Part shown: positions 1-64,000 of the stretch, piece after piece | How positions within the stretch are numbered: the first letter of the stretch is position 1 | How the letters are laid out: each line of letters starts with the position of its first letter | Source of the DNA: Acutalibacter sp. 1XD8-33 | GTDB lineage: Bacteria; Bacillota; Clostridia; Oscillospirales; Acutalibacteraceae | Assembly: GCF_003612555.1 (NCBI RefSeq) | Contig: NZ_RAZF01000001.1 | Location: 248,001-312,000, forward strand | Length of the DNA stretch: 64,000 nucleotides | Direction of reading: 5' to 3' | The notes under the pieces: model-generated | What the model saw: only the letters and a program-made list of their open reading frames with translations | The model's database searches: none | What the model was told of the DNA's origin: nothing | Program-made: the position numbers and the translations under genes

Positions 1-551
1 TAGACACGTTGAGCGGCGTGAAATATTGTGATATTATTGAGCAAGACGGCGAGGCCGGGGCGGTGACGGTGGATATGGGCCAAGCGGAGCTGGAGCCGGG
101 GAAGATCCCGGTGAACCTGCCGGGAGAGAGCGTCATCGGCCGGCGGGTCTCTGTGGCTGGGGGCGAGTACGCTGTCACCTGCGTGTCCATGGGCAATCCC
201 CACTGCGTGGTGTTCGGCGGCGATCCCATGGAGCTGGACCTGGAGGAGCTGGGCCCGAAATTTGAGAACGACCCCCTGTTCCCGGACCGGGTGAACACGG
301 AGTTTATCCAGGTGCTGGACAGCCATACCCTCTCCATGCGGGTGTGGGAGCGGGGCAGCGGCGAGACCATGGCCTGCGGCACCGGGGCCTGCGCGGCGGC
401 GGTGGCGGCCTGCCTGAACGGCTTCTGCTGGGTCGGGGAGGACATCACCGTGAAGCTGCGGGGCGGGGACCTTGTGATCAACTACACGCCGGAGCGGGTG
501 ACCATGACCGGCGAGGCGGTGCGGGTGTTCGACGGCGCGGTGGAGGCGTAG
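1..551 (+). CDS. dapF: diaminopimelate epimerase, 3' part (5' end outside window)
   Basis: Interconverts LL- and meso-diaminopimelate in the cytoplasm, feeding lysine and peptidoglycan synthesis. The reading frame is open from base 3, so only about the last 183 of some 275 residues are present. Visible signatures are GNPHCVVF and the block around ERGSGETMACGTGA, whose Cys (codon at 375-377) is the second catalytic cysteine of the family. The first catalytic Cys lies upstream of the window. The TTG at 9 is an internal Leu codon, not a start. dapL, the other step of this pathway branch, lies downstream at 2818, separated by pyrG and a repeat-filled gap. Confidence 0.93.
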   Translation, partial: DTLSGVKYCDIIEQDGEAGAVTVDMGQAELEPGKIPVNLPGESVIGRRVSVAGGEYAVTCVSMGNPHCVVFGGDPMELDLEELGPKFENDPLFPDRVNTEFIQVLDSHTLSMRVWERGSGETMACGTGACAAAVAACLNGFCWVGEDITVKLRGGDLVINYTPERVTMTGEAVRVFDGAVEA

Positions 552-561
552 ACTCTCGCCA

Positions 562-670
562 GCCCGCCCGCGTTTGCGCTTCGCGCAAACGGCCGGACCA
601 GTGCCGGGGGGCGAGGCCCCCGGTACTGGCAGCGGCGATTCGTCCCCGAGGGGGACGAATCCGGGCGGGT
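562..670. repeat. cloverleaf-like element: outer stem enclosing three hairpins
   Basis: Between dapF and pyrG a 9-bp outer stem (562-570 with 662-670, one G-U) encloses three hairpins: 571-591 (8-bp stem or better), 598-629 (13-bp stem with one wobble) and 637-661 (near-perfect 25-bp hairpin). Hairpins one and three abut the outer stem with no unpaired bases, giving a four-way junction. It encodes nothing convincing. The same plan with other sequences recurs at 8497-8584 and 40541-40645. It could also act as a terminator for dapF, but there is no U-run. Confidence 0.75.
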
Positions 671-733
671 GGGCCACGGCGCCGTACCCATAGCAGCATA
701 CCGGCAGGACAAAAATTTTGAGGGAGATAAAAA

Positions 734-2350
734 ATGGCAAAGTATATTTTCGTCACAGGCGGAGTGGTCTCCGGCCTGGGCAAGGGCATCACGGCGGCGT
801 CTTTGGGGCGGCTGCTGAAATCCAGGGGGCTGAAGGTGGCGGCCCAGAAGCTGGACCCCTACATCAATGTGGACCCGGGCACCATGAGCCCCTACCAGCA
901 CGGGGAGGTCTACGTCACGGAGGACGGCCTGGAGACGGACCTGGACCTGGGCCATTACGAGCGGTTCATCGACGAGGACCTGAACAAGTTCTCCAACCTG
1001 ACCACCGGCAAGGTCTACTGGAACGTGCTGAACAAGGAGCGCCGGGGGGAGTATCTGGGGGAGACCATCCAGGTGATTCCCCACATCACCACAGAGATCA
1101 AGAGTTTTATCTACAGCGTGGGAAGCAAAAGCAACGCGGACATTGTCATCACGGAGATCGGTGGCACGGCGGGCGATATTGAGAGCCAGCCATTCCTGGA
1201 GGCCATCCGCCAGGTGAGCCAGGAGGTGGGGCCGGGGAACTCCCTGTTTATCCATGTGACCCTGGTGCCCTATCTCAAGAGCTCCGGCGAACACAAATCC
1301 AAGCCCACCCAGCACTCGGTGAAAGAGCTGCAGAGCATGGGCATCAAGCCGGACATTATTGTTCTGCGCACGGATGTGCCTATCGACGACCCTAGTATCT
1401 TCCAGAAAATCGCCCTGTTCTGTAATGTGCGCCCAGACTGCGTCATTGAAAACCTGACCATTCCCGTACTTTACGAGGCGCCCATCATGCTGGAAAAGAG
1501 CAGGTTCTCGGACATCGTCTGCCGGGAGCTGGCTCTCAGCACTCCTGAGCCGGATATGACCGAATGGCTGGAGATGGTGGACAAGATCAGGAGCCGAAAG
1601 AAAATGGTGCGTATTGCCCTGGTGGGCAAATATGTGAAGCTCCATGACGCTTACCTCTCTGTGATGGAGGCCTTGCGCCATGCCGGGTATGACCACGGCG
1701 CCAAGGTTGAGATCGACTGGGTGGATTCTGAAAATCTGGACGAGGAGAACATCCAGACCCGCCTGGGGGACTGCCACGGCATCATCATTCCCGGGGGCTT
1801 CGGCAGCCGGGGCATCGAGGGCATGGTGCTGGCGGCCCGGTTCGCCAGAGAGCGGGATATCCCCTATCTGGGCATCTGCCTGGGAATGCAGGTGGCGGTG
1901 ATTGAGTTCTGCCGGAACGTCTGCGGCATCGGGGACGCCAATTCCGGCGAGTTTGACGAGTACGGCCTGCACAAGGTCATTGACTTTATGCCCGACCAGA
2001 ACAAGGACATCAACAAGGGGGGCACCCTGCGCCTGGGCAGCTATCCCTGCCAGATCGTCCCCGGCACCAGAATGGCGGAGTGCTACGGCCAGGAGCTGAT
2101 CCAGGAGCGCCACCGGCACCGGTATGAGTTCAACAACGACTATCGAGAGACGGTGGAAGAGCATGGCATGAAGATCAGCGGGACCTCTCCGGACGGGCGC
2201 ATTGTGGAGACAGTGGAGCTGCCAGAGAGGCGGTTCTTCGTGGCGGGACAGTTCCACCCGGAGTTCAAGTCCCGGCCCAACCGGGCCCATCCCCTCTTCA
2301 AGGGCTTTGTGGGCGCGGCGGTGCAGTACGCCGAGGAGAAGAACGGCTGA
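734..2350 (+). CDS. pyrG: CTP synthase
   Basis: Converts UTP to CTP using ATP and glutamine-derived ammonia, the last step of pyrimidine nucleotide synthesis. The 538 residues match the usual length of about 540. The N-terminal synthetase domain starts [16 protein letters not shown] with its P-loop. The C-terminal class I glutamine amidotransferase domain has the nucleophile Cys in GICLGMQ and the catalytic His-x-Glu in FHPEF. The ATG follows an AGGGAG ribosome site. It stands alone between two repeat-rich gaps. A 602-residue antisense frame over it is a shadow. Confidence 0.97.
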
Positions 2351-2817
2351 GAACCGGGAATGGCACGTTTTGGCCTCCGGTGGCCGGGGGCTCTGCCCCC
2401 CCCCCCCGTTCCCCGCAACCTTTGAAAAGGTTGACGAAACTTTTACCCACTCCTCGCTTTGCTCGTCGTGAACGTCTTACGGAACAACACCGACCGGTCC
2501 AGCCAGTCTTAAGCTGGCGCGGGTGTGGGGTGAGCGTTCTGCCGGATACTTGGCAAAGCCAAGTATTGCAGACAACGCCGCGAACCGACCGAATCGGCAG
2601 GTGAGACAGGCCCCTGGCCAGCTGAGAGCGCCCGCACCCAGCTTGGCAGAGTTTTACGAAGCAAAACGGAAAGATAGACCGAGCGGCGCGAGCGTCTATC
2701 TTTTTGACACCACCGCGAAACCCAGCCTGCTCATTTCGCCTCACTTGGCGCGGTGTGCCGAAGGCCTTCCATTACTATAATATTTTCTCGCAAGAACCGA
2801 CTGAAAGGATGATACCA
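2351..2817. repeat. intergenic repeat mosaic between pyrG and dapL
   Basis: No gene is supported in these 467 bases. The stretch 2424-2475 is a copy, in reverse orientation, of the motif built on GACGAACGAAGTGAGGAGT. Bases 2521-2607 carry the motif ending in CGAACCGACCGAATCGGCAG, with an internal hairpin around ACTTGGCAAAGCCAAGT. Bases 2670-2705 form a 10-bp stem (AAAGATAGAC/GTCTATCTTT) followed by T residues, which could terminate transcription before dapL. The same modules recur in most other gaps of the window. Confidence 0.7.
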
Positions 2818-3993
2818 ATGAAACTCAACGGCAATTTCCAGAATCTGGAGCAGAGCTATCTCTTCGTCACCATCGCGAAGAAGGTGAACGAGTACACCGC
2901 CGCCCACCCGGAGAACAACCTGATCCGCATGGGCATCGGCGACGTGACCCTGCCCCTGGCCCCCGTGGTCATCCAGGCCATGCACAAAGCCACAGACGAG
3001 ATGGCAAAAAAGGAGACCTTCCGGGGCTACTCCCCGGACAGTTCCGGCTACCCCTTCCTGCGGGAGGCCATCGCCGGGTACTACCAGAGCCTGGGGGTAA
3101 GCGTGGAGCCCGGGGAGGTCTTTGTGGGAGACGGCGCCAAGAGCGACGTGGGCAACATTGTGGACATCTTCGACAATGCCAACACCATTCTGGTGCCGGA
3201 TCCGGTGTACCCGGTGTATGTGGATACCAATGTGATGGCCGGGCGGAAGATCGCCTACGCGGACGCCAACATGGAAAACGGCTTCCTGCCTATGCCAGAG
3301 GCCGGCCAGTCTGCAGACATCGTCTATATCTGCTCCCCCAACAACCCCACTGGCGCGGTGTATAACCGGGACCAGTTGCAGGCCTGGGTGGACTACGCCC
3401 TGGAGCGGGAGGCGGTCATCCTGTTCGACGCGGCCTACGAGAGCTTCGTGTCCCCCGGCCTGCCCAGAAGCATTTTCGAGATTCCCGGTGCGGAGCGCTG
3501 CGCCATCGAGTTCTGCTCCCTCTCCAAGACGGCGGGCTTTACCGGGATGCGCTGCGGCTACACGGTGATCAAGAAGGAGCTGGCCTTTGAGGGCGTGTCC
3601 GTGGCCAAGCTGTGGGAGCGCCGCCAGGGCAGCAAGTTCAACGGCGTGAACTACGTGACCCAGCGGGCGGCGGAGGCCGTGTTCAGCCCGGAGGGCATCC
3701 GCCAGACCCAGGAGGCCGTGGCCTACTACAAGGGCAACGCCCAGGTGATGGTGCAGGCCATGCGGGACATGGGGCTGTGGTTCACCGGCGGGGAGAACTC
3801 CCCCTATGTGTGGTTCCAGTGCCCGGAGGGCAAAAGCGGCTGGGAGTACTTCGACTACCTCTTGAACGAGAAGGAGATCGTGGGCACCCCCGGCGAGGGC
3901 TTCGGCAAAAACGGCGGGGGCTGCATGCGGCTCTCCGCCTTCGGGGACACGGAGAAGACCAAGGAGGCTATGGAGCGGATCAAGAGGGGGTAA
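2818..3993 (+). CDS. dapL: LL-diaminopimelate aminotransferase
   Basis: PLP enzyme making LL-diaminopimelate directly from tetrahydrodipicolinate, bypassing the acylated DAP routes. Its product is the substrate of DapF encoded upstream. The 391 residues fit the family (about 390-410). Visible motifs: RGYSPDSSGYPFLREAI, CSPNNPTG, and SLSKTAGFTGMRCGY with the PLP-binding Lys. The ATG at 2818 is chosen because GAAAGGA lies about 9 bases before it; the longer open frame from 2704 runs back into the repeat. The next gene starts 4 bases after the stop, so the two are probably co-transcribed. Confidence 0.95.
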   Translation: MKLNGNFQNLEQSYLFVTIAKKVNEYTAAHPENNLIRMGIGDVTLPLAPVVIQAMHKATDEMAKKETFRGYSPDSSGYPFLREAIAGYYQSLGVSVEPGEVFVGDGAKSDVGNIVDIFDNANTILVPDPVYPVYVDTNVMAGRKIAYADANMENGFLPMPEAGQSADIVYICSPNNPTGAVYNRDQLQAWVDYALEREAVILFDAAYESFVSPGLPRSIFEIPGAERCAIEFCSLSKTAGFTGMRCGYTVIKKELAFEGVSVAKLWERRQGSKFNGVNYVTQRAAEAVFSPEGIRQTQEAVAYYKGNAQVMVQAMRDMGLWFTGGENSPYVWFQCPEGKSGWEYFDYLLNEKEIVGTPGEGFGKNGGGCMRLSAFGDTEKTKEAMERIKRG

Positions 3994-3997
3994 ACGC

Positions 3998-4387
3998 ATG
4001 GAGACATGGCGGAAAATGTATCAGGCCGCAAAGGCCGTGCAGAATGACAGAAGGATATCGGACTATGTGGAGGCGGGGGGAGTTGCCGCCGCGATCCTGT
4101 CGGCCTCCGGGAAGATTTACACCGGGGTGTGCATTGATACCTGCGCCAGCCTGGGCATCTGCGCCGAGCGAAACGCCATCTTCCATATGATTACCAATGG
4201 CGAGCAGGAGATCAGGCGGATTCTGGCTATCATGCCGGACGGCAGGGTGGGGGCCCCCTGCGGCGCGTGCCGAGAGCTGATGGCCCAGCTCATGCCGGAC
4301 AGCTACGGGGACATCCAGGTGCTCATGGACTGGGAGGGCCAGCGGTCCGTCACCCTGGCTGAGCTGACCCCCGAGTGGTGGATCTGA
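3998..4387 (+). CDS. cytidine deaminase-family zinc hydrolase
   Basis: A 129-residue protein with the zinc-binding and catalytic pair of the cytidine deaminase fold: ICAERNAI (Cys-Ala-Glu, with Glu as proton shuttle) and PCGACREL. It ends in a short Trp-rich tail. The substrate-recognition part before CAE (CIDTCASLG) differs from the NVENASYG seen in classical cytidine deaminases, so the base or nucleoside acted on is uncertain. The blasticidin deaminase-like branch is an alternative. It sits 4 bases after dapL and 1 base before the isomerase gene, inside one transcription unit. Confidence 0.8.
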   Translation: METWRKMYQAAKAVQNDRRISDYVEAGGVAAAILSASGKIYTGVCIDTCASLGICAERNAIFHMITNGEQEIRRILAIMPDGRVGAPCGACRELMAQLMPDSYGDIQVLMDWEGQRSVTLAELTPEWWI

Positions 4388-4388
4388 T

Positions 4389-5162
4389 ATGCTCTGCATC
4401 TACAACGCCTTTGGCTATGAATGGGACTGGCAGGACCGCTACCGGCTCATCAAAGAGGCGGGCTTTGAGGGCGTGATGCTCTGGTGGAGCGACGGCTTTG
4501 GCCGGGGCCCCGGATACCGCCAGGATGTGGACCGGGCCCGGAAGGCCGGGCTGATGGTGGAAAATCTCCACGCGCCGGTGCGGGGGCAGGACGACCTCTC
4601 CCTGGACAATCAGGCGGGGGAGGCCCTGCTGGAATGCCATCTGGGCTGCGTCAGGGACTGCGCCCAGTATCAGGTCCCGGTGGTGGTGGTCCATCTGCCC
4701 AAGGACCGGTTCCCCCTCAGCGGCCTTGGCATGGACCGGCTCAAGGGAATCGTAGAGCTGGCGGAGCGGCTGGGGGTACGGGTCGCCTTTGAAAATATCT
4801 TCAACACGAGGAATCTGGCCCGGGCCCTCAGAGAGATTCCCAGCGAGCGGGCAGGGTTCTGCTATGACAGCTGCCACCACGCCAACGACCCGGAGGCCCC
4901 CGACCTCCTGGAACAATACGGGAACCGGCTGATGGCCCTGCACCTCCACGACAACGGCGGGGAGAGGGGCCAGCACCAGCTGCCCTTTGACGGCCGGATT
5001 GACTGGCCGGGGGTGATGGGGAAGATCGCCGCCGCGGGCTATTCCGGCCCCACCTCCCTGGAGCCCATGAACTGGGGGTACGAGAGCCTGGGCCTGGAGG
5101 AATTTCTCCGCCGGGCCTGTGAGAAAGGGAAAGAACTGGAAACGCTGAGATTTGGAAAGTAG
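4389..5162 (+). CDS. sugar phosphate isomerase/epimerase family TIM-barrel protein
   Basis: A 257-residue protein of the AP endonuclease 2 / xylose isomerase-like TIM-barrel superfamily. Likely metal ligands are the Glu in AFENI, the Asp and His residues in CYDSCHH, the His in LHLHDN and the Glu in TSLEPMN. Such enzymes isomerise or epimerise small sugars or keto acids; the substrate cannot be read from sequence. The ATG starts 1 base after the deaminase stop and glpK begins 12 bases after its end, which suggests a small catabolic operon. A decayed relative lies at about 30377-30840. Confidence 0.85.
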   Translation: MLCIYNAFGYEWDWQDRYRLIKEAGFEGVMLWWSDGFGRGPGYRQDVDRARKAGLMVENLHAPVRGQDDLSLDNQAGEALLECHLGCVRDCAQYQVPVVVVHLPKDRFPLSGLGMDRLKGIVELAERLGVRVAFENIFNTRNLARALREIPSERAGFCYDSCHHANDPEAPDLLEQYGNRLMALHLHDNGGERGQHQLPFDGRIDWPGVMGKIAAAGYSGPTSLEPMNWGYESLGLEEFLRRACEKGKELETLRFGK

Positions 5163-5174
5163 CAGGTGAAAGCT

Positions 5175-6677
5175 ATGACAGTGGGCAAGTACATCCTCTC
5201 TATCGACCAGGGCACCACCAGCTCCCGGGCGGTGCTCTTCGACGCCCTGGGGGGCGTGGCCGGCATGGGGCAGAAGGAGTTCCGGCAGATCTATCCCCAG
5301 CCGGGCTATGTGGAGCACGACGCGGTGCAGATCCTCCAGACTACCCTCTACGCCATGCGCCAGGCGGTGCAGAGCGCCGGGGTGACCGCCGGGGACATCG
5401 CGGCCATCAGCATCACAAACCAGCGGGAGACCACCGTGGCCTGGGACGCGGACACGGGCATCCCCATCTGCAACGCCATTGTGTGGCAGTGCCGTCGCAC
5501 GGCCCCCCAGTGCGAGGAGCTGGCCGCCCTGGGCATGGGGGACTACATAAAAGAGACTACCGGGCTGCTCATCGACCCCTATTTCTCCGGCACCAAGATG
5601 AAGTGGATTTTGGACCACGTGCCCGCCGCCCGGGAGCTGGCGAAAAAAGGCCGCCTGCGCCTGGGCACCATCGACTGCTGGCTCTGCTATTCCCTCACCG
5701 AGGGCCGGGCCTTTGTGACGGACGTGTCCAACGCCTCCCGGACCATGCTCATGGACCTGCGCATCCAGCGTTGGGACCCCACGCTGCTCAAGGAGCTGGG
5801 GATTCCCGAGAGCGCCCTGCCGGAGATCGTGGAGAGCGGACAGGTGGTGGGCATGTGCGGCGGGGATGTGCTGGGCCGGGAGATCCCCATCGCGGCCATG
5901 GCCGGGGACCAGCACGCGGCGCTGTTCGGCCAGTGCTGCTTTGAAAAAGGCATGGCGAAGAACACCTACGGCACCGGCTGCTTCGTGCTGATGAACACCG
6001 GGGACCAGCCCGTGCGCTCCCAGAAGCTGCTGGCCACCGTGGCCTGGAAGCTGAACGGCAAAACCGTGTACGCCCTGGAGGGCAGCGCCTTCAACGCGGG
6101 CTCGGCCATCCAGTGGCTGCGGGACGAGCTGGAGATCATCAAAACGCCCCAGGAGGCGGACGCCCTGGCCGAGACGGTGGAGGATACCGGCGGGGTGAGC
6201 TTTGTCCCGGCCTTTACGGGCCTGGGGGCCCCCTACTGGGACATGTACGCCAGGGGGGCGCTGCTGGGGATCACCCGGGGGACCCGGCGGGCCCATCTCT
6301 GCCGGGCGGTGCTGGAGAGCATCGCCCTGGAGAGCTACGATCTGGTAAAGGCCATGGAGGCGGAGGCTCAGGCGGCCATGGTGGAGCTCCGGGTGGACGG
6401 CGGGGCCTCCCGCAGCCGGTTCCTGATGCAGTATCAGGCGGACGTGCTGGACCGCACGGTGCGCCGCCCGGCCTGCCTGGAGACCACCGCTCTGGGCTCG
6501 GCCATGATGGCGGGGCTCACCGTGGGCCTGTGGCGGGACCAGAAGGAGCTCTCGGCCCTGTGGCGGGAGGATCAGGCCTTCGGGCCCGGCTACTCCCCAG
6601 AGCGCCGGGAGCGGGACATCGCCCGGTGGCACAGGGCGGTGGAGAAGAGCATGGGCTGGGAAAGCCCCCAGACCTGA
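5175..6677 (+). CDS. glpK: glycerol kinase
   Basis: Phosphorylates glycerol with ATP to glycerol 3-phosphate in the cytoplasm. The 500 residues match the family length. Motifs of the FGGY kinase fold: SIDQGTTSSRAVLFD at the N-terminus, TNQRETT, AGDQHAALFGQ and TYGTGCF. The ATG at 5175 is preferred because AGGTGA sits 5 bases before it; a GTG at 5166 is in frame but overlaps that site. No glpF or glpD is adjacent, so the link with the preceding isomerase is positional only. Confidence 0.95.
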   Translation: MTVGKYILSIDQGTTSSRAVLFDALGGVAGMGQKEFRQIYPQPGYVEHDAVQILQTTLYAMRQAVQSAGVTAGDIAAISITNQRETTVAWDADTGIPICNAIVWQCRRTAPQCEELAALGMGDYIKETTGLLIDPYFSGTKMKWILDHVPAARELAKKGRLRLGTIDCWLCYSLTEGRAFVTDVSNASRTMLMDLRIQRWDPTLLKELGIPESALPEIVESGQVVGMCGGDVLGREIPIAAMAGDQHAALFGQCCFEKGMAKNTYGTGCFVLMNTGDQPVRSQKLLATVAWKLNGKTVYALEGSAFNAGSAIQWLRDELEIIKTPQEADALAETVEDTGGVSFVPAFTGLGAPYWDMYARGALLGITRGTRRAHLCRAVLESIALESYDLVKAMEAEAQAAMVELRVDGGASRSRFLMQYQADVLDRTVRRPACLETTALGSAMMAGLTVGLWRDQKELSALWREDQAFGPGYSPERRERDIARWHRAVEKSMGWESPQT

Positions 6678-6684
6678 CGCAAAA

Positions 6685-6716
6685 GAGAGACGGCTTCCCG
6701 GCCGCCTCTCTTTCCT
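6685..6716 (+). terminator. probable intrinsic terminator after glpK
   Basis: A GC-rich stem of about 10 bp with one mismatch (GAGAGACGGC against GCCGCCTCTC, 6685-6710) is followed by TTTCCT. It lies just after the glpK stop and before the regulator gene. Confidence 0.6.
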
Positions 6717-6774
6717 GTTGGGCTGGTGAGGGGCCCGTGTCCCAAAACAAATCAACCCAAAGGAGGAAGAGACC

Positions 6775-7491
6775 GTGCGCATTGTGTTCTGCGACGACGA
6801 CCCGGTGGTCCTGGTCCAGTTGGAGGAATACCTGCGGGAGTATTTTTCCCGGAATGGACTGAACCAGCCGGAATACGCCGCCTATACCAGCGGGGAGGAG
6901 CTGCTGGCCCGGGAGGAACGGCTGGAGATCGCCTTTCTGGATGTGGAGATGCCGGGCATGAGCGGCATCCAGCTGGGGGCCCGCCTCCAGGAGCAGAACC
7001 CCTATGCAAAGATCTTCATCGTCACCTCCTATGTGGACTACCTGGACGAGGCCATGAAGTTCCATGTGTTCCGGTATCTCTCCAAGCCCCTGGACAAGGA
7101 CCGCTTGTTCCGAAACCTGAAGGATGCCCTGTACCAGCTCAGCGTGGATACAAAACCGGTTCTCATTGAGGCTGCGGGAGAGTCCGTCACCCGGCACGCC
7201 GACGAGATCGTCATGGTGGAGGCCATGGGGCGCAGAGTCACGATTCGGGTGGTGGACCGGATTTATGAATGCGCCCAGCCCATGCGGTATTGGGAGAAAT
7301 TGTTGGAGATTGGCAGCTTTTATCAGACCCACCGCAGTTTCATCATCAATATGAAATATGTGCGGTCTTTTTCTCCCACGATGATCACCCTTCTGGCCCC
7401 GGACGGCAGGGAGTACCCGGCCTATCTGGCCCGGCGGCGGTATCAGAGCTTCAAAAATGCCTATATTCTGTATGTGGAGGCGATGCGGTAA
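6775..7491 (+). CDS. LytTR-family response regulator
   Basis: A 238-residue AgrA/LytR-type regulator. The receiver domain covers about residues 1-120, with acidic CDDD near the start, phospho-accepting Asp56 in FLDVEMPG and a conserved Lys in YLSKPLDK. The C-terminal LytTR DNA-binding domain (about 140-238) has the typical THRSFIIN block. The GTG start follows AAAGGAGG. Its stop overlaps the start of the kinase gene (TAATG), so the pair is translationally coupled. A plausible target is the downstream glycosyltransferase/exporter cluster. Confidence 0.93.
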   Translation: MRIVFCDDDPVVLVQLEEYLREYFSRNGLNQPEYAAYTSGEELLAREERLEIAFLDVEMPGMSGIQLGARLQEQNPYAKIFIVTSYVDYLDEAMKFHVFRYLSKPLDKDRLFRNLKDALYQLSVDTKPVLIEAAGESVTRHADEIVMVEAMGRRVTIRVVDRIYECAQPMRYWEKLLEIGSFYQTHRSFIINMKYVRSFSPTMITLLAPDGREYPAYLARRRYQSFKNAYILYVEAMR

Positions 7492-8459
7492 TGAAAGAAA
7501 CCATCTCCCTGTTTCTGGGGTTTCTGCTTCTGGCCCTGGGCGGTAAGAGCCTCTATCGGTTTTACCGGAAAATCTGCGGGAGCCTGGCCAAAGCCGGGGG
7601 CGTCTCTCAAGATCCCGGCCCGGCGGCGCTGACCCTTACCGGATTTTCCCTGACTACTCTGTTTATCCTCCTGATTATGGCATATACGGCGTTCATTGTG
7701 GAGCAGCCCGTCAGCGTGGGGTCCATTCTGCTGGGCGGGGTGTTGATCCTGTTTTTTGACAACCTTCTGATCTTTGGGGGCTATCAGTATAACCTGTATC
7801 GGAATAGCGAGAACCTCTCCCACCAGCTGATCCGCCAGAAGCGCCGGGCCGAGGCCGGTTACTATAGCGCCCTGGAGGAGCAGTACGGCCGGCAGCGGGT
7901 GCTGATCCACGACATCCGCAAGCACCTGGAGGCCATCCGGGATCTGGCGGACCACGGCGCGGCGGAGGAGATTGCCCAATATGTGCGGGAGCTGGAGGCC
8001 TCTCCCGCTCTGCAAAACAAGGTGCGCATCTGCGGAAACCGGACCCTGGACGTGGTGCTGTGCCGGTATCGGGAGGTCTGCGAGAAGAAGGGGATCGGCT
8101 TTTCAGCGGATGTGCGGGACCAGTCTGTGGATTTCCTTCGGCCCAGCGACATGACCGCCCTATTCGGGAATCTGCTGGAAAACGCCGTGGAAGCGGCGGA
8201 GGGGGGAGAGAGGCCCTATCTGGAGCTGCTGGTGGACACCCGGCCGGGGGGCGCGGCGGTGATCTCCCTGGTGAACTCCTGCGCCGTCCCGCCCCAGGGG
8301 GACAGCCACCGGGGGTTCCAGTCCCGCAAGGCGGACCGGGAGCAGCACGGCCTGGGCTTGAAGAGTGTGGCGGACACGGTGCGGCGGTACGGCGGCGTTC
8401 TGCGCCAGTATTACGACCCGGAGACCAAGCTCTTCCATACAGTGGTGATGCTGAAATAG
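7491..8459 (+). CDS. GHKL sensor histidine kinase (AgrC-like)
   Basis: A 322-residue membrane kinase partnering the LytTR regulator. Hydrophobic segments at about residues 5-18, 48-70 and 76-98 give roughly three membrane passes, fewer than classical AgrC. A coiled linker leads to the phospho-acceptor His140 in LIHDIRKHLEAI. The GHKL ATPase domain shows LLENAVEAA (N box) and HGLGLKSV (G box). The start at 7491 shares its A with the previous stop. With only a small membrane part and no peptide gene nearby, its signal is unknown. Confidence 0.9.
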   Translation: MKETISLFLGFLLLALGGKSLYRFYRKICGSLAKAGGVSQDPGPAALTLTGFSLTTLFILLIMAYTAFIVEQPVSVGSILLGGVLILFFDNLLIFGGYQYNLYRNSENLSHQLIRQKRRAEAGYYSALEEQYGRQRVLIHDIRKHLEAIRDLADHGAAEEIAQYVRELEASPALQNKVRICGNRTLDVVLCRYREVCEKKGIGFSADVRDQSVDFLRPSDMTALFGNLLENAVEAAEGGERPYLELLVDTRPGGAAVISLVNSCAVPPQGDSHRGFQSRKADREQHGLGLKSVADTVRRYGGVLRQYYDPETKLFHTVVMLK

Positions 8460-8496
8460 ACATTGGCACATGACGCCAAGAATGGAGAAATGAGAT

Positions 8497-8584
8497 AGCG
8501 GAGTTTCGTCATGTATCATGACTTTTCGCCCCAGCCGTGAAACGGCTGTCTTTTGCTTCGCAAAAGTGCAACGAAAACTCTGCT
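8497..8584. repeat. cloverleaf-like element, three hairpins
   Basis: Three perfect hairpins stand in a row: 8508-8522 (GTCATG/CATGAC), 8532-8548 (CAGCCGT/ACGGCTG) and 8550-8566 (CTTTTGC/GCAAAAG). They are enclosed by an imperfect outer pairing of 8497-8507 with 8573-8584. This is the plan seen at 562-670 and 40541-40645 with unrelated stem sequences. The rest of the gap (8585-8800) holds a partial copy of the GGCGAGAC repeat near 8630 and no supported gene. Confidence 0.65.
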
Positions 8585-8816
8585 GGGCTGGGTGCGAAGC
8601 GCTCTTAGCTGACCGGTCCAGCAGGCGAGACAGCTCCAAGGTCTTATACCAAAACCGCGCGATTTTTGACCGTTCATGCAAAACCGGTTGTGCTTTTCTC
8701 TCTGGCTTGCTATACTTTTTTTGCGGCCCCCGGCAGAACCCGTTCCCAAAAGGCCGGGAAACCCCCGCCGGATTTGGATACAATCAAATCAAATTCAGGT
8801 AAAGGAGAGAATGCGC

Positions 8817-9701
8817 ATGAAAAAGCTCACAGTCATCATCCCCGCCTACAACAACCCAGAGGAGCTGCGGATGACGGTGGATTCCATCCTGGGCTCGGAC
8901 TTCCCCATAGAGGAGCTGGAAATCCTCCTCTGTGACGATGGCTCCAGCCCCAGCCTGCAAGGGGTGGCGGAGGAGTACGCCGGGCGGGCGGACGTCCGGC
9001 ACTTCTGGCAGGAGGATCAGGGCTTCCGCCCTGGCACGGCCCGGAACATGGGCATCCGGGCGGCGCAGGGAGAGCTCTGCCTGTTCCTGGACAGCGGGGT
9101 AATTGTCACCAGCGGGTGCTTGAGGGAGCACTGGCGTCTCTACCGGGAGCACGGGCCCAAGATGGTGGCCATCGGCTATGTATATGGCAACGATTTGCAC
9201 TCTGACCTGGAGGAGATGCGGGGGATCATCCGGAGCCACAGCCCGGACCAGGCCGCCGCCGTCATGGAGGCGAGGGGGATGCTGGAGGGCCGGGAGAGAG
9301 ACTACGCCCAGTGCGGTGACGTGCTCTGGCGCTGGCAGGCCCCCTGGATCGAGCTGTGGAGCCTCCATTTCTCCGCGCCCACGGCCTTCATGCGGGAAAA
9401 CGGCGTGTACTTCGACGAATTCTTCCGCACCTGGGGCTGCGAGGACAACGATTTCGGCATCCAGCTCCACAGCCGCGGGGGAAAATTCGTGCTGGGGCGG
9501 GATGCCAGGGCCATCCACTACCCGGCTAGGGTCCGCAGCTATGACCGCCTCCAAAACGACCCGGAGTTCCGGGCGGGCTGGCTGAAAAACAAGGAGTATC
9601 TCCGGAAGAAATATCCGGACCATCCTCTGGTGCAGATGTGGCTTACAGAGGGGGGCGGGGCCGTGAAAAAGCTGCCCCTGCTGGAGGAGGCGGCGGAATG
9701 A
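8817..9701 (+). CDS. family 2 glycosyltransferase with galactosyltransferase-like C-terminus
   Basis: A 294-residue GT-A fold transferase. The N-terminus reads KKLTVIIPAYNN and continues to LLCDDGSSP; the region normally carrying the DxD motif reads LFLDSGV. The C-terminal part has WGCEDNDFG, typical of the GT7-C/chondroitin synthase-like region. No signal peptide or membrane segment is evident, so it is cytoplasmic. Of two in-frame ATGs, 8817 is preferred because AAAGGAGAG ends about 7 bases before it. Its stop overlaps the ATG of the first ABC exporter (ATGA). It may modify the exported molecule; the acceptor is unknown. Confidence 0.88.
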   Translation: MKKLTVIIPAYNNPEELRMTVDSILGSDFPIEELEILLCDDGSSPSLQGVAEEYAGRADVRHFWQEDQGFRPGTARNMGIRAAQGELCLFLDSGVIVTSGCLREHWRLYREHGPKMVAIGYVYGNDLHSDLEEMRGIIRSHSPDQAAAVMEARGMLEGRERDYAQCGDVLWRWQAPWIELWSLHFSAPTAFMRENGVYFDEFFRTWGCEDNDFGIQLHSRGGKFVLGRDARAIHYPARVRSYDRLQNDPEFRAGWLKNKEYLRKKYPDHPLVQMWLTEGGGAVKKLPLLEEAAE

Positions 9702-11437
9702 ACGGGAGCGCCTTGATCCGGTTTTACGTGGACAACCGGAAGCACCTGCCCGGCATTGTGACCATTGTGGGCATCTCTTTGGTCTCCGGCGTGCTGAAGA
9801 TGCTGGCGGCGGCTTTCTGGGGCCGGGCGGTGGACTATGGCGTGGCGGGGCTTCTGGGGGACATGCTCTTTGCCGCCGGGATGATGGCCCTGTTTGTCCT
9901 GCTGGACGGGGCCCGCACGGCCCTGCACTATCACATTATCGGCCGCATCACCGAGGACATGTTCCTGGAGGTGCGGGCGAAGGCCTTTGAAAAGATCACC
10001 CACGGGGACGTGGCCGTGCTGGAGGAGCGCTTCCGCACCGGGGACGTGGCCGCCCGGCTGAACAGCGACATCAACCTGCTCAGCACCTTTTCCGCTGGCC
10101 ATATGAGCAATTTCTCCCGGATCGCCTTCGCCGGACTCTTCGGGCTGGTGGCCTGCGTGTTCATGTCCTGGCAGCTGTCCCTGGCTTATCTGGTGATCCT
10201 GCCCCTCTCTCTGGGGCTGGTGAACCGGGTGAGCAGGCCCCTGCAGGCCCAGCAGAAGGAGTCCATGGACAGCGCGGGCTCCGCCATGAGCCTTGTGTCA
10301 GACCTGATCTCCGGCGCGCTGACGGTGAAGGCCTTCGGGGCGGAGAAGGACTTCCAGGAGAACTTCAGCCGGATGGCGGAGAAGATGTACCGGCTGCAGG
10401 TGGACTCGGAGAAAATCTCCATGAAGATGACGGGCATCAAGTACGTGGCCAACGTGGTCCAGACCATGAGCCTGTTCCTCATCGGGTCCTGGCTGGTGTC
10501 CTCCGGCCTTCTCACCGTGGGCGCGTTCATCGCCTTTGTCACCCTGAGCGGCTATATCACGGACTTCCTCACCCAGTCCGACTACATGCTGAGCACGGTG
10601 CGCCGGACCGCCGCCAGCGCCCAGCGCTATTACGAGGTGCTGGACATCCCGGACGAGGAGCCGGGCCTGACGGACCGCCCGGCGGCGGACGACCCCTGCG
10701 AGGCCCGGGGCCTGGACTTCTCCTATGGGATGGGAGGGCGGCGGGCCCTCACGGGCCTGGGGCTGCGGATCCCCGCCGGGAGAAAGGTAGCCATCGTGGG
10801 CCCCAGCGGCTGCGGGAAGTCCACCCTGATCAAGCTGATCTGCCGGTTTTACCTGCCGGAGCGGGGCAGCCTGCGGCTGTTCGGCGTGGAGGCCGGGGAC
10901 TGGGACCCGGAGGCCCTGCGCCGGCGCATGGCTATTGTGACCCAGGAGTCCTGCCTGTTCGACGGCAGCATCTACGAGAACGTGGCCTACGGCAGGCCGG
11001 GCCTCAGCCGGGAGGACTGCGAGAAGGCCCTCAGGGAGGTGGAGCTCTGGGAGCTGGTACGTTCCTACCCGGAGGGGATGGACCACCCCATCGGCGAGGG
11101 GGGCCGGAACCTCTCCGGCGGGCAGAAGCAGCGGCTCTGCATCGCCCGGGCCCTGGTGAAGGAGGCGCCCCTGGTGCTTTTGGACGAGGCTACCTCCGCC
11201 CTGGACCTCCAGACCGAGCGGGAGGTGCAGGCCTCCCTGGACAAGCTGCTGGAGGGGCGTTCGGCGGTGATCGTGGCCCACCGGCTGTCCACCGTCCAGG
11301 GGGCGGACTACATCTACTATATGGACGGCGGCAGGGTGCTGGAAGAGGGCTCTCCCAGGGAGCTGCTGGCCAGGAAGGGGCGGTATTACCAGATGTGCAG
11401 AATGCAGGGACTGGCGGAAGGGGGAGACCGGGCATGA
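9698..11437 (+). CDS. ABC exporter, fused membrane and ATPase domains (first of pair)
   Basis: A 579-residue half-size type IV exporter. The six-helix membrane domain occupies about residues 15-320. The nucleotide-binding domain has GPSGCGKST (Walker A), LSGGQKQRLCIARAL (signature), LVLLDEATSALD (Walker B) and AHRLST (switch His). All catalytic residues are present. No N-terminal C39 peptidase domain is seen, so it does not process a leader peptide itself. ATGA overlaps link it to the glycosyltransferase before it and the second exporter after it, which points to a heterodimer. Confidence 0.93.
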   Translation: MNGSALIRFYVDNRKHLPGIVTIVGISLVSGVLKMLAAAFWGRAVDYGVAGLLGDMLFAAGMMALFVLLDGARTALHYHIIGRITEDMFLEVRAKAFEKITHGDVAVLEERFRTGDVAARLNSDINLLSTFSAGHMSNFSRIAFAGLFGLVACVFMSWQLSLAYLVILPLSLGLVNRVSRPLQAQQKESMDSAGSAMSLVSDLISGALTVKAFGAEKDFQENFSRMAEKMYRLQVDSEKISMKMTGIKYVANVVQTMSLFLIGSWLVSSGLLTVGAFIAFVTLSGYITDFLTQSDYMLSTVRRTAASAQRYYEVLDIPDEEPGLTDRPAADDPCEARGLDFSYGMGGRRALTGLGLRIPAGRKVAIVGPSGCGKSTLIKLICRFYLPERGSLRLFGVEAGDWDPEALRRRMAIVTQESCLFDGSIYENVAYGRPGLSREDCEKALREVELWELVRSYPEGMDHPIGEGGRNLSGGQKQRLCIARALVKEAPLVLLDEATSALDLQTEREVQASLDKLLEGRSAVIVAHRLSTVQGADYIYYMDGGRVLEEGSPRELLARKGRYYQMCRMQGLAEGGDRA

Positions 11438-13194
11438 GAAAGACCTCTGGAATCAGACTGTACCTGAAGAGCTTCGCCTTTCTGGGGTCCGCGCGGAAAA
11501 GATACCTGCTGGGGGTGCTACTGGGCTCCTGCGAACTGGCGCTACTCTTCGCCATGCCCTACGTGAACCAGGCCCTCATCGACATTGTCACCGGGGAGCG
11601 CCAGGGGAACATCCTCCTCACGCTGCTGCTGATGCTGGGGATCTTCCTGTTGCTGGTGCCGCCGGTGATCGCGGGAAAATACCTTCAGACCACTGCGGCG
11701 GAGTACGGCAGCAGCCGGCTCTATCAGCTGATGTTCCGCCACATAGCCCGGATGCCCTATAGCGTCCTCACCAAATACAGAACCGGGGACTACATTACCC
11801 GCCTGCGGGACGACGCCAACCGGACCACCGGAGCCTTCAGCTCCTTTTCCATGATGAACCTGATCCGCTTCGCCGTGGTGTTCTCCACGACACTGGTCTG
11901 GCTTCTCGTGAAGGACTGGCGCATCGCCCTGGCGGGGGTCCTGTATGGCGGGATTAATCTGGCCCTGTCCCTGTGGCTGAACCCCAGGGCCAAAGCGGCG
12001 GAGAGCCGGGCCAAGCAGAAGATCGCGGATTCGGCATCCTTTCTGGTGGAGGCCCTGCGGGGGATCCCCGTGGTGCGGGTGTTCGTCCTCCATCAGGTGC
12101 TGGCGGAGCGGTACGGGGAGATCTGCCGGGTGATCCGGGAGAAGCGCATGGGATACCAGAACCTCATTGGCATTACCTACGGCGTGGTGGACTTCTTCGC
12201 CCAGTCCGCCCAGGCGGTGGGGTTCATCATCGGCATTCTGCTGGCACGGGACGGCCTGACCCTGGGCTCCGCCGTGTTCAACGCTACCCTCATGGGCATG
12301 ATGGCGGATTCCGTCTACCGGCTGAGCACCTTCCTGCTGCTGACCCAGCCGGATCTGGTAGCCATGGAGCGGGTGCACGAGCTGCTTAGCGAGCCCCTGG
12401 AGGACCTGGAGCGGGGGGACGGGGAAATCGCCATTCAAGGAGACGCGGCGGTGGAGTTCCGCTCTGTGAGCTTTTCCTATGACGGCGTTTCCAACGTGAT
12501 CGAAAACCTGAACCTGACCCTCCATCGGGGGGAGCGGCTGGCTATTGTGGGCGGCTCCGGCGGGGGAAAGTCCACCCTCATCAAGCTGATGGAGGGCTTT
12601 TACCGGCCCACCAGCGGGGAGATCCGGTATTTCGGCCGGCCGGGGGAGGCGCTCTCTCTGGAGGGCATCCGGGGGCTCTTCGCCTATGTGCCCCAGGAGT
12701 GTACCCTGTTTGACGGCACCATCGAGGAGAACATCCGCCTGGGGAACAGCCGGGCCACCCGGCGGGAGCTGGAGAGGGCGGCGGAGCGGGCGGACATCCA
12801 CGGGTTCATCCAGGGCCTGCCGGAGGGCTACCAGACCCAGGTGGGGGAGAGGGGAGGCCAGCTCTCTGGCGGGCAGAGGCAGCGCGTGGCTATTGCCAGG
12901 GGAATTCTCAAGGGCGCGCCGGTGCTGCTTTTGGACGAGGCCACCGCCTCTCTGGACTCCGCCGCCGAGAGGGAGGTGCAGAGCTGCCTGGACCGGATTT
13001 CCCAGGAAATGACCACCGTCACCGTAGCCCACAGGCTGAGCACCATCCAGAACGCCCACCGGATTCTGGTGATGGAAGAGGGCCGGGTGGTGGAGGAGGG
13101 AACCTTCTCCCAGCTGCTGGACCGGGGCGGGCGCTTTTGGGAGCTCTATGAGAGCCAGCAGCGGGAAGAGAGAGCCGGCGCTATGGGGCTTTGA
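11434..13194 (+). CDS. ABC exporter, fused membrane and ATPase domains (second of pair)
   Basis: A 586-residue half transporter, probably the partner of the preceding gene. The membrane domain covers about residues 15-320. The ATPase domain has GGSGGGKST, LSGGQRQRVAIARGI, VLLLDEATASLD and AHRLST. Both ATP sites of a heterodimer would look catalytically intact, unlike many heterodimers with one degenerate site. Its ATG overlaps the previous TGA. Substrate is unknown: lipid, peptide or glycan. A kinase/regulator pair lies upstream. Confidence 0.93.
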   Translation: MRKTSGIRLYLKSFAFLGSARKRYLLGVLLGSCELALLFAMPYVNQALIDIVTGERQGNILLTLLLMLGIFLLLVPPVIAGKYLQTTAAEYGSSRLYQLMFRHIARMPYSVLTKYRTGDYITRLRDDANRTTGAFSSFSMMNLIRFAVVFSTTLVWLLVKDWRIALAGVLYGGINLALSLWLNPRAKAAESRAKQKIADSASFLVEALRGIPVVRVFVLHQVLAERYGEICRVIREKRMGYQNLIGITYGVVDFFAQSAQAVGFIIGILLARDGLTLGSAVFNATLMGMMADSVYRLSTFLLLTQPDLVAMERVHELLSEPLEDLERGDGEIAIQGDAAVEFRSVSFSYDGVSNVIENLNLTLHRGERLAIVGGSGGGKSTLIKLMEGFYRPTSGEIRYFGRPGEALSLEGIRGLFAYVPQECTLFDGTIEENIRLGNSRATRRELERAAERADIHGFIQGLPEGYQTQVGERGGQLSGGQRQRVAIARGILKGAPVLLLDEATASLDSAAEREVQSCLDRISQEMTTVTVAHRLSTIQNAHRILVMEEGRVVEEGTFSQLLDRGGRFWELYESQQREERAGAMGL

Positions 13195-13598
13195 GTGGGC
13201 CTCCGGCGGGGAGGGATTCCACCCCGCCAAACTATTTGAAAAAAGTTTGGATCAAAAACTTTTACCCTGGTTGGCTGTTTCGCACTCAGCTAACCAGGGT
13301 AAAGTTTTCGTCGTCTCAGCTTCCGGTTCGGTCGGCGCTTGACGGTCTCCATCGGAAACCAGCGTCCTTTTCAAAAAGTGGTAGGGTGTGGGGGTGAGCG
13401 TCTGCCAGTGGCAGACAAGCTGCGAACCGACCGAGCCAGCAGGCGAGACCCAAAGCCCCACACCCTTGCCGGAGACTGCGGTCTGTGCCGCCGAAGGCCC
13501 CCTACTACTCCCCAAAAATCACTGCTCCAGATGACTATAGGAGAGGACTTCACCCGCTTTATGAGTTTGTAATATTTCGTTTTCCATACATAAAGTAT
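13195..13598. repeat. left flank: 270-bp direct repeat carrying a vestige of atpC
   Basis: Bases 13287-13557 repeat 15445-15714 with only about a dozen differences. The end of this copy (about 13519-13557) corresponds to the last 13 codons of atpC, on the minus strand, with a 2-base insertion that breaks the frame (AGGAGAGG against AGGAGG). Bases 13423-13449 are a copy of the interspersed CGAACCGACCGAG motif. Bases 13220-13275 hold smaller AAACTTTTT-type inverted repeats. No functional gene is supported in the gap. Confidence 0.85.
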
Positions 13599-14033
13599 TC
13601 ACTCTTGTTGAGTGGACTGACATAGACTTTTGTAGTACTCATATGGAAACTCATTTTGATATGCATGATAGAGAAATGTCTTTTTGACATCTTTATCAGA
13701 ACATATTTGAAAGCGGGACTTTTCATTGGAGTTCTTTTTTGAAATAACAAATTCCAACGCAATCCCATCAGATGGAATCAGAACTCTCAAATCGAAAGAA
13801 CGACGCAGAGGTACTTTTTGTAAAGATGTAACAATCTTGTCAATTTCCTCTCTGTTTGTTATTGAGACTGACTTTCCGGTATTCCCATCAAAAAGATGTA
13901 TTTTTTCTATATCTGCTGCATTTCCAGAATACACACTTACAGGCCAAAGCCAGATTAGAATAAGAGCAAGTAATATGAAAGCGACCACAATCAGTTTATG
14001 AGCACACACCCAATCAATAACACGTTCTCTCAT
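13599..14033 (-). CDS. small membrane-anchored protein, function unknown
   Basis: A 144-residue protein I do not recognise. One N-terminal membrane helix (about residues 13-34, IVVAFILLALILIWLW) is preceded by positive charges, so most of the chain is probably outside the membrane. The rest is a mixed alpha/beta domain with Lys/Asn-rich composition. The ATG at 14033 has a clear AGGAGG 7 bases upstream, supporting a real gene. It is much AT-richer than its neighbours and lies inside the duplicated-flank insert, suggesting recent acquisition. Confidence 0.65.
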   Translation of the reverse strand: MRERVIDWVCAHKLIVVAFILLALILIWLWPVSVYSGNAADIEKIHLFDGNTGKSVSITNREEIDKIVTSLQKVPLRRSFDLRVLIPSDGIALEFVISKKNSNEKSRFQICSDKDVKKTFLYHAYQNEFPYEYYKSLCQSTQQE

Positions 14034-14172
14034 TTTGGCCTCCTAAATGCACCATCACATTTTCTCATGCTGTTAACTATTTGAAAGTACAGCATACTAT
14101 CTGTCTTTTTTCAAGAAAATAGCTGAAAAAGCATTGAAGATTGTTATCCACAAAAGTCTATTTTTTAGTGAG

Positions 14173-15452
14173 TTATTTTACCCATATCTTATATCCTACC
14201 ATATCTGTAAAATAATTCATTTTGACAAATTTCCCATAATCATGCCATCCATTCATTACAAAAAGATACGGGGTTCCTGTTGTGCTTTTAGCATATCCAA
14301 AATTGAACACGGAATGTCCTTGCTGAGCAAACAGGTTTTCTCTATATCTTAAGCTCAGATGGATAGGGCAGTTACCCTTTAACGCTGTTTCATATTCTGA
14401 AAAAGCAGCACCGTTTGGAATCTCCTTATAGTCCCAACTATAAAAGGGCCCAGCAGGAGTATAAGAATTTCTGATATCCACTCTTTATATTTTCCCTAGT
14501 TGTACCAGATGATGTACTGGTATTCATACACGTGGATATCCATTCGAATATTCGATTTTGTGTGTCGCTATCATAGGTAAATCCACTGACATACCAATGA
14601 TCCAAAACACTTCTTTTACCTCGTTTTTTCCCCCAATACCAAAGTATATTGGCAGCAGCTGTAGGGGCACAAACCCCTCCATCGCTAAAAGAACTCATCA
14701 GCCGATAGTCCGTTCCCTCACCAAAGTTTGATATTTTGAAAACAGAAGAGTTAGAGATTTTCGCTTCACTCCAGCTTATAATGCCGGGTCCAATCAAATC
14801 TTCATCCTGGCTACCGTAGGGAACAAGCTCTTCTTCACTTTGTAGAACTTCCTCAACTTTCTCTTTAGAAACCGTTTCACGGTTCTCAATAAAGAAATAG
14901 TCGTTTCCGTTACTAACAGCAAGATTACCCGAACCAATATATAACATTTTCTTATTATCAAGATCAGAAAAGGACAAACTTGCGGACGAGATTTCATCGT
15001 TTTCAACAGTTAAACATTGCGGTTCAACAAAAAAACTCATCGGCATCTTTATATAGTTCTTCCTCAACAGCGCTGATTGGCCCGTTGCCATCAAATGAAA
15101 ATTCAACGATGGGATCAGTTCCGTCAATCAAACTCAACATAACATACCCGGCACTGATACCATTAGCTTCAAATGTCATATAGCATCCGGTCAGATTGTC
15201 GTCATAGTCAAAAAGAGGCGAGACAGCTCTTACGGCAATATCCTTTTCTGGCTGTGAATCTCGCATAAAGCTATACCCATGATCCGTCATTTGTGCAATA
15301 CTGGTGTTGATCATTTCGAGCCTAGCAAGCTTTTCGCTCTCGGCCTGAGCTGTTAGACCAAAGCTCTCTATTGTCAAGATTGACAGAACGAGCAGAGTCG
15401 CCATCATTCTCATTGCCAGCATTATTTGGATAGTTTGAACGGTCCAGCTCAC
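14173..15452 (-). pseudogene. C39-like secreted cysteine peptidase, two frameshifts
   Basis: Three minus-strand frames join into one protein. The first (15452-15024) has a signal-peptide-like start (MMATLLVLSILTIESFG) and a pro-region. The second (about 15035-14465) contains GGVCAPTAAANILWYWG with the nucleophile Cys. The third (about 14475-14173) holds GHSVFNFGY with the catalytic His and VMNGWHDYG with Asn. The first break is at a run of seven T residues (minus strand, near 15031-15037), where six would restore the frame; the second is near 14465-14485. The 5' end runs into the repeat and lacks a ribosome site. Sequencing error at the homopolymer cannot be excluded for the first break. Confidence 0.75.
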
Positions 15453-15714
15453 AAGGGTAAAGTTTTCGTCGTCTCACCTTCCGGCTCGGTCGGCGCTTAA
15501 CGGTCTCCATCGGAAACCAGCGTCCTTTTCAAAAAGTGGTAGGGTGTGGGGGTGAGCGTCTGCCAGTGGCAGACAAGCTGCGAACCGACCGAGCCAGCAG
15601 GCGAGACCCAAAGCCCCACACCCTTGCCGGAGGCGGCGGTCTGTGCCGCCGAAGGCTCCCTACTACTCTCCAAAATCTCACTGCTCCAGATGGCTATAGG
15701 AGGACTTCACCCGC
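15445..15714. repeat. right flank: 270-bp direct repeat overlapping atpC 3' end
   Basis: Second copy of the repeat at 13287-13557. Here it continues without interruption into the body of atpC, so this is the original junction. It includes the atpC stop (15678-15680) and about 230 bp downstream, with the interspersed CGAACCGACCGAG motif at 15582-15608. Confidence 0.85.
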
Positions 15715-16096
15715 AGGCGGTTCAGGGCTCGGGCCAGAGTGGCCTGGGCCACCTGATACTCCTGGCGGCTGCGCTTCTGCAGCAGGGCCTCCCGGGCCTG
15801 GTCGGCCTCCCGTCTGGCCCGGGCCTCGTCGATCTCCTCCGGCCGCTCGGCGGAGTCCACCAGCACCAGCACATCGTTGTGCTCCACCTTCACCATGCCC
15901 GGGGAAACCGCCGCTGTCTGGACTGGCTGGCCGGGAACCCGATACCGCAAGGTGCCCGGTAGCACGGCGGCGATCATGCTGCTGTGGTGGGCCAGAATGC
16001 ACTGCTCCCCGTCGGAGGTGGGGATGGTCAGGCTCTCGCAGGGGCCCTCGTAAAAAGTCTTATCCGCCGCTAGAATGTGCACTTGGAATTCCGCCA

Positions 16097-16097
<1 letters not shown>
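15678..16097 (-). CDS. atpC: F1 ATP synthase epsilon subunit
   Basis: A 139-residue central-stalk subunit with an N-terminal beta-sandwich (FQVHILAADKTFYEG, LAHHSSMIAAVLPG) and a C-terminal two-helix hairpin that can inhibit ATP hydrolysis. The ATG at 16097 shares its A with the TGA of atpD. Last gene of the operon. Its final 13 codons are duplicated at 13519-13557 on the far side of the AT-rich insert, but this copy is intact. Confidence 0.95.
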
Positions 16098-18402
<2,305 letters not shown>

Positions 18403-18403
18403 C

Positions 18404-20182
18404 TCAGCCACCACGCTTTTCGCTCTGCCTGGCCGCCAGGAATTTGGGGAACTCATCCAGGAATTTTCTCGAGAGGGAGACGATCTCCTCCCTGTCATCC
18501 GGGGAGAGCTGGCAGCTTTGGTCAATCCGGCGGCACAGGTCCGAGGCCTGCTCCTCTATATAGCCCAGCAGCCCGGAGCGGAACAGCTCGATCTGTTCCA
18601 GGGAGATATTCTGCATCACCCGGGCCATGGCGGCGGTCAGGATGATAACCTGCTGGTGGTGGGAGAAAGGGGAGTACTGGGGCTGGCGCAGCAGGCGGGT
18701 GAGTCCTTGCCCAAAGGCCAGCTGGCGCTTGGTGGCGTCGTCCAGATCGCTGGAAAACTGGGTGAACACCTCCATCTCCCGATATTGGGCCAGCTCCAGG
18801 CGGATAGCGCCCGCGGCGGCCTTCATGGCCTTGGTTTGGGCGTCGCCGCCCACACGGGATACGGACAGACCCACGTTTACCGCCGGGCGCTGGCCGGAGA
18901 AGAACAGGTCGCTCTCCAGAAAGATCTGGCCGTCTGTGATGGAGATGATGTTGGTGGGGATATAGGCGGACACGTCCCCAGCCTGGGTCTCCACAATGGG
19001 CAGGGCGGTGATGCTGCCGCCCCCCAACTCGTCTGAGAGGTGGGCCGCCCGCTCCAGCAGCCGGGAGTGGAGATAGAACACGTCTCCGGGATAGGCCTCC
19101 CGCCCGGGGGAGCGCTCCAGAAGCAGGCTCAGGGCCCGGTAGGCAATGGCGTGCTTTGAGAGATCGTCATAGACGATGAGCACATCCCGGCCCTGGTACA
19201 TAAAGTACTCGGCCAGAGCACATCCGGCATAGGGGGCGATGTACTGCAAAGCGGCGGAGGCCCCCGCCGGGGCGGAAACCACCGTGGTGTAGTCCATAGC
19301 TCCCCGGCGGGAGAGGTTTTCCACCATCTGGGCTATGGAACTGGTTTTCTGCCCGATGGCCACATAGATGCACACCACATTCTTGCCCTTCTGATTTAGG
19401 ATGGTGTCCAGGGCCACGGCGGTTTTACCGGTTTGGCGGTCGCCGATGATCAGCTCCCGCTGGCCCCGGCCAATGGGGAACATGGAGTCGATGGCCAAAA
19501 GGCCCGTCTCCATCGGGGTGTTTACCGGCTGGCGGTCCAGAATTCCCGGGGCGGGAGCCTCAATGGGCCGGTGGGTTTCCACCTCCACAGGGCCCTTGCC
19601 GTCCACAGGCTCGCCCAGGGCGTCCACCACCCGGCCGAGAAAGCTCTCGCCTACCCGCATGGCGGCGGTTTTCAGCGTGCGGCGGACCATGCTGCCCGCG
19701 GTGATTTCCTCGCTGTCCCCAAAGAGGACGCAGCTGAGGTCCCCTTGGCGCAGATCCTGGACCATGCCCTTGACGCCTCCGGCAAACACCAGAATTTCTC
19801 CGTACTGGGCATGCTCCAAACCGCCTACAGTGGCAATTTCGCTGTCAACGGTGAGCACCTCGCCGATTTCCTCCGGAGCAGCCTGGGGCTCCCACTGGTC
19901 CAGAGCCTCCCGCATCAGGGGGACGATGTCCTCCTGGCCGGGGCGGAGCAGGCGCAGGTAGTCCTGAAACTGCCGCAGCCGCCCGTGGCGGGTCCAGTCG
20001 TATACGTCAGATCCCGCCTGGAGGCGGAAGCCGTTTTTCAGGGAATCGTCCCGCTCCCATTTCAGGGGGACCTCCCGCTGGTATTTCTGGTTCAGAAAAG
20101 CGGAAAACCGTTCCATCTGGGCCGGGGAGGGCTCTTGCGCGCTGCGCAGGGTGGCGGTCAGGTGTCCTCTATCGGTCAACAT
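18404..20182 (-). CDS. atpA: F1 ATP synthase delta(C-terminal domain)-alpha fusion subunit
   Basis: 592 residues against about 505 for alpha alone. Residues 1 to about 80 match the C-terminal domain of delta/OSCP: SAQEPSPAQMERF, then KYQREVPLKWERDDSL, then GFRLQAGSDVYDW and GRLRQFQDYL. A complete alpha follows from about residue 85: IGEVLTVDSEIATVGGL, GDRQTGKT (P-loop), LIVYDDLSKHA and PGREAYPGDVFYLHSRLLERAA with the arginine-finger region downstream. The ATG at 20182 has GGGAGG 8 bases upstream and overlaps atpF by 14 bases. No atpH lies between atpF and atpA, so the N-terminal half of delta is absent here. Confidence 0.93.
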   Translation of the reverse strand: MLTDRGHLTATLRSAQEPSPAQMERFSAFLNQKYQREVPLKWERDDSLKNGFRLQAGSDVYDWTRHGRLRQFQDYLRLLRPGQEDIVPLMREALDQWEPQAAPEEIGEVLTVDSEIATVGGLEHAQYGEILVFAGGVKGMVQDLRQGDLSCVLFGDSEEITAGSMVRRTLKTAAMRVGESFLGRVVDALGEPVDGKGPVEVETHRPIEAPAPGILDRQPVNTPMETGLLAIDSMFPIGRGQRELIIGDRQTGKTAVALDTILNQKGKNVVCIYVAIGQKTSSIAQMVENLSRRGAMDYTTVVSAPAGASAALQYIAPYAGCALAEYFMYQGRDVLIVYDDLSKHAIAYRALSLLLERSPGREAYPGDVFYLHSRLLERAAHLSDELGGGSITALPIVETQAGDVSAYIPTNIISITDGQIFLESDLFFSGQRPAVNVGLSVSRVGGDAQTKAMKAAAGAIRLELAQYREMEVFTQFSSDLDDATKRQLAFGQGLTRLLRQPQYSPFSHHQQVIILTAAMARVMQNISLEQIELFRSGLLGYIEEQASDLCRRIDQSCQLSPDDREEIVSLSRKFLDEFPKFLAARQSEKRGG

Positions 20183-20666
20183 GGGTTTTGCCTCCCTCTG
20201 CCAGAGTCAAGAACTGGTCGAAGGGGTCCTCGCCGGTGTGCAGAGCAATTTTTTCCGCCGCTTCCGTCACCAACTTCTTGAGCTCCCTCTGGGATTCCTT
20301 AACAGCCCGCTCCCGGCTGTGTTCCGCCTGAATCCGGGCCTGCTCCACGATCTGCCGAGCCTGAGCCTGAGCCTGGGCTATCTGTTCCTCGGCGGACTGC
20401 TGCACGGCCTGCTGGGACTTTTGCCGTGCCAGACGCAGTTCTTCTTCCGCTCCGTCCAGCTGGGCCTGATACCGGGCCTTGATCTTTTCGGCCTCCTCCA
20501 GTTTGGAAGCCGCCTGCTGTTCCCGGCTCTGATAGTACTCCTCACGCTTCTGCATAAACTGTTTTACGGGCTTGTAGAGCAGGAAATACAGGCCGGCGAT
20601 CAGGATGGCCAGGTTCATCCAATGGAGCAAAATCTGCTGCCAATCTACATTCAGTGGAATGTTCAT
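20169..20666 (-). CDS. atpF: Fo ATP synthase b subunit
   Basis: A 165-residue peripheral-stalk subunit. One N-terminal membrane helix (NLAILIAGLYFLLYKPV) is followed by a long charged coiled coil rich in Gln, Glu and Ala. The ATG at 20666 is chosen because AAGGGG lies 8 bases upstream; an in-frame GTG at 20675 overlaps that site. Its C-terminus normally docks on the delta C-terminal domain, which in this operon is carried at the front of alpha by the overlapping next gene. Confidence 0.93.
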   Translation of the reverse strand: MNIPLNVDWQQILLHWMNLAILIAGLYFLLYKPVKQFMQKREEYYQSREQQAASKLEEAEKIKARYQAQLDGAEEELRLARQKSQQAVQQSAEEQIAQAQAQARQIVEQARIQAEHSRERAVKESQRELKKLVTEAAEKIALHTGEDPFDQFLTLAEGGKTHVDR

Positions 20667-20678
20667 GTCCGCCACCCC

Positions 20679-21044
20679 TTACAGCACAAAGATAATCAGG
20701 ATAACCACCAGCAGGGCATAGATGATGGCTGTCTCGATAAAGACCAGGCCTAGCATAAGGGTGGTGCGGATTTTGTTTTCGGCTTCCGGCTGACGGGAGA
20801 TGCTCTCGGTGGATTTGGCGGTGGCCAGACCCATGCCCACGGCGCCGCCTGCCGCCGCGATGCCTACGGCGATGCCGGCGGCCAGTGCCTTCAGGCCTAG
20901 ATCGCTTCCGGCGGACTGGGCCTCTCCTTGGGCGGGAGCGGTTTCCTCCGAGGCCGCCAGAGCGGGCATGGCCAACAGGGTCATGGCCAGCAGGGCCAGA
21001 GCCAGGGCGCAGATCAATTTTCTATGCTTGTTGAGCTTTTTCAT
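20679..21044 (-). CDS. atpE: Fo ATP synthase c subunit with N-terminal signal-like extension
   Basis: A 121-residue ring subunit, longer than the usual 75-90 because of an N-terminal signal-like segment (CALALALLAMTLLAMPALAA). The mature part has two membrane helices joined by the SRQPEA loop, and the ion-binding Glu in VFIETAIIY. The Gln that typifies Na+-binding c subunits (GQG) is Met here (VGMGLA), so proton coupling is the more likely reading. The ATG at 21044 follows AGGAGGT. The open frame continues upstream into repeats. Confidence 0.92.
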   Translation of the reverse strand: MKKLNKHRKLICALALALLAMTLLAMPALAASEETAPAQGEAQSAGSDLGLKALAAGIAVGIAAAGGAVGMGLATAKSTESISRQPEAENKIRTTLMLGLVFIETAIIYALLVVILIIFVL

Positions 21045-21540
21045 TTTGATAACCTCCTGGAAATTTTTTAAGTATTTTATATGGGCGCGTGGGTGCGTGC
21101 GCTGGCTGATTGCGGAGCACAGGGCGCTGGCGCGCGAATTGGCTTGGCAGCTGCGCCCACAGTTGGCCGCTTCCGGGGCCCAAGGGCTTTGTCCTGCCTG
21201 CGTTGCAGTCGGGGGTTCCCTACGCAAAACATCCCACTGGGATGTTTATGTTACCCTCCTGCGTTGCTTTCTCAGGTGTTAAGGGCAAGACCGTGGGACG
21301 TTGCTAAGGCACACCCTACCACCTTTGAAAAGGTGGACGAAACTTTTACCCTGGACGGCTTTGGCCGGTCCAGCGGGCCAAAACTTGGCAACGCCAAGTT
21401 TACCGCTGGCGGGGTGTGGGGGTGAGCGTCTGCCAGTGGCAATCGTTCTGACCCGACCGAGTCGGCAGCCGAGACCCTTTGGCGGCGAAGGCCACTCCGT
21501 ATTACTTTCAAAAAATATGTTTTGTGTGGGCTATTCTCTG
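21045..21540. repeat. repeat mosaic splitting atpB from atpE
   Basis: A 496-base gap inside the ATP synthase operon, where these genes are normally a few dozen bases apart. It holds the TTCTCAGGTGTTAAGGGCAAG module (21268-21300), the block TGGGACGTTGCTAAGGCACA shared with 47911-47930, inverted repeats around CATCCCACTGGGATG (21229-21243), and a variant of the CCGACCGAGTCGGCAG motif (21452-21475). No gene is supported. It may place a processing or termination point after atpB. Confidence 0.75.
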
Positions 21541-22371
21541 TCAGCCGGTGGCGCCGCTCTTTCTGGGCTTTTTCTCCTTATGGGAGGGCTCGGAGACCTC
21601 CCCATAGAACAGGGCCGTCAGCATGGTAAGCACATAGGTCTGGATAATGGCATGGAGCAAGGTGAACAGGACGCCAACGATCACCGGCAGCAAAAAGCTG
21701 AGGGTGACAAAATAGTATACCAGCTCTGTGACCAGCAGGCCGCTGAGCAGCGCGCCGAACAGCCGGAAGCTCATGGAAATGGGCAGGGAAAACTCCTTGA
21801 GAGTTTTTCCCACGCCTCCCACGCCGTTGCCCGCAACGCCGCCGGAAAGAATGACGAGATAGGACAGAACGCCCAGGGCGATGGCGGCGTTTACGTCAGA
21901 CAGGGGCGCCGGCAGGGTGATGGGGTTCCCATGGGTAGTAACAACCTGAAGCCCCAGAAGTTCAAAGAGAGTGCCCACAAAAATGTAAGCCCCGGCGGCA
22001 AAAATGTAGGCCCCCAAAAAGCCGTTTCGATGAGGGCTGTTGGTTTTTGCCATTCTGTCAAAAAGCCCTACGGCCTCCTCCAGCAGCAGCTGAAGTTTCC
22101 CCGGGGCATACCGGAATCTGGGAACGACAAAAATCCGGATGCAGGCCGCTGCCAGAAGCAAAACGACCGTTACGGCAAACGCGGAGATCAATCCGGGATT
22201 TACCGCTTTCCCGCCTAAAAAGGCGATTTGGTTTACGCTGTGCAGCACCGCGTCCCGCATGGTTTCCTGCACGCTTTCCGTCCGGCCTTGAAAACCGGAG
22301 AACAGCGCCAGCGCCAGAAAAACCACAGCCAATGCCAGCCACAACGCCAACCCTTTTTTCTGTTGTTTCAT
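21541..22371 (-). CDS. atpB: Fo ATP synthase a subunit
   Basis: A 276-residue membrane subunit forming the ion half-channels. Around six hydrophobic segments are visible. The essential Arg of helix 5 is in SMSFRLFGALLSG; the Asn that often follows Gly there is Ala. The ATG at 22371 has GAAAGGAAG 7 bases upstream; the longer frame to 22407 is unlikely. First gene of the operon; no atpI precedes it. A strong promoter lies at 22461-22489. Confidence 0.92.
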   Translation of the reverse strand: MKQQKKGLALWLALAVVFLALALFSGFQGRTESVQETMRDAVLHSVNQIAFLGGKAVNPGLISAFAVTVVLLLAAACIRIFVVPRFRYAPGKLQLLLEEAVGLFDRMAKTNSPHRNGFLGAYIFAAGAYIFVGTLFELLGLQVVTTHGNPITLPAPLSDVNAAIALGVLSYLVILSGGVAGNGVGGVGKTLKEFSLPISMSFRLFGALLSGLLVTELVYYFVTLSFLLPVIVGVLFTLLHAIIQTYVLTMLTALFYGEVSEPSHKEKKPRKSGATG

Positions 22372-22460
22372 CGCGCACTTCCTTTCTCCCTTGGTACGGT
22401 GCTTCACCGCCCTCCTTTCTATGAGAATCAGAGAGTGGAGAGCGGATCAACATCGTTCAA

Positions 22461-22489
22461 ATTATAGCAAGGGGAATTTTCAATGTCAA
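22461..22489 (-). promoter_or_regulatory. promoter of the ATP synthase operon
   Basis: On the minus strand TTGACA (22489-22484) and TATAAT (22466-22461) are both perfect sigma-A consensus boxes separated by 17 bases. The predicted start is near 22454, about 80 bases before atpB. Confidence 0.85.
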
Positions 22490-22614
22490 GAGTGGGAAAG
22501 GGGGCCTCCGGCGGAATATTGGGGCAAAATTTCAGAGCCTTCGGAATCGGCGCGAAATGTGGCGGATTTTTCCAGAAAGAAGTCAAAAAACTTTACATAA
22601 TTTGCTGTGCCTAC

Positions 22615-22644
22615 TTGCATTGCTCAGAGAGAAAATGCTATAAT
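22615..22644 (+). promoter_or_regulatory. promoter for the M60 peptidase gene
   Basis: TTGCAT (22615-22620), 18 bases, then TATAAT (22639-22644) with an extended TGC immediately before it. It lies about 65 bases upstream of the coding start and points away from the ATP synthase promoter. Confidence 0.7.
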
Positions 22645-22713
22645 ATGTCTCGTGCAATGGAAAATGTTGGGCGGGATTTTTTTGCCCGGCACAGCGAAAG
22701 GAAGGTTATGACT

Positions 22714-25700
22714 ATGAAGTTGCGCGCCCGTATACTTTCCGCCCTGATGGCGGCGGCCCTTTCAGCGGGAATCCTGTTTCCCACAGGGCCCGAGGCCTTG
22801 GCCGCTTCCCGGCCAGATCAGCAGACTGCGGCGGCTCCGGCCGCTCTGGGAGAGATCCAGGCCATCCTGCGGTTAGACTATGCTCAACCTCTGGAGGCCC
22901 TGAAAAACCATGATGTCAAAGTCGGGATCGCCCGGAATGACGTGATCCTGGAGGAAGTGCGCCTTTGGGAGCCTGGCATCAGGAAGATTCAAACCTCCGA
23001 TGTGGACGCCCAGGTCCAGGTGGAGGCTAAAAATGCCGATGGGGAAGAGGACGCTACCGGCTGGCCAAAGTATCTCACCCTTACCGTCTCCGGCCTGCCA
23101 AAGGGCGAATATACCCTGGGCTTTACGGGGCTTGGATACCGCTCCTATTTCCAGAAACTGGATCTGAGCCAGTACTCTCAGCATGTCACTCTGGGAACCG
23201 GCGACAGCACCTTTACTTTGGGGGATGTGAACGGCGACGGCCAGGTAAACGCCGCAGACCGGGATATGCTCTCCCGCCAGCTGGCCTCTAAGGACCAGAC
23301 CCTGCTGCCCACATATGATTTTAACGGGGACGGGGCTATCGATGTGGTAGACCTGGCCTATCTGAACTGCAACATAGAGGCCGAAGGCGGGGCACAGCTG
23401 GCGGAAGGGGCTATGCTGAATCCTCCAGTGGATCTGGAGGCCATGGCCCAGGCGGGTCTTACGGTGACTGCCGGAAGCCTTGAAAATTTGTTTTCTTCTG
23501 GGGAAGAGGGCGTTACTCTTAGTGCCCCTGGCGCTACCCTCCAGCTACCCATTCCCTTTTCCACTCCGGTAGAAATGAGCCAGATGACCATTGTCACCCC
23601 GGAAGTAGGCGGAATTGAAAGCGGTACTGTGACAGTGGAATATGCTGATGGGGAAACGGAAGAGCACTTGATCGAGACAGTTCTGCCTGCCGGTCTGTTT
23701 GCCATCAGCCGCACACCCGGGTCCCGAACCATTACGATTTCCCTGGGAAAACGGGTGGCGGTGAAAAAGATCACCGTTACCGTGACCAAAACCGAGACGG
23801 GCACTGTGGCCATGCAGTCCGTCCAGTTTTTAAAGGATATTATCCCGGAGAATCCCGCGGACGTCAACCGAGTGGTGTCCGGCCTGGCCGCCACGGCGGG
23901 CAGCGAATCGGCAGAGCTGAAATGGCGGGGGCTTCCCAATGTCACCGGCTATCAGATTACCTATTGGATGGATGGCAGCAGCGCCAAGCGGACCATGCGG
24001 GTGAATGTGCCATACGCCACTGTCAGCGGTTTGGAGAACCTGAAGAAATATTGGTTTCAGGTAACGCCGGTAGCGGAGGGCTGGGAAGGGGATCCCTGCG
24101 ACGCGGTTTCCGCCACACCCCAGCCTGCCCAGCGGCCGGACGCTCCCGACATGGTAAGCGTGCAGGAACTGGACGGCGCGCTGAATGTGAGCTGGAAAAA
24201 GTCTGCGGGGGCCACCTATTACGAGGTCTATTATAAGGAAAAGGACTCCTCTGAAGAATACCGGCAGACTGGTGGAATGCTTCTTTCCACTGGATTGCGA
24301 ATTCCCAACCTGAAAAACGGCGTGACCTATCTGATCTACGTGATCGCGGGAAACAACGTGGGTTCCAGCAAGCCCTCCCGGACCTCGGAAGGCACACCAA
24401 AAGCCGTGGATTACACCGCGCCCGAGGGCCTGCCCAAGGCCGGTCTGCTGGACCGGTCCAAGATCGAGCAGATCCGTCTGGCCTGGCCCACAAACTATGC
24501 CCCGGGCGAGTATACCGAGGCGGCTCCCTTTACGCCCAATAATATGATAGACGGGGACTACCGCACCCATTGGACCGCGAAGAACTGGAGCGGGAACGAG
24601 CATGTGATCTGCACCTTTAAAGAGCCGGTGGATTTGCAGGCCGTGCTGTGGGTGCCCCGGCTGGACGGAAATTACCCGCGATATCTGCGGGCCTATAGCG
24701 TCCAGGTCTGGTATGAGGGCGACGACCTGTCCAAAAACGGCCGCCTGATTGTGCCCGATCCGGCTAAAGGAGGCCAGGACAACAACGGCGGCACTGGCGG
24801 CGGGGACGTGTTCACCTGGCCCGATATTCCCAATAGAAACGCCATTCCCACTTCAAAGTTTGGCATTTTGCCCTTTGGCCCCGCAAAGAAGATCGTGCAG
24901 ATCAGCGTGGCGGTGGAGCAGGCGGAGTATAACCTGGTAAACTGTTCTGAGCTGCTGTTTATGGAGTATGATCCCAGCCGCAGCCTGCCGGACGAGATCA
25001 GCGCCCTGTTTGCCAATGACCTGCGCACCCAGCTGAAGCCTGGCGTCACCGAGAAGCAGATCGCGGACCTGAAAGCCCGGCTGAACAGTGACGAGCGCTA
25101 TTATTACCTGGACACCGCTGCCCTGGCCGACGAGCTGGAGCTGGCAGGAGAACTGCTGAAGGGTTCCTCCTCCGGCGTGGTGATTGAGGGCGTTCAGGCT
25201 CGCAGCGGCGGAGTGGACAGCACTAACTACGCCCAGTCCGGCAGCGAGCTCCAGCCCCTGGGCGCTGCCTCCCAGGCGGGGAAGGAGATCACCGTCTACG
25301 CCGGGGGAATTCCGGAGGGCGGCAAGCTCACTCTGTATGCCTCCCAGTTCAACGCCGAGGCCTCCACCTGGAGGGCCTCCATGGGAGATGTGAAAAACGG
25401 CCGCAACACCTTTACTGTGCCCAAAATTGGCAGCCAGAACACCCAGCGGGGCGGCAGCCTGTACTTCACCTATACCGGGCCGAATCCAGATCAGGTGAAG
25501 CTTCATGTGCGCCGTGCCACGGATATCCCCGTGCTGGAACTGTCCGGCTGGTACGCCATGACCGAGGCGGCCAAGGTGAACACTATCCAGGGCTATCTGG
25601 ATGAGCTGGATGCTTATCTCGTTAAGGCTGGCGTAACCCAGAGCAACCGGACCACCAACTGTCTGAATGTGACGGAGATTTCCACGCCCACCATGCTGCT

Positions 25701-27693
25701 GTCCCTGCCCGCCCTGGCGGTGAAGAACAGCACCACAGCCACCGGCGACGCCCGGGTGCAGGCGCTGTTCAACTCTGTTTTGGCCTGGGAAGATGTGATG
25801 CACATCTGCAAGACCACCCAGGGCATTGACAAGACCTATGGGGAAAACGACATGCAGACCCGGCAGAATATCCGGTGCATGCAGATGTTTTCCGGCGCCT
25901 TTATGTACGCGGCGGGGAATCACATCGGCATCGGATACAATTCCTGCGCGGGAATGGCCGGGGGCCAGCCCATCTCCGTAACAGGCCAGGGCGCGGCCAA
26001 CAGGCTGTTTGGCTGGGGCATCGCCCACGAGATCGGCCACAACATGGATAAGCTGGGCCGGGCGGAGATCACCAACAATATCTACGCCCTGATGGTCCAG
26101 ACCTATGACGGCCAGGCCAATACCCTGCCCTCCCGTCTGGAAAATAGTGGAAAGTACGCGGAAATTTTTGACAAGACCGCCCAGGGACTGCCAGGCGAGT
26201 CCAACAATGTGTTTGTGCAGCTGGGCATGTACTGGCAGCTCCATCTGGCCTATGACAATGCCTCCCAGCCCATAGATTTCTACAACCGCTTCTTCAAGGC
26301 CTGGAAGTCCGGCACCTATACCCAGGGCTTCTCCGGCCTTAGCTACGACGAGAAGGTGGCCCTCACCGCCTCCGGCGTGGTCGAAAAGGATCTGACGGAG
26401 TTCTTTACCCGCTGGGGAATGCGCCTTGGCGACAGCGTCAAGGCAAAGCTGGAAACCTACGCCCAGGAGCCCCGGGCCCTCTGGTACTTAAGCGACCAGA
26501 GCCGCCGGGACCGGCTGGCCGGAAAGACGACGGCCCGGGCGGGATTCAGCGCCGCGGCCGGGAAGAAATCCGGCAGCAATAACGAAATTGACATTACCAT
26601 CACCCCGCCCAATGTGGAAAACGTTCAGGGCTATGAGATCCTTCGGGACGGCAGGGCCATTGCCTTCGTCCAGCACAAAGCAGGGGAACCCCCCGTCTAC
26701 ACGGACGTGATCGGCTCGGGCAACCATCTGGCCTTTACCTATCAGGTGCGGGCCTACAGCACCCTGGGCGAGATCATCGGCACAGCCGAGGCCGGACAGG
26801 TGCGGGTGGCCTACGACAAGACCGTCCCGGCTTCCCAGTATGAGCTGAAGCTGGACGGAACCACCGCCACCTTCACCCTGAATGAGGAGACTCCGGTCTC
26901 CGGTCTGAAGCTGGTGAGCACCACTCCCGACGCCTCAGCCGCCCTGACCGTGGAGATCACCGACGGGGCGAGCAAGACCGTCACGGCCCGGCAGGGGACC
27001 TATGGGGAGAGCCTCTCCGGGGACGATCCCGACAGCTACGCGACCTACTTCAACAAGCCGGGCGAGAACACCGCCGGGGGCACCATCTGGACCTATGACG
27101 CAAAGACCGTCACCGTCACCGGCCTGCCGGAGGGCATAGAGCGCGGAAACGTGCAGCTCATTGAGTACGCCGGGGACGACGTGTCCTTCCTCTCAGGGGA
27201 GGACGGCTTCGCGGGCCGCCTGTCCGCTGACTACGACTGCGGCGGGGGCAATGTACTCAAGGCGGGCACGCTGGTGGTTGTGGGCACCTACCGGGGAGAC
27301 CCATATTACGGCTCCGTGATCGTCAAGGGCAAATTTACCACCACAAAGGTCACGGTGGACGAGAATGGCAAGGAGACCGTGGCCACCGGCGAGGAGATCC
27401 GGGAGATGGCGGGGGATATCTACACCTTCGCCGAGGTGCCCGAGGACCAGAAGGTCAGCGACATCAGTAACGGCCTGTTCCTCTTTGTGCCCAATGTCCA
27501 GCAGGAGGCGGAGCTTCAGGACGCCACCCACTGCGACGGCGTGAACCTGCTGCCCAGCCAGATCATGGCGGAGATGTACCGGGCGGACGACCCCAACAAT
27601 CCCAATGGTAGCAAGCGGCTGACGGCCAGCACCCTGTGGATGAACAGTCCTGGCGGGGAGGACCTGCCGCAGATTGTCCTTGAATCTGATTGA
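22714..27693 (+). CDS. secreted multidomain M60-type metallopeptidase with dockerin
   Basis: 1,659 residues. Order: signal peptide (about 1-30, ending near ALAAS); a dockerin type I pair of calcium loops (about 168-222, GDVNGDGQVNAADRDML and YDFNGDGAIDVVDL); a beta-sandwich domain; two fibronectin III domains (about 380-566); an F5/8 C-like domain (about 584-750, NMIDGDYRTHWTA); then the peptidase domain with HEIGH at 1105-1109 and Glu1118, the HExxH...E zinc motif of M60/enhancin-like enzymes. Beta-rich domains follow. M60 enzymes often cleave glycosylated proteins such as mucins, so a host-glycoprotein target is a fair inference. No LPXTG or membrane anchor is seen. AGGAAGG favours the ATG at 22714 over 22708. 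Confidence 0.87.
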   Translation: MKLRARILSALMAAALSAGILFPTGPEALAASRPDQQTAAAPAALGEIQAILRLDYAQPLEALKNHDVKVGIARNDVILEEVRLWEPGIRKIQTSDVDAQVQVEAKNADGEEDATGWPKYLTLTVSGLPKGEYTLGFTGLGYRSYFQKLDLSQYSQHVTLGTGDSTFTLGDVNGDGQVNAADRDMLSRQLASKDQTLLPTYDFNGDGAIDVVDLAYLNCNIEAEGGAQLAEGAMLNPPVDLEAMAQAGLTVTAGSLENLFSSGEEGVTLSAPGATLQLPIPFSTPVEMSQMTIVTPEVGGIESGTVTVEYADGETEEHLIETVLPAGLFAISRTPGSRTITISLGKRVAVKKITVTVTKTETGTVAMQSVQFLKDIIPENPADVNRVVSGLAATAGSESAELKWRGLPNVTGYQITYWMDGSSAKRTMRVNVPYATVSGLENLKKYWFQVTPVAEGWEGDPCDAVSATPQPAQRPDAPDMVSVQELDGALNVSWKKSAGATYYEVYYKEKDSSEEYRQTGGMLLSTGLRIPNLKNGVTYLIYVIAGNNVGSSKPSRTSEGTPKAVDYTAPEGLPKAGLLDRSKIEQIRLAWPTNYAPGEYTEAAPFTPNNMIDGDYRTHWTAKNWSGNEHVICTFKEPVDLQAVLWVPRLDGNYPRYLRAYSVQVWYEGDDLSKNGRLIVPDPAKGGQDNNGGTGGGDVFTWPDIPNRNAIPTSKFGILPFGPAKKIVQISVAVEQAEYNLVNCSELLFMEYDPSRSLPDEISALFANDLRTQLKPGVTEKQIADLKARLNSDERYYYLDTAALADELELAGELLKGSSSGVVIEGVQARSGGVDSTNYAQSGSELQPLGAASQAGKEITVYAGGIPEGGKLTLYASQFNAEASTWRASMGDVKNGRNTFTVPKIGSQNTQRGGSLYFTYTGPNPDQVKLHVRRATDIPVLELSGWYAMTEAAKVNTIQGYLDELDAYLVKAGVTQSNRTTNCLNVTEISTPTMLLSLPALAVKNSTTATGDARVQALFNSVLAWEDVMHICKTTQGIDKTYGENDMQTRQNIRCMQMFSGAFMYAAGNHIGIGYNSCAGMAGGQPISVTGQGAANRLFGWGIAHEIGHNMDKLGRAEITNNIYALMVQTYDGQANTLPSRLENSGKYAEIFDKTAQGLPGESNNVFVQLGMYWQLHLAYDNASQPIDFYNRFFKAWKSGTYTQGFSGLSYDEKVALTASGVVEKDLTEFFTRWGMRLGDSVKAKLETYAQEPRALWYLSDQSRRDRLAGKTTARAGFSAAAGKKSGSNNEIDITITPPNVENVQGYEILRDGRAIAFVQHKAGEPPVYTDVIGSGNHLAFTYQVRAYSTLGEIIGTAEAGQVRVAYDKTVPASQYELKLDGTTATFTLNEETPVSGLKLVSTTPDASAALTVEITDGASKTVTARQGTYGESLSGDDPDSYATYFNKPGENTAGGTIWTYDAKTVTVTGLPEGIERGNVQLIEYAGDDVSFLSGEDGFAGRLSADYDCGGGNVLKAGTLVVVGTYRGDPYYGSVIVKGKFTTTKVTVDENGKETVATGEEIREMAGDIYTFAEVPEDQKVSDISNGLFLFVPNVQQEAELQDATHCDGVNLLPSQIMAEMYRADDPNNPNGSKRLTASTLWMNSPGGEDLPQIVLESD

Positions 27694-27720
27694 GTTCGAT
27701 GAAATTGGCGGGAAAGGAAC

Positions 27721-29043
27721 GTGATTGCGTTTATGAGAAATCTGAGAAAAAGGGCTCTGGCCCTGATTTTGGCCCTCTGCCTGTGCCTCTGCCTGCCCGG
27801 CCTGGAGCTTCCGGCCGCGGCGGCGGACGCCCTCACCCTCGTCTATAGCCAGAGCGTGGACGGTGAGGTCCATCTGGGCATCACCGGCGTGGACCCGGCA
27901 AAGGTGATCTACGGCGTGCAGCTGGAGGTAGCCTTGGACGGGGAATACCTGCCGGAGAACGTGCGCCTTGACCCGGAGCATGGGAGTTCCGCCTTCAGCC
28001 CCACCTTTTCCACCTTGGTGAAAAAGGAGGAGGGCAGGACCACCGTGGCTCTCTATCTGGTGTCCGACTACGCACTCAACAACCAGAGGGAGATCCGCCT
28101 GGGGGCGCTCTTTGCTGAGGGCCTGCCCATCGCGCCCCTGAGCGCCAGGGCCGCCCTGCTGGACTCTGACCAGCTGCACAATGGCGGCGAGCTGGAATTC
28201 CAGGATCTGCCCATGTCGCCCGCGCCGGGTGCCCAGGCCTGGGGCCCCAGCAGCCGGATCAAGCGGACTGTGACCGCCGGCGAGGGGGAGATCGGCATCA
28301 GCTCCCCCGGCACCGCCCGGGAAAACCAGACCGTCTTTGTACAGGTAGCCCCCAAGGAGGGATACCAGCTGGAGAGCCTCCAGGCCAGCGAGGGCGTGGT
28401 CCTGATCCCGGCGGGCGAGGGCGAGTACTCCTTTAAAATGCCGGGGCACGAGGTGGAGCTGAGGGCCTCCTTCAAGAAAAAGGACCAGGAGCCCCTCAAG
28501 CCCTTGTTCTCCGACGTGAAGGAGGGCGACTGGTTCTATCCTGCGGTGGAGTACGCCTACACCAATGGCCTGATGAACGGTATCGGCGGGGGAAGATTCG
28601 GCCCCAACGAGGACACCAGCAGGGGAATGCTGGTTACGATCCTCTACCGCCGGGAGGGCTCTCCCGCCGTGGATGGGAGGAGCGGCTTCTCCGACGTGGC
28701 TGACGGCCAGTGGTACACCGACGCGGTGACCTGGGCCAGCGAAAACGGCATTGTCAATGGATACAGCGGCAACGTGTTCCGGCCGGCCTCCAAGATCTCC
28801 CGCCAGGAGATCGCCGCCATCCTCTACCGCTACGCTAAATATAAGGGCTACGACCTCACCGCCGGCGGGGACCTCTCCGCCTTCCCGGACGCGGGGCAGG
28901 TGGGCGAGTTCGCCCGGGAGCCCCTGAAATGGGCCGTGGGCAAGGAGTACATCACTGGCAAGAGTGGCAAACTGGACCCCAAGGGCAGCGCCATCCGGGC
29001 CCAGTCCGCCACCATCCTGCAGCGGTTCTTCACGGGCCTGTAG
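27721..29043 (+). CDS. SLH-domain surface protein
   Basis: 440 residues: signal peptide (about 1-35, LILALCLCLCLPG ... AAA); a beta-rich domain (about 36-165, YGVQLEVALDG ... TTVALYLVSD ... IRLGALF) that could be cohesin-like; a small beta-repeat domain (about 185-255); and three S-layer homology repeats (about 262-440; FSDVKEGDWFYPAVEYAYTN, FSDVADGQWYTDAVTWA, then FPDAGQVGEFAREPLKWA). SLH repeats bind pyruvylated cell-wall polymer. It starts 27 bases after the dockerin peptidase, so the two are likely co-expressed. The GTG at 27721 is used; an ATG at 27733 lies farther from AAAGGA. Confidence 0.88.
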   Translation: MIAFMRNLRKRALALILALCLCLCLPGLELPAAAADALTLVYSQSVDGEVHLGITGVDPAKVIYGVQLEVALDGEYLPENVRLDPEHGSSAFSPTFSTLVKKEEGRTTVALYLVSDYALNNQREIRLGALFAEGLPIAPLSARAALLDSDQLHNGGELEFQDLPMSPAPGAQAWGPSSRIKRTVTAGEGEIGISSPGTARENQTVFVQVAPKEGYQLESLQASEGVVLIPAGEGEYSFKMPGHEVELRASFKKKDQEPLKPLFSDVKEGDWFYPAVEYAYTNGLMNGIGGGRFGPNEDTSRGMLVTILYRREGSPAVDGRSGFSDVADGQWYTDAVTWASENGIVNGYSGNVFRPASKISRQEIAAILYRYAKYKGYDLTAGGDLSAFPDAGQVGEFAREPLKWAVGKEYITGKSGKLDPKGSAIRAQSATILQRFFTGL

Positions 29044-29569
29044 GGCGTTTTTGAGAGGTTTACGGGGGGCTTTTCGGGCGCAATGGCGCGTCCAGATTTC
29101 AGCGGGTAAGGCGCGCTCTCAGCTGGTACGCCTGTGCGCTCAGTCAGCCTTCTCCGGTACTAGGCCCCTTTTTCACTTGCAAAAAGGGGCCTCTTGCCGG
29201 CCTTCGTCCGGCAATTCACCACCAAAAATGCGCATCTCAGGAGTTTAAGGTCAAGAGATAAGACCTTGAGGGCGTTGGGTCTCAGCTGCCGCTTCGGTCG
29301 GTTCGCAGCGTGGTCTGCAATACTTGGCTTTGCCAAGTATCCGGCAGAACGCTCACCCCTCAAATTCCCACGAGCTTTTGAAGAAAGCTAAGACTTCGCA
29401 GAGCGAAGTCTGCAAAACTTTTACGGTGGTTAGGCTAGCTCGGCAAAAATATGTTAATTGTCTGCGACGAACGAAGTGAGGAAGCAGGGGAAAAGTTTTT
29501 GATCAAACTTTTTTCAAAAAGTTTGTGGGGTGTGGGGCAACGCCCCACACCTTAGAAAGGAGAAATCTC
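29044..29569. repeat. intergenic repeat mosaic
   Basis: 526 bases without a supported gene. Bases 29161-29191 form a hairpin around AGGCCCCTTTTT/AAAAAGGGGCCT that recurs at 56556-56586. Bases 29233-29260 carry the CTCAGGAGTTTAAGGTCAAG module. Bases 29279-29345 are a reversed GGTCTCAGCTGCCGCTTCGG / CTTGGCTTTGCCAAG module. Bases 29466-29560 (GACGAACGAAGTGAGGAAGC ... GTTTGTGGGGTGTGGGGCAA) are nearly identical to 44946-45041. Confidence 0.75.
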
Positions 29570-30355
29570 ATGAAATTAACCATTTTAGGCAGCTGTTCCG
29601 GCACTGAGCCCATGCCTGGGCGGCACCAGACCAGCGTGGCCCTGGAGACCGGCGGCAAGCTCTTTTTCCTGGACGCCGGGGAAAACTGCGGCTACCAGTC
29701 CTACATCCAGGGCCTGGACATCCTGGCCACAGACAGCGTCTTTATTTCTCACACCCATATGGACCATACCGGCGGACTGCCCCATCTGCTGTGGAACCTG
29801 CGGAAGCTGTGCACCATCTCCAAGGAGAACGAGGATCGGATGCGGGGGCGGAAAATTCGAGTGTTTTTGCCGGACCTGGACGTGTTCGACGGAGTCTGCA
29901 AAATGCTTCGGGGCAGCGAGGGGAATTATGAGACCGTCTTTTCCCTGGAGCCCCACCTGGTAGAGGATGGCCCCCTGCTGGACGGCCGCCTGCGGGTCTC
30001 CGCTTTCCACAACTGGCATTTGGGAGACCCCGCCCCCGGCGAGCCCTGGAAGAGTTTTTCCTTTCTGCTGGAGGCCGAGGGCAAAAAGCTGGTGTACTCC
30101 GGGGATTTTCGAGACTTTTCGGAGCTTCGGCCCCATCTGGACGGCGCGGACTTAATCTTGTTGGAAACAGGGCACCACCGGGCATGCGAGCTGTGCAAGG
30201 AGCTGGTGGATTCCGGTGCGCCCTTCGGTCGGGTGATGTTCTACCACCACGGCCTGGAGATTCTGGGCGACTTTGAGGGCGAGCTGGCCCTGGCCCGGGA
30301 GGTGCTGGGCGACCGGGTGGACTTCGCAGACGACGGCACGGAAATCAGCCTGTAA
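29570..30355 (+). CDS. metallo-beta-lactamase fold hydrolase
   Basis: A 261-residue cytoplasmic protein with SHTHMDHTGG, the zinc-binding HxHxDH motif, a later Asp in YSGDFRD and a C-terminal His in FYHHGLE. The overall pattern resembles RNase Z-like or small-molecule MBL hydrolases; the substrate is unknown. The ATG at 29570 follows AGAAAGGAG. It stands alone between a repeat block and a decayed gene. Confidence 0.85.
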   Translation: MKLTILGSCSGTEPMPGRHQTSVALETGGKLFFLDAGENCGYQSYIQGLDILATDSVFISHTHMDHTGGLPHLLWNLRKLCTISKENEDRMRGRKIRVFLPDLDVFDGVCKMLRGSEGNYETVFSLEPHLVEDGPLLDGRLRVSAFHNWHLGDPAPGEPWKSFSFLLEAEGKKLVYSGDFRDFSELRPHLDGADLILLETGHHRACELCKELVDSGAPFGRVMFYHHGLEILGDFEGELALAREVLGDRVDFADDGTEISL

Positions 30356-30376
30356 AACAGGCAGAACAGTGGAGGA

Positions 30377-30840
30377 GAGCTATGGTTGCGGTAGGGGGGG
30401 CTGAAGGACGCGCCCGTCCTGGCAGAACTAGAAGCTCAGGTGGCGGTCTTTGGCTCCGGGGGGAGCCGCCGGGCGCCGGAGGAATTCCCCTGGCTGGGGG
30501 AATTCGCGGCCAGGTCGGGACTGGAGATTGCCATAGAGCCCCTCCGCCGGGAAGAGTGCAATATTCTCAGCTTTGTCTCCAAAGCGGTGGAGATGGGCCT
30601 CTTTGGCGGAACTGCCCCATGTAGGAGTGCTGGGGGATACCTATCATATGGCCGAGGCGGTGAAAAGGCGGTTTCCCAAACCTGGAGACGGCCAGGACTA
30701 CGCCGCCCACTGGAAGGCGCTGAAAGAGGCGGGGTAGTCCGGCCGGATCAGCATTGAGGTGAACACAGAGAATTTGCGTACAGATGGGCGGGAGGCGTTT
30801 CAGCTGTTAAATTCTTTAGCGGCATGGAACCTAAAGGAGA
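30377..30840 (+). pseudogene. remnant of a sugar isomerase/epimerase (TIM barrel)
   Basis: The frame around 30440-30610 reads VAVFGSGGSRRAPEEF ... GLEIAIEPLRREECNI, typical of the central part of AP endonuclease 2-like isomerases. Near 30606 the frame shifts to AELPHVGVLGDTYHMAEAV, then PGDGQDYAAHWKALKEAG, a TAG stop (30735-30737) and [13 protein letters not shown]. The N-terminal half and the segment normally after DTYHM are missing. The tail is in frame with the next gene, creating a false long open frame from 30759. The family is the same as the intact gene at 4389. Confidence 0.75.
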
Positions 30841-30849
30841 AATTGGGTA

Positions 30850-30878
30850 TTGCAAAAAGCGGCGGGCTGGTGTATGAT
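30850..30878 (+). promoter_or_regulatory. candidate promoter for the chemoreceptor gene
   Basis: TTGCAA (30850-30855), 17 bases, TATGAT (30873-30878), about 70 bases before the ATG at 30948. It lies just after the decayed isomerase tail. Confidence 0.5.
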
Positions 30879-30947
30879 AATAAGGATAATGTCTTTAGGG
30901 CGAAACGGGAGCGTCCCGCTTTGCAGGAAAGGAACGTGGGCATACAT

Positions 30948-32600
30948 ATGAGAAGAAAAAGCGTCAAAAAAATGATAGCAATCCAGGTGGCCGCAGCCTT
31001 GGCCTCCACGATCTTGTTCAGCTTTATCACAACGTTCAACATTTTCCGGATCCAGGGGATTCAGGCAGATGCGGAACAGGCCAGCGCCTTGCTAGACCGG
31101 GCCCAGAGAGCGGAGGTAGCCCACTATAAGTGGTCCTCCAATCTAAGTAACGCCCTTTATGCCGGAACAGAGTTTACCGGCAGCATTGACCCCACTACCT
31201 GTGTGCTGGGCCAGTGGATCTATGGCGAGGCGGGGACTGACGATCCTGTGGTACTGGAGCTGCGCTCTCAGCTGGAACCTCTCCACAAGGAACTGCATGA
31301 GTCCGCAACCCATGTTCTGGATATGTTGGAGGACGATCCTTCTGGAGCGCAGGACTATTATCAGGACACGATCCAGAAAAACCTGGGGACTCTGGTGGGA
31401 TTGCTGGACCAGGTGGTTGACGAGGGCGGTGTGCTGACTTTGGAGAGCCAGAAACAGATTGGGTTTACCACGGTTACGATGCACATTACCTCGGGAGTAT
31501 GCTTGTTTTTGGCCCTGGCCTGTTTGATCAGTCTGATCTACTATGTGGTAAAGCGGGTAGTCGCCCCGATTTTGGATATCACCAAAGAGAGCGCCCAGCT
31601 GCAGGAGGGGCTTTTAGATCTGGAAATGACCTACAATTCTCCTGATGAGGTGGGAGATCTGGCCAGGACTTTGAAGGATTCTATGAGCCTGATCCGTAGC
31701 TATGTGACGGACATCAACCGGTTGATGGGCGAGCTTTCCCAGGGCAACTTTGACGTGCATACCAGCACGGACTATATTGGGGACTTCAGCACGATTCAGT
31801 CCTCAATGGACAGTTTTACCAGGACGATTTCCAATACGCTGGAGCAGATTACCGAGGCGGAGCAGCGGATTTCCGCCAACGCGGAGCAGCTTTCCAGTAG
31901 CTCCCAGTCCCTGGCCCAGGGAGCTACCGAGCAGGCCAGCTCTGTGCAGGAGCTGTATGCCACTCTGGATGGCGTTTCCCAGAGCGCAAAGCAAAATGTG
32001 GAGGTTGCTTCTGACGCTCAGACCCATGCGGATATGACCAGCAAGCAGGTTTCCGCCAGCGGAGAGCATATGCGGCAGATGGTGTCCGCCATGGAGGACA
32101 TCAGCGGAACTTCCCAGCAGATTGGTCAGATCATTACGACCATTGAGGATATTTCCTTCCAGACCAATATCTTGGCGCTGAACGCGGCTGTTGAGGCCGC
32201 CCGGGCCGGAGAGGCGGGCAAGGGCTTTGCCGTTGTTGCCGGCGAGGTGCGCAGCTTGGCGGCGCAGTCAGACCAGGCGGCAAAGGCGACCAAGGAGCTC
32301 ATCGACAACTGTGTGGCCGCTACAGCCCGGGGAACCCAGATTGTGGGCGGTGTGTCCCAAGAGCTGCAAAGCACTTTGGAGCTGGTTACCCGTTCCAATC
32401 AGGATATTGGCGTGATTGCCGAGGCGGTACGGAGAGAAGCGGAGGCGATTATGCAGGTGACGGAGGGGATCGGGCAGATCTCCGCCGTGGTGCAGACCAA
32501 TTCTGCCACCAGCGAGGAATCTGCGGCGGTGAGCACAGAGTTGTTTACTCAGGCCAACCGGCTGAAGGCGCAGATTCAGCAGTTCCAGCTGAGGCGCTAA
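30948..32600 (+). CDS. methyl-accepting chemotaxis protein with extracytoplasmic CZB-like domain
   Basis: 550 residues: membrane helix 1 (about 9-33); an outside domain (about 34-180) with [13 protein letters not shown], then CVLGQWIYG, then HKELHE, the His/Cys/His/His spacing of the chemoreceptor zinc-binding (CZB) domain; helix 2 (about 182-207); a HAMP region; and a signalling domain with the hairpin tip [23 protein letters not shown] 30948 follows AGGAAAGGAA; the upstream in-frame stretch from 30759 is pseudogene tail. CZB domains are more often cytoplasmic, so their position outside is unusual. No other chemotaxis genes are near. Confidence 0.9.
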
Positions 32601-32612
32601 ACAAAAAATTGC

Positions 32613-32650
32613 AAAAAAACCGGCGGAAAGACTATTCCGCCGGTTTTTTT
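32613..32650. terminator. strong bidirectional intrinsic terminator
   Basis: A perfect 16-bp stem (32613-32628 with 32635-32650), ACCGGCGGAA paired to TTCCGCCGGT, is flanked by A7 and T7. It lies 12 bases after the chemoreceptor stop. Confidence 0.92.
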
Positions 32651-32985
32651 GCGTACATAACGCTTCTCCATAGATCGAGCGTGCTTTTTGCAAGTGATAT
32701 AGAGGCCTTCGGCAACTGAATCCTTGCCAACGCAAAGGCGGCGTTGGATCCGCCACTACGCATTCAGTTAATCAGGGTAAAGGTTTAGTCCACTCCAGGG
32801 TTTCCACCCCTGAACCGCCGGAGGCCAAGCACAGCGAAGTGAGCACCGCATTGTTTCAAAAAGTATGCTTTTTGAAACAATGCGGCTGCCTTCCTAAAAA
32901 AGCGCTTCCCTTTTTCGAGGATTTTTGATAAAATATACAGGTGCGAAAAACGGAGGAATGATCCCCAAAAGAAAGGATGATTGTT
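32651..32985. repeat. intergenic repeat fragments upstream of the MATE gene
   Basis: 335 bases with no gene. It includes fragments of the GAGGCCTTCGGC and CAGGGTAAAGGTTTAG repeat modules and inverted repeats around AAGTATGCTTTTTGAAAC (32860-32880). AT-rich bases 32920-32945 may contain a promoter, but no clear boxes are seen. Confidence 0.5.
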
Positions 32986-34347
32986 TTGAGTCAAAATTCC
33001 CAAGCCCAAAACCGGATGGGCACGGCAAACATGCTGCCACTGATTTTCTCGATGGCCCTTCCCGCCATGTTTTCCATGTTGGTGCAGGCCCTGTATAACA
33101 TTGTGGACAGCTATTTCGTTTCCCAGGTAAGCGAGAAGGCCTTGGCGGCGGTTTCCCTTGCCTTTCCCATCCAAAACCTGCTCATCGCCTTTGCTGTGGG
33201 CACGGCGGTGGGCGTCACGTCCCTCATTTCCCGGCGGCTGGGCCAGGGCAGGCGGAAGGAAGCGGGAGCCGCTGCGGTCCACGGCATTCTGCTGGGCATC
33301 GCCACCTCGCTGGTGTTCGCGGTGTACGGCGCGTTCTTTACCACGCCCTTTTTTCGGATGTTCGAATCGGACCCGGAGATTGTCCACATGGGCGACCAGT
33401 ACATTTCCATCTGCTGCGTGCTGTCCTTTGGCAGCTTTGTGGTGGTAATGATCGAGAAAATTTTGCAAGCCACGGGAAATATGCTTTGGCCGATGATATT
33501 CCAGCTGGTGGGCGCGCTGATCAACATTGTGCTGGACCCGGTGTTTATCTTCGGCTGGTTCGGCCTGCCCGCTATGGGCGTGGTAGGCGCGGCAGCGGCT
33601 ACTGTGGCGGGGCAGATTCTCTCCATGGTGTTCAGTGTGGTCGTGATTTGCGTACGGCCCCATGAAATTCAGATCAGCTTCAAGGGCTTCCGCTTTGACT
33701 GGCAGACAGTGAAAAATATCTATGCGGTGGGGCTCCCAGCTATTATGATGCAGGCCATCGGCACAGTGATGAATATGGCCATGAACGCCATTCTCTCCGG
33801 CTTTTCCACTGCCGCCTACACGGTGTTCGGCCTTTATTTCAAGCTGCAATCCTTCGTGTTCATGCCGGTTTTTGGTTTGACCCAGGGCCTGCTGCCTATT
33901 ATGGGCTACAATTACGGCGCGAAGAATAAGAAGCGGCTGCTTTCTGCTCTGAGCCAGGGCTGCGCTATTGCGGCGGTGATCATGGCTGCGGGAATGCTAG
34001 TGTTCCTGCTTCTGCCAGGCCAGCTTCTGAGCATCTTCAACGCGTCAGAGGAGCTGCACTCTATCGGGATACCCGCTTTGCGGATTATCTGCACCTGCTT
34101 TCTCTTCGCCGCCCTGGGCATTGTGTCCTCTACCTTGTTCCAGGCGGTGGGAAAGGGCACCTATAGCCTGATTGTGTCCCTGATGCGCCAGCTGGTGGTT
34201 CTGGTGCCCGTGGCTTGGATTCTGGCGGCGGCTACCGGTCAGGTAAATGCCGTGTGGTGGGCGTTCCCCATTGCGGAAACATTCTCCCTGGCGGCCAGCG
34301 TGGTGTTTTTCCTGCGGCTGTACCATTCTCAGATCAAAGACCTATAA
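32986..34347 (+). CDS. MATE family multidrug/metabolite exporter
   Basis: A 453-residue inner-membrane antiporter of the DinF/NorM superfamily with about twelve hydrophobic segments in two homologous halves. The N-terminus (ANMLPLIFSMALPAMFSML, then ALYNIVDSYFVSQ) is typical of clostridial MATE proteins. The TTG at 32986 is chosen as start because AAGAAAGG directly abuts the ATG at 32977, leaving no spacing, whereas the TTG is 9 bases away. Substrate is unknown. Confidence 0.92.
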   Translation: MSQNSQAQNRMGTANMLPLIFSMALPAMFSMLVQALYNIVDSYFVSQVSEKALAAVSLAFPIQNLLIAFAVGTAVGVTSLISRRLGQGRRKEAGAAAVHGILLGIATSLVFAVYGAFFTTPFFRMFESDPEIVHMGDQYISICCVLSFGSFVVVMIEKILQATGNMLWPMIFQLVGALINIVLDPVFIFGWFGLPAMGVVGAAAATVAGQILSMVFSVVVICVRPHEIQISFKGFRFDWQTVKNIYAVGLPAIMMQAIGTVMNMAMNAILSGFSTAAYTVFGLYFKLQSFVFMPVFGLTQGLLPIMGYNYGAKNKKRLLSALSQGCAIAAVIMAAGMLVFLLLPGQLLSIFNASEELHSIGIPALRIICTCFLFAALGIVSSTLFQAVGKGTYSLIVSLMRQLVVLVPVAWILAAATGQVNAVWWAFPIAETFSLAASVVFFLRLYHSQIKDL

Positions 34348-34368
34348 AAGCGCGCGTATCATTGGGAA

Positions 34369-34403
34369 ACCCCGGCCGGGATCGTTGCCTGGCCGGGGTC
34401 TTT
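34369..34403 (+). terminator. intrinsic terminator after MATE gene
   Basis: A 9-bp GC-rich stem (ACCCCGGCC at 34369-34377 against GGCCGGGGT at 34391-34399) followed by a short T-run, 22 bases after the stop. Confidence 0.75.
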
Positions 34404-34426
34404 ATGAGCGCTATAGTAAATGAGCT

Positions 34427-34873
34427 TTAGAGGCTGGGTTCTCCTGACTCTTCCAGGATCTCCAGCGTCTGGGAATCTCCCTGCCCGCTTTGCTGGGAGG
34501 AATCTTGCAGTTGGAGAAACCGGAGGACGGCGATGAACAGGCTGCCAGCTCCCAAGAGAGTATTGAGCCGGTCGGGGGAACCGGAAGCGTCTGTCTGACA
34601 TGCCAGGGATTCTGCCTGGCGCAGAAAGCCTGTCAGTGCGGCGATGTTGATGAGCCCGGCGGCAGTCTGCATTTCCAGCGGCTGTGGGTCCAAATTCTGG
34701 GCGGGGCAGAGAAGCTGACAGCGTTCCAGGTCCAGAGAGCGGTATTGGATTATCAACCCCAGCATAATCATCCGCAGCAGCTTTTGGGAATCCTCCAGCA
34801 GCGCCAGGCTTTCCTCCAATTCTCGAATGGAAAAATCCGGGCTGTGGGCCCAGAGGCCGCTTTCTCCTTTCAT
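34427..34873 (-). CDS. hypothetical protein, mostly helical
   Basis: A 148-residue protein I do not recognise. It appears almost wholly alpha-helical (SIRELEESLALLEDSQKLL, LLRMIMLGLIIQYRSLDLE) with a Ser/Gln-rich C-terminal tail. No signal peptide or clear membrane helix is visible. The ATG at 34873 has GGGAGGG about 8 bases upstream, better than the ATG at 34915. It is convergent with the MATE gene and alone on its strand. Confidence 0.6.
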   Translation of the reverse strand: MKGESGLWAHSPDFSIRELEESLALLEDSQKLLRMIMLGLIIQYRSLDLERCQLLCPAQNLDPQPLEMQTAAGLINIAALTGFLRQAESLACQTDASGSPDRLNTLLGAGSLFIAVLRFLQLQDSSQQSGQGDSQTLEILEESGEPSL

Positions 34874-34909
34874 ATCTTGTCCCTCCCATCTGAACCGCTC
34901 TACCGTCTG

Positions 34910-34940
34910 GTTCAAAAGAAGTGTTTCGTCTCTTTTGAAC
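34910..34940. repeat. isolated hairpin of the GTTCAAAAGA type
   Basis: A 10-bp perfect stem (GTTCAAAAGA/TCTTTTGAAC) with an 11-base loop, matching the first hairpin of the 105-bp elements at 40541 and 56261. It lies in the leader of the minus-strand hypothetical gene. It is probably a partial or degenerate copy. Confidence 0.6.
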
Positions 34941-35083
34941 TACATTAACGGTATATGACCGGATATTGGATCTCGAACATGCTGATGCTATTCCAAATTA
35001 TGCAGGGAGAGGGGAAAGTGTGAGAAACACAAGAATTTAGAGTGATATCCAGCAAGTTTCATAAAATCTTTTTAGGAAACCGA

Positions 35084-35112
35084 TTGACATTTTGAAAATT
35101 TGGTTGTATAAT
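35084..35112 (+). promoter_or_regulatory. promoter of the GH32 gene
   Basis: Perfect TTGACA (35084-35089), 17 bases, perfect TATAAT (35107-35112). The predicted start is near 35119, within GCAAATCGTTAACAT, a possible regulator site by position only. Confidence 0.85.
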
Positions 35113-35159
35113 TGCAGCAAATCGTTAACATACAAAAGTAAAAGGAGGAGAGTGGAGAA

Positions 35160-36815
35160 TTGAGAACAAGAATGATTTCGGCCAGCGGCAAATATTTGCT
35201 TTTGCCCATCGCGGGCCAGCTCCGCATGTTCCCGCCCTCGGGAAAGCTACAGATTCTGGGCCTGTACCGGGACGAACAGCTTCTGGAAGAGTTGGAGCTG
35301 AACCTCTCGGTCAGCCCCCGGGCCTGGGGCGTCCTGTACCTGGAGCCTTACGCCGGCCAGGAGCTGGAGCTGCGGCTGGAGGGCGGGGACGAGTCCCTGC
35401 TGGACCTGCTGGAGGTGGCCGATGAGCCCAAGGACGCGGACACCCTCTACCGGGAGCCGGAGCGCCCCCTGGCCCATATCACCCCGGCCCGGGGCTTTAT
35501 GAACGACCCCAACGGGCTTTTCTATTATAAAGGGGAGTACCACTACTTCGCCCAGCTGAATCCCTACGGCTTTGTGCCGGGGAACACCCACTGGATGCAC
35601 ATGGTCAGTCGGGATCTGGCCCACTGGCGGGAGCTGCCCTACGCCCTTCTTCCGGACGAGACCGGGCGCATGTACTCCGGGGGCGGCATTGTGGACGAGA
35701 ACAACACCTCCGGCCTGGGAAAGGACGGGGAGCCCCCCATCTTCTTGTTCTACACGGCAGCGGGCAGCAAAACCCATTGGAGCAAGGGCCGGCCCTTTGA
35801 AATTGCGGCGGCCGTGAGCACCGACGGGGGAAGGACTTTTGAGAAGCTGCCGGAAAATCCCCTGGTGCCTAATATCCTCTTTATGAACCGGGACCCCAAG
35901 GTGGTATGGGAACCGGAGGGGGAGAACTGGGTCATGTCCATCTTCCTGGACAACGACCGGTACATGTTCCTGTACTCCAAGGACCTGATCCACTGGGACC
36001 AGGGGGACGTCTGGGAGATTCGGGGCGCGGCGGAGTGCCCGGACCTGTTCTGTCTGCCCCTGGACGGGGACGAGACGAAAAAGAAGTGGGTGCTCTGGGG
36101 CTCCACGGACTGCTATCTGGTTGGGCATTTTGCGGGCAGGCGGTTTGTGCCGGAGGGCCCTGCGGTGGAGGGCTGCACCAAGAAGCTCCACTCGGCCTAT
36201 AGCGTTTCCGCCTGGTCTCCGGGGGGCTACGCGGCCCAGACCTTCACGGGCCTGCCGGGTGGCCGGGTGGTGCAGGTCTCCTGGATCCGGACCTGGACCA
36301 GCCGGGGGCCGTTTTCCAGCTGCGCCAGCGTGCCCAGCGAGCTGCGGCTGGTCTCCACAGCGGAGGGGCCCAGGGTATTTTTCTGGCCCGTGGAGGAGGT
36401 GGAAAACTTGTATCAGGACGGCTTTTCCTTTGAGAACCGGGGCCTGGAGGAGTTCGAGCGGATCCCCCGACAGGCCCTGGGGGAGGCCATGGACATGACC
36501 TTCCGGCTGACCGTGAAGCCGGACCAGCCCATCGCCTTTTCCGTGCGGGGGGTGCTCATTGTGTACGACCCCCGGCTGGGGCGGCTGATGCTACCCAGCG
36601 GCGCCTACGACGTGGGCCCGGTGGGGGATACCCTGGAGCTGCGGATCATCACGGACCGGATGTCCATGGAATTCTTCGTCAACGGCGGGCAGTTCCAGAT
36701 TTCCCTGGCTACGGTGCTGGACCCCGCCCAGACCGGCATCACCCCCGTCTACCTGGAACCCGGCATTGGCGTGGACTTCGAGGTCCACCGGCTGGGGGGC
36801 ATCTGGGAGACTTAA
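35160..36815 (+). CDS. GH32 family beta-fructosidase
   Basis: 551 residues. About 95 residues of beta-rich sequence precede the five-bladed propeller, and a C-terminal beta-sandwich follows. Catalytic residues are visible: nucleophile Asp116 in FMNDPNG, Asp245 in NRDPK and acid/base Glu292 in AECPDLF. The family hydrolyses sucrose, levan, inulin or fructo-oligosaccharides. No signal peptide is present, so it is likely intracellular, acting on short imported sugars. The TTG at 35160 has AAGGAGGAG 9 bases upstream; the ATG at 35172 is too far. A LacI regulator and sugar importer lie downstream. Confidence 0.93.
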   Translation: MRTRMISASGKYLLLPIAGQLRMFPPSGKLQILGLYRDEQLLEELELNLSVSPRAWGVLYLEPYAGQELELRLEGGDESLLDLLEVADEPKDADTLYREPERPLAHITPARGFMNDPNGLFYYKGEYHYFAQLNPYGFVPGNTHWMHMVSRDLAHWRELPYALLPDETGRMYSGGGIVDENNTSGLGKDGEPPIFLFYTAAGSKTHWSKGRPFEIAAAVSTDGGRTFEKLPENPLVPNILFMNRDPKVVWEPEGENWVMSIFLDNDRYMFLYSKDLIHWDQGDVWEIRGAAECPDLFCLPLDGDETKKKWVLWGSTDCYLVGHFAGRRFVPEGPAVEGCTKKLHSAYSVSAWSPGGYAAQTFTGLPGGRVVQVSWIRTWTSRGPFSSCASVPSELRLVSTAEGPRVFFWPVEEVENLYQDGFSFENRGLEEFERIPRQALGEAMDMTFRLTVKPDQPIAFSVRGVLIVYDPRLGRLMLPSGAYDVGPVGDTLELRIITDRMSMEFFVNGGQFQISLATVLDPAQTGITPVYLEPGIGVDFEVHRLGGIWET

Positions 36816-37248
36816 GGTCGTGGGACTCTGTCCCACACCCTGCAAGGGGCCTAACGCCCCTTGACCGCGTAATGTCACTCCTCATTACATTCGTCGTGAA
36901 GGTTTTATGTGTTTTGACGAGCTGACCGAACAACCGTAAAAGTTTCGTCAACCTTTTCAAAGGTTGCGGAGTGTGAGGCAGAGCCTCACGACCTTGCCCT
37001 TGACCTTAACACCTGAGAAGCGCAATTTTTGCGGGGTGAATTGGCGAGCGAAGTCTGCCAAGAGGGGGGCTTTTTGCAAGAATAAAAAGCCCCCCTGGAA
37101 ACCGGAGAAGGCCAGCTCTGTGGGCACGGAACGAGCCGCAAGACCCGCCCGGCCCTGTGCCCCGCAACCAAGTAACGCGCGCACCCACGTGCCCATATAA
37201 AAAATCCCATACTCTATCGAATTAGAAAAAATTTTTGGAGGTATCATC
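36816..37248. repeat. intergenic repeat mosaic
   Basis: 433 bases, no gene supported. Bases 36881-36965 carry reversed GTAAAAGTTTCGTCAACC-type modules. Bases 36990-37020 are a reversed copy of CTTCTCAGGTGTTAAGGTCA. Bases 37065-37097 form a hairpin of GGGGGGCTTTTT with AAAAAGCCCCCC. The block resembles 47700-47930 and 49840-50000 in order of parts. Confidence 0.7.
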
Positions 37249-38430
37249 ATGAGCGAAAAAAGCAGACTCTATCCGTCGGCGGCGCTGAACTGCGCCATCA
37301 CCAGCACATCGGGCAGCTTCGACCCCCAGCTTCCCCTGGGGAGAGAGGCGGGCACCGCTCGGCACTCCGCCACCGAGGCCCTGGTCCCCCCGGGCATCAT
37401 GATGCTGGAGGGGGGCAGAATGCGCCTGAATTTCCTGGCTCCGGACGCGGCCTCCGTTTCCGCCGAGGTGCACCGGGTGCGGTACGACCTGGAAAAGGGG
37501 CCGGACGGCCTGTGGACCATTGAGGTGGAGGGCGGCGACGGCGGCTTCTGCCCGGTGATGTTCTTCGTAGATGGTGCCGAGGTCCTCAACCCCCTGGCGC
37601 CCATCGGCTTTGGCGCGTCCCGGCCCATCAACTACGCGGACATCCCCCAGCAGGACAACGACTTCTTCCTGTGCAAGGACGTGCCCCACGGCTCCGTGAC
37701 CCAGGAGTTCTACCCCTCCAAGGCCACCGGCGGCATGAAGAGCTGCCTGGTCTACACCCCCGCCGGCTACATGAAGGAGACCGCCGGAGAATACCCGGTG
37801 CTGTACCTCCAGCACGGCCACGGGGAGAACGAGCAGTGCTGGGTCCACCAGGGCAAGGCCAATTTCATCCTGGACAACCTGATCGCCGAGGGCAAAATGA
37901 CCTCCTGCATTGTGGTGATGAACAACGGCATGGTCCAGAAGGAGGAGGACGGCCTGCGGGTGCTGGACATCGAGCGCATCGAGCAGCTGCTTCTGGAGGA
38001 CTGCATCCCCTTCATCGAATCCCGCTACCGGGTGAAAACCGATAAGTGGAGTCGGGCCATGGCGGGCCTGTCCATGGGCTCCATGCAGACCAGCGTGGTC
38101 ACCCTGAGCCACCCGGACCTGTTCGGCTACGCCGGGGTGTTCAGTGGGTTTGTGGCCCCCAGAAAGAACCGGTTCGAGGGAAACTCCTATATCGACGCTC
38201 TCAACGACGGCGAGGCCTTCCGGCAGAACTACAAGGTGTTCTTCCGGGGCTGCGGCCGGGAGGACGATGTGGCCATCGAGAGCTTCCAGAGGGACAGCGC
38301 CCTCTTCGCGGAAAAGGGTCTGGCCCCCGACGCCTGCCCCGCCCATGTGGAGAAGCTCTATCACGGGGAGCACGAGTGGAACGTGTGGCGCATGTGCCTG
38401 CGGGACTTCGCCCAGCTGATCTTCCGGTAA
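37249..38430 (+). CDS. CE1-like esterase with N-terminal E-set domain
   Basis: 393 residues. About 1-130 form an immunoglobulin-like/E-set domain as in enterochelin esterases. About 140-393 are an alpha/beta-hydrolase with the nucleophile Ser275 in GLSMGS and a likely catalytic His in YHGEHEWNVW. No signal peptide, so cytoplasmic. CE1 members remove acyl or feruloyl groups from sugars or hydrolyse siderophore esters. Its position between GH32 and the LacI gene suggests deacylation of an imported sugar ester. The ATG follows TTGGAGG. Confidence 0.85.
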   Translation: MSEKSRLYPSAALNCAITSTSGSFDPQLPLGREAGTARHSATEALVPPGIMMLEGGRMRLNFLAPDAASVSAEVHRVRYDLEKGPDGLWTIEVEGGDGGFCPVMFFVDGAEVLNPLAPIGFGASRPINYADIPQQDNDFFLCKDVPHGSVTQEFYPSKATGGMKSCLVYTPAGYMKETAGEYPVLYLQHGHGENEQCWVHQGKANFILDNLIAEGKMTSCIVVMNNGMVQKEEDGLRVLDIERIEQLLLEDCIPFIESRYRVKTDKWSRAMAGLSMGSMQTSVVTLSHPDLFGYAGVFSGFVAPRKNRFEGNSYIDALNDGEAFRQNYKVFFRGCGREDDVAIESFQRDSALFAEKGLAPDACPAHVEKLYHGEHEWNVWRMCLRDFAQLIFR

Positions 38431-38804
38431 AACCCCGTGGGAGAGGTTTAAACGCGCATTTTTTGGACGATGTTTTGGAGTCTCGCCTGCCGGCTCGGTC
38501 GGTTCACAGCTTGTCTGCCACTGGCAGACGCTCACCCTCCGGGTTCTTAGGGGCGTTGCCCCTAAGAACCCTACCACCTTTTGAAAAAGGTGGACGAAAA
38601 CTTTACCCTGGTTAGTTGGATGCGCCCCAACGAACCATTTGCGCGATCAAGGGGCGTTAGGCCCCTTGTGGGGTTTGGGGCAAAGCCCCAAGGTCTTGCC
38701 GTAGGGCGCGGCAGACTTGGCTTTGCCAAGTCTTGTGCGCCCGAAGGCCTTCCAATACTCAAAAACCAATTTCTCGCGCCAGCCGCATCCCCGGCGGAGG
38801 AATA
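38431..38804. repeat. intergenic repeat mosaic before the LacI gene
   Basis: No gene is supported. Bases 38480-38535 are a reversed copy of the GTCTCGCCTGCCGGCTCGG motif followed by CTGCCACTGGCAGACGCTCA. Bases 38541-38620 are a palindromic-looking stretch around CCCTACCACCTTTTGAAAAA. Bases 38641-38700 contain GGGGCGTTAGGCCCCTTG. Bases 38716-38731 are the CTTGGCTTTGCCAAG hairpin. Confidence 0.65.
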
Positions 38805-38848
38805 TTGACAAAACGGAAATTTTATAGTAATATATTTTTATCAAGCGC
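38805..38848 (+). promoter_or_regulatory. promoter of the LacI-type regulator with candidate operator
   Basis: TTGACA (38805-38810), 17 bases, TAATAT (38828-38833). CAAGCGC at 38842-38848, at about +3, also occurs inverted at 40956-40962 just downstream of the importer promoter. This would fit autoregulation. Confidence 0.55.
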
Positions 38849-38916
38849 CGTGCCTGAGAAATGCCGGGAGGGCCGCGTCTGTGATATGGCAAAAAAGGCG
38901 GTTTGGAGTGATGAAT

Positions 38917-39912
38917 ATGGCGACACTGAAGGATGTGGCGGCTAAAGTTGGCGTATCCATTACCACGGTATCCCGGGTGCTGAACGATCGGGGATCCATT
39001 AGCGAGAAAACAAAGGAGAGAGTATTCCAGGCCATGAAAGAGCTGGACTATTTCCCCAACGAAATGGCCCGCTCCCTGTCCAACCGGAATAGCCACCTGC
39101 TGGGCCTGATCGTCCCCTACATCAACCACCCTTTTTTTGGAATGCTCACCGACGCGGTGGAGCAGGCCTGCTATCGGGAGGGCTACAAGCTGCTGCTCTG
39201 CGCCTCGGGCAACAGCGCCCAGCGGGAAAAAGAGCATTTTTCCATGCTGCGGGCCAACAATGTGGCAGGCGTGATGGTGTGCAGCCGTATTGAAAAGGCC
39301 GAAGGATATTTGAAAAGTGATTTCCCCCTAGTGAGCATTGAGCGCAACATCGCGGACGTGCCCTCAGTATCCTGTGACAACTATAAGGGCGGCGTGCTCG
39401 CCGCTCAAGAGCTGGCCGCAAGCGGCTGCAAGCATGTGCTCCTTTTGGGCAACCGGGTGAAAGGCCATATGATGCCTGCGGGGCTGCGGTATATGGGATT
39501 CGAGGAGGAGTGCGCCAGACTGGGGCTGGACAGCAGAAATTACTATCTTAACGATGAGGACCTGTTCGCCGAGGGCCTGCCGGACAATTTGACTGCCATT
39601 TTCGAGGGGAGCCCTCAGGTAGACGGTGTGTTTGCTACCAGCGACGTGCTGGCCGCCAAGCTGGTGACCAGCCTGCGGGGACTCAAGGAATGTCCGGAAC
39701 GGCTGGCCGTGGTGGGGTTCGATGGCGTAAATATCTCCGAATACTGCGATATTAGCACAGTGGCCCAGCCCATCAGTCAGATGGGGGCTTTCGCGGTGAA
39801 CACCTTGATCCGCCGAATCAACGGCGAGATGGCGCCAGACCGGACCGTGTTGCCGGTGAACTTTTTGCGCCGGGGCAGTTCGGGCCCGGGGGCCAACGCC
39901 CTGAGACGGTAA
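38917..39912 (+). CDS. LacI family transcriptional regulator
   Basis: 331 residues. The N-terminal helix-turn-helix has MATLKDVAAKVGVSITTVSR and VLNDRGSIS, with the hinge region around LDYFPNEMARSL. The periplasmic-binding-like effector domain follows from about residue 60 (LLGLIVPYINHPFFGML). The ATG at 38917 has GGAG 8 bases upstream; 38911 is too close. Flanked by carbohydrate genes, it probably represses the GH32 and importer promoters until a sugar binds. Confidence 0.93.
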   Translation: MATLKDVAAKVGVSITTVSRVLNDRGSISEKTKERVFQAMKELDYFPNEMARSLSNRNSHLLGLIVPYINHPFFGMLTDAVEQACYREGYKLLLCASGNSAQREKEHFSMLRANNVAGVMVCSRIEKAEGYLKSDFPLVSIERNIADVPSVSCDNYKGGVLAAQELAASGCKHVLLLGNRVKGHMMPAGLRYMGFEEECARLGLDSRNYYLNDEDLFAEGLPDNLTAIFEGSPQVDGVFATSDVLAAKLVTSLRGLKECPERLAVVGFDGVNISEYCDISTVAQPISQMGAFAVNTLIRRINGEMAPDRTVLPVNFLRRGSSGPGANALRR

Positions 39913-40073
39913 AACTGGTCAATCTGAACAGAAAAGTGAGAGATTTGGGGAGTATCCTGTGAGGAAGATGACACCCGTCGGAAAGAGAATGCTTTTCGGC
40001 GGGTGCGATTACTTGTATGAACAGGTTCTAATTGCCTTACCGACAAATCGGGATTTGATAAAGGAGAATGAAT

Positions 40074-40520
40074 ATGGCAATTCGGTTAGAACCCATAACC
40101 GAGGATAATTTTATTGAGGCATTTCATTTGCGGTTGGCTGAGGGTTAGGAGAAATTTGTCTCTCATCCAATCAGAAGTCTGGCGCAGGCTTATGTATATC
40201 GAAATCAATGTCAGCCGTTTGGCATCTGCAATGATGAAAAAATGGTTGGCTATGTTATGGTGATTTATGATTATGATATCCCTGAATATGATATCTGGCA
40301 CATGATGATTGACAGGGCTTGTCAAGGCTGCGGCTACGCACAGAAAGCGCTAAAGAAATGTCTGGAATATATTGATACAAAGCCCTTTGGCGATTCCAAT
40401 CGGGTTGTGCTGACTTGTAACAAAGAAAATTATGCCGCTTTGCATATTTATGAAAAAGCAGGATTCTCTTTTACAGGTGAACAAGACGAAGAGGAGGTCG
40501 AAATGGTGCTATACCGATAA
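40074..40520 (+). pseudogene. GNAT acetyltransferase, interrupted by a TAG stop
   Basis: The frame from ATG 40074 (after AAGGAG) reads MAIRLEPITEDNF, reaches TAG at codon 25 (40146-40148), then continues EKFVSHPIRSLAQAYVY to the end. The remainder has GNAT features: acetyl-CoA loop region RACQGCGYAQKAL and NYAALHIYEKAGF. One C-to-T change (CAG to TAG) would explain the stop. Translation might restart at 40242, which would lack the N-terminal strand. AT-richer than its neighbours; possibly acquired. Confidence 0.75.
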
Positions 40521-40540
40521 CTTCCGGCTTACCGTGGGTT

Positions 40541-40645
40541 ATAGTTAACACGGTTCAAAAGAGGTAGGATACCTCTTTTGAACCAGGCGGCATAGCCGCC
40601 CAGCTTGAAAATCGGTAACTACCGATTTTCAAGTGTGTTTACTAT
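40541..40645. repeat. 105-bp cloverleaf element, copy 1
   Basis: Terminal inverted repeats ATAGTTAACAC / GTGTTTACTAT enclose three hairpins: 40552-40584 (GGTTCAAAAGAGGTA/TACCTCTTTTGAACC), 40586-40600 (GGCGGC/GCCGCC) and 40604-40633 (CTTGAAAATCGGTA/TACCGATTTTCAAG). Copy 2 at 56261-56365 is the same length in opposite orientation and mostly identical, with changes concentrated in loops. There is no coding capacity. Confidence 0.88.
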
Positions 40646-40907
40646 GCGCAAGTATAAAAAGGGCAGGGTAGATCGTTGTGGTCTGCCTTGCCCTTTGACC
40701 TTCCGTCTTTTGTTTTCAGAGTTGAAGAAATATTCCACTTAAGAATTATAAAAGTGGAAGAATAATTCATTTATCGATATAAAAATATAGACAAGCGATT
40801 GCGCTGAAAAAAAGAAGTATAATGCCGAATTACCTAAAAAGCACGGGAAAACTCCCGAAGAAAACCATTTCTTCACGTAAAAAAGTGAAAAATTTATGAA
40901 TAACTTA

Positions 40908-40970
40908 TTGACAATTACACTAAACTGTACTATAATACCATCATTGATTGGGTTTAGCGCTTGCGTAAAC
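40908..40970 (+). promoter_or_regulatory. promoter and candidate LacI-type operator of the sugar importer
   Basis: TTGACA (40908-40913), 17 bases, TATAAT (40931-40936), all consensus. At about +9, GTTTAGCGCTTGCG (40952-40965) shares 10 of 14 positions with the LacI/CcpA-type palindrome TGTAAGCGCTTACA, and GTTTA/TAAAC bound it. Bases 40971-41169 form a long leader with the inverted pair TTCTCAACCATTCC / AGAATGGTTGAGAA (40997-41024). No gene lies in 40646-41169. Confidence 0.75.
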
Positions 40971-41169
40971 TCAACAAGATAAAGGACATATGTCCTTTTC
41001 TCAACCATTCCAGAGAATGGTTGAGAAGCGCGGCTTGAAAACTTAAGAAACTGCTTTCATGCCCTGCCGGATGAGCGGGAACTGTCAGAGCCGCTCACGC
41101 GGCGATTGTGGGTTGTGAGTACAGGTTCAAAGCCCCAGGCCGTGAAACAATTACTTAGGAGGTAAAAAA

Positions 41170-42744
41170 ATGACGAAGAAAATCACAGCCATGCTGCTGG
41201 CGCTGCTGATGATTGTGGCGGTATTTGCCGCCTGCGGCAACGATAGCGGCAACAGCAGCTCCTCTCAGCAGGAGAGCAGCTCCAGCGAGGCCGGCGGAGA
41301 CGAGAGCTCCAGCGAAGAAAGCTCTTCCGAGACCGAGAGCTCCGAGGCCGGTACTTCCGGCGACATCCCCACCATCTCCCTGATGGCCACCTGCGGCACC
41401 ACTCCTTCTGACACCGCCGACATCGAGGCCGCTCTCAGCAAGATCACCAGCGAGAAGATCGGCTGCAACGTGGAGATCATCACCATCGAGATCGGTAACG
41501 CCTCTCAGCAGATGAACCTGCTGCTGGCCGGCGGCGATGACACCCTGGACGTGTTCTATGCCGGTATCGGCACCAGCTTTGTAAACGTGGCCAGCCACGG
41601 CCAGGCCATGGAGCTGGATTCCCTGATGGAGCCCTATGCGGACGAGATGAAGAAGGCTCTGGGCGAGAAGGTGTATGAGTCCGGCCGCATCGGCGGCAAG
41701 CTGTACGGCATCGGCCGTCTGCTGGACCAGGCTTCCACCCCCTGCTTCACCATCCGCGGCGACATTGCCAGCGAGTTCGGCTATAAGAACGGCGACAAGA
41801 TCGACCTGGAGAAGCTGACCAAGCTGTTCGAGGACGTGCATGCCAAGTATCCCGACACTCCCATCATCGGGCCCAACAACGGCGCTCCCAACATCGGCGA
41901 CAGCCGCGTGGACGCTCTGGGCGACGGCAACAAGCTGGGTGTTCTGGGCGACTACGGCCAGGCCACCACGGTTACCAACTACTATGAGATGGACGAGTAC
42001 AAGGAGCTGGTGAGCTACTTCAAGAAGTGGAAGGAAATGGGCGTCTACATGCCCGACCTGCTGAATTCCACCGAGGCTCCCGTGGACTTCATCCCCACCA
42101 GCAAGTGCTTCGGTTGCTTTGCCGGCCACTTCAGCGCCGAGATGAACGGCATCTGGTCCACCGCCAACTTCAAGACTGACTGCGCCTCCCTGCAGATCTA
42201 TCCCGACGCCGTCGCGGTTACCCCGGGCGCCTATGGTTGCATCAACCCCGCCACCAAGAGCCCCGAGCAGGCCGCCGGGCTGCTCTATCTGCTCTCTACT
42301 GACGCTGACGTAGAGAACCTGCTGATCAACGGCATTGAGGGCCAGCACTATCAGCTGAAGGATGACGGCACCGCCACCTTCGTGGACGGCCAGGACATCT
42401 CCAGCGTGGGCTGGGCTCTGGGTTACAGCTGGGCCAACCAGAACTCCACCCTGTCCATCCCCTTCGAGTATCCCGCCGACTACTTCGACAAGCTGCTGGA
42501 CGCTAACGCTTCCGCCAAGCAGTCCAAGGCTTTCGGTTGCCAGTTTGACCTGACCGACGTTTCCGACGCGGTTTCCGCCTGCACCAACGTGGTCAATCAG
42601 TATGCCAACCCCCTGGCCGCTGGTTCCGTTGAGGACTTCGACGCCACTCTGGCTAAGTTCCAGGAGGACCTGAAGGCCGCCGGCATCGACGAGATCATCG
42701 CCGCCCGCCAGGAGCAGCTGGACGACTTCCTTGCCAGCAAGTAA
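41170..42744 (+). CDS. ABC importer extracellular solute-binding lipoprotein
   Basis: 524 residues. A lipoprotein signal peptide ends in VFAAC (lipobox Cys at residue 21). A very Ser/Glu-rich linker (about 26-60) precedes the binding domain, which resembles LplA/YtcQ-type family 1 sugar-binding proteins. A C-terminal DUF3502-like part is likely. It delivers an oligosaccharide to the two permeases downstream. The ATG follows AGGAGGT. No ATPase gene is in the cluster, so a shared MsmX-like ATPase elsewhere is expected. Confidence 0.92.
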   Translation: MTKKITAMLLALLMIVAVFAACGNDSGNSSSSQQESSSSEAGGDESSSEESSSETESSEAGTSGDIPTISLMATCGTTPSDTADIEAALSKITSEKIGCNVEIITIEIGNASQQMNLLLAGGDDTLDVFYAGIGTSFVNVASHGQAMELDSLMEPYADEMKKALGEKVYESGRIGGKLYGIGRLLDQASTPCFTIRGDIASEFGYKNGDKIDLEKLTKLFEDVHAKYPDTPIIGPNNGAPNIGDSRVDALGDGNKLGVLGDYGQATTVTNYYEMDEYKELVSYFKKWKEMGVYMPDLLNSTEAPVDFIPTSKCFGCFAGHFSAEMNGIWSTANFKTDCASLQIYPDAVAVTPGAYGCINPATKSPEQAAGLLYLLSTDADVENLLINGIEGQHYQLKDDGTATFVDGQDISSVGWALGYSWANQNSTLSIPFEYPADYFDKLLDANASAKQSKAFGCQFDLTDVSDAVSACTNVVNQYANPLAAGSVEDFDATLAKFQEDLKAAGIDEIIAARQEQLDDFLASK

Positions 42745-42774
42745 GTTTTTCATCCCCTAATAAGTGATTCGTGC

Positions 42775-42806
42775 GATAGGCAGATAAAGGCGTTTATCTG
42801 CCTATC
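42775..42806 (+). promoter_or_regulatory. long hairpin between binding-protein and permease genes
   Basis: A perfect 14-bp stem GATAGGCAGATAAA / TTTATCTGCCTATC with a 4-base loop, not followed by a U-run. Such hairpins commonly stabilise the upstream message so that more binding protein than permease is made; here that role is inferred from position. Confidence 0.6.
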
Positions 42807-42871
42807 CGCATAATAAAGCCCGGATACCTCCCCCCTGCGGCCGGGCGAAAGAAAGGAACAGTGAAATACAT

Positions 42872-43816
42872 ATGGCAAAGCCTGCTTCCTCTTTGCAAAA
42901 ACCGCCGAAGAAACAGGGCGCGTTCTCCAAGTATATCCCCCTGTACGCCCTGATGATACCCGGACTGATCTATCTCTTTATCAACAACTATATGCCCATG
43001 TTCGGCTTGACCTTTGCCTTCAAGAAGATCAACTATAACGTGGGCGTGTTCAACAGTCCCTGGTGCGGCCTGAACAACTTCACCTTCCTGTTCAAGACCG
43101 ATGATGCTTTCATCATCTTCCGCAACACCATCTGCTATAATCTGGTGTTTATCCTTCTGGGAAATGTGGTGGCCATTATCATCGCCATCCTGCTGGAGCA
43201 GATCCGCACCAAGGCCCTGAAGATCTACCAGACCTGCATCCTGATCCCCTACCTGCTGTCTATCACTGTGGTCAGCTATCTGGCCTTCGCGTTCCTCAGC
43301 TCCGACAGCGGCTTCATCAACAACTCCATCCTGGAGCCTCTGGGCATGGAGCCCATTAGCTGGTATTCCACGCCCCGGTACTGGCCGTTTATCCTGGTGT
43401 TTATCAATTTGTGGAAGGGCTTCGGTTACTCCTCCATTTTGTATTTCGCCACCCTGATCGGCGTGGACGGCTCCTACTATGAGGCGGCGGTAATTGACGG
43501 CGCCTCCACTTGGCAGCAGATCAAGTATGTGACCCTGCCCTGCTTGAAAACCACCATCATCACCTTGGTAATCATGGCCATCGGCCGCATGTTCTACTCT
43601 GACTTCGGCCTGTTCTATCAGGTGCCCATGAATAACGGAATGCTGTTCGACGTGACCAATACTATTGACACCTATGTGTATCGCGGCCTGCTGCAGCTTA
43701 ACGACGTGGGCCGGTCCTCTGCGGCGGGCTTCCTACAGTCCCTTTTGGGCTTCACCCTGGTCATGATCACCAATGTTATCACCCGCAAGGTCGACCCGGA
43801 CAGCGCGCTATTCTAA
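42872..43816 (+). CDS. ABC sugar importer permease, LplB-like
   Basis: 314 residues, six predicted membrane helices. The EAA loop reads YYEAAVIDGASTWQQIKYVTLP, the coupling site for an ATPase. N-terminal LYALMIPGLIYLFINNY is typical of the LplB/YtcP permeases. The ATG follows GAAAGGAA. The second permease starts 21 bases after its stop. Confidence 0.92.
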   Translation: MAKPASSLQKPPKKQGAFSKYIPLYALMIPGLIYLFINNYMPMFGLTFAFKKINYNVGVFNSPWCGLNNFTFLFKTDDAFIIFRNTICYNLVFILLGNVVAIIIAILLEQIRTKALKIYQTCILIPYLLSITVVSYLAFAFLSSDSGFINNSILEPLGMEPISWYSTPRYWPFILVFINLWKGFGYSSILYFATLIGVDGSYYEAAVIDGASTWQQIKYVTLPCLKTTIITLVIMAIGRMFYSDFGLFYQVPMNNGMLFDVTNTIDTYVYRGLLQLNDVGRSSAAGFLQSLLGFTLVMITNVITRKVDPDSALF

Positions 43817-43837
43817 GAGGAAGGGATGGATGAATAA

Positions 43838-44731
43838 ATGATTACGTCAAGTAAGGCTGCCAAAATTATACCGAACATTGTTCTGACCATATTGACCTTA
43901 ATATGCGTCATTCCCCTTTTGCTGCTGCTGATGGCCTCTTTTACGGACGAGCAGACCCTGACCATGAACGGCTACTCCTTCTTCCCGGCCAAATTCAGCG
44001 CGGCGTCTTACCAATACATCTTTAAGGCCAGCCAGACAGTGTTCCGGGCCTATGGCGTCACCTTCCTGGTGACTCTGGTGGGCACCGCCTGCAATGTGGT
44101 TATGACGGTTTTCCTGGCCTACCCTCTGGCCCGCCCCGGACTGCCCGCCAGAAATGTCATCGCCTTTTTGGTGTTCTTCACCATGCTGTTTAACGGCGGT
44201 CTGGTGCCCACCTACATCATGTACTCCCAGATCTTCCACATCCGGGATACGATTTTTGCCCTGCTGATCCCTACCTTCCTGATGAGTCCCTTTAACGTGA
44301 TCCTGATGCGCAACTACTTTAAGACCAATATTCCGGACGCGATTATTGAGGCGGCCCGCCTGGATGGCGCCAGCGAGCTGAAAACCCTGATTGAGGTTGT
44401 GCTGCCCATGTCCACTCCCATCATCGGCACGGTGGGCCTGATGTCCGGCCTGGCCTATTGGAACGACTGGACCAACGGCCTCTACTATCTGGTAAAGCGC
44501 ACCGACCTCTACAGCATCCAGAACGTGCTGACCAACATGCTGAACAATATCCAGTTCCTCAAGACCTCTGCCCAGCAATTGCAGGGCGTGAACCTGGAGC
44601 TGGGTGCTATTCCCAGCGTAGGCGTGCGCATGGCCATCGCCGTGGTGGCGGTGGTGCCGGTGATGATCGTGTACCCCTTCATCCAGAAGTCCTTTGTGAA
44701 GGGCATCGTGATCGGCGGCGTAAAGGGATAA
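43838..44731 (+). CDS. ABC sugar importer permease, LplC-like
   Basis: 297 residues, six membrane helices, EAA loop IIEAARLDGASELKTLIEVVLP. It pairs with the preceding permease to form the channel. The ending SFVKGIVIGGVKG is characteristic of LplC-like permeases. A GGAAGGG lies upstream of the ATG. A GC-rich hairpin ends the importer operon (next entry). Confidence 0.92.
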   Translation: MITSSKAAKIIPNIVLTILTLICVIPLLLLLMASFTDEQTLTMNGYSFFPAKFSAASYQYIFKASQTVFRAYGVTFLVTLVGTACNVVMTVFLAYPLARPGLPARNVIAFLVFFTMLFNGGLVPTYIMYSQIFHIRDTIFALLIPTFLMSPFNVILMRNYFKTNIPDAIIEAARLDGASELKTLIEVVLPMSTPIIGTVGLMSGLAYWNDWTNGLYYLVKRTDLYSIQNVLTNMLNNIQFLKTSAQQLQGVNLELGAIPSVGVRMAIAVVAVVPVMIVYPFIQKSFVKGIVIGGVKG

Positions 44732-44752
44732 TCCAGAATATGATTCAGACAG

Positions 44753-44790
44753 CGGGGCGGGCTTTCGGGCGGCCCCGCCGTCTTATAATC
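44753..44790 (+). terminator. probable terminator after the importer operon
   Basis: GCGGGGC paired to GCCCCGC (about 44754-44781) followed by GTCTTAT, 22 bases after the permease stop. Confidence 0.6.
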
Positions 44791-45067
44791 GATACTTTTT
44801 GTAGTAATACTGTGTGGCCTTCGTACGCACAGGTCGCGTACTACGGCAAGGTCGTGGGACTCCGTCCCACACCCTGCGAGCTTTTGAAAGAGCTCGAGCA
44901 AAACTTTTACGGTTGTTAGGTTAGCGCGATAAAAAAACGTGAATTGTCTGCGACGAACGAAGTGAGGAAGCAGGGTAAAAGTTTTTGATCAAACTTTTTT
45001 CAAAAAGTTTGTGGGGTTTGGGGCAACGCCCCAAGGTCTTAAGGATTTTTTCGAGAGGAGAATGGTT
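44791..45067. repeat. intergenic repeat, near-copy of 29466-29560
   Basis: Bases 44946-45041 (GACGAACGAAGTGAGGAAGC to the TTGGGGCAACGCCCCAAGG hairpin) differ from 29466-29560 in only a few positions. Bases 44850-44885 carry a GTCGTGGGACTCCGTCCCAC hairpin. No gene is supported. Confidence 0.75.
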
Positions 45068-45976
45068 ATGTCCCAATGGAAGGAACACATGGCGGAAAAC
45101 GACGTCTACGCGGCCGCGCTGGCCGGAAAGCCCCACGAGACCTGCCCGGCGGACCCCTATGTGCTGGTGTTCCAGAACCCGGAGATCCCCGGCGTGCGGC
45201 ACCTGTTTTTCGACGGCCACAGCAAGGGCACCGGCACCTGGATGCACCTGATCGAGGGGGAGGACCGGGCCCTGCTCATCGACACGGCCTTCGGCGTGGG
45301 GGACCTGAAGGCCCTGGTGGAGACCCTCACGGACAAGCCCTGCGACGTGGCCCTCACCCATTTTCACGGGGACCACAGCGCCGGGGCCGGGCAGTTCGGT
45401 AAAGTCTACTGCCACAAGTACGACGCCCCTTATCTCCGGGATTCCATCCGAAGCGGACACAGGCTGCTGCCCGCCGGGGATTTCTACCGCCCGGAGGACG
45501 TGCAGCCCCTGGACGAGAGCCTGGAGATCGGGGAGATGGAGGAGGGCTTCCGGCTCGTCCTGGGCCCGGGCCACGAGGTGGAGGCCATCCATATGCCCGG
45601 CCACGCCGCGGGGGGAACCATGTTCCTGGACCACAGCACCGGGGCCCTGTTCAGCGGGGACGCCATCCTCTCCACCCCCACCCTGATTCTGGACCGCTTC
45701 CCGGCCCCCCACTACCCGGAGTACATGACTGTCACCGCCTTCCGGAACGCCATCCGGGATTTCCTGCCCCGGCTGGACCAGGTGAAGGCGCTCTATCCGG
45801 GCCACGGGCGGCTGGGCATGGGCCCGGAGCTGGTGACGGACATGCTGGCCTGCTGCGAGGCCATGATCGCCGCGCCGGAGGAGTTCGAGGAGTACGACTA
45901 TGTGGATGACCCCGCCCAGAGGCGGATCAAATGCGTGGGGCAGGCCATGGTGGTCTATTCCCCGTCCCGCATTTGA
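45068..45976 (+). CDS. metallo-beta-lactamase fold hydrolase
   Basis: 302 residues with HFHGDHSAG (HxHxDH zinc motif), MPGHAAGG, the bridging Asp in FSGDAIL and a late His in YPGHGR. It belongs to the glyoxalase II-like MBL group. The ATG at 45068 has GAGAGGAG 7 bases upstream; 45062 is too close. The next gene follows by 21 bases, starting a run of three hydrolase genes likely expressed together. Substrate unknown. Confidence 0.87.
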   Translation: MSQWKEHMAENDVYAAALAGKPHETCPADPYVLVFQNPEIPGVRHLFFDGHSKGTGTWMHLIEGEDRALLIDTAFGVGDLKALVETLTDKPCDVALTHFHGDHSAGAGQFGKVYCHKYDAPYLRDSIRSGHRLLPAGDFYRPEDVQPLDESLEIGEMEEGFRLVLGPGHEVEAIHMPGHAAGGTMFLDHSTGALFSGDAILSTPTLILDRFPAPHYPEYMTVTAFRNAIRDFLPRLDQVKALYPGHGRLGMGPELVTDMLACCEAMIAAPEEFEEYDYVDDPAQRRIKCVGQAMVVYSPSRI

Positions 45977-45997
45977 AATATAGAGAAGGAGCAAACT

Positions 45998-46861
45998 ATG
46001 AGAACCAGATTTCTGCCCAAAATGACCCACGACGAGGTCTGCCAGTACGTGGAGCGTAACGACATCATCTTTGTGCCCTTTGGCACGGTGGAGGTCCACG
46101 GCACCTTTCCTCTGGACGTGGAGCAAACAGTTCCGGAGGCCCTCAGCCTTTTGATGGCCGAGAAGGTGGACGGCCTGGTACTGGGCCAGCTGCCCTACTT
46201 CTTCTGCGGGGCCAGCCCCATGAGCCCGGGCACCATCCAGATGTCCGTCTCCAAGGGCTTGCCCTATCTGAAAGCCATTGCCCACTCCCTGCTGAACCAG
46301 GGCTTCCGCCGCCAGATCTATGTGTCCTGCCACGGCCCGGCTTTCCTGACCGGCGGTGTGCTGGTGACGGATTTCTTTGATGAAACCAAGTGCCCGATCA
46401 GTTATATTGACACGATCAACGTGATTGATTTTGTTCGGGGAAAGGGAGTGAATATGAGCCTGGACGATTTTGACGGTCTATGTTATGGCGCTTACGAAAT
46501 CCTGGACCGTAAAAACGAGCTGGTGGTGGACCCTGACCTGCCCACGCCGGAGAAGCGCCAGCCCCGGGCCGTGATCGACAACACGGACGTGTTCCAACGC
46601 TTTGCCCATGGTTCCGGCTCGGTAGGCTTTTATTTTGAGGAACCTCAGGACCATGTGGGAATGACCGGAGCCTGCAAGACCCTGGAGGAGCGGGACGAGC
46701 GTTGCGCCAAGGGGGCCGCCAAGCTGCGGGAGATCGTGGATAACATGGAAATCGAGCTGTATGTACAGAAGCTCCGGGAGCTGGACCAGGAGCAGCAGGA
46801 GAAGATCATCCCCCGGTATGCCGGAATTCTCCCCAAAAACAAATACTATCCCAATAAATAA
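45998..46861 (+). CDS. creatininase family amidohydrolase-like protein
   Basis: 287 residues. The family motif near the N-terminus reads VPFGTVEVHGTFPLDVE, giving Glu, His and Asp metal ligands as in creatininase PxGSxEqHG..LP..tD. A second block reads VSCHGPAFLTGG, replacing the usual NGHGGN, so metal binding or substrate differs. Members open cyclic amides or lactams. It sits between an MBL hydrolase and an esterase. The ATG follows AGAAGGAG. Confidence 0.8.
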   Translation: MRTRFLPKMTHDEVCQYVERNDIIFVPFGTVEVHGTFPLDVEQTVPEALSLLMAEKVDGLVLGQLPYFFCGASPMSPGTIQMSVSKGLPYLKAIAHSLLNQGFRRQIYVSCHGPAFLTGGVLVTDFFDETKCPISYIDTINVIDFVRGKGVNMSLDDFDGLCYGAYEILDRKNELVVDPDLPTPEKRQPRAVIDNTDVFQRFAHGSGSVGFYFEEPQDHVGMTGACKTLEERDERCAKGAAKLREIVDNMEIELYVQKLRELDQEQQEKIIPRYAGILPKNKYYPNK

Positions 46862-46886
46862 GGCATTTTTGAAAGGAGTGCTATCA

Positions 46887-47666
46887 ATGGCAAGAGTACA
46901 GTGCAATTTATTTTCCTATTCCCTGGGGCATGGGGTGGACATCGAGGTCACCCTGCCCTCCTTCACCCCCTGCAACATGGACCAGGAGCACACCCACAAG
47001 CTGCCCGCCAAGTTCCCGGTGCTGTATCTGCTCCACGGTCACGGCAACGACTATGCCGTCTGGCACCGGTTCACCAGCGTGGACCGGTACGCCGAGGAGG
47101 AGCGCATCGCGGTGGTGACCTTCTCTGTAGGCAATGTGCCCTATGACAATGCTCCCGGCGGCAACAATTTCTACGATTTCCTGGAAAAGGAGCTGCCGGA
47201 GTTTGTGGAGAACTATTTCCCAATCTCTAACAAGCCCGAAGAGCGGTACATCGCGGGGCTCTCCATGGGCGGCTACGGCTCCCTGCTCCACGGCCTGGAG
47301 AACCCGGAGCGCTACAGCGCCATCGGGGCCTTCTCCCCGGCGGTGTTCAACAAGCAGCAGATCGAGGACCGGGCCCAGTCCCGTGGGCTGGTGCTGCGGG
47401 ACCTGTACGAGGTCACGGAAAAGGCCGTGGCCGGGGGCAAGGTGCCGGACCTGTTCCTGTGCATTGGGGACAAGGACTTCCTCTACGAGCCGGTGACTGA
47501 GTACCACAATTTCCTGGAAAAGACCTGGAAGGGCGCGCGGCTGCGCTATGACGACATGCCCGGCTACAAGCATGAGTTCGCCATCTGGGACATCGAGATT
47601 CTGAACTTCCTGCAGTGGATCAAGCGGGAGGATGCGTACAAGGCTATGGGCCCCAATCAGGTTTGA
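46887..47666 (+). CDS. CE1/EstA-like alpha/beta-hydrolase esterase
   Basis: 259 residues. VLYLLHGHGND forms the oxyanion region, nucleophile Ser126 lies in AGLSMGGYG, and a catalytic His near the end is in GYKHEFAIWD. Similar to acetyl-xylan/tributyrin esterases. No signal peptide. The ATG at 46887 follows AAAGGAG; the longer frame from 46761 lies within the creatininase gene. It is a second esterase in the same catabolic region as the one at 37249. Confidence 0.88.
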   Translation: MARVQCNLFSYSLGHGVDIEVTLPSFTPCNMDQEHTHKLPAKFPVLYLLHGHGNDYAVWHRFTSVDRYAEEERIAVVTFSVGNVPYDNAPGGNNFYDFLEKELPEFVENYFPISNKPEERYIAGLSMGGYGSLLHGLENPERYSAIGAFSPAVFNKQQIEDRAQSRGLVLRDLYEVTEKAVAGGKVPDLFLCIGDKDFLYEPVTEYHNFLEKTWKGARLRYDDMPGYKHEFAIWDIEILNFLQWIKREDAYKAMGPNQV

Positions 47667-48160
47667 TGGGAATTTGCTTTTTTGAAGTGTTAGGAGGCCT
47701 TCGGCACACCGCGCCAAGCGAGGCAAAATGAGCAAGCTGGGTGTGAATGCTCGCCGCTGGCTGGTTCCAGAACTAGGAAACTTTTTTCTCAGTTGCAAAA
47801 GAGATTCATCTCGCACGGCGAGATGAACTCTCCGTTTCCTCTTGGCGCTTTGCGCCAATTCACCTTCAAAAAATGCGCTTCTCAGGTGTTAAGGTCAAGG
47901 GCAAGACCGTGGGACGTTGCTAAGGCACACCCTACCAGGGGCCTAGACGCCTGAGACTTGGCTACGCCAAGTCTTGGACCGCGCAATGTGTTGTGGCTGA
48001 GCTAAACCATATAAATCGTTCACGACGAACGTAGTGAGGAGTGGGTAAAAGTTTCGTCCATCTTTTCAAAGGTGGCGGAGGTGTGGAGGCAGAGCCTCCA
48101 CGACCTTGGGGAGGCCTTGACGAACCGAGAGCAATCCATTATAATAGGAGGGAACGAGAG
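47667..48160. repeat. composite hairpin repeat
   Basis: No gene in 494 bases. Hairpins at 47803-47826 (GATTCATCTCG/CGAGATGAAC type) and 47845-47857 (GGCGCTTTGCGCC) precede CTTCTCAGGTGTTAAGGTCA (47879-47898) and TGGGACGTTGCTAAGGCACA (47911-47930, shared with 21292-21311). Bases 48018-48080 carry the GACGAACGTAGTGAGGAGTG module. Order and spacing resemble 58690-58880. Confidence 0.75.
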
Positions 48161-49660
48161 TTGAGAAAAGAATTTCAGCGGGTGACGCCGGAATCGGTGG
48201 GGATCCCCAGCGGGGCCATTGAGCGGCTGCTGGACAAGTTGGAGAGCGGCTTCACCGAGCCCCACGGTCTGATGATTATGCGCCATGGAAAGATCTGCAC
48301 CGAGGGCTGGTGGGCCCCTTACGCGCCGGGGCTGCGCCACGGGCTGCAGTCCCTGTCCAAGACCTACTCCGCCACGGCGGTGGGCATCGCCTGCACCGAG
48401 GGCCTTGTGAAGCTGGAGGACCGGCTCATCGATATCTTCCCGGAGGAATCTCCGACGGAGCCCAGCGAGAACCTGAAGCAGCTCACCGTCCGGGACGTGC
48501 TGTGCATGGGCTGCGGTATGGACACCATGCCCGCCCCCAGCAGGGAGTGGATCCGGGATTTCCTGGCCACGCCCGTGGTCCACGAGCCCGGCACCACCTA
48601 TATGTACAACAGCGTGGGATCCACCATGCTCTGCGCCATCGTGCGCAGGGTGGCTGGCATGTCCGTCCACGAGTACCTGACCCCCCGGCTCTACGAGAAG
48701 ATCGGCATCGACCCGGAGAATGTGGGCTACATGCACATGCCCGACGGCACCGAGGTGGGGGGCGGCGGCTTCTACACCACCACCGAGGACAACCTCCGGC
48801 TGATGAAGCTCTACGCGGACGGTGGCGTCTGGGAGGGCCAGCGGATTCTCTCCGCAGACTACGTGGCAAAGGCCACCAGCGTCCAGAACGAATCCGCCAC
48901 GGAGGCCAAGGGCAACCCCGAGGCCAAGGACAATTTCGTGGGCTACGGCTTCCAGATCTGGATGTGCAGGCCCAAGGGCGTGTACCGGGCGGACGGGGCC
49001 ATGGGCCAGTTCTCCATCGTGGTGCCGGACAGGGACATGATCATCTCCATCAACGAGACGGCCACCGGAGCCCACTGGGCCCAGAAGAGCCTGGATGTGA
49101 TCTGGGAGTTCCTGGACGAGATCGCCGGGGACGAAGCCATGCCGGAGGACGCCGAAGCCAGCGGAAAGCTGTGCGCCCGGATGGGATCTCTGGCGTTGGC
49201 GGCGCCCCGGTTCGCCCCCCATAGCCCTCTGGAAAAGGAGATCTCCGGGCGGCTCTATCAGGTGGAGAAGGGCAGGCTCAGCTGGCATAAGAAGTCCTGG
49301 ATGAACGGCTGGGAGGGCCCCGGCGGCTTTGCGCGCTTCTCCCTGGAGTTCCTGCCGGGGTACTGTCTGCTGCGCTACGTTCAGGACGGCCGGGAGAAGG
49401 CGGTGGAGATCGCCACGGACGGCACGCGGCGGATGAACCGTGCCCCGGAACCGGGCTCACCCATCAGCAGGCTGTGCCTCCACGGCTGGTGGAGCAAGGA
49501 GGATACCTTTACAGTCGCCGCCAGATGGGTGGAGACCTGCTTTGAGGACCTCTTCCACTTTGCTTTCAGCGGGGACCGGGCAGAGGTGACCCGGGAGGTG
49601 TCCGTGGGCGGCTTCGGCCCCCAGGACCAGGACGGCCCCGTGGTGGCGAAGCGGGTTTGA
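48161..49660 (+). CDS. class C beta-lactamase-like serine hydrolase
   Basis: 499 residues. The penicillin-binding fold has Ser64-Leu-Ser-Lys67 (SxxK) and Tyr149-Asn-Ser151 as the second motif; a GAMGQFSIVVP stretch occupies the third-motif region. A C-terminal domain of about 130 residues resembles the lipocalin-like tails of such esterases. No signal peptide, so an intracellular esterase or peptidase is likelier than a beta-lactamase. The TTG at 48161 is preceded by ATAGGAGGGA at good spacing; the open frame from 48041 lies in repeat sequence. Confidence 0.86.
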   Translation: MRKEFQRVTPESVGIPSGAIERLLDKLESGFTEPHGLMIMRHGKICTEGWWAPYAPGLRHGLQSLSKTYSATAVGIACTEGLVKLEDRLIDIFPEESPTEPSENLKQLTVRDVLCMGCGMDTMPAPSREWIRDFLATPVVHEPGTTYMYNSVGSTMLCAIVRRVAGMSVHEYLTPRLYEKIGIDPENVGYMHMPDGTEVGGGGFYTTTEDNLRLMKLYADGGVWEGQRILSADYVAKATSVQNESATEAKGNPEAKDNFVGYGFQIWMCRPKGVYRADGAMGQFSIVVPDRDMIISINETATGAHWAQKSLDVIWEFLDEIAGDEAMPEDAEASGKLCARMGSLALAAPRFAPHSPLEKEISGRLYQVEKGRLSWHKKSWMNGWEGPGGFARFSLEFLPGYCLLRYVQDGREKAVEIATDGTRRMNRAPEPGSPISRLCLHGWWSKEDTFTVAARWVETCFEDLFHFAFSGDRAEVTREVSVGGFGPQDQDGPVVAKRV

Positions 49661-50301
49661 TGAAAGAATAGCGCGAAGCGAAAGGAGACATTTTCCGCTC
49701 TCGCCGGGGCCTTTTGGTTTGCCGAAGCGCGGGCGGGAGATGTCTGCTTTTTTTGAGGGGGACTTCGTCCGCACGCCCAGCTATCCAGGGTAAAAGTTTC
49801 GCCAGCCTTTTCAAAGGCTGCAGGGGTTTGGGGACAGCGTCCCCAAGGTCTTGCACTTGACCTGAAACACCTGAGAAGCGTATTTTTGAAGTGTGAATAA
49901 TAGTTAACGCTCGCTGCGCTTGGTTAACTATCCGAGTTTTGCGAAGCAAAACTCTTAAGAGGAAACTTTTTACAAGGGAAAAAGTTTCCTGGAAACCGGA
50001 ACCCGCCAGCGCTATGTAGCTTTCGTTCGCTTTGCAGATGCAAAGCGAAACAAGAAACCCCCGACGAGGGTTTCTTGCGGAAAACAGTCCAGTGGACTGT
50101 TTTCCTATTTTCCTGCGTTGTTTTCTCAGGAGTTTAAGGGCAAGACCGTGGGGCTCCGCGCCCCACACCCCCGCCAGCTTAAGACCAGCTGGACCGGTCA
50201 ATGTTGTTCTGTAAATCGTTCACGACGAGCAAAGCGAGGAGTGGGTAAAAGTTTGTGGGGTGTGGGGTGAAATCCCACGACCTTAAGAGAGGAGGATGCC
50301 C
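49661..50301. repeat. composite hairpin repeats, two blocks
   Basis: 641 bases with no supported gene. Bases 49846-49990: reversed CACCTGAGAAGCG module, the hairpins ATAGTTAAC/GTTAACTAT (49910-49932) and GAGTTTTGC/GCAAAACTC (49935-49953), and AGGAAACTTTTT/AAAAAGTTTCCT (49960-49990). Bases 50026-50105: three adjacent perfect hairpins (50026-50049, 50051-50077, 50079-50105). Bases 50124-50155: TTCTCAGGAGTTTAAGGGCA. Bases 50219-50252: GACGAGCAAAGCGAGGAGTG. Confidence 0.75.
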
Positions 50302-52956
50302 ATGCGCAGGCTGACCGTAGGAATTCTGGCTCATGTGGACGCGGGAAAGACCACCCTGTCCGAGGCCCTTCTGTACCGGGGCGGCGCTCTGCGCAGCCTG
50401 GGCCGGGTGGACCACGCCGACGCCTTCCTGGATACCGAGGACCTGGAGCGGGAGCGGGGCATCACCATCTTCTCCAAGCAGGCGGTGCTCTCCCTGGAGG
50501 ACCTGGAGCTCACCCTGCTGGACACCCCCGGCCACGTGGACTTCTCCGCCGAGGCCGAACGCACCCTTCAGGTGCTGGACTGCGCCATTTTGGTGGTCTC
50601 CGGCCCGGACGGCCCCCAGGGCCACACCCTCACCCTCTGGCGGCTGCTGGAAAAGCATCGGGTCCCCGTGTTCCTGTTCCTCAACAAGATGGACCAGCCT
50701 GTGGACAAGGACGCCCTCCTGGAAAAGCTCCGGGCCGTCCTTTCCCGGGAAATTCTGGATTTCTCGGAGCACGGCCGGGACAGCTTTTGGGAGCAGGCGG
50801 CTCTGGGGGATGAGGCGGCCCTCAATGAGTACCTGGAAGGGGGCGGGCTCTCCGACGGCACCCTGGCCCGGCTGGTGGGGGAGAGGAAGCTCTTTCCCTG
50901 CCTCTTCGGCAGCGCTCTGAGGGCTCAGGGGGCCGGTGAACTCCTGGAGGCCATCCGCTGCTTTGCCCCGTCTCCCTCCTGGGGGGAGGCATTTGCCGCA
51001 CGTGTATTCAAAATTTCCCGGGACAGTCAGGGCGTCCGCCTCACCCATATGAAGATCACCGGGGGCTGCCTGCGGGTTAAGGACGTGGTGGACCTGCCCG
51101 GCGGCGGGGAAAAGGTGGACCAGATCCGCGTCTACTCCGGGGCCAGGTTCACCCCGGTCAGCGAGGCCCCGGCGGGTACGGTCTGCGCCGTGACGGGCCT
51201 GCTCTCCACCTTCCCCGGCCAGGGCATCGGGGCCCAGGGGCCCGCCGCCACCCATCCGGAGCTGGAGCCCGCCCTGGTCTACCGGCTGATCCTGCCCGAG
51301 GTGGTCCAGACCAACGCCGTGCTGCCCAAGCTCCGCCAGCTGGCCGAGGAGGACCCCCAGCTCCACCTGGAGTGGAAGGAGGCCATCGGGGAGATCCACC
51401 TGCGGCTGATGGGCAAGGTCCAGGCGGAGATCCTTAAGCGGGTAATCCTGGACCGGTTCGGGCTGGAGGTGGGGTTCGGCCCGGGGAATGTGGTGTACAA
51501 GGAGACCATCGCCGCCCCGGTGGAGGGGGTGGGGCATTTCGAACCCCTGCGCCACTACGCTGAGGTGCACCTGCTTTTGGAGCCCCTTCCCAGAGGCAGC
51601 GGCCTGGAGTTCGCCTCCGCCTGCCCGGAGGACGACCTGGCGCGCAGCTGGCAGCGGCTGATCCTCACCCATTTGGAGGAAAAGACCCACCGGGGGGTGC
51701 TGACGGGATCGGCCATCACGGACATGCGGATCATTCTGCTGGCCGGCCGGGCCCACGAGAAGCACACCGAGGGCGGCGACTTCCGCCAGGCCACCTACCG
51801 GGCTGTGCGCCAGGGGCTTCGGAAGGCCCGGTCCATCCTCTTGGAGCCCTGGTATAGCCTGCGTCTGGAATTGCCATCGCCCAACCTGGGGCGGGTCTTG
51901 ACGGACATCCAGCGCATGGGCGGGGAAGCGGATACGCCTCAGACAGTGGGGGAGGAGACGGTGCTCAACGCGGCGGTGCCCGTGGCGGCCTTCGGGGACT
52001 ATGCCGGGGAGCTGGCCGCCTACACCAAGGGACGGGGCCGGGTGGCCTGCACCCTGGAGGGTTACCGCCCCTGTGGGGACCAGGAGGAGGTCGTGACCCG
52101 GCTGGGCTATGACCCGGACCAGGACGTGGAGGACCCCACGGGCTCGGTGTTCTGCGCCCACGGGGCGGGCTTTCTGGTGCCCTGGGACCAGGTGGAGGCC
52201 TACATGCATCTGCCCGCCTACCCCATCCCCACAGAAGAGGAGGACCCCGTCCCTTTCGCCGGGGCCGGCCGCTCAGGGTCCGCTCCGCCGAATCCGTCAA
52301 AGGGGACGCTGGAGCAGGACGCGGAGCTGCTGGCCATCTTTGAGAGGACCTACGGCGCGGTGACCTACCGGGACTTCCAGCCCAAGGCCCCCAAAAAACC
52401 GGCGGAGTCTCTGGGAGGGAGAGTTGCGGTCCCTCCGCCGGACTCGGGTCCGGAATACCTTCTGGTGGACGGCTATAACATGATCTTCGCCTGGGAGGAC
52501 CTGAACGCCATCGCCCGGGAGGATCTGGAGGCCGCGCGTCTGGCCCTGATGGACATCCTCAGCAATTACCAGGGCTACCGGCAGAACCGGGTAATCCTGG
52601 TGTTCGACGCCTACAAGGTGCCCAAGGGGACGGGATCCGTGTTCCGCTATCACAACATCTATGTGGTGTACACCAAAGAGGCGGAAACCGCAGACGCCTA
52701 TATTGAAAAGACCAGCTATCAGCTCACCCGGGAAAAGCGGCGGGTGCGGGTGGCCACGGCGGACTTTGCGGAGCAGTTGATCATTCTGGGCCATGGGTCC
52801 CTGCGGATCTCCTCCCGGGAGCTGAGGGCAGAGGTGGAGCAGGCGGAGGGGGAGATTGCCGCCATATTGCGGGAGCGGCGCATGGCCCTGCGGGGGGCAA
52901 CTCTGGGAGACGTCCTGCGGAAGGCGGAAAAGAGGAAAAAGCGCAGGGGGGACTGA
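50302..52956 (+). CDS. TetM-like translation GTPase fused to a Rae1/YacP-type NYN nuclease domain
   Basis: 884 residues. About 1-650 are a ribosomal-protection-type GTPase of the EF-G family: P-loop AHVDAGKTT, switch I ERERGITI, DTPGHVDF, NKMD, then domains II-V with a TetM-like YTKGRGRVACTLEGY. After a Pro-rich linker, about 718-860 form a NYN/PIN domain closest to B. subtilis Rae1 (YacP): LLVDGYNMIFAW with Asp723, VILVFDAYKV, AETADAYIEK and VATADFAEQ retain the acidic site. Rae1 cuts mRNA in the ribosomal A site, where TetM-type GTPases also bind. The ATG at 50302 follows GAGAGGAGG. Drug resistance should not be assumed. Confidence 0.9.
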   Translation: MRRLTVGILAHVDAGKTTLSEALLYRGGALRSLGRVDHADAFLDTEDLERERGITIFSKQAVLSLEDLELTLLDTPGHVDFSAEAERTLQVLDCAILVVSGPDGPQGHTLTLWRLLEKHRVPVFLFLNKMDQPVDKDALLEKLRAVLSREILDFSEHGRDSFWEQAALGDEAALNEYLEGGGLSDGTLARLVGERKLFPCLFGSALRAQGAGELLEAIRCFAPSPSWGEAFAARVFKISRDSQGVRLTHMKITGGCLRVKDVVDLPGGGEKVDQIRVYSGARFTPVSEAPAGTVCAVTGLLSTFPGQGIGAQGPAATHPELEPALVYRLILPEVVQTNAVLPKLRQLAEEDPQLHLEWKEAIGEIHLRLMGKVQAEILKRVILDRFGLEVGFGPGNVVYKETIAAPVEGVGHFEPLRHYAEVHLLLEPLPRGSGLEFASACPEDDLARSWQRLILTHLEEKTHRGVLTGSAITDMRIILLAGRAHEKHTEGGDFRQATYRAVRQGLRKARSILLEPWYSLRLELPSPNLGRVLTDIQRMGGEADTPQTVGEETVLNAAVPVAAFGDYAGELAAYTKGRGRVACTLEGYRPCGDQEEVVTRLGYDPDQDVEDPTGSVFCAHGAGFLVPWDQVEAYMHLPAYPIPTEEEDPVPFAGAGRSGSAPPNPSKGTLEQDAELLAIFERTYGAVTYRDFQPKAPKKPAESLGGRVAVPPPDSGPEYLLVDGYNMIFAWEDLNAIAREDLEAARLALMDILSNYQGYRQNRVILVFDAYKVPKGTGSVFRYHNIYVVYTKEAETADAYIEKTSYQLTREKRRVRVATADFAEQLIILGHGSLRISSRELRAEVEQAEGEIAAILRERRMALRGATLGDVLRKAEKRKKRRGD

Positions 52957-53051
52957 AAATTTTTTAGCCGCTTAAGGCAAATTTTCGTAGGCATACTAAC
53001 CGTATGGCAAAGACATTTCACGCGGGGCAGCTTCGAAAAGGCCGCTCAGGC

Positions 53052-53158
53052 GTGAATTAATCAGTGCTTCCTTCATTGCGTTCACAAAGGTGTTTTGAAC
53101 CAGGCGGCTGATCCGCCTAACTTTAGAACCAACTTTGCCGGTTCTAAAGTTAATTTAC
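53052..53158. repeat. variant three-hairpin element related to the 105-bp copies
   Basis: Outer pairing GTGAATTAA (53052-53060) with TTAATTTAC (53150-53158), and hairpins at 53080-53100, 53103-53117 (GGCGG/CCGCC) and 53120-53150 (ACTTTAGAACC/GGTTCTAAAGT). The centre TTTTGAACCAGGCGG and the end TTTACTAT match the 105-bp elements, but the third hairpin has an entirely different, still perfectly paired, sequence. Confidence 0.6.
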
Positions 53159-53211
53159 TATAATTGCAGGCTGTGCATACAGGCTCTGGATGGAAAGGAG
53201 TCATTCCCATA

Positions 53212-54138
53212 ATGAATCTGGCGAATCAAAAGAAAGATATGTTTTTGGACGGACTATTTCTCTCGGCCGGCGCGGTGGTCTACGCGGCGGCGGTGACATC
53301 CCTCACCGCGCCGAACAACATCGCCCCCGGCGGAGTCACCGGTCTTTGCACCATGCTGAATTATCTTTTCGGCACCCCCATTGGCTTGATGAGTTTCTTG
53401 ATCAATATTCCCATTATCATCTGGGCCGTGGTGGAGATCGGCTATAAACTGGTAATCCGTACAATGGCTGCCATTGCCCTTTCCTCTCTTCTCATCGATG
53501 TGTTTTCGGGCTTTATGCCTGTCTACCGGGGGGATCCCATCCTGGTAGCTGTCTTTTCCGGCGTATGCGAAGGCCTAGGACTGTCTCTCACCTTTATCCG
53601 GGGCGCAACCACCGGCGGTACGGATATGGTGGCCCGGCTGCTGGAGCGGCGGATGCCCCATTTGTCCATGGGCAAGCTCATGTTGGCCCTGGACGGCGTA
53701 ATTGTGGCGGCCTCGGCAGTGGTGTTTGGCAGCATTGAAAACGCTATGTATGCCTGTATTGCCATTTTTGTAAGCACCAGTATCATCGACGCCATTCTGT
53801 ATGGCACAGACGCGGGTACTGGCAAGCTGTTTTATGTGATGTCTCCCAAGGTGCGGGAGATGGGAGAACGAGTAATTCGGGAGATGGACCGCACGGTGAC
53901 GTACTTGGACAGCCATGGGGGCTACAGCAAAGAGCCTGGGGAAACCATGCTCTGCGTGGTCCGGCGCTTCGAGGTATACCAGGTGCAGTCCATTATCCGG
54001 GAAGAGGATAAGAACGCCTTTGTCATTGTGGGAGACGCGGGACAGATCACCGGAGAGGGCTTCCGGCCCATGCGTTCCGATGACAAGCCCCTCAGAGAGC
54101 TGATCCGAGAGCTGCGGAACGGGGAAACCCAGAAATAG
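53212..54138 (+). CDS. YitT family membrane protein (DUF161 + DUF2179)
   Basis: 308 residues. About five membrane helices (residues 10-200) contain NNIAPGGVTGL and FIRGATTGGTDMVARLL, hallmarks of YitT. A soluble C-terminal DUF2179 domain follows (about 220-300), ending in DAGQITGEGF. Function is unsettled in the family; transport is suspected. AAAGGAG lies 11 bases before the ATG at 53212. Expressed alone; the small N/Q-rich gene converges on it. Confidence 0.92.
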   Translation: MNLANQKKDMFLDGLFLSAGAVVYAAAVTSLTAPNNIAPGGVTGLCTMLNYLFGTPIGLMSFLINIPIIIWAVVEIGYKLVIRTMAAIALSSLLIDVFSGFMPVYRGDPILVAVFSGVCEGLGLSLTFIRGATTGGTDMVARLLERRMPHLSMGKLMLALDGVIVAASAVVFGSIENAMYACIAIFVSTSIIDAILYGTDAGTGKLFYVMSPKVREMGERVIREMDRTVTYLDSHGGYSKEPGETMLCVVRRFEVYQVQSIIREEDKNAFVIVGDAGQITGEGFRPMRSDDKPLRELIRELRNGETQK

Positions 54139-54164
54139 ACGCCGTCTGGCGGGAGCCCCAAAAA

Positions 54165-54209
54165 CGGAAAAAAGAAAGCCCGGCAGGCTTTTGCCCGCCA
54201 GGCCGGAGC
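54165..54209 (-). terminator. terminator of the small N/Q-rich gene
   Basis: On the minus strand a stem of GGCCTGGCGGGC with GCCTGCCGGGC and loop AAAA runs into TTTCTTTTTT. It also lies just after the convergent YitT stop and may serve both. Confidence 0.7.
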
Positions 54210-54212
54210 AGG

Positions 54213-54380
54213 TTAGTACTGCTCGTTCTGCTCCTGCTGGTTATTGTTGGAGCGCTGATTCTGGCTCTGGTTCTTGGACTTCTGGTTCTGATTCTGATTC
54301 TGATTCTGGTTCTGCTGGTTCTGGCTGTTCTGGCGGCTCTGGTTCTGAGAGCGGCTGTTCTGATTGTTCTGGTTAGACAT
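54213..54380 (-). CDS. 55-residue Asn/Gln-rich small protein
   Basis: Starts MSNQNNQNSRSQNQSR and ends EQNEQY; Asn plus Gln make up well over half the chain, the rest being mainly Ser, Arg, Lys and Glu, with no hydrophobic core. AAAGGAAG lies 8 bases before the ATG at 54380, and a terminator follows the TAA. The codon mix (CAG, AAC and AAT) is not a simple DNA repeat. Gamma-type small acid-soluble spore proteins have a similar Gln/Asn bias, so a spore role is possible but unproven; the composition alone gives no function. Confidence 0.75.
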   Translation of the reverse strand: MSNQNNQNSRSQNQSRQNSQNQQNQNQNQNQNQKSKNQSQNQRSNNNQQEQNEQY

Positions 54381-54388
54381 AACGACAT

Positions 54389-54932
54389 CTTCCTTTCTTA
54401 TAATAAAAGGTGAAGCCGCCGGCGCGGGACAAGTCCCTGAAAGGCGGCTTGGCGTGCGCCGGAGCCTTCCGAAGAATATTGTAAACAGCCTGCGCCGGAT
54501 TATGCGGACAAAGTGGTTTTTCTCCGCAGAAGCTGCTTGAGCTCATCTGGATTTGGGTTTGCGGCTGAAAGTCGGTCTGTGTTTTTTAGAGCCGGTCCCG
54601 AAATAAGACATGCGCAGAGTTGTGCTAGAGTTGATCTTCGATGAACTCTTCAGATTTTCTGCTGGAGGTGCACAAGAGTTGCAGAGCAACTCGATTGAGC
54701 GCAGCGAATCAGACCATTTATGGTCTTGCGATTCGGCAAGTGCAAGCTATGTGCTATAGCGAAAAATATGCAAACTGTGTGCGGATTATTTTGGGATAGG
54801 CTCTTAGTAAGGCGTTTCTGAAAAAACGGCCTCAAACTGGCTTAAATGGAAAAAACAGGAAGAAAGGAGCGATATCGGGTTCAAAGATTTTTTATCTTTG
54901 ATTGGGGGAATCCGATATCCTTGGCGGTTGAT
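54389..54932. other. gap with hairpins, no gene supported
   Basis: About 540 bases. Inverted repeats at 54676-54692 (GAGTTGC/GCAACTC) and 54704-54735 (CGAATC..GATTCG enclosing GACCATTTATGGTC) suggest another multi-hairpin element. Bases 54846-54932 are open in frame with the methyltransferase but do not resemble its family start. Confidence 0.5.
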
Positions 54933-56261
54933 ATGAATCTGCCGGAGGTTTTTCTAACGCGGATGCAGGCCCTGCTGGGGGCGGAATATCAGGCATTTTG
55001 GGAGGGATACAGGGAGCCAGCCTTCCGGGGCGTCCGGCTTAATCCTTTGAAATGCGGCGAGGATGTTCTGCGGGCCAGCCTGCCTTTTCCTCTTTTGCCC
55101 TCCGGTTTTGCGCCGGGGGCCTTTTACGGGGACTATCAAGAGGGGGTTGGCCGCTTGCCTGCCCATCATGCCGGAATGTTCTATTCCCAGGAGCCCTCGG
55201 CCTCTTCGGCGGTGACGGCTTTGGATCCCAGGCCTGGGGAGCGGGTGCTGGACCTGTGCGCCGCCCCGGGAGGAAAGTCTACCCAGATCGCCGGGCTGCT
55301 GATGGGCAAGGGCCTGCTATGGAGCAACGAAACTGTCCGGAGCCGCACAGGGGCGCTACTCTCGAACCTGGAGCGGCTGGGGGTGCTAAATGCCGTAGTT
55401 TCCTGCTGCCATCCGCAGCGGCTCTGTCAAGGACTGCGGGGGTATTTCCACAGGGTCCTGGTAGACGCGCCCTGCTCCGGAGAGGGGATGTTCCGGCGGA
55501 ATCCCCAGGCTGCGGCAGAATGGTCCCAGCAGGGGGTGGAGGCCTGCGCGGTGCGGCAGCTGGCAATTCTGGATTCAGCGGCGCTGGCGGTGGCAGGGGA
55601 TGGGGTGCTGGTCTACTCCACCTGCACTTTTTCTCCGGAAGAGAACGAAGGGGTGGTGAAGAAATTCCTTCTGGCCCACCCGGAGTTTGTGCCAGAGCCT
55701 ATTGAGGCTGGTTTCGGCCGGCCGGATTTGCGGGGCGGTCTGGCCCGGCGGATCTACCCCATGGACGGAGGCGAGGGACATTTTGTGGCGCGGTTCCGGC
55801 GGGTAGATGAGAATCTCTGCCGGATAGGGAGCTTTTCTGGGTATCTGGGAGAAAAGCAGGCCTTGGCCGGGCGGGAGCTCTGGGAGGAGCTGTTTCAGGT
55901 TCCCTATCCTGGGCGGCTGGCCCAGGTAAAGGATACCCTGCTCCTTGTGCCGGAGGAGCTGCCCGTGCTTTCCGGGCTGGGAGTTCTGCGGGCCGGGGTA
56001 GAGCTGGCCTGCCTGAGGAAGGGACGGCTGGAGCCTGCCCACGGGGTATTTATGAGTCGGGCGGGGGCGGACTGCCGCGGCGCCCTGAATTTTTCCCCGG
56101 AGAGCCCGGAGCTGGCGGCGTTCCTCCGGGGGGAGGAGATCGACTGCTCCCGCAAGGGCTACACGGCGGTGTGTGTCAACGGGGTGACGGTGGGTTTCGG
56201 CAAGGCCAGCGGCGGACGGTTGAAAAACCGGTATCCCAAAGGCCTGCGGAACCGTTCCTAA
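54933..56261 (+). CDS. RsmB/RsmF-type rRNA cytosine-C5 methyltransferase
   Basis: 442 residues. The Rossmann SAM-binding site is in VLDLCAAPGGKST; the two catalytic cysteines are in DAPCSGEGMF and YSTCTFSPEEN. A C-terminal PUA-like/RsmF accessory region follows (about 300-442). Methylates cytosine in 16S rRNA. The ATG at 54933 gives the usual N-terminus (MNLPEVFLTRM), but its ribosome site is weak; TTG at 54921 or the frame from 54846 are alternatives. Confidence 0.92.
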   Translation: MNLPEVFLTRMQALLGAEYQAFWEGYREPAFRGVRLNPLKCGEDVLRASLPFPLLPSGFAPGAFYGDYQEGVGRLPAHHAGMFYSQEPSASSAVTALDPRPGERVLDLCAAPGGKSTQIAGLLMGKGLLWSNETVRSRTGALLSNLERLGVLNAVVSCCHPQRLCQGLRGYFHRVLVDAPCSGEGMFRRNPQAAAEWSQQGVEACAVRQLAILDSAALAVAGDGVLVYSTCTFSPEENEGVVKKFLLAHPEFVPEPIEAGFGRPDLRGGLARRIYPMDGGEGHFVARFRRVDENLCRIGSFSGYLGEKQALAGRELWEELFQVPYPGRLAQVKDTLLLVPEELPVLSGLGVLRAGVELACLRKGRLEPAHGVFMSRAGADCRGALNFSPESPELAAFLRGEEIDCSRKGYTAVCVNGVTVGFGKASGGRLKNRYPKGLRNRS

Positions 56262-56365
56262 TAGTAAACGCACTTGAAAATCGGTAAATACGATTTTCAA
56301 GCTGGGCGGCTATGCCGCCTGGTTCAAAAGAGGTTATTCAGCCTCTTTTGAACTGTGTTAACTAT
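56261..56365. repeat. 105-bp cloverleaf element, copy 2 (inverted relative to copy 1)
   Basis: ATAGTAAAC ... GTTAACTAT termini enclose the same three hairpins as 40541-40645 in reverse order: CTTGAAAATCG type, GGCGGC/GCCGCC and GTTCAAAAGAGG type. It begins at the last base of the methyltransferase stop codon (56259-56261) and may serve as its transcript end. Confidence 0.88.
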
Positions 56366-56981
56366 AGAAGGCTGTACCAATAGAACGTAGCACGCCGGTT
56401 TTCCCATTCGGACCGGTTCATACCACAAATTATAGGTATACTTTTTGGGTGTTTTTATGGGGGGAACGGCGTGCGGGGTGACTTAGCGACAGGCACACAG
56501 CCTGACGGAAACTTTTGGCTGGGATACTGCGCACGCAGTTGGCCAGTTCCAGGACCAGGCCCCTTTTTCTCTTGCAAAAAGGGGCCTCTTAAGAGTTTTG
56601 CTTCGCAAAACTCGGATAGTTAACCGAGCACAGCGAGTGTTAACTATTATTCACACACCAGAAATGCGCTTCTCAGGAGTTAAGGTCAAGGTCGTGAGGC
56701 TCCGGGTCTCGCCTACCGGCTCGGTCGGCTCGCGGATTGTGTGCCACTGGCACACAGCGACCCCCTGGACCCGGCAATGTGCTCGGCTTTTGCACACTCA
56801 GCTAACCAGGTTAAAAGTTTTGTAGACTTCGCGTAGCGAATGTCTTACTTTTCTCAAAAGTGGCGTGGAGCAGAGCTCCACGACCTTGCCGCAGTGCGAA
56901 GCACGGAGGCTACACAAGTATTACGCTCAAAGGCTATACTTCTTAAGAGTTGTAGTAATAGAGGCTGAACAAGCGCGCTGG
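56366..56981. repeat. composite hairpin repeat and unique spacer
   Basis: 56366-56540 show nothing I recognise. 56556-56586: AGGCCCCTTTTT/AAAAAGGGGCCT hairpin. 56592-56612: GAGTTTTGC/GCAAAACTC. 56615-56647: ATAGTTAAC ... GTTAACTAT. 56668-56690: CTTCTCAGGAGTTAAGGTCA. 56705-56760: reversed GTCTCGCCTACCGGCTCGG module. This is the 49846-49990 block in opposite orientation with a different distal hairpin. No gene is supported. Confidence 0.75.
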
Positions 56982-57491
56982 CTACCCCATGTCTCCATTC
57001 GCGGCGTCCCGGCAGATCCTCTCCACCGCGTCCTCCAAGCTGAGCTCCGCCGTGAAAAGCGTCTCTCGGAGCATGGAGAGCAGGTCCTTTTCCTGCCACC
57101 ACCGGCGCATCTCCGCCTCGCCAAACTCGTCCCGGTTTGGCTTTGTGCTATGGCGGCGGAGGGTCTCCTCAAAGGGCAGGTCATAGTAATAGGCATAGAT
57201 CCAGGGCCCGTATTCCTCCACGCAGGCCTCAAAGAGGGGGGCGTAGTCCCGGCCGGGCAGAATCCCCTCCAGGATGGTAAATTCCGAGTGCCGCCGCCCG
57301 TAGCGCATCAGCTCCACCATCAGGGGCAGGGACTTCTCCACCCCCTCTCGGCTCCACACGTGGAGGATTTGCATCCGCACCATGTCGTGGGAGATGAGCA
57401 TGGTGTTGGACCCCAGCTTTTCCTGGAGGGCCCTGGCGGCGGTGGTTTTCCCGCTGCCGGAATTCCCCCGGAGCACAATCAGCTTCGCCAT
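56982..57491 (-). CDS. P-loop small-molecule kinase (AAA/zeta-toxin-like)
   Basis: 169 residues. Walker A GNSGSGKTT at residues 9-17; ISHDMVRMQIL resembles the substrate Asp region of zeta-toxin and chloramphenicol-phosphotransferase-like kinases; a lid Arg lies in ETLRRHSTKPNRDEFG. The substrate is unknown. Its ribosome site TAGGAGG overlaps the aroB stop, so the two are co-translated. No antitoxin gene is adjacent, arguing against a toxin role. Confidence 0.8.
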   Translation of the reverse strand: MAKLIVLRGNSGSGKTTAARALQEKLGSNTMLISHDMVRMQILHVWSREGVEKSLPLMVELMRYGRRHSEFTILEGILPGRDYAPLFEACVEEYGPWIYAYYYDLPFEETLRRHSTKPNRDEFGEAEMRRWWQEKDLLSMLRETLFTAELSLEDAVERICRDAANGDMG

Positions 57492-57499
57492 AGCGCCTC

Positions 57500-58546
57500 C
57501 TATGCCAGCGCGGCCAGCAGCTCCGCCCGGGTAAGGGGGTGGATCAGGCTCTCGCCGATGTCCCGGATCAGGATAAACCGCAGGGTGCCGCCGTCGCTTT
57601 TCTTGTCCAGGGCCGTGGCCTCCACGATCTCCTTATAGGAGAAGTGGTCCGCCGTGGGCAGGCCGTACCGCTCCAGCACCGCCGCGATCCGCGCTCCTGT
57701 GCCGGGGGCGGTGATTCCCAGTTTTTCCCCGGCCCGGCAGGCCAGCACCATGCCGATGCCCACCGCCTCGCCGTGGGAGAGGCCCTGGAAATTGTGGAGC
57801 TTTTCCAGGGCGTGGCCGCAGGTGTGGCCGAAATTCAGGATCATCCGCCGGCCGGTGTCCAGGGTGTCCGCCTCCACGAAGTCCCGCTTGATGGCCACGG
57901 ACCGGCCCACCACCTGCTCCAGGCCGTCCAGGGCCGCGCCCCGCTCCAGGGCCTCAAAGAGCGCCCGGTCCGCAATGCAGCCGTGCTTGATCACCTCCCC
58001 CAGGCCGTCGTTGAAATAGTGCCTGGGCAGGGTGGAGAGGGCGTCCGGGTCCGAGACCACCGCGATGGGCTGATGGAAGGCCCCTACCAGATTCTTGCCG
58101 AAGGGCAGGTCCACGCCGGTCTTGCCCCCCACGCTGGCGTCCGCCTGGGCCACCAGACTGGTGGGGACCTGGAGGAAATCCATCCCCCGCAGGAAGGTTG
58201 CCGCCGCGAAGCCCCCCATGTCCCCAGTGACGCCGCCGCCCAGGGTGACCACAAGATCGCTGCGGGTGAAGCCGTTCTCCCCCAAGGCCTTGTACATCTC
58301 CTGGACCGTGGAGAGCTGCTTGTGCTCCTCCCCCGCCGGGAAAACGAACTGGCTGACCGCAAAGCCCGCCCCTTCCAGAGAGTTTTTCACTCTCTGGCCG
58401 TAGAGGGGCATGACGTTGGTCTCGCTGATGAGCATGGCCCTGGTGCCGGGCTTTTTCAGGGCCCCGGTGATCCGCCCCACCCGGTCCATGGCCCCCCGCT
58501 CCACCGTGACGGTGTAGGGCCGCTGGGTTTTCACTTGAATTTCCAT
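57500..58546 (-). CDS. aroB: 3-dehydroquinate synthase
   Basis: 348 residues; cyclises DAHP to 3-dehydroquinate, step two of the shikimate pathway, using NAD and a divalent metal. Motifs: LGGGVTGDMGGFAAATFLRG, QVPTSLVAQADASVGGKTGVD and NFGHTCGHALE with metal-binding His. The ATG follows GGAGGAA. The gap to tyrA is filled with repeats, so it may have its own promoter. Confidence 0.95.
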   Translation of the reverse strand: MEIQVKTQRPYTVTVERGAMDRVGRITGALKKPGTRAMLISETNVMPLYGQRVKNSLEGAGFAVSQFVFPAGEEHKQLSTVQEMYKALGENGFTRSDLVVTLGGGVTGDMGGFAAATFLRGMDFLQVPTSLVAQADASVGGKTGVDLPFGKNLVGAFHQPIAVVSDPDALSTLPRHYFNDGLGEVIKHGCIADRALFEALERGAALDGLEQVVGRSVAIKRDFVEADTLDTGRRMILNFGHTCGHALEKLHNFQGLSHGEAVGIGMVLACRAGEKLGITAPGTGARIAAVLERYGLPTADHFSYKEIVEATALDKKSDGGTLRFILIRDIGESLIHPLTRAELLAALA

Positions 58547-59222
58547 ATGGTTCCTCCGTGTTTTCTATATTATTGGACGGCCTCCGGCGGCTTAGGGAAC
58601 TTTTTGAAAAAAGTTCCCTAAGAACCTTCAAAGACTTTTCCCTGGTTGATTGAGTGTTGTATGCGGCTGGCTTGCTCCGAAACTAGGGGGGCTTTTTATT
58701 CAGTTGCAAAAGAGTTTCATCTCGTTACACGAGATGAACTCTCCGCATCCCTCCGGTAAGAGTTTTGCAAAGCAAAACTCGGATAGTTAATCGAGCTGAG
58801 CGAGATTAACTATTATTCACACCTGCAAAAATTGCGCTTCTCAGGTGTTTAAGTTCAAGGGCAAGACCGTGGGACGTTGTCCCACACCCTACCAGGGGCC
58901 TGTCTCACCTGCCGGTTCGGTCGGGTCAAAACAATCGCCGCTGGCGGTTTTCCCCGCCCCTGGACCGCGCAATATGTTAGGGTTGAGCTAAAACATATAA
59001 ATTGTTCACGACGAACAAAGTGAGGAGTAGGTAAAATGTTTCGTAGACTTCGTTTTACGAAGTCTTACCTTTCTCAAAGGTTGCAGGGGTTTGGGGGCGC
59101 TGGTCCCCAGTGGGGACCGTCAAGCGCCGACCGAGCCGGGGAAGATTGCCGGTGGCAATCGTTCTGACCCGACCGAGTCGGCAGACGAGACCAGGCGAGA
59201 CCAGCGTCCCCAAGGTCTGGCC
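58547..59222. repeat. long repeat mosaic between aroB and tyrA
   Basis: 676 bases, no gene. 58711-58742: TTTCATCTCG/CGAGATGAAC hairpin. 58752-58779: GAGTTTTGC hairpin. 58783-58812: ATAGTTAAT/ATTAACTAT hairpin. 58838-58875: CTTCTCAGGTGTTTAAG module. 58902-58930: GTCTCACCTGCCGGTTCGG module. 59010-59035: GACGAACAAAGTGAGGAGTA. 59128-59192: two partial CCGACCGAG modules. This is the fullest composite in the window. Confidence 0.75.
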
Positions 59223-60044
59223 CTACCCCACCTGGCGCTTGATTTCACCGGCCTTTTGGAGCAGCCTTCGCAGCCGGTCCTCGTCCCCCTGGGCCACCGC
59301 GTCCCGGATGGCCCGCAGGTTCCGCTCCAGCTCGTCCAGCTCCTCCACCAGGGCCTCCCGGTTGTCCAGGAAAAGCCTGGTCCACAGAGCCGCGTTGATA
59401 TCGGCCACCCGGGACACGTCCCGGTAGCTGCCCGCCGAGAAGCCCTGGTGCTCCCGGCAGCGGGGGCTCATCACGTACCCGCAGGCCAGGGCGTGGGGCG
59501 CCTGGGAGGTGAAGGCGATGAGCTGGTCGTGGCGCTGGGGCGCGGTGTGGACCACCCGGCCAAAGCCCATGGCCCGAGCAAGACCCTCCACCCGCTCCAC
59601 CGCCCAGTCCGGCGCGCCGGTGTCCGCGATAATATAGGACGCCCCCACGAAAATGCTGGGGTCGCTGGCGGAAAATCCGCTGTGCTCCTTCCCGGCCATG
59701 GGATGCCCCGCCACAAAGGCATAGTTGCCCCCAAGGCCCTCCATCCCCGCGCAGACGGCCCCCTTCACGCCGCAGGTATCCGTCAGCACGCAGCCCTCCT
59801 TCAGCATCGGGCCGGATTCCTTGGCAAATTCCAGCGCCCCCTCCGGGTACACACAGAGATACACCAGATCCGCGGTTTTCAGGTCGTCCCTGCTGGCCTT
59901 GCCGTCAATGGCCCCGCAGGAGCAGGCGTCCAGCAGGGCGTCCTGATCCCGGTCTATGCCCAGCACCTGATGGCCGGTGTTCTGTTTCAAGGACTTGGCA
60001 ATAGAGCCCCCGATGAGCCCCAGGCCCACAATCACAATCTTCAT
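59223..60044 (-). CDS. tyrA: prephenate dehydrogenase
   Basis: 273 residues; oxidatively decarboxylates prephenate to 4-hydroxyphenylpyruvate for tyrosine. NAD site IVGLGLIGGSIAKSLK at the N-terminus; catalytic His in AGHPMAGKEHSGF. No C-terminal ACT domain, so feedback by tyrosine through that domain is not expected. The ATG at 60044 overlaps the aroF TGA (ATGA); the GTG at 60065 is unlikely. Confidence 0.93.
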   Translation of the reverse strand: MKIVIVGLGLIGGSIAKSLKQNTGHQVLGIDRDQDALLDACSCGAIDGKASRDDLKTADLVYLCVYPEGALEFAKESGPMLKEGCVLTDTCGVKGAVCAGMEGLGGNYAFVAGHPMAGKEHSGFSASDPSIFVGASYIIADTGAPDWAVERVEGLARAMGFGRVVHTAPQRHDQLIAFTSQAPHALACGYVMSPRCREHQGFSAGSYRDVSRVADINAALWTRLFLDNREALVEELDELERNLRAIRDAVAQGDEDRLRRLLQKAGEIKRQVG

Positions 60045-61054
60045 AGGGCGCGCACCGTGTCCCACAGCCTGCCCACCTTGGAGGCCAGGGCGTCGAACTG
60101 GTCCGGCGTGATGGACTGGGCCCCGTCGCAGAGGGCGTGGCTGGGGTCATTGTGGACCTCGATGATCAGGCCATCGGCCCCGATGGCGGCGGCGGACAGG
60201 GCCAGGGGCTCGATGAGCCAGTTGATGCCGCTGGCGTGGCTGGGGTCCACGATCACCGGCAGATGGGAGAGGCGCTTGAGCACCGGCACGGCGGAGATGT
60301 CCAGGGTGTTGCGGGTCATGGTCTCGTAGGTGCGGATGCCCCGCTCGCACAGGATCACCTGCTCGTTGCCCTCAGCCATGATGTATTCCGCGCTCATCAG
60401 CAGCTCCTCCATGGTGTTGGCCAGCCCCCGCTTCAGGAGGATGGGTTTGCGTAGCTTGCCCAGCTGCTTCAGAAGCTCGAAATTCTGCATGTTCCGGGCC
60501 CCAACCTGAATGATGTCCACGTCGTCGAACAAGGGCAGGTGGTCGATGCTCATGATCTCGGTGACGATGGGCAGGCCGGTCTTTTTCTTGGCCTTGGAGA
60601 GCAACTCCAGGCCCTCGGCTTTCATGCCCTGGAAGGCGTAGGGGGAGGTCCTGGGTTTGAAGGCCCCGCCCCGGAGGAACTGGGCCCCCGAGGCCTTTAC
60701 CCGCTCCGCGATGCCGCAGATCTGCTCCTCGCTCTCCACAGAGCAGGGCCCGGCGATAAAGGCCAGGGCCCCCCCGCCGATCTGCTGCCCGCCGGGCAGG
60801 GTAATCACCGTGTCCTCAGGGTGGAACTTCCGGTTGGCTTTCTTGTAGGGCTCCTGGACCCGGCGCACGGAATCCACCACGTCCTGGGCGGCGATATATT
60901 CGTCGTCGATGGCGGTGGTGTCGCCGATCAGGCCCAGCACCGTGCTGTGGGCGCCCACCCAGGTGTTCACCTGCACATCATAGGAAGAGGTCAGCTTCTT
61001 CATAAAGCCGTCTACCTTTTCCTGGCTCTGGTTGGGTTTGAGTACAATAATCAT
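60041..61054 (-). CDS. aroF: 3-deoxy-7-phosphoheptulonate synthase (type I beta)
   Basis: 337 residues; condenses PEP and erythrose 4-phosphate, the first step of aromatic synthesis. A ferredoxin-like regulatory domain covers about residues 1-70 (MIIVLKPNQSQEKVDGFMKK). The TIM barrel has AGPCSVES, GGAFKPRTSPYAFQG and VDPSHASG. The ATG at 61054 is chosen because GAAAGG directly abuts the ATG at 61063. No T-box or leader peptide is evident upstream. Forms an operon with tyrA. Confidence 0.94.
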   Translation of the reverse strand: MIIVLKPNQSQEKVDGFMKKLTSSYDVQVNTWVGAHSTVLGLIGDTTAIDDEYIAAQDVVDSVRRVQEPYKKANRKFHPEDTVITLPGGQQIGGGALAFIAGPCSVESEEQICGIAERVKASGAQFLRGGAFKPRTSPYAFQGMKAEGLELLSKAKKKTGLPIVTEIMSIDHLPLFDDVDIIQVGARNMQNFELLKQLGKLRKPILLKRGLANTMEELLMSAEYIMAEGNEQVILCERGIRTYETMTRNTLDISAVPVLKRLSHLPVIVDPSHASGINWLIEPLALSAAAIGADGLIIEVHNDPSHALCDGAQSITPDQFDALASKVGRLWDTVRAL

Positions 61055-61489
61055 GAAAATCATCCTTTCAAAATAGCAGTAAGCCTTTTGCGAAAATATT
61101 TTTTTGAGTAATAAAAGTCCTCCGGGCGCAAAGAAACGGTCTCGCCTCCCGGCTCGGTCGGTTCGCGGCTTGTCTGCAATACTTGGCAAAGCCAAGTTTT
61201 CCGCCCCTGGACCGCGCAATTTTGTCTGGCATCATCCATTCCAACACAAAATTTTGGCAGCAAAAAAGCGGAGCGCCACGGCTCCGCTTCCGGCACGGGC
61301 CCCAGCCCGCGCAAAACCTTATCTTCCCGCCCTCCGGACATTCTACCGGAGTCTATGAAGAAACGCAGCCGTCTATTCTTTTCCACGCCAAAAAAGCCCG
61401 CATAAATCGCAGGCTAAAGTAATAATAAAATCGCTTTGCGTGGGAAACTCTCATATTCGACTGCCTCAATCCCATAGATTATTTTTATT
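61055..61489. repeat. intergenic repeat between aroK and aroF
   Basis: 435 bases without a supported gene. 61139-61168 hold the reversed GTCTCGCCTCCCGGCTCGG motif, followed by the ACTTGGCAAAGCCAAGT hairpin (61181-61197) as in 2551-2567. AT-rich bases 61400-61489 lead into the aroK end and show no clear signal. Confidence 0.65.
61259..61286 (-). terminator. intrinsic terminator of the aroE-aroK unit
   Basis: Read on the minus strand, GCGGAGCC and the facing GCTCCGC form a stem followed by TTTTTTGCTG. It lies about 205 bases past the aroK stop. Confidence 0.65.
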
Positions 61490-62038
61490 TTACCTTGATT
61501 TAGGGCCATTGTCAAGTTTTTTTTCTGAAAAGGGAAAATCCAGCGCGGCCAACCGTCTGGCCACTGTTCCCGGAGGAGCCCCGGCGTCTATCGTGACATC
61601 CGCTGCGGCGTGATACAGGGGACTGCGTTTGGCGTGGAGCTGGGCAATCACCTTCCGGCGGTCTGGCACCTGCAAGAGAGGGCGGCGCTTATCATTTTTC
61701 AGCCGCTCTTGCAGGGCGGCCAGAGGCGTGTCCAAAAACACGATCATCCCCCCCGCCCGGTGGAACGCGCTCACGTTTTTCTCTGCCAAAACCGTGCCGC
61801 CCCCGCTGGCAATAATCAGCCCGGGCCTCACCGCCACTTCTTCCACTGCCTGGGCCTCCCGCTGGCGGAAGCCCTCCTCGCCGAAGCGGGCGAAAATTTC
61901 CGAGACGGTTAAGCCCTCCCGCTCTTCGATATACTGATCCAGGTCGCAGAATTCCCGGCCCATCAGCTTCGCCGCCCTGCGGCCCACGCTGGTCTTTCCG
62001 CAGCCCATAAATCCGCAGAGAATGACGTTGCCCCTCAT
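61490..62038 (-). CDS. aroK: shikimate kinase
   Basis: 182 residues; phosphorylates shikimate. P-loop GFMGCGKTSVGR, shikimate-binding Asp and Arg regions in CDLDQYIEE and GEEGFRQRE, glycine-rich IASGGGTV, and lid Arg in KNDKRRPLL. The ATG overlaps the aroE TGA (ATGA), so the two enzymes are made together. Confidence 0.95.
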   Translation of the reverse strand: MRGNVILCGFMGCGKTSVGRRAAKLMGREFCDLDQYIEEREGLTVSEIFARFGEEGFRQREAQAVEEVAVRPGLIIASGGGTVLAEKNVSAFHRAGGMIVFLDTPLAALQERLKNDKRRPLLQVPDRRKVIAQLHAKRSPLYHAAADVTIDAGAPPGTVARRLAALDFPFSEKKLDNGPKSR

Positions 62039-62916
62039 GGCCGGCCCCCGAAAATCCTGCCAAGCTCCGTCTGGGCGTCGTCGATCAGCTGGAGAAGGTC
62101 CTCGTTCCGGAACTCCGTGTCATACCAGATCTTGTGAGAGTATGCCGCCTGACACACCAGCATCCCCATACCGCCGATTGCCTGGATTCCCTGGTTCCGG
62201 GCATGCTGGAGCAGCTTCGTCTCTGCCGGATTGAACACCGCGTCGAACACCGCGCCGCATCGGGCCACCACTTCTCCGCTCACCGGGCTGGCATCTGGGT
62301 GGGGATACATACCCACGCTGGTGGTGTTCACCAGCAGATCATACCGCCCGCTTTTGTCCTCCTCCAGCTCCTGGTAGCTTTTCACCGTGACGAGGAAATT
62401 CCGGTCCCCCCGGTTCCGGGCAAAATCCGCCAGTTTGCCGGCGAGCTCCATGGCCTTCTCATAGGAGCCCTCCCGGTGGACGATGGTGATGTTGAAATCC
62501 GGCTGCTGAATAGCCGCCTGAAAGGCCACGGCCCTGGCCGCGCCGCCGTTGCCCAGCACCAGCATCTTCCGGCGGAAATCTAGGCCGTGGATGGCCAGGG
62601 AAACCGCCGCGCCGGCGCCGTCGGTGGTGAATCCATAGAGCTTGCCTTCCTCCACCTTCACCGTGTTCACCGAACCGCATAGCCTTGCGCTCTCGCACAG
62701 ATCCTCAAGGAAGGGTATTATGGCGCTTTTGTGGGGAATGGTGATGTTAAAGCAGTCCAGCTTCCGCAGCTCCGGCAAAGCGGCCTCCAGGTCTGGCACG
62801 TCCAGCACCTGGTATTCCATAGGAATACCAGAAAGGGAAAAGAGCCTTTTCTGGATGAAGGGCGACATGGTGTGCCCAATGGGGTGCCCGATCACCGCCG
62901 CTTTCTGTATTTTCAA
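62035..62916 (-). CDS. aroE: shikimate dehydrogenase
   Basis: 293 residues; reduces 3-dehydroshikimate with NADPH. N-terminal substrate motif GHPIGHTMSPFIQ, catalytic Lys in NITIPHKSAIIPF, NADP site VLGNGGAARAVAF. The TTG at 62916 is preferred because AAAGGAG directly abuts the ATG at 62925; the ATG would add three residues (MEP) and remains possible. First gene of its unit; divergent from acpP. Confidence 0.94.
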   Translation of the reverse strand: MKIQKAAVIGHPIGHTMSPFIQKRLFSLSGIPMEYQVLDVPDLEAALPELRKLDCFNITIPHKSAIIPFLEDLCESARLCGSVNTVKVEEGKLYGFTTDGAGAAVSLAIHGLDFRRKMLVLGNGGAARAVAFQAAIQQPDFNITIVHREGSYEKAMELAGKLADFARNRGDRNFLVTVKSYQELEEDKSGRYDLLVNTTSVGMYPHPDASPVSGEVVARCGAVFDAVFNPAETKLLQHARNQGIQAIGGMGMLVCQAAYSHKIWYDTEFRNEDLLQLIDDAQTELGRIFGGRP

Positions 62917-62968
62917 GGGTTCCATCTCCTTTTTTTGCCCGGTTCACAAAATTTTTTCCATTACATGG

Positions 62969-62997
62969 TTGACAAAGAGGCGCGCAGTCAATACAAT
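62969..62997 (+). promoter_or_regulatory. promoter of acpP
   Basis: TTGACA (62969-62974), 17 bases, TACAAT (62992-62997). The leader to acpP is about 150 bases with no clear structure. Confidence 0.8.
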
Positions 62998-63152
62998 GAG
63001 AGGGACGGATATGGCTCCGGGGCTTCCCGCCCGGCGCGGTTCCTCTTTCGCGCCATCATTATACCACAGGGGGACCGGGTTTGTCCATATCTTCCAAGGG
63101 CCAAGTCCCCTGGCCAAAAAGAAAATCAGATTATTTTTAGGAGGCAGCAAAG

Positions 63153-63386
63153 ATGGTACTGGAAAAAATCAAGGCCATACTCAGCGAGCAGTTTAGCGTG
63201 GACGAAAGCGAAATCTCCCCGGATACCCTTCTGGAGGACGACCTGGGGGCCGATTCTCTGGACGTGGTAGACCTGCTGATGACCATTGAGGACGACTTTG
63301 AGGTAGAGATCCCCGACGAAGAGGTGGAAAATATCAAAACCGTGGGAGCCCTGGTGGAGTACATCGAGAGCCACGCCAAGGATTGA
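63153..63386 (+). CDS. acpP: acyl carrier protein
   Basis: 77 residues, acidic and helical. The phosphopantetheine attachment Ser is in LGADSLDVVDLL. Carries acyl chains in fatty acid synthesis. The ATG follows AGGAGG. It stands alone here, without fabF or plsX next to it, and has its own promoter and terminator. Confidence 0.97.
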   Translation: MVLEKIKAILSEQFSVDESEISPDTLLEDDLGADSLDVVDLLMTIEDDFEVEIPDEEVENIKTVGALVEYIESHAKD

Positions 63387-63404
63387 GCCCAGTGCCGGCG
63401 GTTT

Positions 63405-63437
63405 GGCCAGAGGCAGAGTTTCTGCCCTGGCTTTTTG
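63405..63437 (+). terminator. intrinsic terminator after acpP
   Basis: GGCCAGAGGCAGA paired to TCTGCCCTGGC followed by TTTTTG, 18 bases after the acpP stop. Confidence 0.85.
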
Positions 63438-63682
63438 TTTTGCCCGATTATCCCGATTATTTTTTGAACATGACAGCCCGCCGCCATGTTTAATGTGGTA
63501 TACTTAAAATAAACTATACTTTACTAAAAGCCAAGTGTGTGCGAGCGGGAATACCGCAGAAATATTTGGCGAAGATGGGGTATCCCTGAAAAAAACAAAC
63601 CTCTATTACAAAGTGATCCCGAGGGTTCGGGAAAACGAAAAGAAAATTTAGGTCATAGAGGCAAAAAACAAGGGAGGTCACT
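63438..63682. other. leader region of obgE
   Basis: 245 bases. An extended minus-10 box TGGTATACT at 63496-63504 could start the obgE transcript, but no good minus-35 box is visible 17 bases before it. No small gene is supported. Confidence 0.4.
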
Positions 63683-64000
63683 ATGTTTATTGATATCGCA
63701 AAAATTCTGGTCAAGGCTGGGGACGGCGGGGACGGCGCGGTCTCCTTCCACCGGGAGAAATACGTGGCGGCGGGCGGCCCCGACGGCGGCGACGGCGGCC
63801 GGGGAGGCAATGTGGTGTTTCAGGGGGACAGCAACCTTTCCACCCTGGCAGACTTCCGCTATAAGCGCAAATACATCGCCCAGCGGGGGGAGAACGGCCG
63901 GGGAGGGCGGTGCTCTGGAAAGTCCGCCCCGGATCTGGTGGTGCGGGTGCCCATGGGAACTTTGGTCAAGGAGGCGGAGACGGGCCGGATTCTGGCGGAT
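63683..64000 (+). CDS. obgE: GTPase Obg, N-terminal part (3' end outside window)
   Basis: The first 106 residues show the glycine-rich Obg fold: [20 protein letters not shown], then [18 protein letters not shown] and [12 protein letters not shown]. The GTPase domain lies beyond the window. Obg GTPases act in late 50S ribosome assembly and stress control. The ATG follows AGGGAGG. Confidence 0.96.

Follow-up and report, generated by a model that had tools for sequence, protein, structure and literature searches.

A probable MITE with a cloverleaf fold, inserted at TA dinucleotides in Acutalibacter genomes

Introduction

A 64,000-nucleotide stretch of the Acutalibacter sp. 1XD8-33 genome (hereafter the window) carries two short cloverleaf sequences in opposite orientation, and the question is what kind of unit they represent and what keeps their arms paired. 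The original prediction proposed either a miniature inverted-repeat element (MITE) or a REP-like element, mobilised in trans and selected for its structure. The analysis described here favours, with a probability of roughly 85%, a non-autonomous Acutalibacter MITE that would be mobilised in trans by a transposase of the IS630/Tc1-mariner type and whose hairpins are kept at the DNA level.

Results

Structure of the two window copies

The two elements are each exactly 105 bp long and lie on opposite strands, as predicted. Copy 1 starts 20 bp past the stop codon of the open reading frame at 40242-40520, which is indeed a broken GNAT gene, truncated at its N-terminus and covering Pfam positions 45-116 of 116. 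Copy 2 abuts a methyltransferase gene, also as predicted; this gene (54846-56261) encodes an RsmB/F-type rRNA methyltransferase, and the last A of its TAA stop codon is the first base of the element. Differences between the copies fall mostly in loops. When folded as DNA, both form a closed four-helix cloverleaf in which an outer stem surrounds three hairpins, with folding energies of -40.8 kcal/mol for copy 1 (shuffle mean -8.8; z -14.8) and -30.0 kcal/mol for copy 2 (shuffle mean -8.5; z -8.7). As RNA, either strand of copy 1 is about equally stable. The predicted inverted ends and three hairpins are thus both present, the ends being imperfect rather than exact repeats (ATAGTTAACGC / GCGTTTACTAT, with one conserved mismatch). 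The T.T mismatch at position 6/100 of the outer stem is kept in 80 of 83 copies, a constant difference between the left end and the right. The copies, their parts and two partial copies are as follows.

40541-40645, + strand: cloverleaf MITE copy 1; mobile unit 40542-40644, TAG...CTA
40541-40551, + strand: left terminal inverted repeat ATAGTTAACRC; T at position 6 (40546) opposite T at 40640
40552-40584, + strand: hairpin 1 (GTTCAAAAGAGGTA / TACCTCTTTTGAAC), from fold and covariation
40586-40600, + strand: hairpin 2 (GGCGGC / GCCGCC), from fold
40603-40634, + strand: hairpin 3 (CTTGAAAATCGGTA / TACCGATTTTCAAG), from fold and covariation
40635-40645, + strand: right terminal inverted repeat GYGTTTACTAT
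56261-56365, - strand: cloverleaf MITE copy 2; target duplication TA whole at 56365-56366, the other decayed
53091-53161, + strand: decayed partial copy, model positions 34-105 (nhmmer match C17:301091-301161)
34888-34950, - strand: weak partial copy, model positions 3-65 (nhmmer match C17:282888-282950, E 1e-7)

Copy number, host range and size variants

The elements proved to be members of a large family, as the prediction required. A genome-wide search with a covariance model built from 24 copies (threshold E 4e-8 or better) places the element at no fewer than 73 distinct sites in the 3.6-Mb genome, a lower bound from scoring part of the candidates, and blastn recovers at least 40 copies in the same 3.62 Mb. 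For the end motif ATAGTWAACRC there are 154 matches, and for the reversed control a single one. Copies lie in both orientations and mainly between genes, and none contains a gene; the absence of a gene, the inverted ends and the high copy number together define a MITE.

The element is carried by 12 of 29 Acutalibacter genomes. Outside the genus, neither blastn, run on 31 genomes, nor the covariance model, run on about 195, detected the element, and across 197 genomes of the order the model matched only the genome of origin and G010, both of this genus. Matches to the end pattern outside the genus amounted to two singletons in 300 genomes of the family, both apparently within coding sequence and set aside as chance; the exact pattern occurs 0 times in IMG/VR viral contigs. 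A search of open-access papers on repeats in Acutalibacter gave no description of the element, and the family looks undescribed, its kind (MITE) being already known.

The ends are constant, and the interior varies so that the whole measures 25-135 bp, well below 300 bp and without coding capacity. The main size class is 102-106 bp; classes of 113-114 and 119-121 bp carry a longer central hairpin (in the 113- and 120-bp subtypes, hairpin 2 gives way to nested hairpins of greater length), and one class reaches 135 bp. Short classes consist of one hairpin (about 52-55 bp) or of the ends only (25-33 bp). Judging from their sequences, some of the short forms may have arisen when DNA between short direct repeats within the structure, such as TTCAA in G010, was deleted.

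Target site and mobile unit

The element is inserted at a TA dinucleotide, which is duplicated. Four kinds of empty site reveal this. The first is a repA-like gene that is interrupted at two places in the genome and intact in about ten related loci; the empty site reads GGCTGG-TA-TGACG and the occupied one GGCTGA-A[TAGT...ACTA]TA-TGACG, the duplication being visible on the right side only and the left TA being altered. At the second (C6:79709, at a gene end), the joined flanks align without a gap to G022 and G018. At the third (C39:224664), the element lies within a different MITE of about 187 bp, nine uninterrupted copies of which in G005 and G018 read TTTCTACG. The fourth is a further repeat of about 200 bp that holds several copies and also exists without the element. 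At the last three, one TA (or a one-base variant) is present before insertion and two after it. Across the family, a T precedes ATAG in 69 of 83 copies and an A follows CTAT in 64, and both occur together in 52, with about 4 expected from base composition. In the window, copy 1 has TA at 40540-40541, and its right-hand TA has degraded to TG (40645-40646). The empty sites and the flanking T and A together define the mobile unit as TAG...CTA, 103 bp, with a TA duplication on either side. The 105-bp sequences originally described are therefore real, and the unit that moves is 103 bp plus its TA target duplication. With copy number, inverted ends, TA duplication and empty sites in agreement, the MITE option of the original prediction is supported.

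The two interrupted repA-like genes (L182 2263-2360, G000:C9; L136 16020-16117, G000:C6:96020-96117), whose flanks are about 8-14% apart, carry the element in identical form (98 bp) and at the same base; mobile elements may have recombined with each other, or one site may have been hit repeatedly.

Other repeats around the element

Intergenic regions of the window are pieced together from numerous short palindromic modules in varying order and orientation (2411-2776, 13219-13517, 15426-15675, 21278-21476, 29132-29557, 36814-37031, 38475-38738, 44848-45043, 47686-48108, 49781-50290, 56380-56860, 58692-59192 and 61138-61204). Two of these modules have the same ends as the MITE.

49900-49931, + strand: 32-bp palindrome with the ends of the MITE (ATAGTTAAC...GTTAACTAT), a module of the intergenic repeat mosaic
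56616-56647, - strand: second 32-bp palindrome module with the ends of the MITE

From the ends of the 32-bp palindromes we infer a possible kinship with the MITE; the usual context of the ATAGTTAAC palindrome is AAAACTCGG...TATTCACCACC. A direct repeat of 231 bp, 96% identical, occupies 13287-13517 and 15445-15675 of the window, 2158 bp apart. The other MITE, of about 187 bp (TTAGGGCTTGTTTGAAAA...), is present in eight near-identical copies in G005 (L249-L256) and hosts a cloverleaf copy at L130 4664-4768. The third repeat (AGAAGCTGTACCGATAGGATTTGTGTT...GGTACGGCTTCTTA) contains the cloverleaf in about eight copies and lacks it at G000 C6:76008, C28:264435, C28:148291 and C61:128583; beside the cloverleaf it sometimes holds another TA-flanked hairpin (TACTTTCTGAGAGAC...CAAAAAGTA), so that MITEs are nested within it.

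Search for a transposase

Duplication of a TA target is a hallmark of IS630/Tc1-mariner transposases, and the same duplication in this element suggests that such a transposase acts on it in trans. IS630-type DDE_3 genes are present in 6 of 12 element-bearing genomes and in 1 of 17 element-free genomes (Fisher p 0.011, with genome size and relatedness uncontrolled); the other six element-bearing genomes, several of them incomplete, gave no DDE_3 match. A resident IS630 was considered as the parent and rejected: its ends, TATTATTCC/TATTACCCC (TATTAYYCC...), differ from the MITE end TATAGTTAAC. A scan around the other DDE_3 loci for ends matching the element was negative, and no autonomous element, with a gene enclosed by TATAGTWAACRC, turned up in 34% of the genome of origin (1.23 Mb) or in the single-contig G022. 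End pairs spaced 1914, 3276 and 5740 bp apart were likewise rejected as long elements, being neighbouring separate elements or chance. MITEs that have no known autonomous partner are common, so this absence leaves the class assignment standing.

As a separate observation, an IS630-type insertion sequence of 1103 bp (L267 931-2033 in G022; L266 656-1758, G000:C49) has many near-identical copies in G022, seven of which were compared, and the G000 copy is about 99% identical. Its transposase is divided by a stop (ATCTAAAGGTGG), which may reflect programmed frameshifting.

Covariation of the paired arms

The cloverleaf fold is unusually well kept across the family. In an alignment of 77 copies from eleven genomes, fitted to the covariance model, changes on both sides are found in 21 of 38 pairs, against 6.4 in shuffles, and double-change cells number 76 against 18.3; none of 500 shuffles reached the observed covariation, and the signal vanishes when partners are slid. 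In an independent MAFFT alignment of 83 copies, double changes number 117, and shuffles average 25. Pairing is therefore retained through compensatory changes far in excess of both controls, as the prediction anticipated.

Discussion

Proposed mechanism and alternatives

In the proposed mechanism, a DDE transposase of the IS630/Tc1-mariner type, specific for TA and with its gene located elsewhere or since lost, would recognise both slightly different ends and move the element by cut and paste, and the hairpins would persist through pairing that is conserved or repaired at the DNA level in source copies rather than through an RNA function of each copy. Mobilisation in trans, as predicted, remains likely for an element that encodes nothing and for which the searches returned no autonomous copy; no insertion sequence with matching ends was found. 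The fold may itself be the working part, as an extruded cruciform or a single-strand fold recognised by the transposase or the replication machinery, but this we consider doubtful; were it so, the element would be a structure-dependent, TA-inserting MITE in which the fixed T.T mismatch distinguishes left from right.

Covarying helices, a fold that is stable on both strands, and the placement of 37 intergenic copies (13 convergent and 4 divergent, a mild shift from the 95 and 87 of 397 gaps) are what a structured RNA or bidirectional terminator family retained for cellular function might display. Such a family is improbable, however, given a distribution that is patchy within one genus, copies that decay and fragment, a coding gene interrupted by insertion, and a scan of the window against Rfam in which nothing scored above the gathering score. 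RNA-level selection is expected to tolerate G.U far better than A.C, whereas one-sided changes to G.T and A.C are equally frequent (95 vs 82, p 0.37), which argues against single copies being held as RNA structures; individual copies are read as decaying neutrally, with pairing kept in spreading lineages. Movement as single-stranded DNA by a RAYT (REP-associated Y1 tyrosine transposase), the REP/REPIN-type alternative, accords with the strong hairpins and mainly intergenic location, and one copy does lie about 300 bp from a Y1 gene, but the repA-like gene that this copy interrupts is separate from the Y1 gene. Of 18 Y1 loci, 16 have no copy within about 1.5 kb and none has a copy on each side. 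Several genomes rich in the element (G005, G015, G018, G022) lack Y1 genes, which the element-free G012 and G016 possess, and the distribution of Y1_Tnp does not follow that of the element (Fisher p 0.11). Y1 insertion is not known to duplicate TA, and REP palindromes measure 20-40 bp, against 105 bp here. The REP-like half of the original prediction, with its associated transposase, is thus abandoned as highly improbable.

Quite possible, if short of probable, is that the element is the same MITE but that its arms stay paired because repair copies one hairpin arm from the other (quasipalindrome template switching), the structure itself not being selected. Template switching is known to yield multi-base compensatory changes without wobble intermediates (PMC8794818). 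Some copies, such as L013, L110 and L314, carry matching changes or indels in both arms, and the central hairpin has been exchanged for other near-perfect hairpins. Against this, private double changes number 12, compared with 7.1 in shuffles (maximum 14), and are not in clear excess; most double changes are thus inherited within subfamilies, a pattern that fits either cause. Of the predicted selection on structure, the maintenance of pairing stands, and either selection at the DNA level or template-switch repair may account for it. With many natural insertions, exact empty sites and four helices that covary, the family is suited to asking which of these two processes produces compensatory change in DNA hairpins. 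It also warns that covariation by itself is no proof of an RNA gene, and it explains some of the clutter between genes in these gut bacteria.

Comparison with known systems

REP/REPIN elements with RAYTs are, like the Acutalibacter MITE, palindromic, intergenic and present in many copies; the MITE differs from them in size, TA duplication and lack of RAYT association. The ends of Correia elements may resemble those of the MITE in sequence. Correia/NEMIS elements of Neisseria share with it a length of about 107 bp, a longer variant with an internal insert, inverted ends and TA termini (PMC2229807). Correia ends measure 24 bp, whereas those of the MITE are shorter, with a fixed T.T mismatch, and enclose three internal hairpins. 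RUP (repeat unit of pneumococcus), which measures 107 bp and numbers about 110 copies, is the standard case of a MITE with a proposed IS630 mobiliser, IS630-Spn1; it resembles the Acutalibacter MITE in length, high copy number, terminal inverted repeats, TA target and mainly intergenic location (PMC3049150, PMC2229807). An IS630 has been proposed to act in trans on RUP (PMC3049150, PMC2229807), whereas no insertion sequence with matching ends was found for the Acutalibacter MITE. With RUP compared by description rather than by sequence, the MITE is set apart by a GC content of about 40-43% against 27.5%, by its four-helix cloverleaf and by its exchangeable central hairpins.

Follow-up and report, generated by a model that had tools for sequence, protein, structure and literature searches.

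A composite intergenic repeat of interchangeable hairpins, probably part of a nested mosaic of small mobile modules in a genome related to Acutalibacter

The intergenic interval 49846-50166 of the window, the whole stretch of 64,000 nucleotides analysed here (C17:248001-312000, from a genome of 3.62 Mb in 106 contigs), is probably part of a mosaic of small, non-coding, non-autonomous mobile modules that are nested, spread recently and expanded mainly in this lineage. A module is built of a single hairpin or a few, connected through short conserved linkers. At a given site a module can be there in one paralogue or species and missing from another, and modules sit inside one another. One of them, termed E, makes a good candidate for an as yet undescribed small mobile element. 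The host, a gut bacterium, is related to Acutalibacter; the best named relatives of the RsmF gene in the window are Oscillospiraceae bacterium isolate B59_59_AM_H (70% identity) and Acutalibacter sp. 1XD8-36 (68%).

Results

Two convergent composites in the focal interval

A preliminary description, made from the letters alone, claimed a fixed order of module, hairpin, hairpin and variable hairpin at 49846-49990. The order is present; it was read directly and its parts were placed exactly (Table 1). The A-core is the best-conserved part of the composite. Three abutting hairpins at 50026-50105, which the same description set beside the repeat, are there as well, but they are no annex of the first composite. 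They make up the centre of a second, oppositely oriented composite, whose own core at its end spans about 50112-50140, and the two focal cores face each other. In the predicted fold of 49774-50260 both cores pair with each other around the inner hairpins. Such an arrangement is not particular to this interval: in a 1.17 Mb sample, neighbouring cores at most 700 bp apart were convergent in 12 of 12 pairs (24 of the 131 cores).

Inverted recurrences had been placed near 56556-56690 and 58711-58875, and both were recovered by two routes. A repeat finder reported two pairs of inverted arms, 49866-49992/56555-56681 (127 nt, 87% complementary) and 49910-49957/58757-58804. Covariance model R1, built from 44 copies of this genome, matched 49863-49999 on the plus strand and the other composite copies of Table 1. 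The order had been called partial near 36990-37100 and 47790-47930; indeed, at 37005 and 47767 one short hairpin replaces the ATAGTTAAC plus GAGTTTTGC pair.

Table 1. Composite repeats and E modules located in the window
Feature	Positions	Strand	Remarks
Left flanking hairpin, H2 type, TTTGGGGACAGCGTCCCCAA	49827-49846	+	stem sequence differs among copies
A-core: GGTC..GACC linker stem and AACACCTGAGAAGCG..GTGTGAAT	49847-49898 (also given as 49866-49898)	+	
ATAGTTAAC hairpin	49900-49931	+	
GAGTTTTGC hairpin, 3-nt loop	49934-49954	+	presence or absence differs among copies
Variable hairpin H6, here GGAAACTTTTT..AAAAAGTTTCC	49961-49989	+	
Terminal hairpin H7, CTGG..CCGGA..GCCAG	49989-50009	+	
Second, inverted composite: hairpin TTCGCTTTGC/GCAAAGCGAA	50026-50049	-	
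Second composite: hairpin CAAGAAACCC/GGGTTTCTTG	50051-50077	-	
Second composite: hairpin GGAAAACAGTCC/GGACTGTTTTCC	50079-50105	-	
A-core of second (class 2) composite with its H2 hairpin (50148-50166)	50112-50166	-	convergent with first core
Short-type composite copy	37005-37105	+	covariance model, 97.2 bits
Short-type composite copy	29154-29248	-	covariance model, 93.4 bits; missed by the preliminary description
Composite copy with GGAGAGTT..hairpin insert in H6	47767-47893	-	covariance model
Long-type composite copy	56549-56684	-	inverted-arm pairing and covariance model
Long-type composite copy, inside the 676-bp lineage-specific gap 58547-59222	58753-58852	-	covariance model and orthologous-gap comparison
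E module, E4 type, in the loop of the CCAGGGGC..GGCCCCTGG hairpin	58902-58955	-	
E module adjoining the 56.6 kb composite	56706-56768	-	

Other features of the window were recorded. Two intergenic blocks of 231 bp (13287-13517 and 15445-15675) are 96% identical, lie about 2.2 kb apart and each hold two E copies in opposite orientation. A different repeat of about 105 bp, GGTTCAAAAGAGGTA..CCAGGCGGCATAGCCGCC.., occurs at 56261-56366 and 40540-40645; it is about 80-93% identical across many congeners whose genes are only about 75% identical, has many copies in G011, G022, G026 and G027, and may be a genus-wide mobile repeat or a conserved RNA. Window 50296-52956 encodes an EF-G-like protein of the tetracycline ribosomal-protection type that scores 381 of 775 bits, well under the curated cut-off; resistance is therefore not implied.

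Architecture and covariation of the stems

The 1.17 Mb sample yielded about 100 long composite copies, plus about 19 of a shorter kind, "class 2". The left part of the composite comprises the variable hairpin H2, the linker GGTCTTGCCCTTGACCTTAA and the core hairpin CACCTGAGAAGCG..GTGAAT. The right part starts with either H5, a short TTG..CAA hairpin, or the ATAGTTAAC plus GAGTTTTGC pair, and continues with AAGAGG, the variable H6 and CTGG..CCGGA..GCCAG. At the position of the ATAGTTAAC hairpin, 100 long-type copies carry a GTTAA-type hairpin (47), H5 (51) or another one (2). The copies form linked subfamilies, and some H6 hairpins hold an inserted GGAGAGTT..hairpin. The earlier observation that the variable hairpin differs in each copy yet remains self-complementary holds, with H6 arms of GGGGAC, GGCCCC, GGGCGC, GGGGTGC and others, each accompanied by its matching complement. 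Elsewhere in the genome, for example from C17:374104 onward, two or three long hairpins (GGTTCGTCC.., GGGGAAACGGGC.., CATTTTGCGG..) stand in arrays, and copies differ in how many there are and in which order.

The stems vary by compensatory substitution and the linkers stay constant. In the 277 repeat regions of the sample, perfect stems of 7 bp or longer number 1008, versus 31 after shuffling. H5 takes 34 distinct forms among 52 copies, with CCTGAGAAGCG exact in 44 of the 52; stem pair 3 forms in 27 of the 34 and stem pair 6 in 30, versus maxima of 24 and 26 in 2000 shuffles. The H5 loop is a 3-nt GNA in 40 of 52 copies, and none has TNC, its complement. When all repeat regions are taken together, loops of 3 nt cap 594 of the 1008 perfect stems, and 193 of these loops read GNA or TNC. 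In DNA, a GNA triloop with a closing C-G pair is unusually stable, which suggests, but does not prove, that the folding entity is the DNA strands rather than RNA.

Copy number and confinement

The composite order recurs in about 100 places of the genome. A 12-mer of the core, ACCTGAGAAGCG, has 81 exact matches in the 3.62 Mb versus none for the reversed control, and thus the composite repeat is not due to chance. Among 59 relatives, of which 28 belong to the same genus, 13 have this 12-mer, with at most two per genome. A longer A-core pattern gave no stretch in the 84,980 GTDB species scanned, a collection from which the source genome may be absent. Model R1 finds 69 copies in the source genome, three in G005 and one each in G015, G024 and G026; the copies of G005 and G015 are diverged homologues with unchanged architecture. 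The core is therefore essentially confined to this species.

The whole set of modules has expanded mainly in this lineage. In 380 kb of contig C17, picked irrespective of the repeat, about 4.6% is repeat at a depth of at least 3, versus 0.3-0.9% in samples of three congeners. With 160-kb samples the load is 3.0% of bases at the same depth, versus 0.2-0.9% in three congeners sampled alike. Repeats occupy 64 of the 219 gaps of at least 30 bp on C17, and gaps that hold repeats have a median length of 402 bp versus 186 bp for the others, figures that rest on a crude gene finder. Rfam yields no match in the window, and E loci give only sub-threshold matches at chance level.

Presence and absence at equivalent sites

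Between two conserved genes, the gap 58547-59222 measures 676 bp in this genome; 12 relatives have 12-144 bp there, a range computed after subtraction of unaligned flank. The gap at about 47.67-48.15 kb measures about 490-510 bp between aligned blocks; it is 202 bp in G026, where it holds other modules, and 49 bp in G022. At C17:331.4-331.8 kb, where the flanking genes are 87-89% identical in G026, both species carry a composite and its halves are different.

Paralogous sites tell the same for single modules. When the flanks of E are joined, the result exists as uninterrupted sequence elsewhere in the genome for 118 of 131 copies, versus 71 of 262 controls; 16 of the 147 E copies, lacking a recognised left end, were omitted. 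A general scan of all modules gave 612 filled places with an empty counterpart, the modules being E, hairpins of 20, 22, 25 and 33 nt, and double hairpins of 57 nt. For 58 of 131 E copies the junction lies exactly within a hairpin loop that the joined site forms, versus 14.5% at random points. As a general rule for all modules, loop targeting was rejected (insertion points in loops 21.5% versus 25.1%), and it is therefore claimed for E only. The E types cluster on few target contexts and the copies are not independent; much of their spread may therefore reflect composite copying by recombination. A target-site duplication was not seen.

In a contig of a near relative a 1.05-kb piece (L161, G024:C2, 5189-6242), 99.4% identical to C17:294860-295913, ends exactly inside the composite and joins a different neighbourhood. 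The junction could stem from a horizontal transfer, from the repeat having been a point of rearrangement, or from a misassembly or assembly join in the metagenome. Metagenome assemblies may be misjoined at such repeats.

The E module and its spread

E ends at its 3′ side with CCGACCGA-NNC-GGCA-GNN-GAGAC or GAGAA. Pairs 8-17 and 9-16 of the 3′ stem occur as GC/AT and CG/GC/TA; they are paired in 95% and 98% of 147 copies versus 75% and 65% after shuffling. The exact end pattern has 175 matches in the source genome; 20 of 28 congeners carry it, the copy number per congener running from 0 to 118, as do 2 of 31 other genomes. It is also found in 17 of 393 other genomes from an even draw of the order and in 9 of 290 from a draw of the class, seven of these outside the order; reversed controls were zero throughout the genome searches. 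Among viral contigs 14 stretches match the E end, several of which are chance matches in long coding sequences. By nucleotide similarity, E has no match in phage records and only short, chance-like matches in plasmid records. A genome of another order of the class (G513:C9:96919-97170) carries four tandem E ends in 252 bp, with start-to-start distances of 52, 127 and 52.

Outside the genus, 41 distinct copies with an exact outer stem are 54-73 nt long; six others without such a stem were dropped. A first structure alignment, of 21 of the 41 copies, has 98.9% of its cells paired and a covariation of 0.340 (shuffled mean 0.105). A second, made of 16 of those copies and five rows from the window, has 94.5% of cells paired and a covariation of 0.436 (shuffled mean 0.125). 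Both lie far over the slid controls. The range of lengths rejects the idea that E is always a multiple of three. Freedom from stops in all six frames is likewise no general trait, being seen in 14 of the 41 outside copies and 9 of the 131 own copies (shuffled 8.5%).

E inside protein genes

Nine genic copies of E are in frame and two are out of frame; several share a site, so not all are independent. In topoisomerase III (TopB, L260), about 23 extra residues stand between positions 34 and 37, after which the alignment to the solved enzyme resumes. The frame of a relaxase (L290) runs on through E, and that of two TnpV genes (L261 and L275) is kept, with the profile resuming at position 19 in both. 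E is also read through in frame in a phage tail terminator (L248), once in L250 and twice in L258 in a phage methylase-like gene, and in an N-terminal ORF (L246) known by ORF evidence only. In TnpV L265 E is out of frame and the gene ends early; in TnpV L277 one base is missing in E, the frame is broken and the gene is decayed. Distant nucleotide searches with the E-bearing TnpV and relaxase gave no match in plasmids. In-frame hairpin insertions of this kind can go unnoticed in conserved genes such as topoisomerase III.

Relatives lacking E define the insertion at the nucleotide level. L310 and L311 read ATATGGG-A-CAGAACGC versus ATATGG-(E)-CAGAACGC in L250, a net gain of 63 nt; the comparison of L390-L397 with E-bearing L248 gives a net 66 nt. 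Genic E has a run of G on its left flank and no visible target duplication. The two copies of L258 (G282:C65) lie in one methylase-like gene. L250, from a different phage whose relatives of 88-90% identity have no E, carries it at the homologous site; E may have been inserted there more than once. Ten ORFs running through or beside E, including that of L248 already counted, were searched against Pfam, and nine were without family. The remaining ROK match (residues 133-433, opposite strand) is wholly downstream of E and was not counted as genic.

Discussion

The preliminary description called the repeat modular and evolving, and this is borne out by the covariation of the stems, the modules present or absent among paralogues at 612 places, the near confinement of the core to one species, and the gap of 676 versus 12-144 bp. 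The order proved conserved, and orthologous sites do not show an old, immobile sequence. What went beyond that first view is that modules nest, and that E is widespread outside the genus and enters genes.

The mosaic may arise as follows. Composites would be copied as units, sometimes as two convergent halves, which would give the fixed order; modules would be inserted or replaced at fixed junctions, making the hairpins interchangeable; and quasi-palindrome correction or selection would keep the arms complementary. The folded single strand is presumably what is recognised in movement. The G-run left flank of E, its lack of a visible target duplication and its fixed GAGAC/GAGAA end directly after a small hairpin, together with the frequent C-GNA-G loops of the composite, point to a trans-acting enzyme that would cut single-stranded hairpin ends. 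Since several genic E copies sit in genes of phages or conjugative elements, such elements perhaps supply it. Template switching between quasi-palindromes may account for the loop inversions and the arm correction, as a rival or a companion process.

Could the composites instead be structured RNAs that benefit the host, or bidirectional terminators or insulators, with the covariation arising from selection on RNA structure at each locus? The strong covariation with conserved linkers speaks for this, and on C17 repeats lie in 13 of 30 convergent versus 6 of 30 divergent gaps. In codirectional gaps, however, the core runs 47 times with the genes and 35 times against them, no Rfam family matches, and the orthologous gaps of the 12 relatives are without the material. 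The usual loops of RNA are of 4 nt, whereas those found here are mostly of 3 nt. We consider this explanation quite unlikely. Somewhat less improbable, though still doubtful, is a process without transposition, in which template switching and recombination between quasi-palindromes copy segments and correct arms to perfect complements. It would explain why loops occur in both orientations within the same stem (GCGAAGC and GCTTCGC), why the H6 loop is inverted at L061:8441, and the "half-hairpin" junctions; the insertion points over all modules, not being loop-specific, also fit it. Against it stands E, which is found at unrelated genes in other genera and in viral contigs, with close relatives free of it, and thus movement between unrelated sites is needed.

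A transposase-driven REP/BIME system, moved by RAYT or an IS200/IS605 Y1 enzyme, would share with the present modules the hairpins, the G-run left flank and the lack of a visible target duplication, and 7 of 14 E-bearing genomes do have Y1 genes. The other seven do not, even with weak sub-threshold matches counted as present, and they include near-complete genomes with 4-10 E copies; G010, on the other hand, has Y1 but no E. IS110 transposases, counted in the same way, are absent in 8 of the 14. The one intact Y1 gene of the source genome (L228) is an ordinary IS200-type locus without modules at its ends, repeat matches there being at most 1-3 per bin. E alignments A2 and A3 begin with GGTGC, GGCGC and similar, and neither has a GTAG or GTGG head. 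Because Y1 is absent in half of the E genomes and the intact Y1 locus is free of modules, the system was not filed as REP/BIME-RAYT, an assignment to which we give little probability. Neither Y1 nor IS110 tracks the presence of E, so neither is supported as mobiliser, and the search of these two candidates gave no mobilising gene.

A mosaic of nested mobile modules thus remains the favoured reading. A wider proposal is offered tentatively. E and the composite modules may together form an undescribed superfamily of gene-less mobile hairpins that phages and conjugative elements have carried across the Clostridia. Members would enter genes behind a run of G without target duplication and be tolerated there in frame. 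In some gut lineages it would overrun the intergenic space and nest hairpin in hairpin, moved by an enzyme that is neither Y1 nor IS110. The origin and the mover of gene-less palindromic repeats are a long-standing question. The many copies, the empty sites between species and paralogues and the E-less relatives of invaded genes make target preference, frame tolerance and the missing enzyme directly testable.

Comparison with known systems

In the open-access literature searched, four short stretches of E and the core appear in no paper, no paper joins Acutalibacter with both repetitive and palindromic DNA, and palindromic elements in genes of Clostridia are not reported. Fungal mitochondria harbour double-hairpin elements and translational bypassing elements, tiny mobile hairpins, genic or intergenic, which differ from the present modules in being organellar. 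Bypassing of E is unsupported; one frame-broken copy (L277) sits in a decayed gene.

IS1397, IS621 and ISKpn1 insert into REP palindromes (PMC1525189). They resemble the present case as mobile DNA that targets palindromes, but are full insertion sequences with transposase genes, whereas the units inserted here are gene-less hairpins of some 20-70 nt. REP/BIME and REPIN, as PMC2817692 portrays them, likewise are short intergenic palindromes with compensatory changes, mosaics of alternating units and more than 100 copies. Unlike the REP/BIME-RAYT system, E has no GTAG-type head in its alignments, no RAYT gene is flanked, and Y1 genes bear no relation to copy number.

In behaviour, E is closest to the Rickettsia palindromic elements (RPE), small palindromes that lie in frame within unrelated protein genes (PMC10969869). 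E does the same; the likeness is one of behaviour. Unlike RPE, E is 54-73 nt long, has been met in viral contigs and Clostridia, and nests within hairpins between genes as well.

In organisation, the closest systems are BOX, RUP and SPRITE of Streptococcus pneumoniae, which PMC3049150 presents as modular, nearly confined to the species (with one close relative) and inserted into each other; here the likeness is one of architecture. Like BOX (boxA-boxB-boxC, PMC3049150), the composite is intergenic and has a fixed module order, variable middle modules and strong secondary structure. Unlike it, there are far more kinds of module and deeper nesting, and one module reaches other genera and genes. 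BOX and RUP moreover have terminal inverted repeats and target duplications (PMC3049150), whereas no duplication has so far been seen here. With a composite organised like BOX or BIME and an E that behaves like RPE, the finding was filed as neither; it is best described as structured, gene-less mobile repeats, a known kind, unusual in their nesting, strongly covarying, and including one far-spread member that invades genes.
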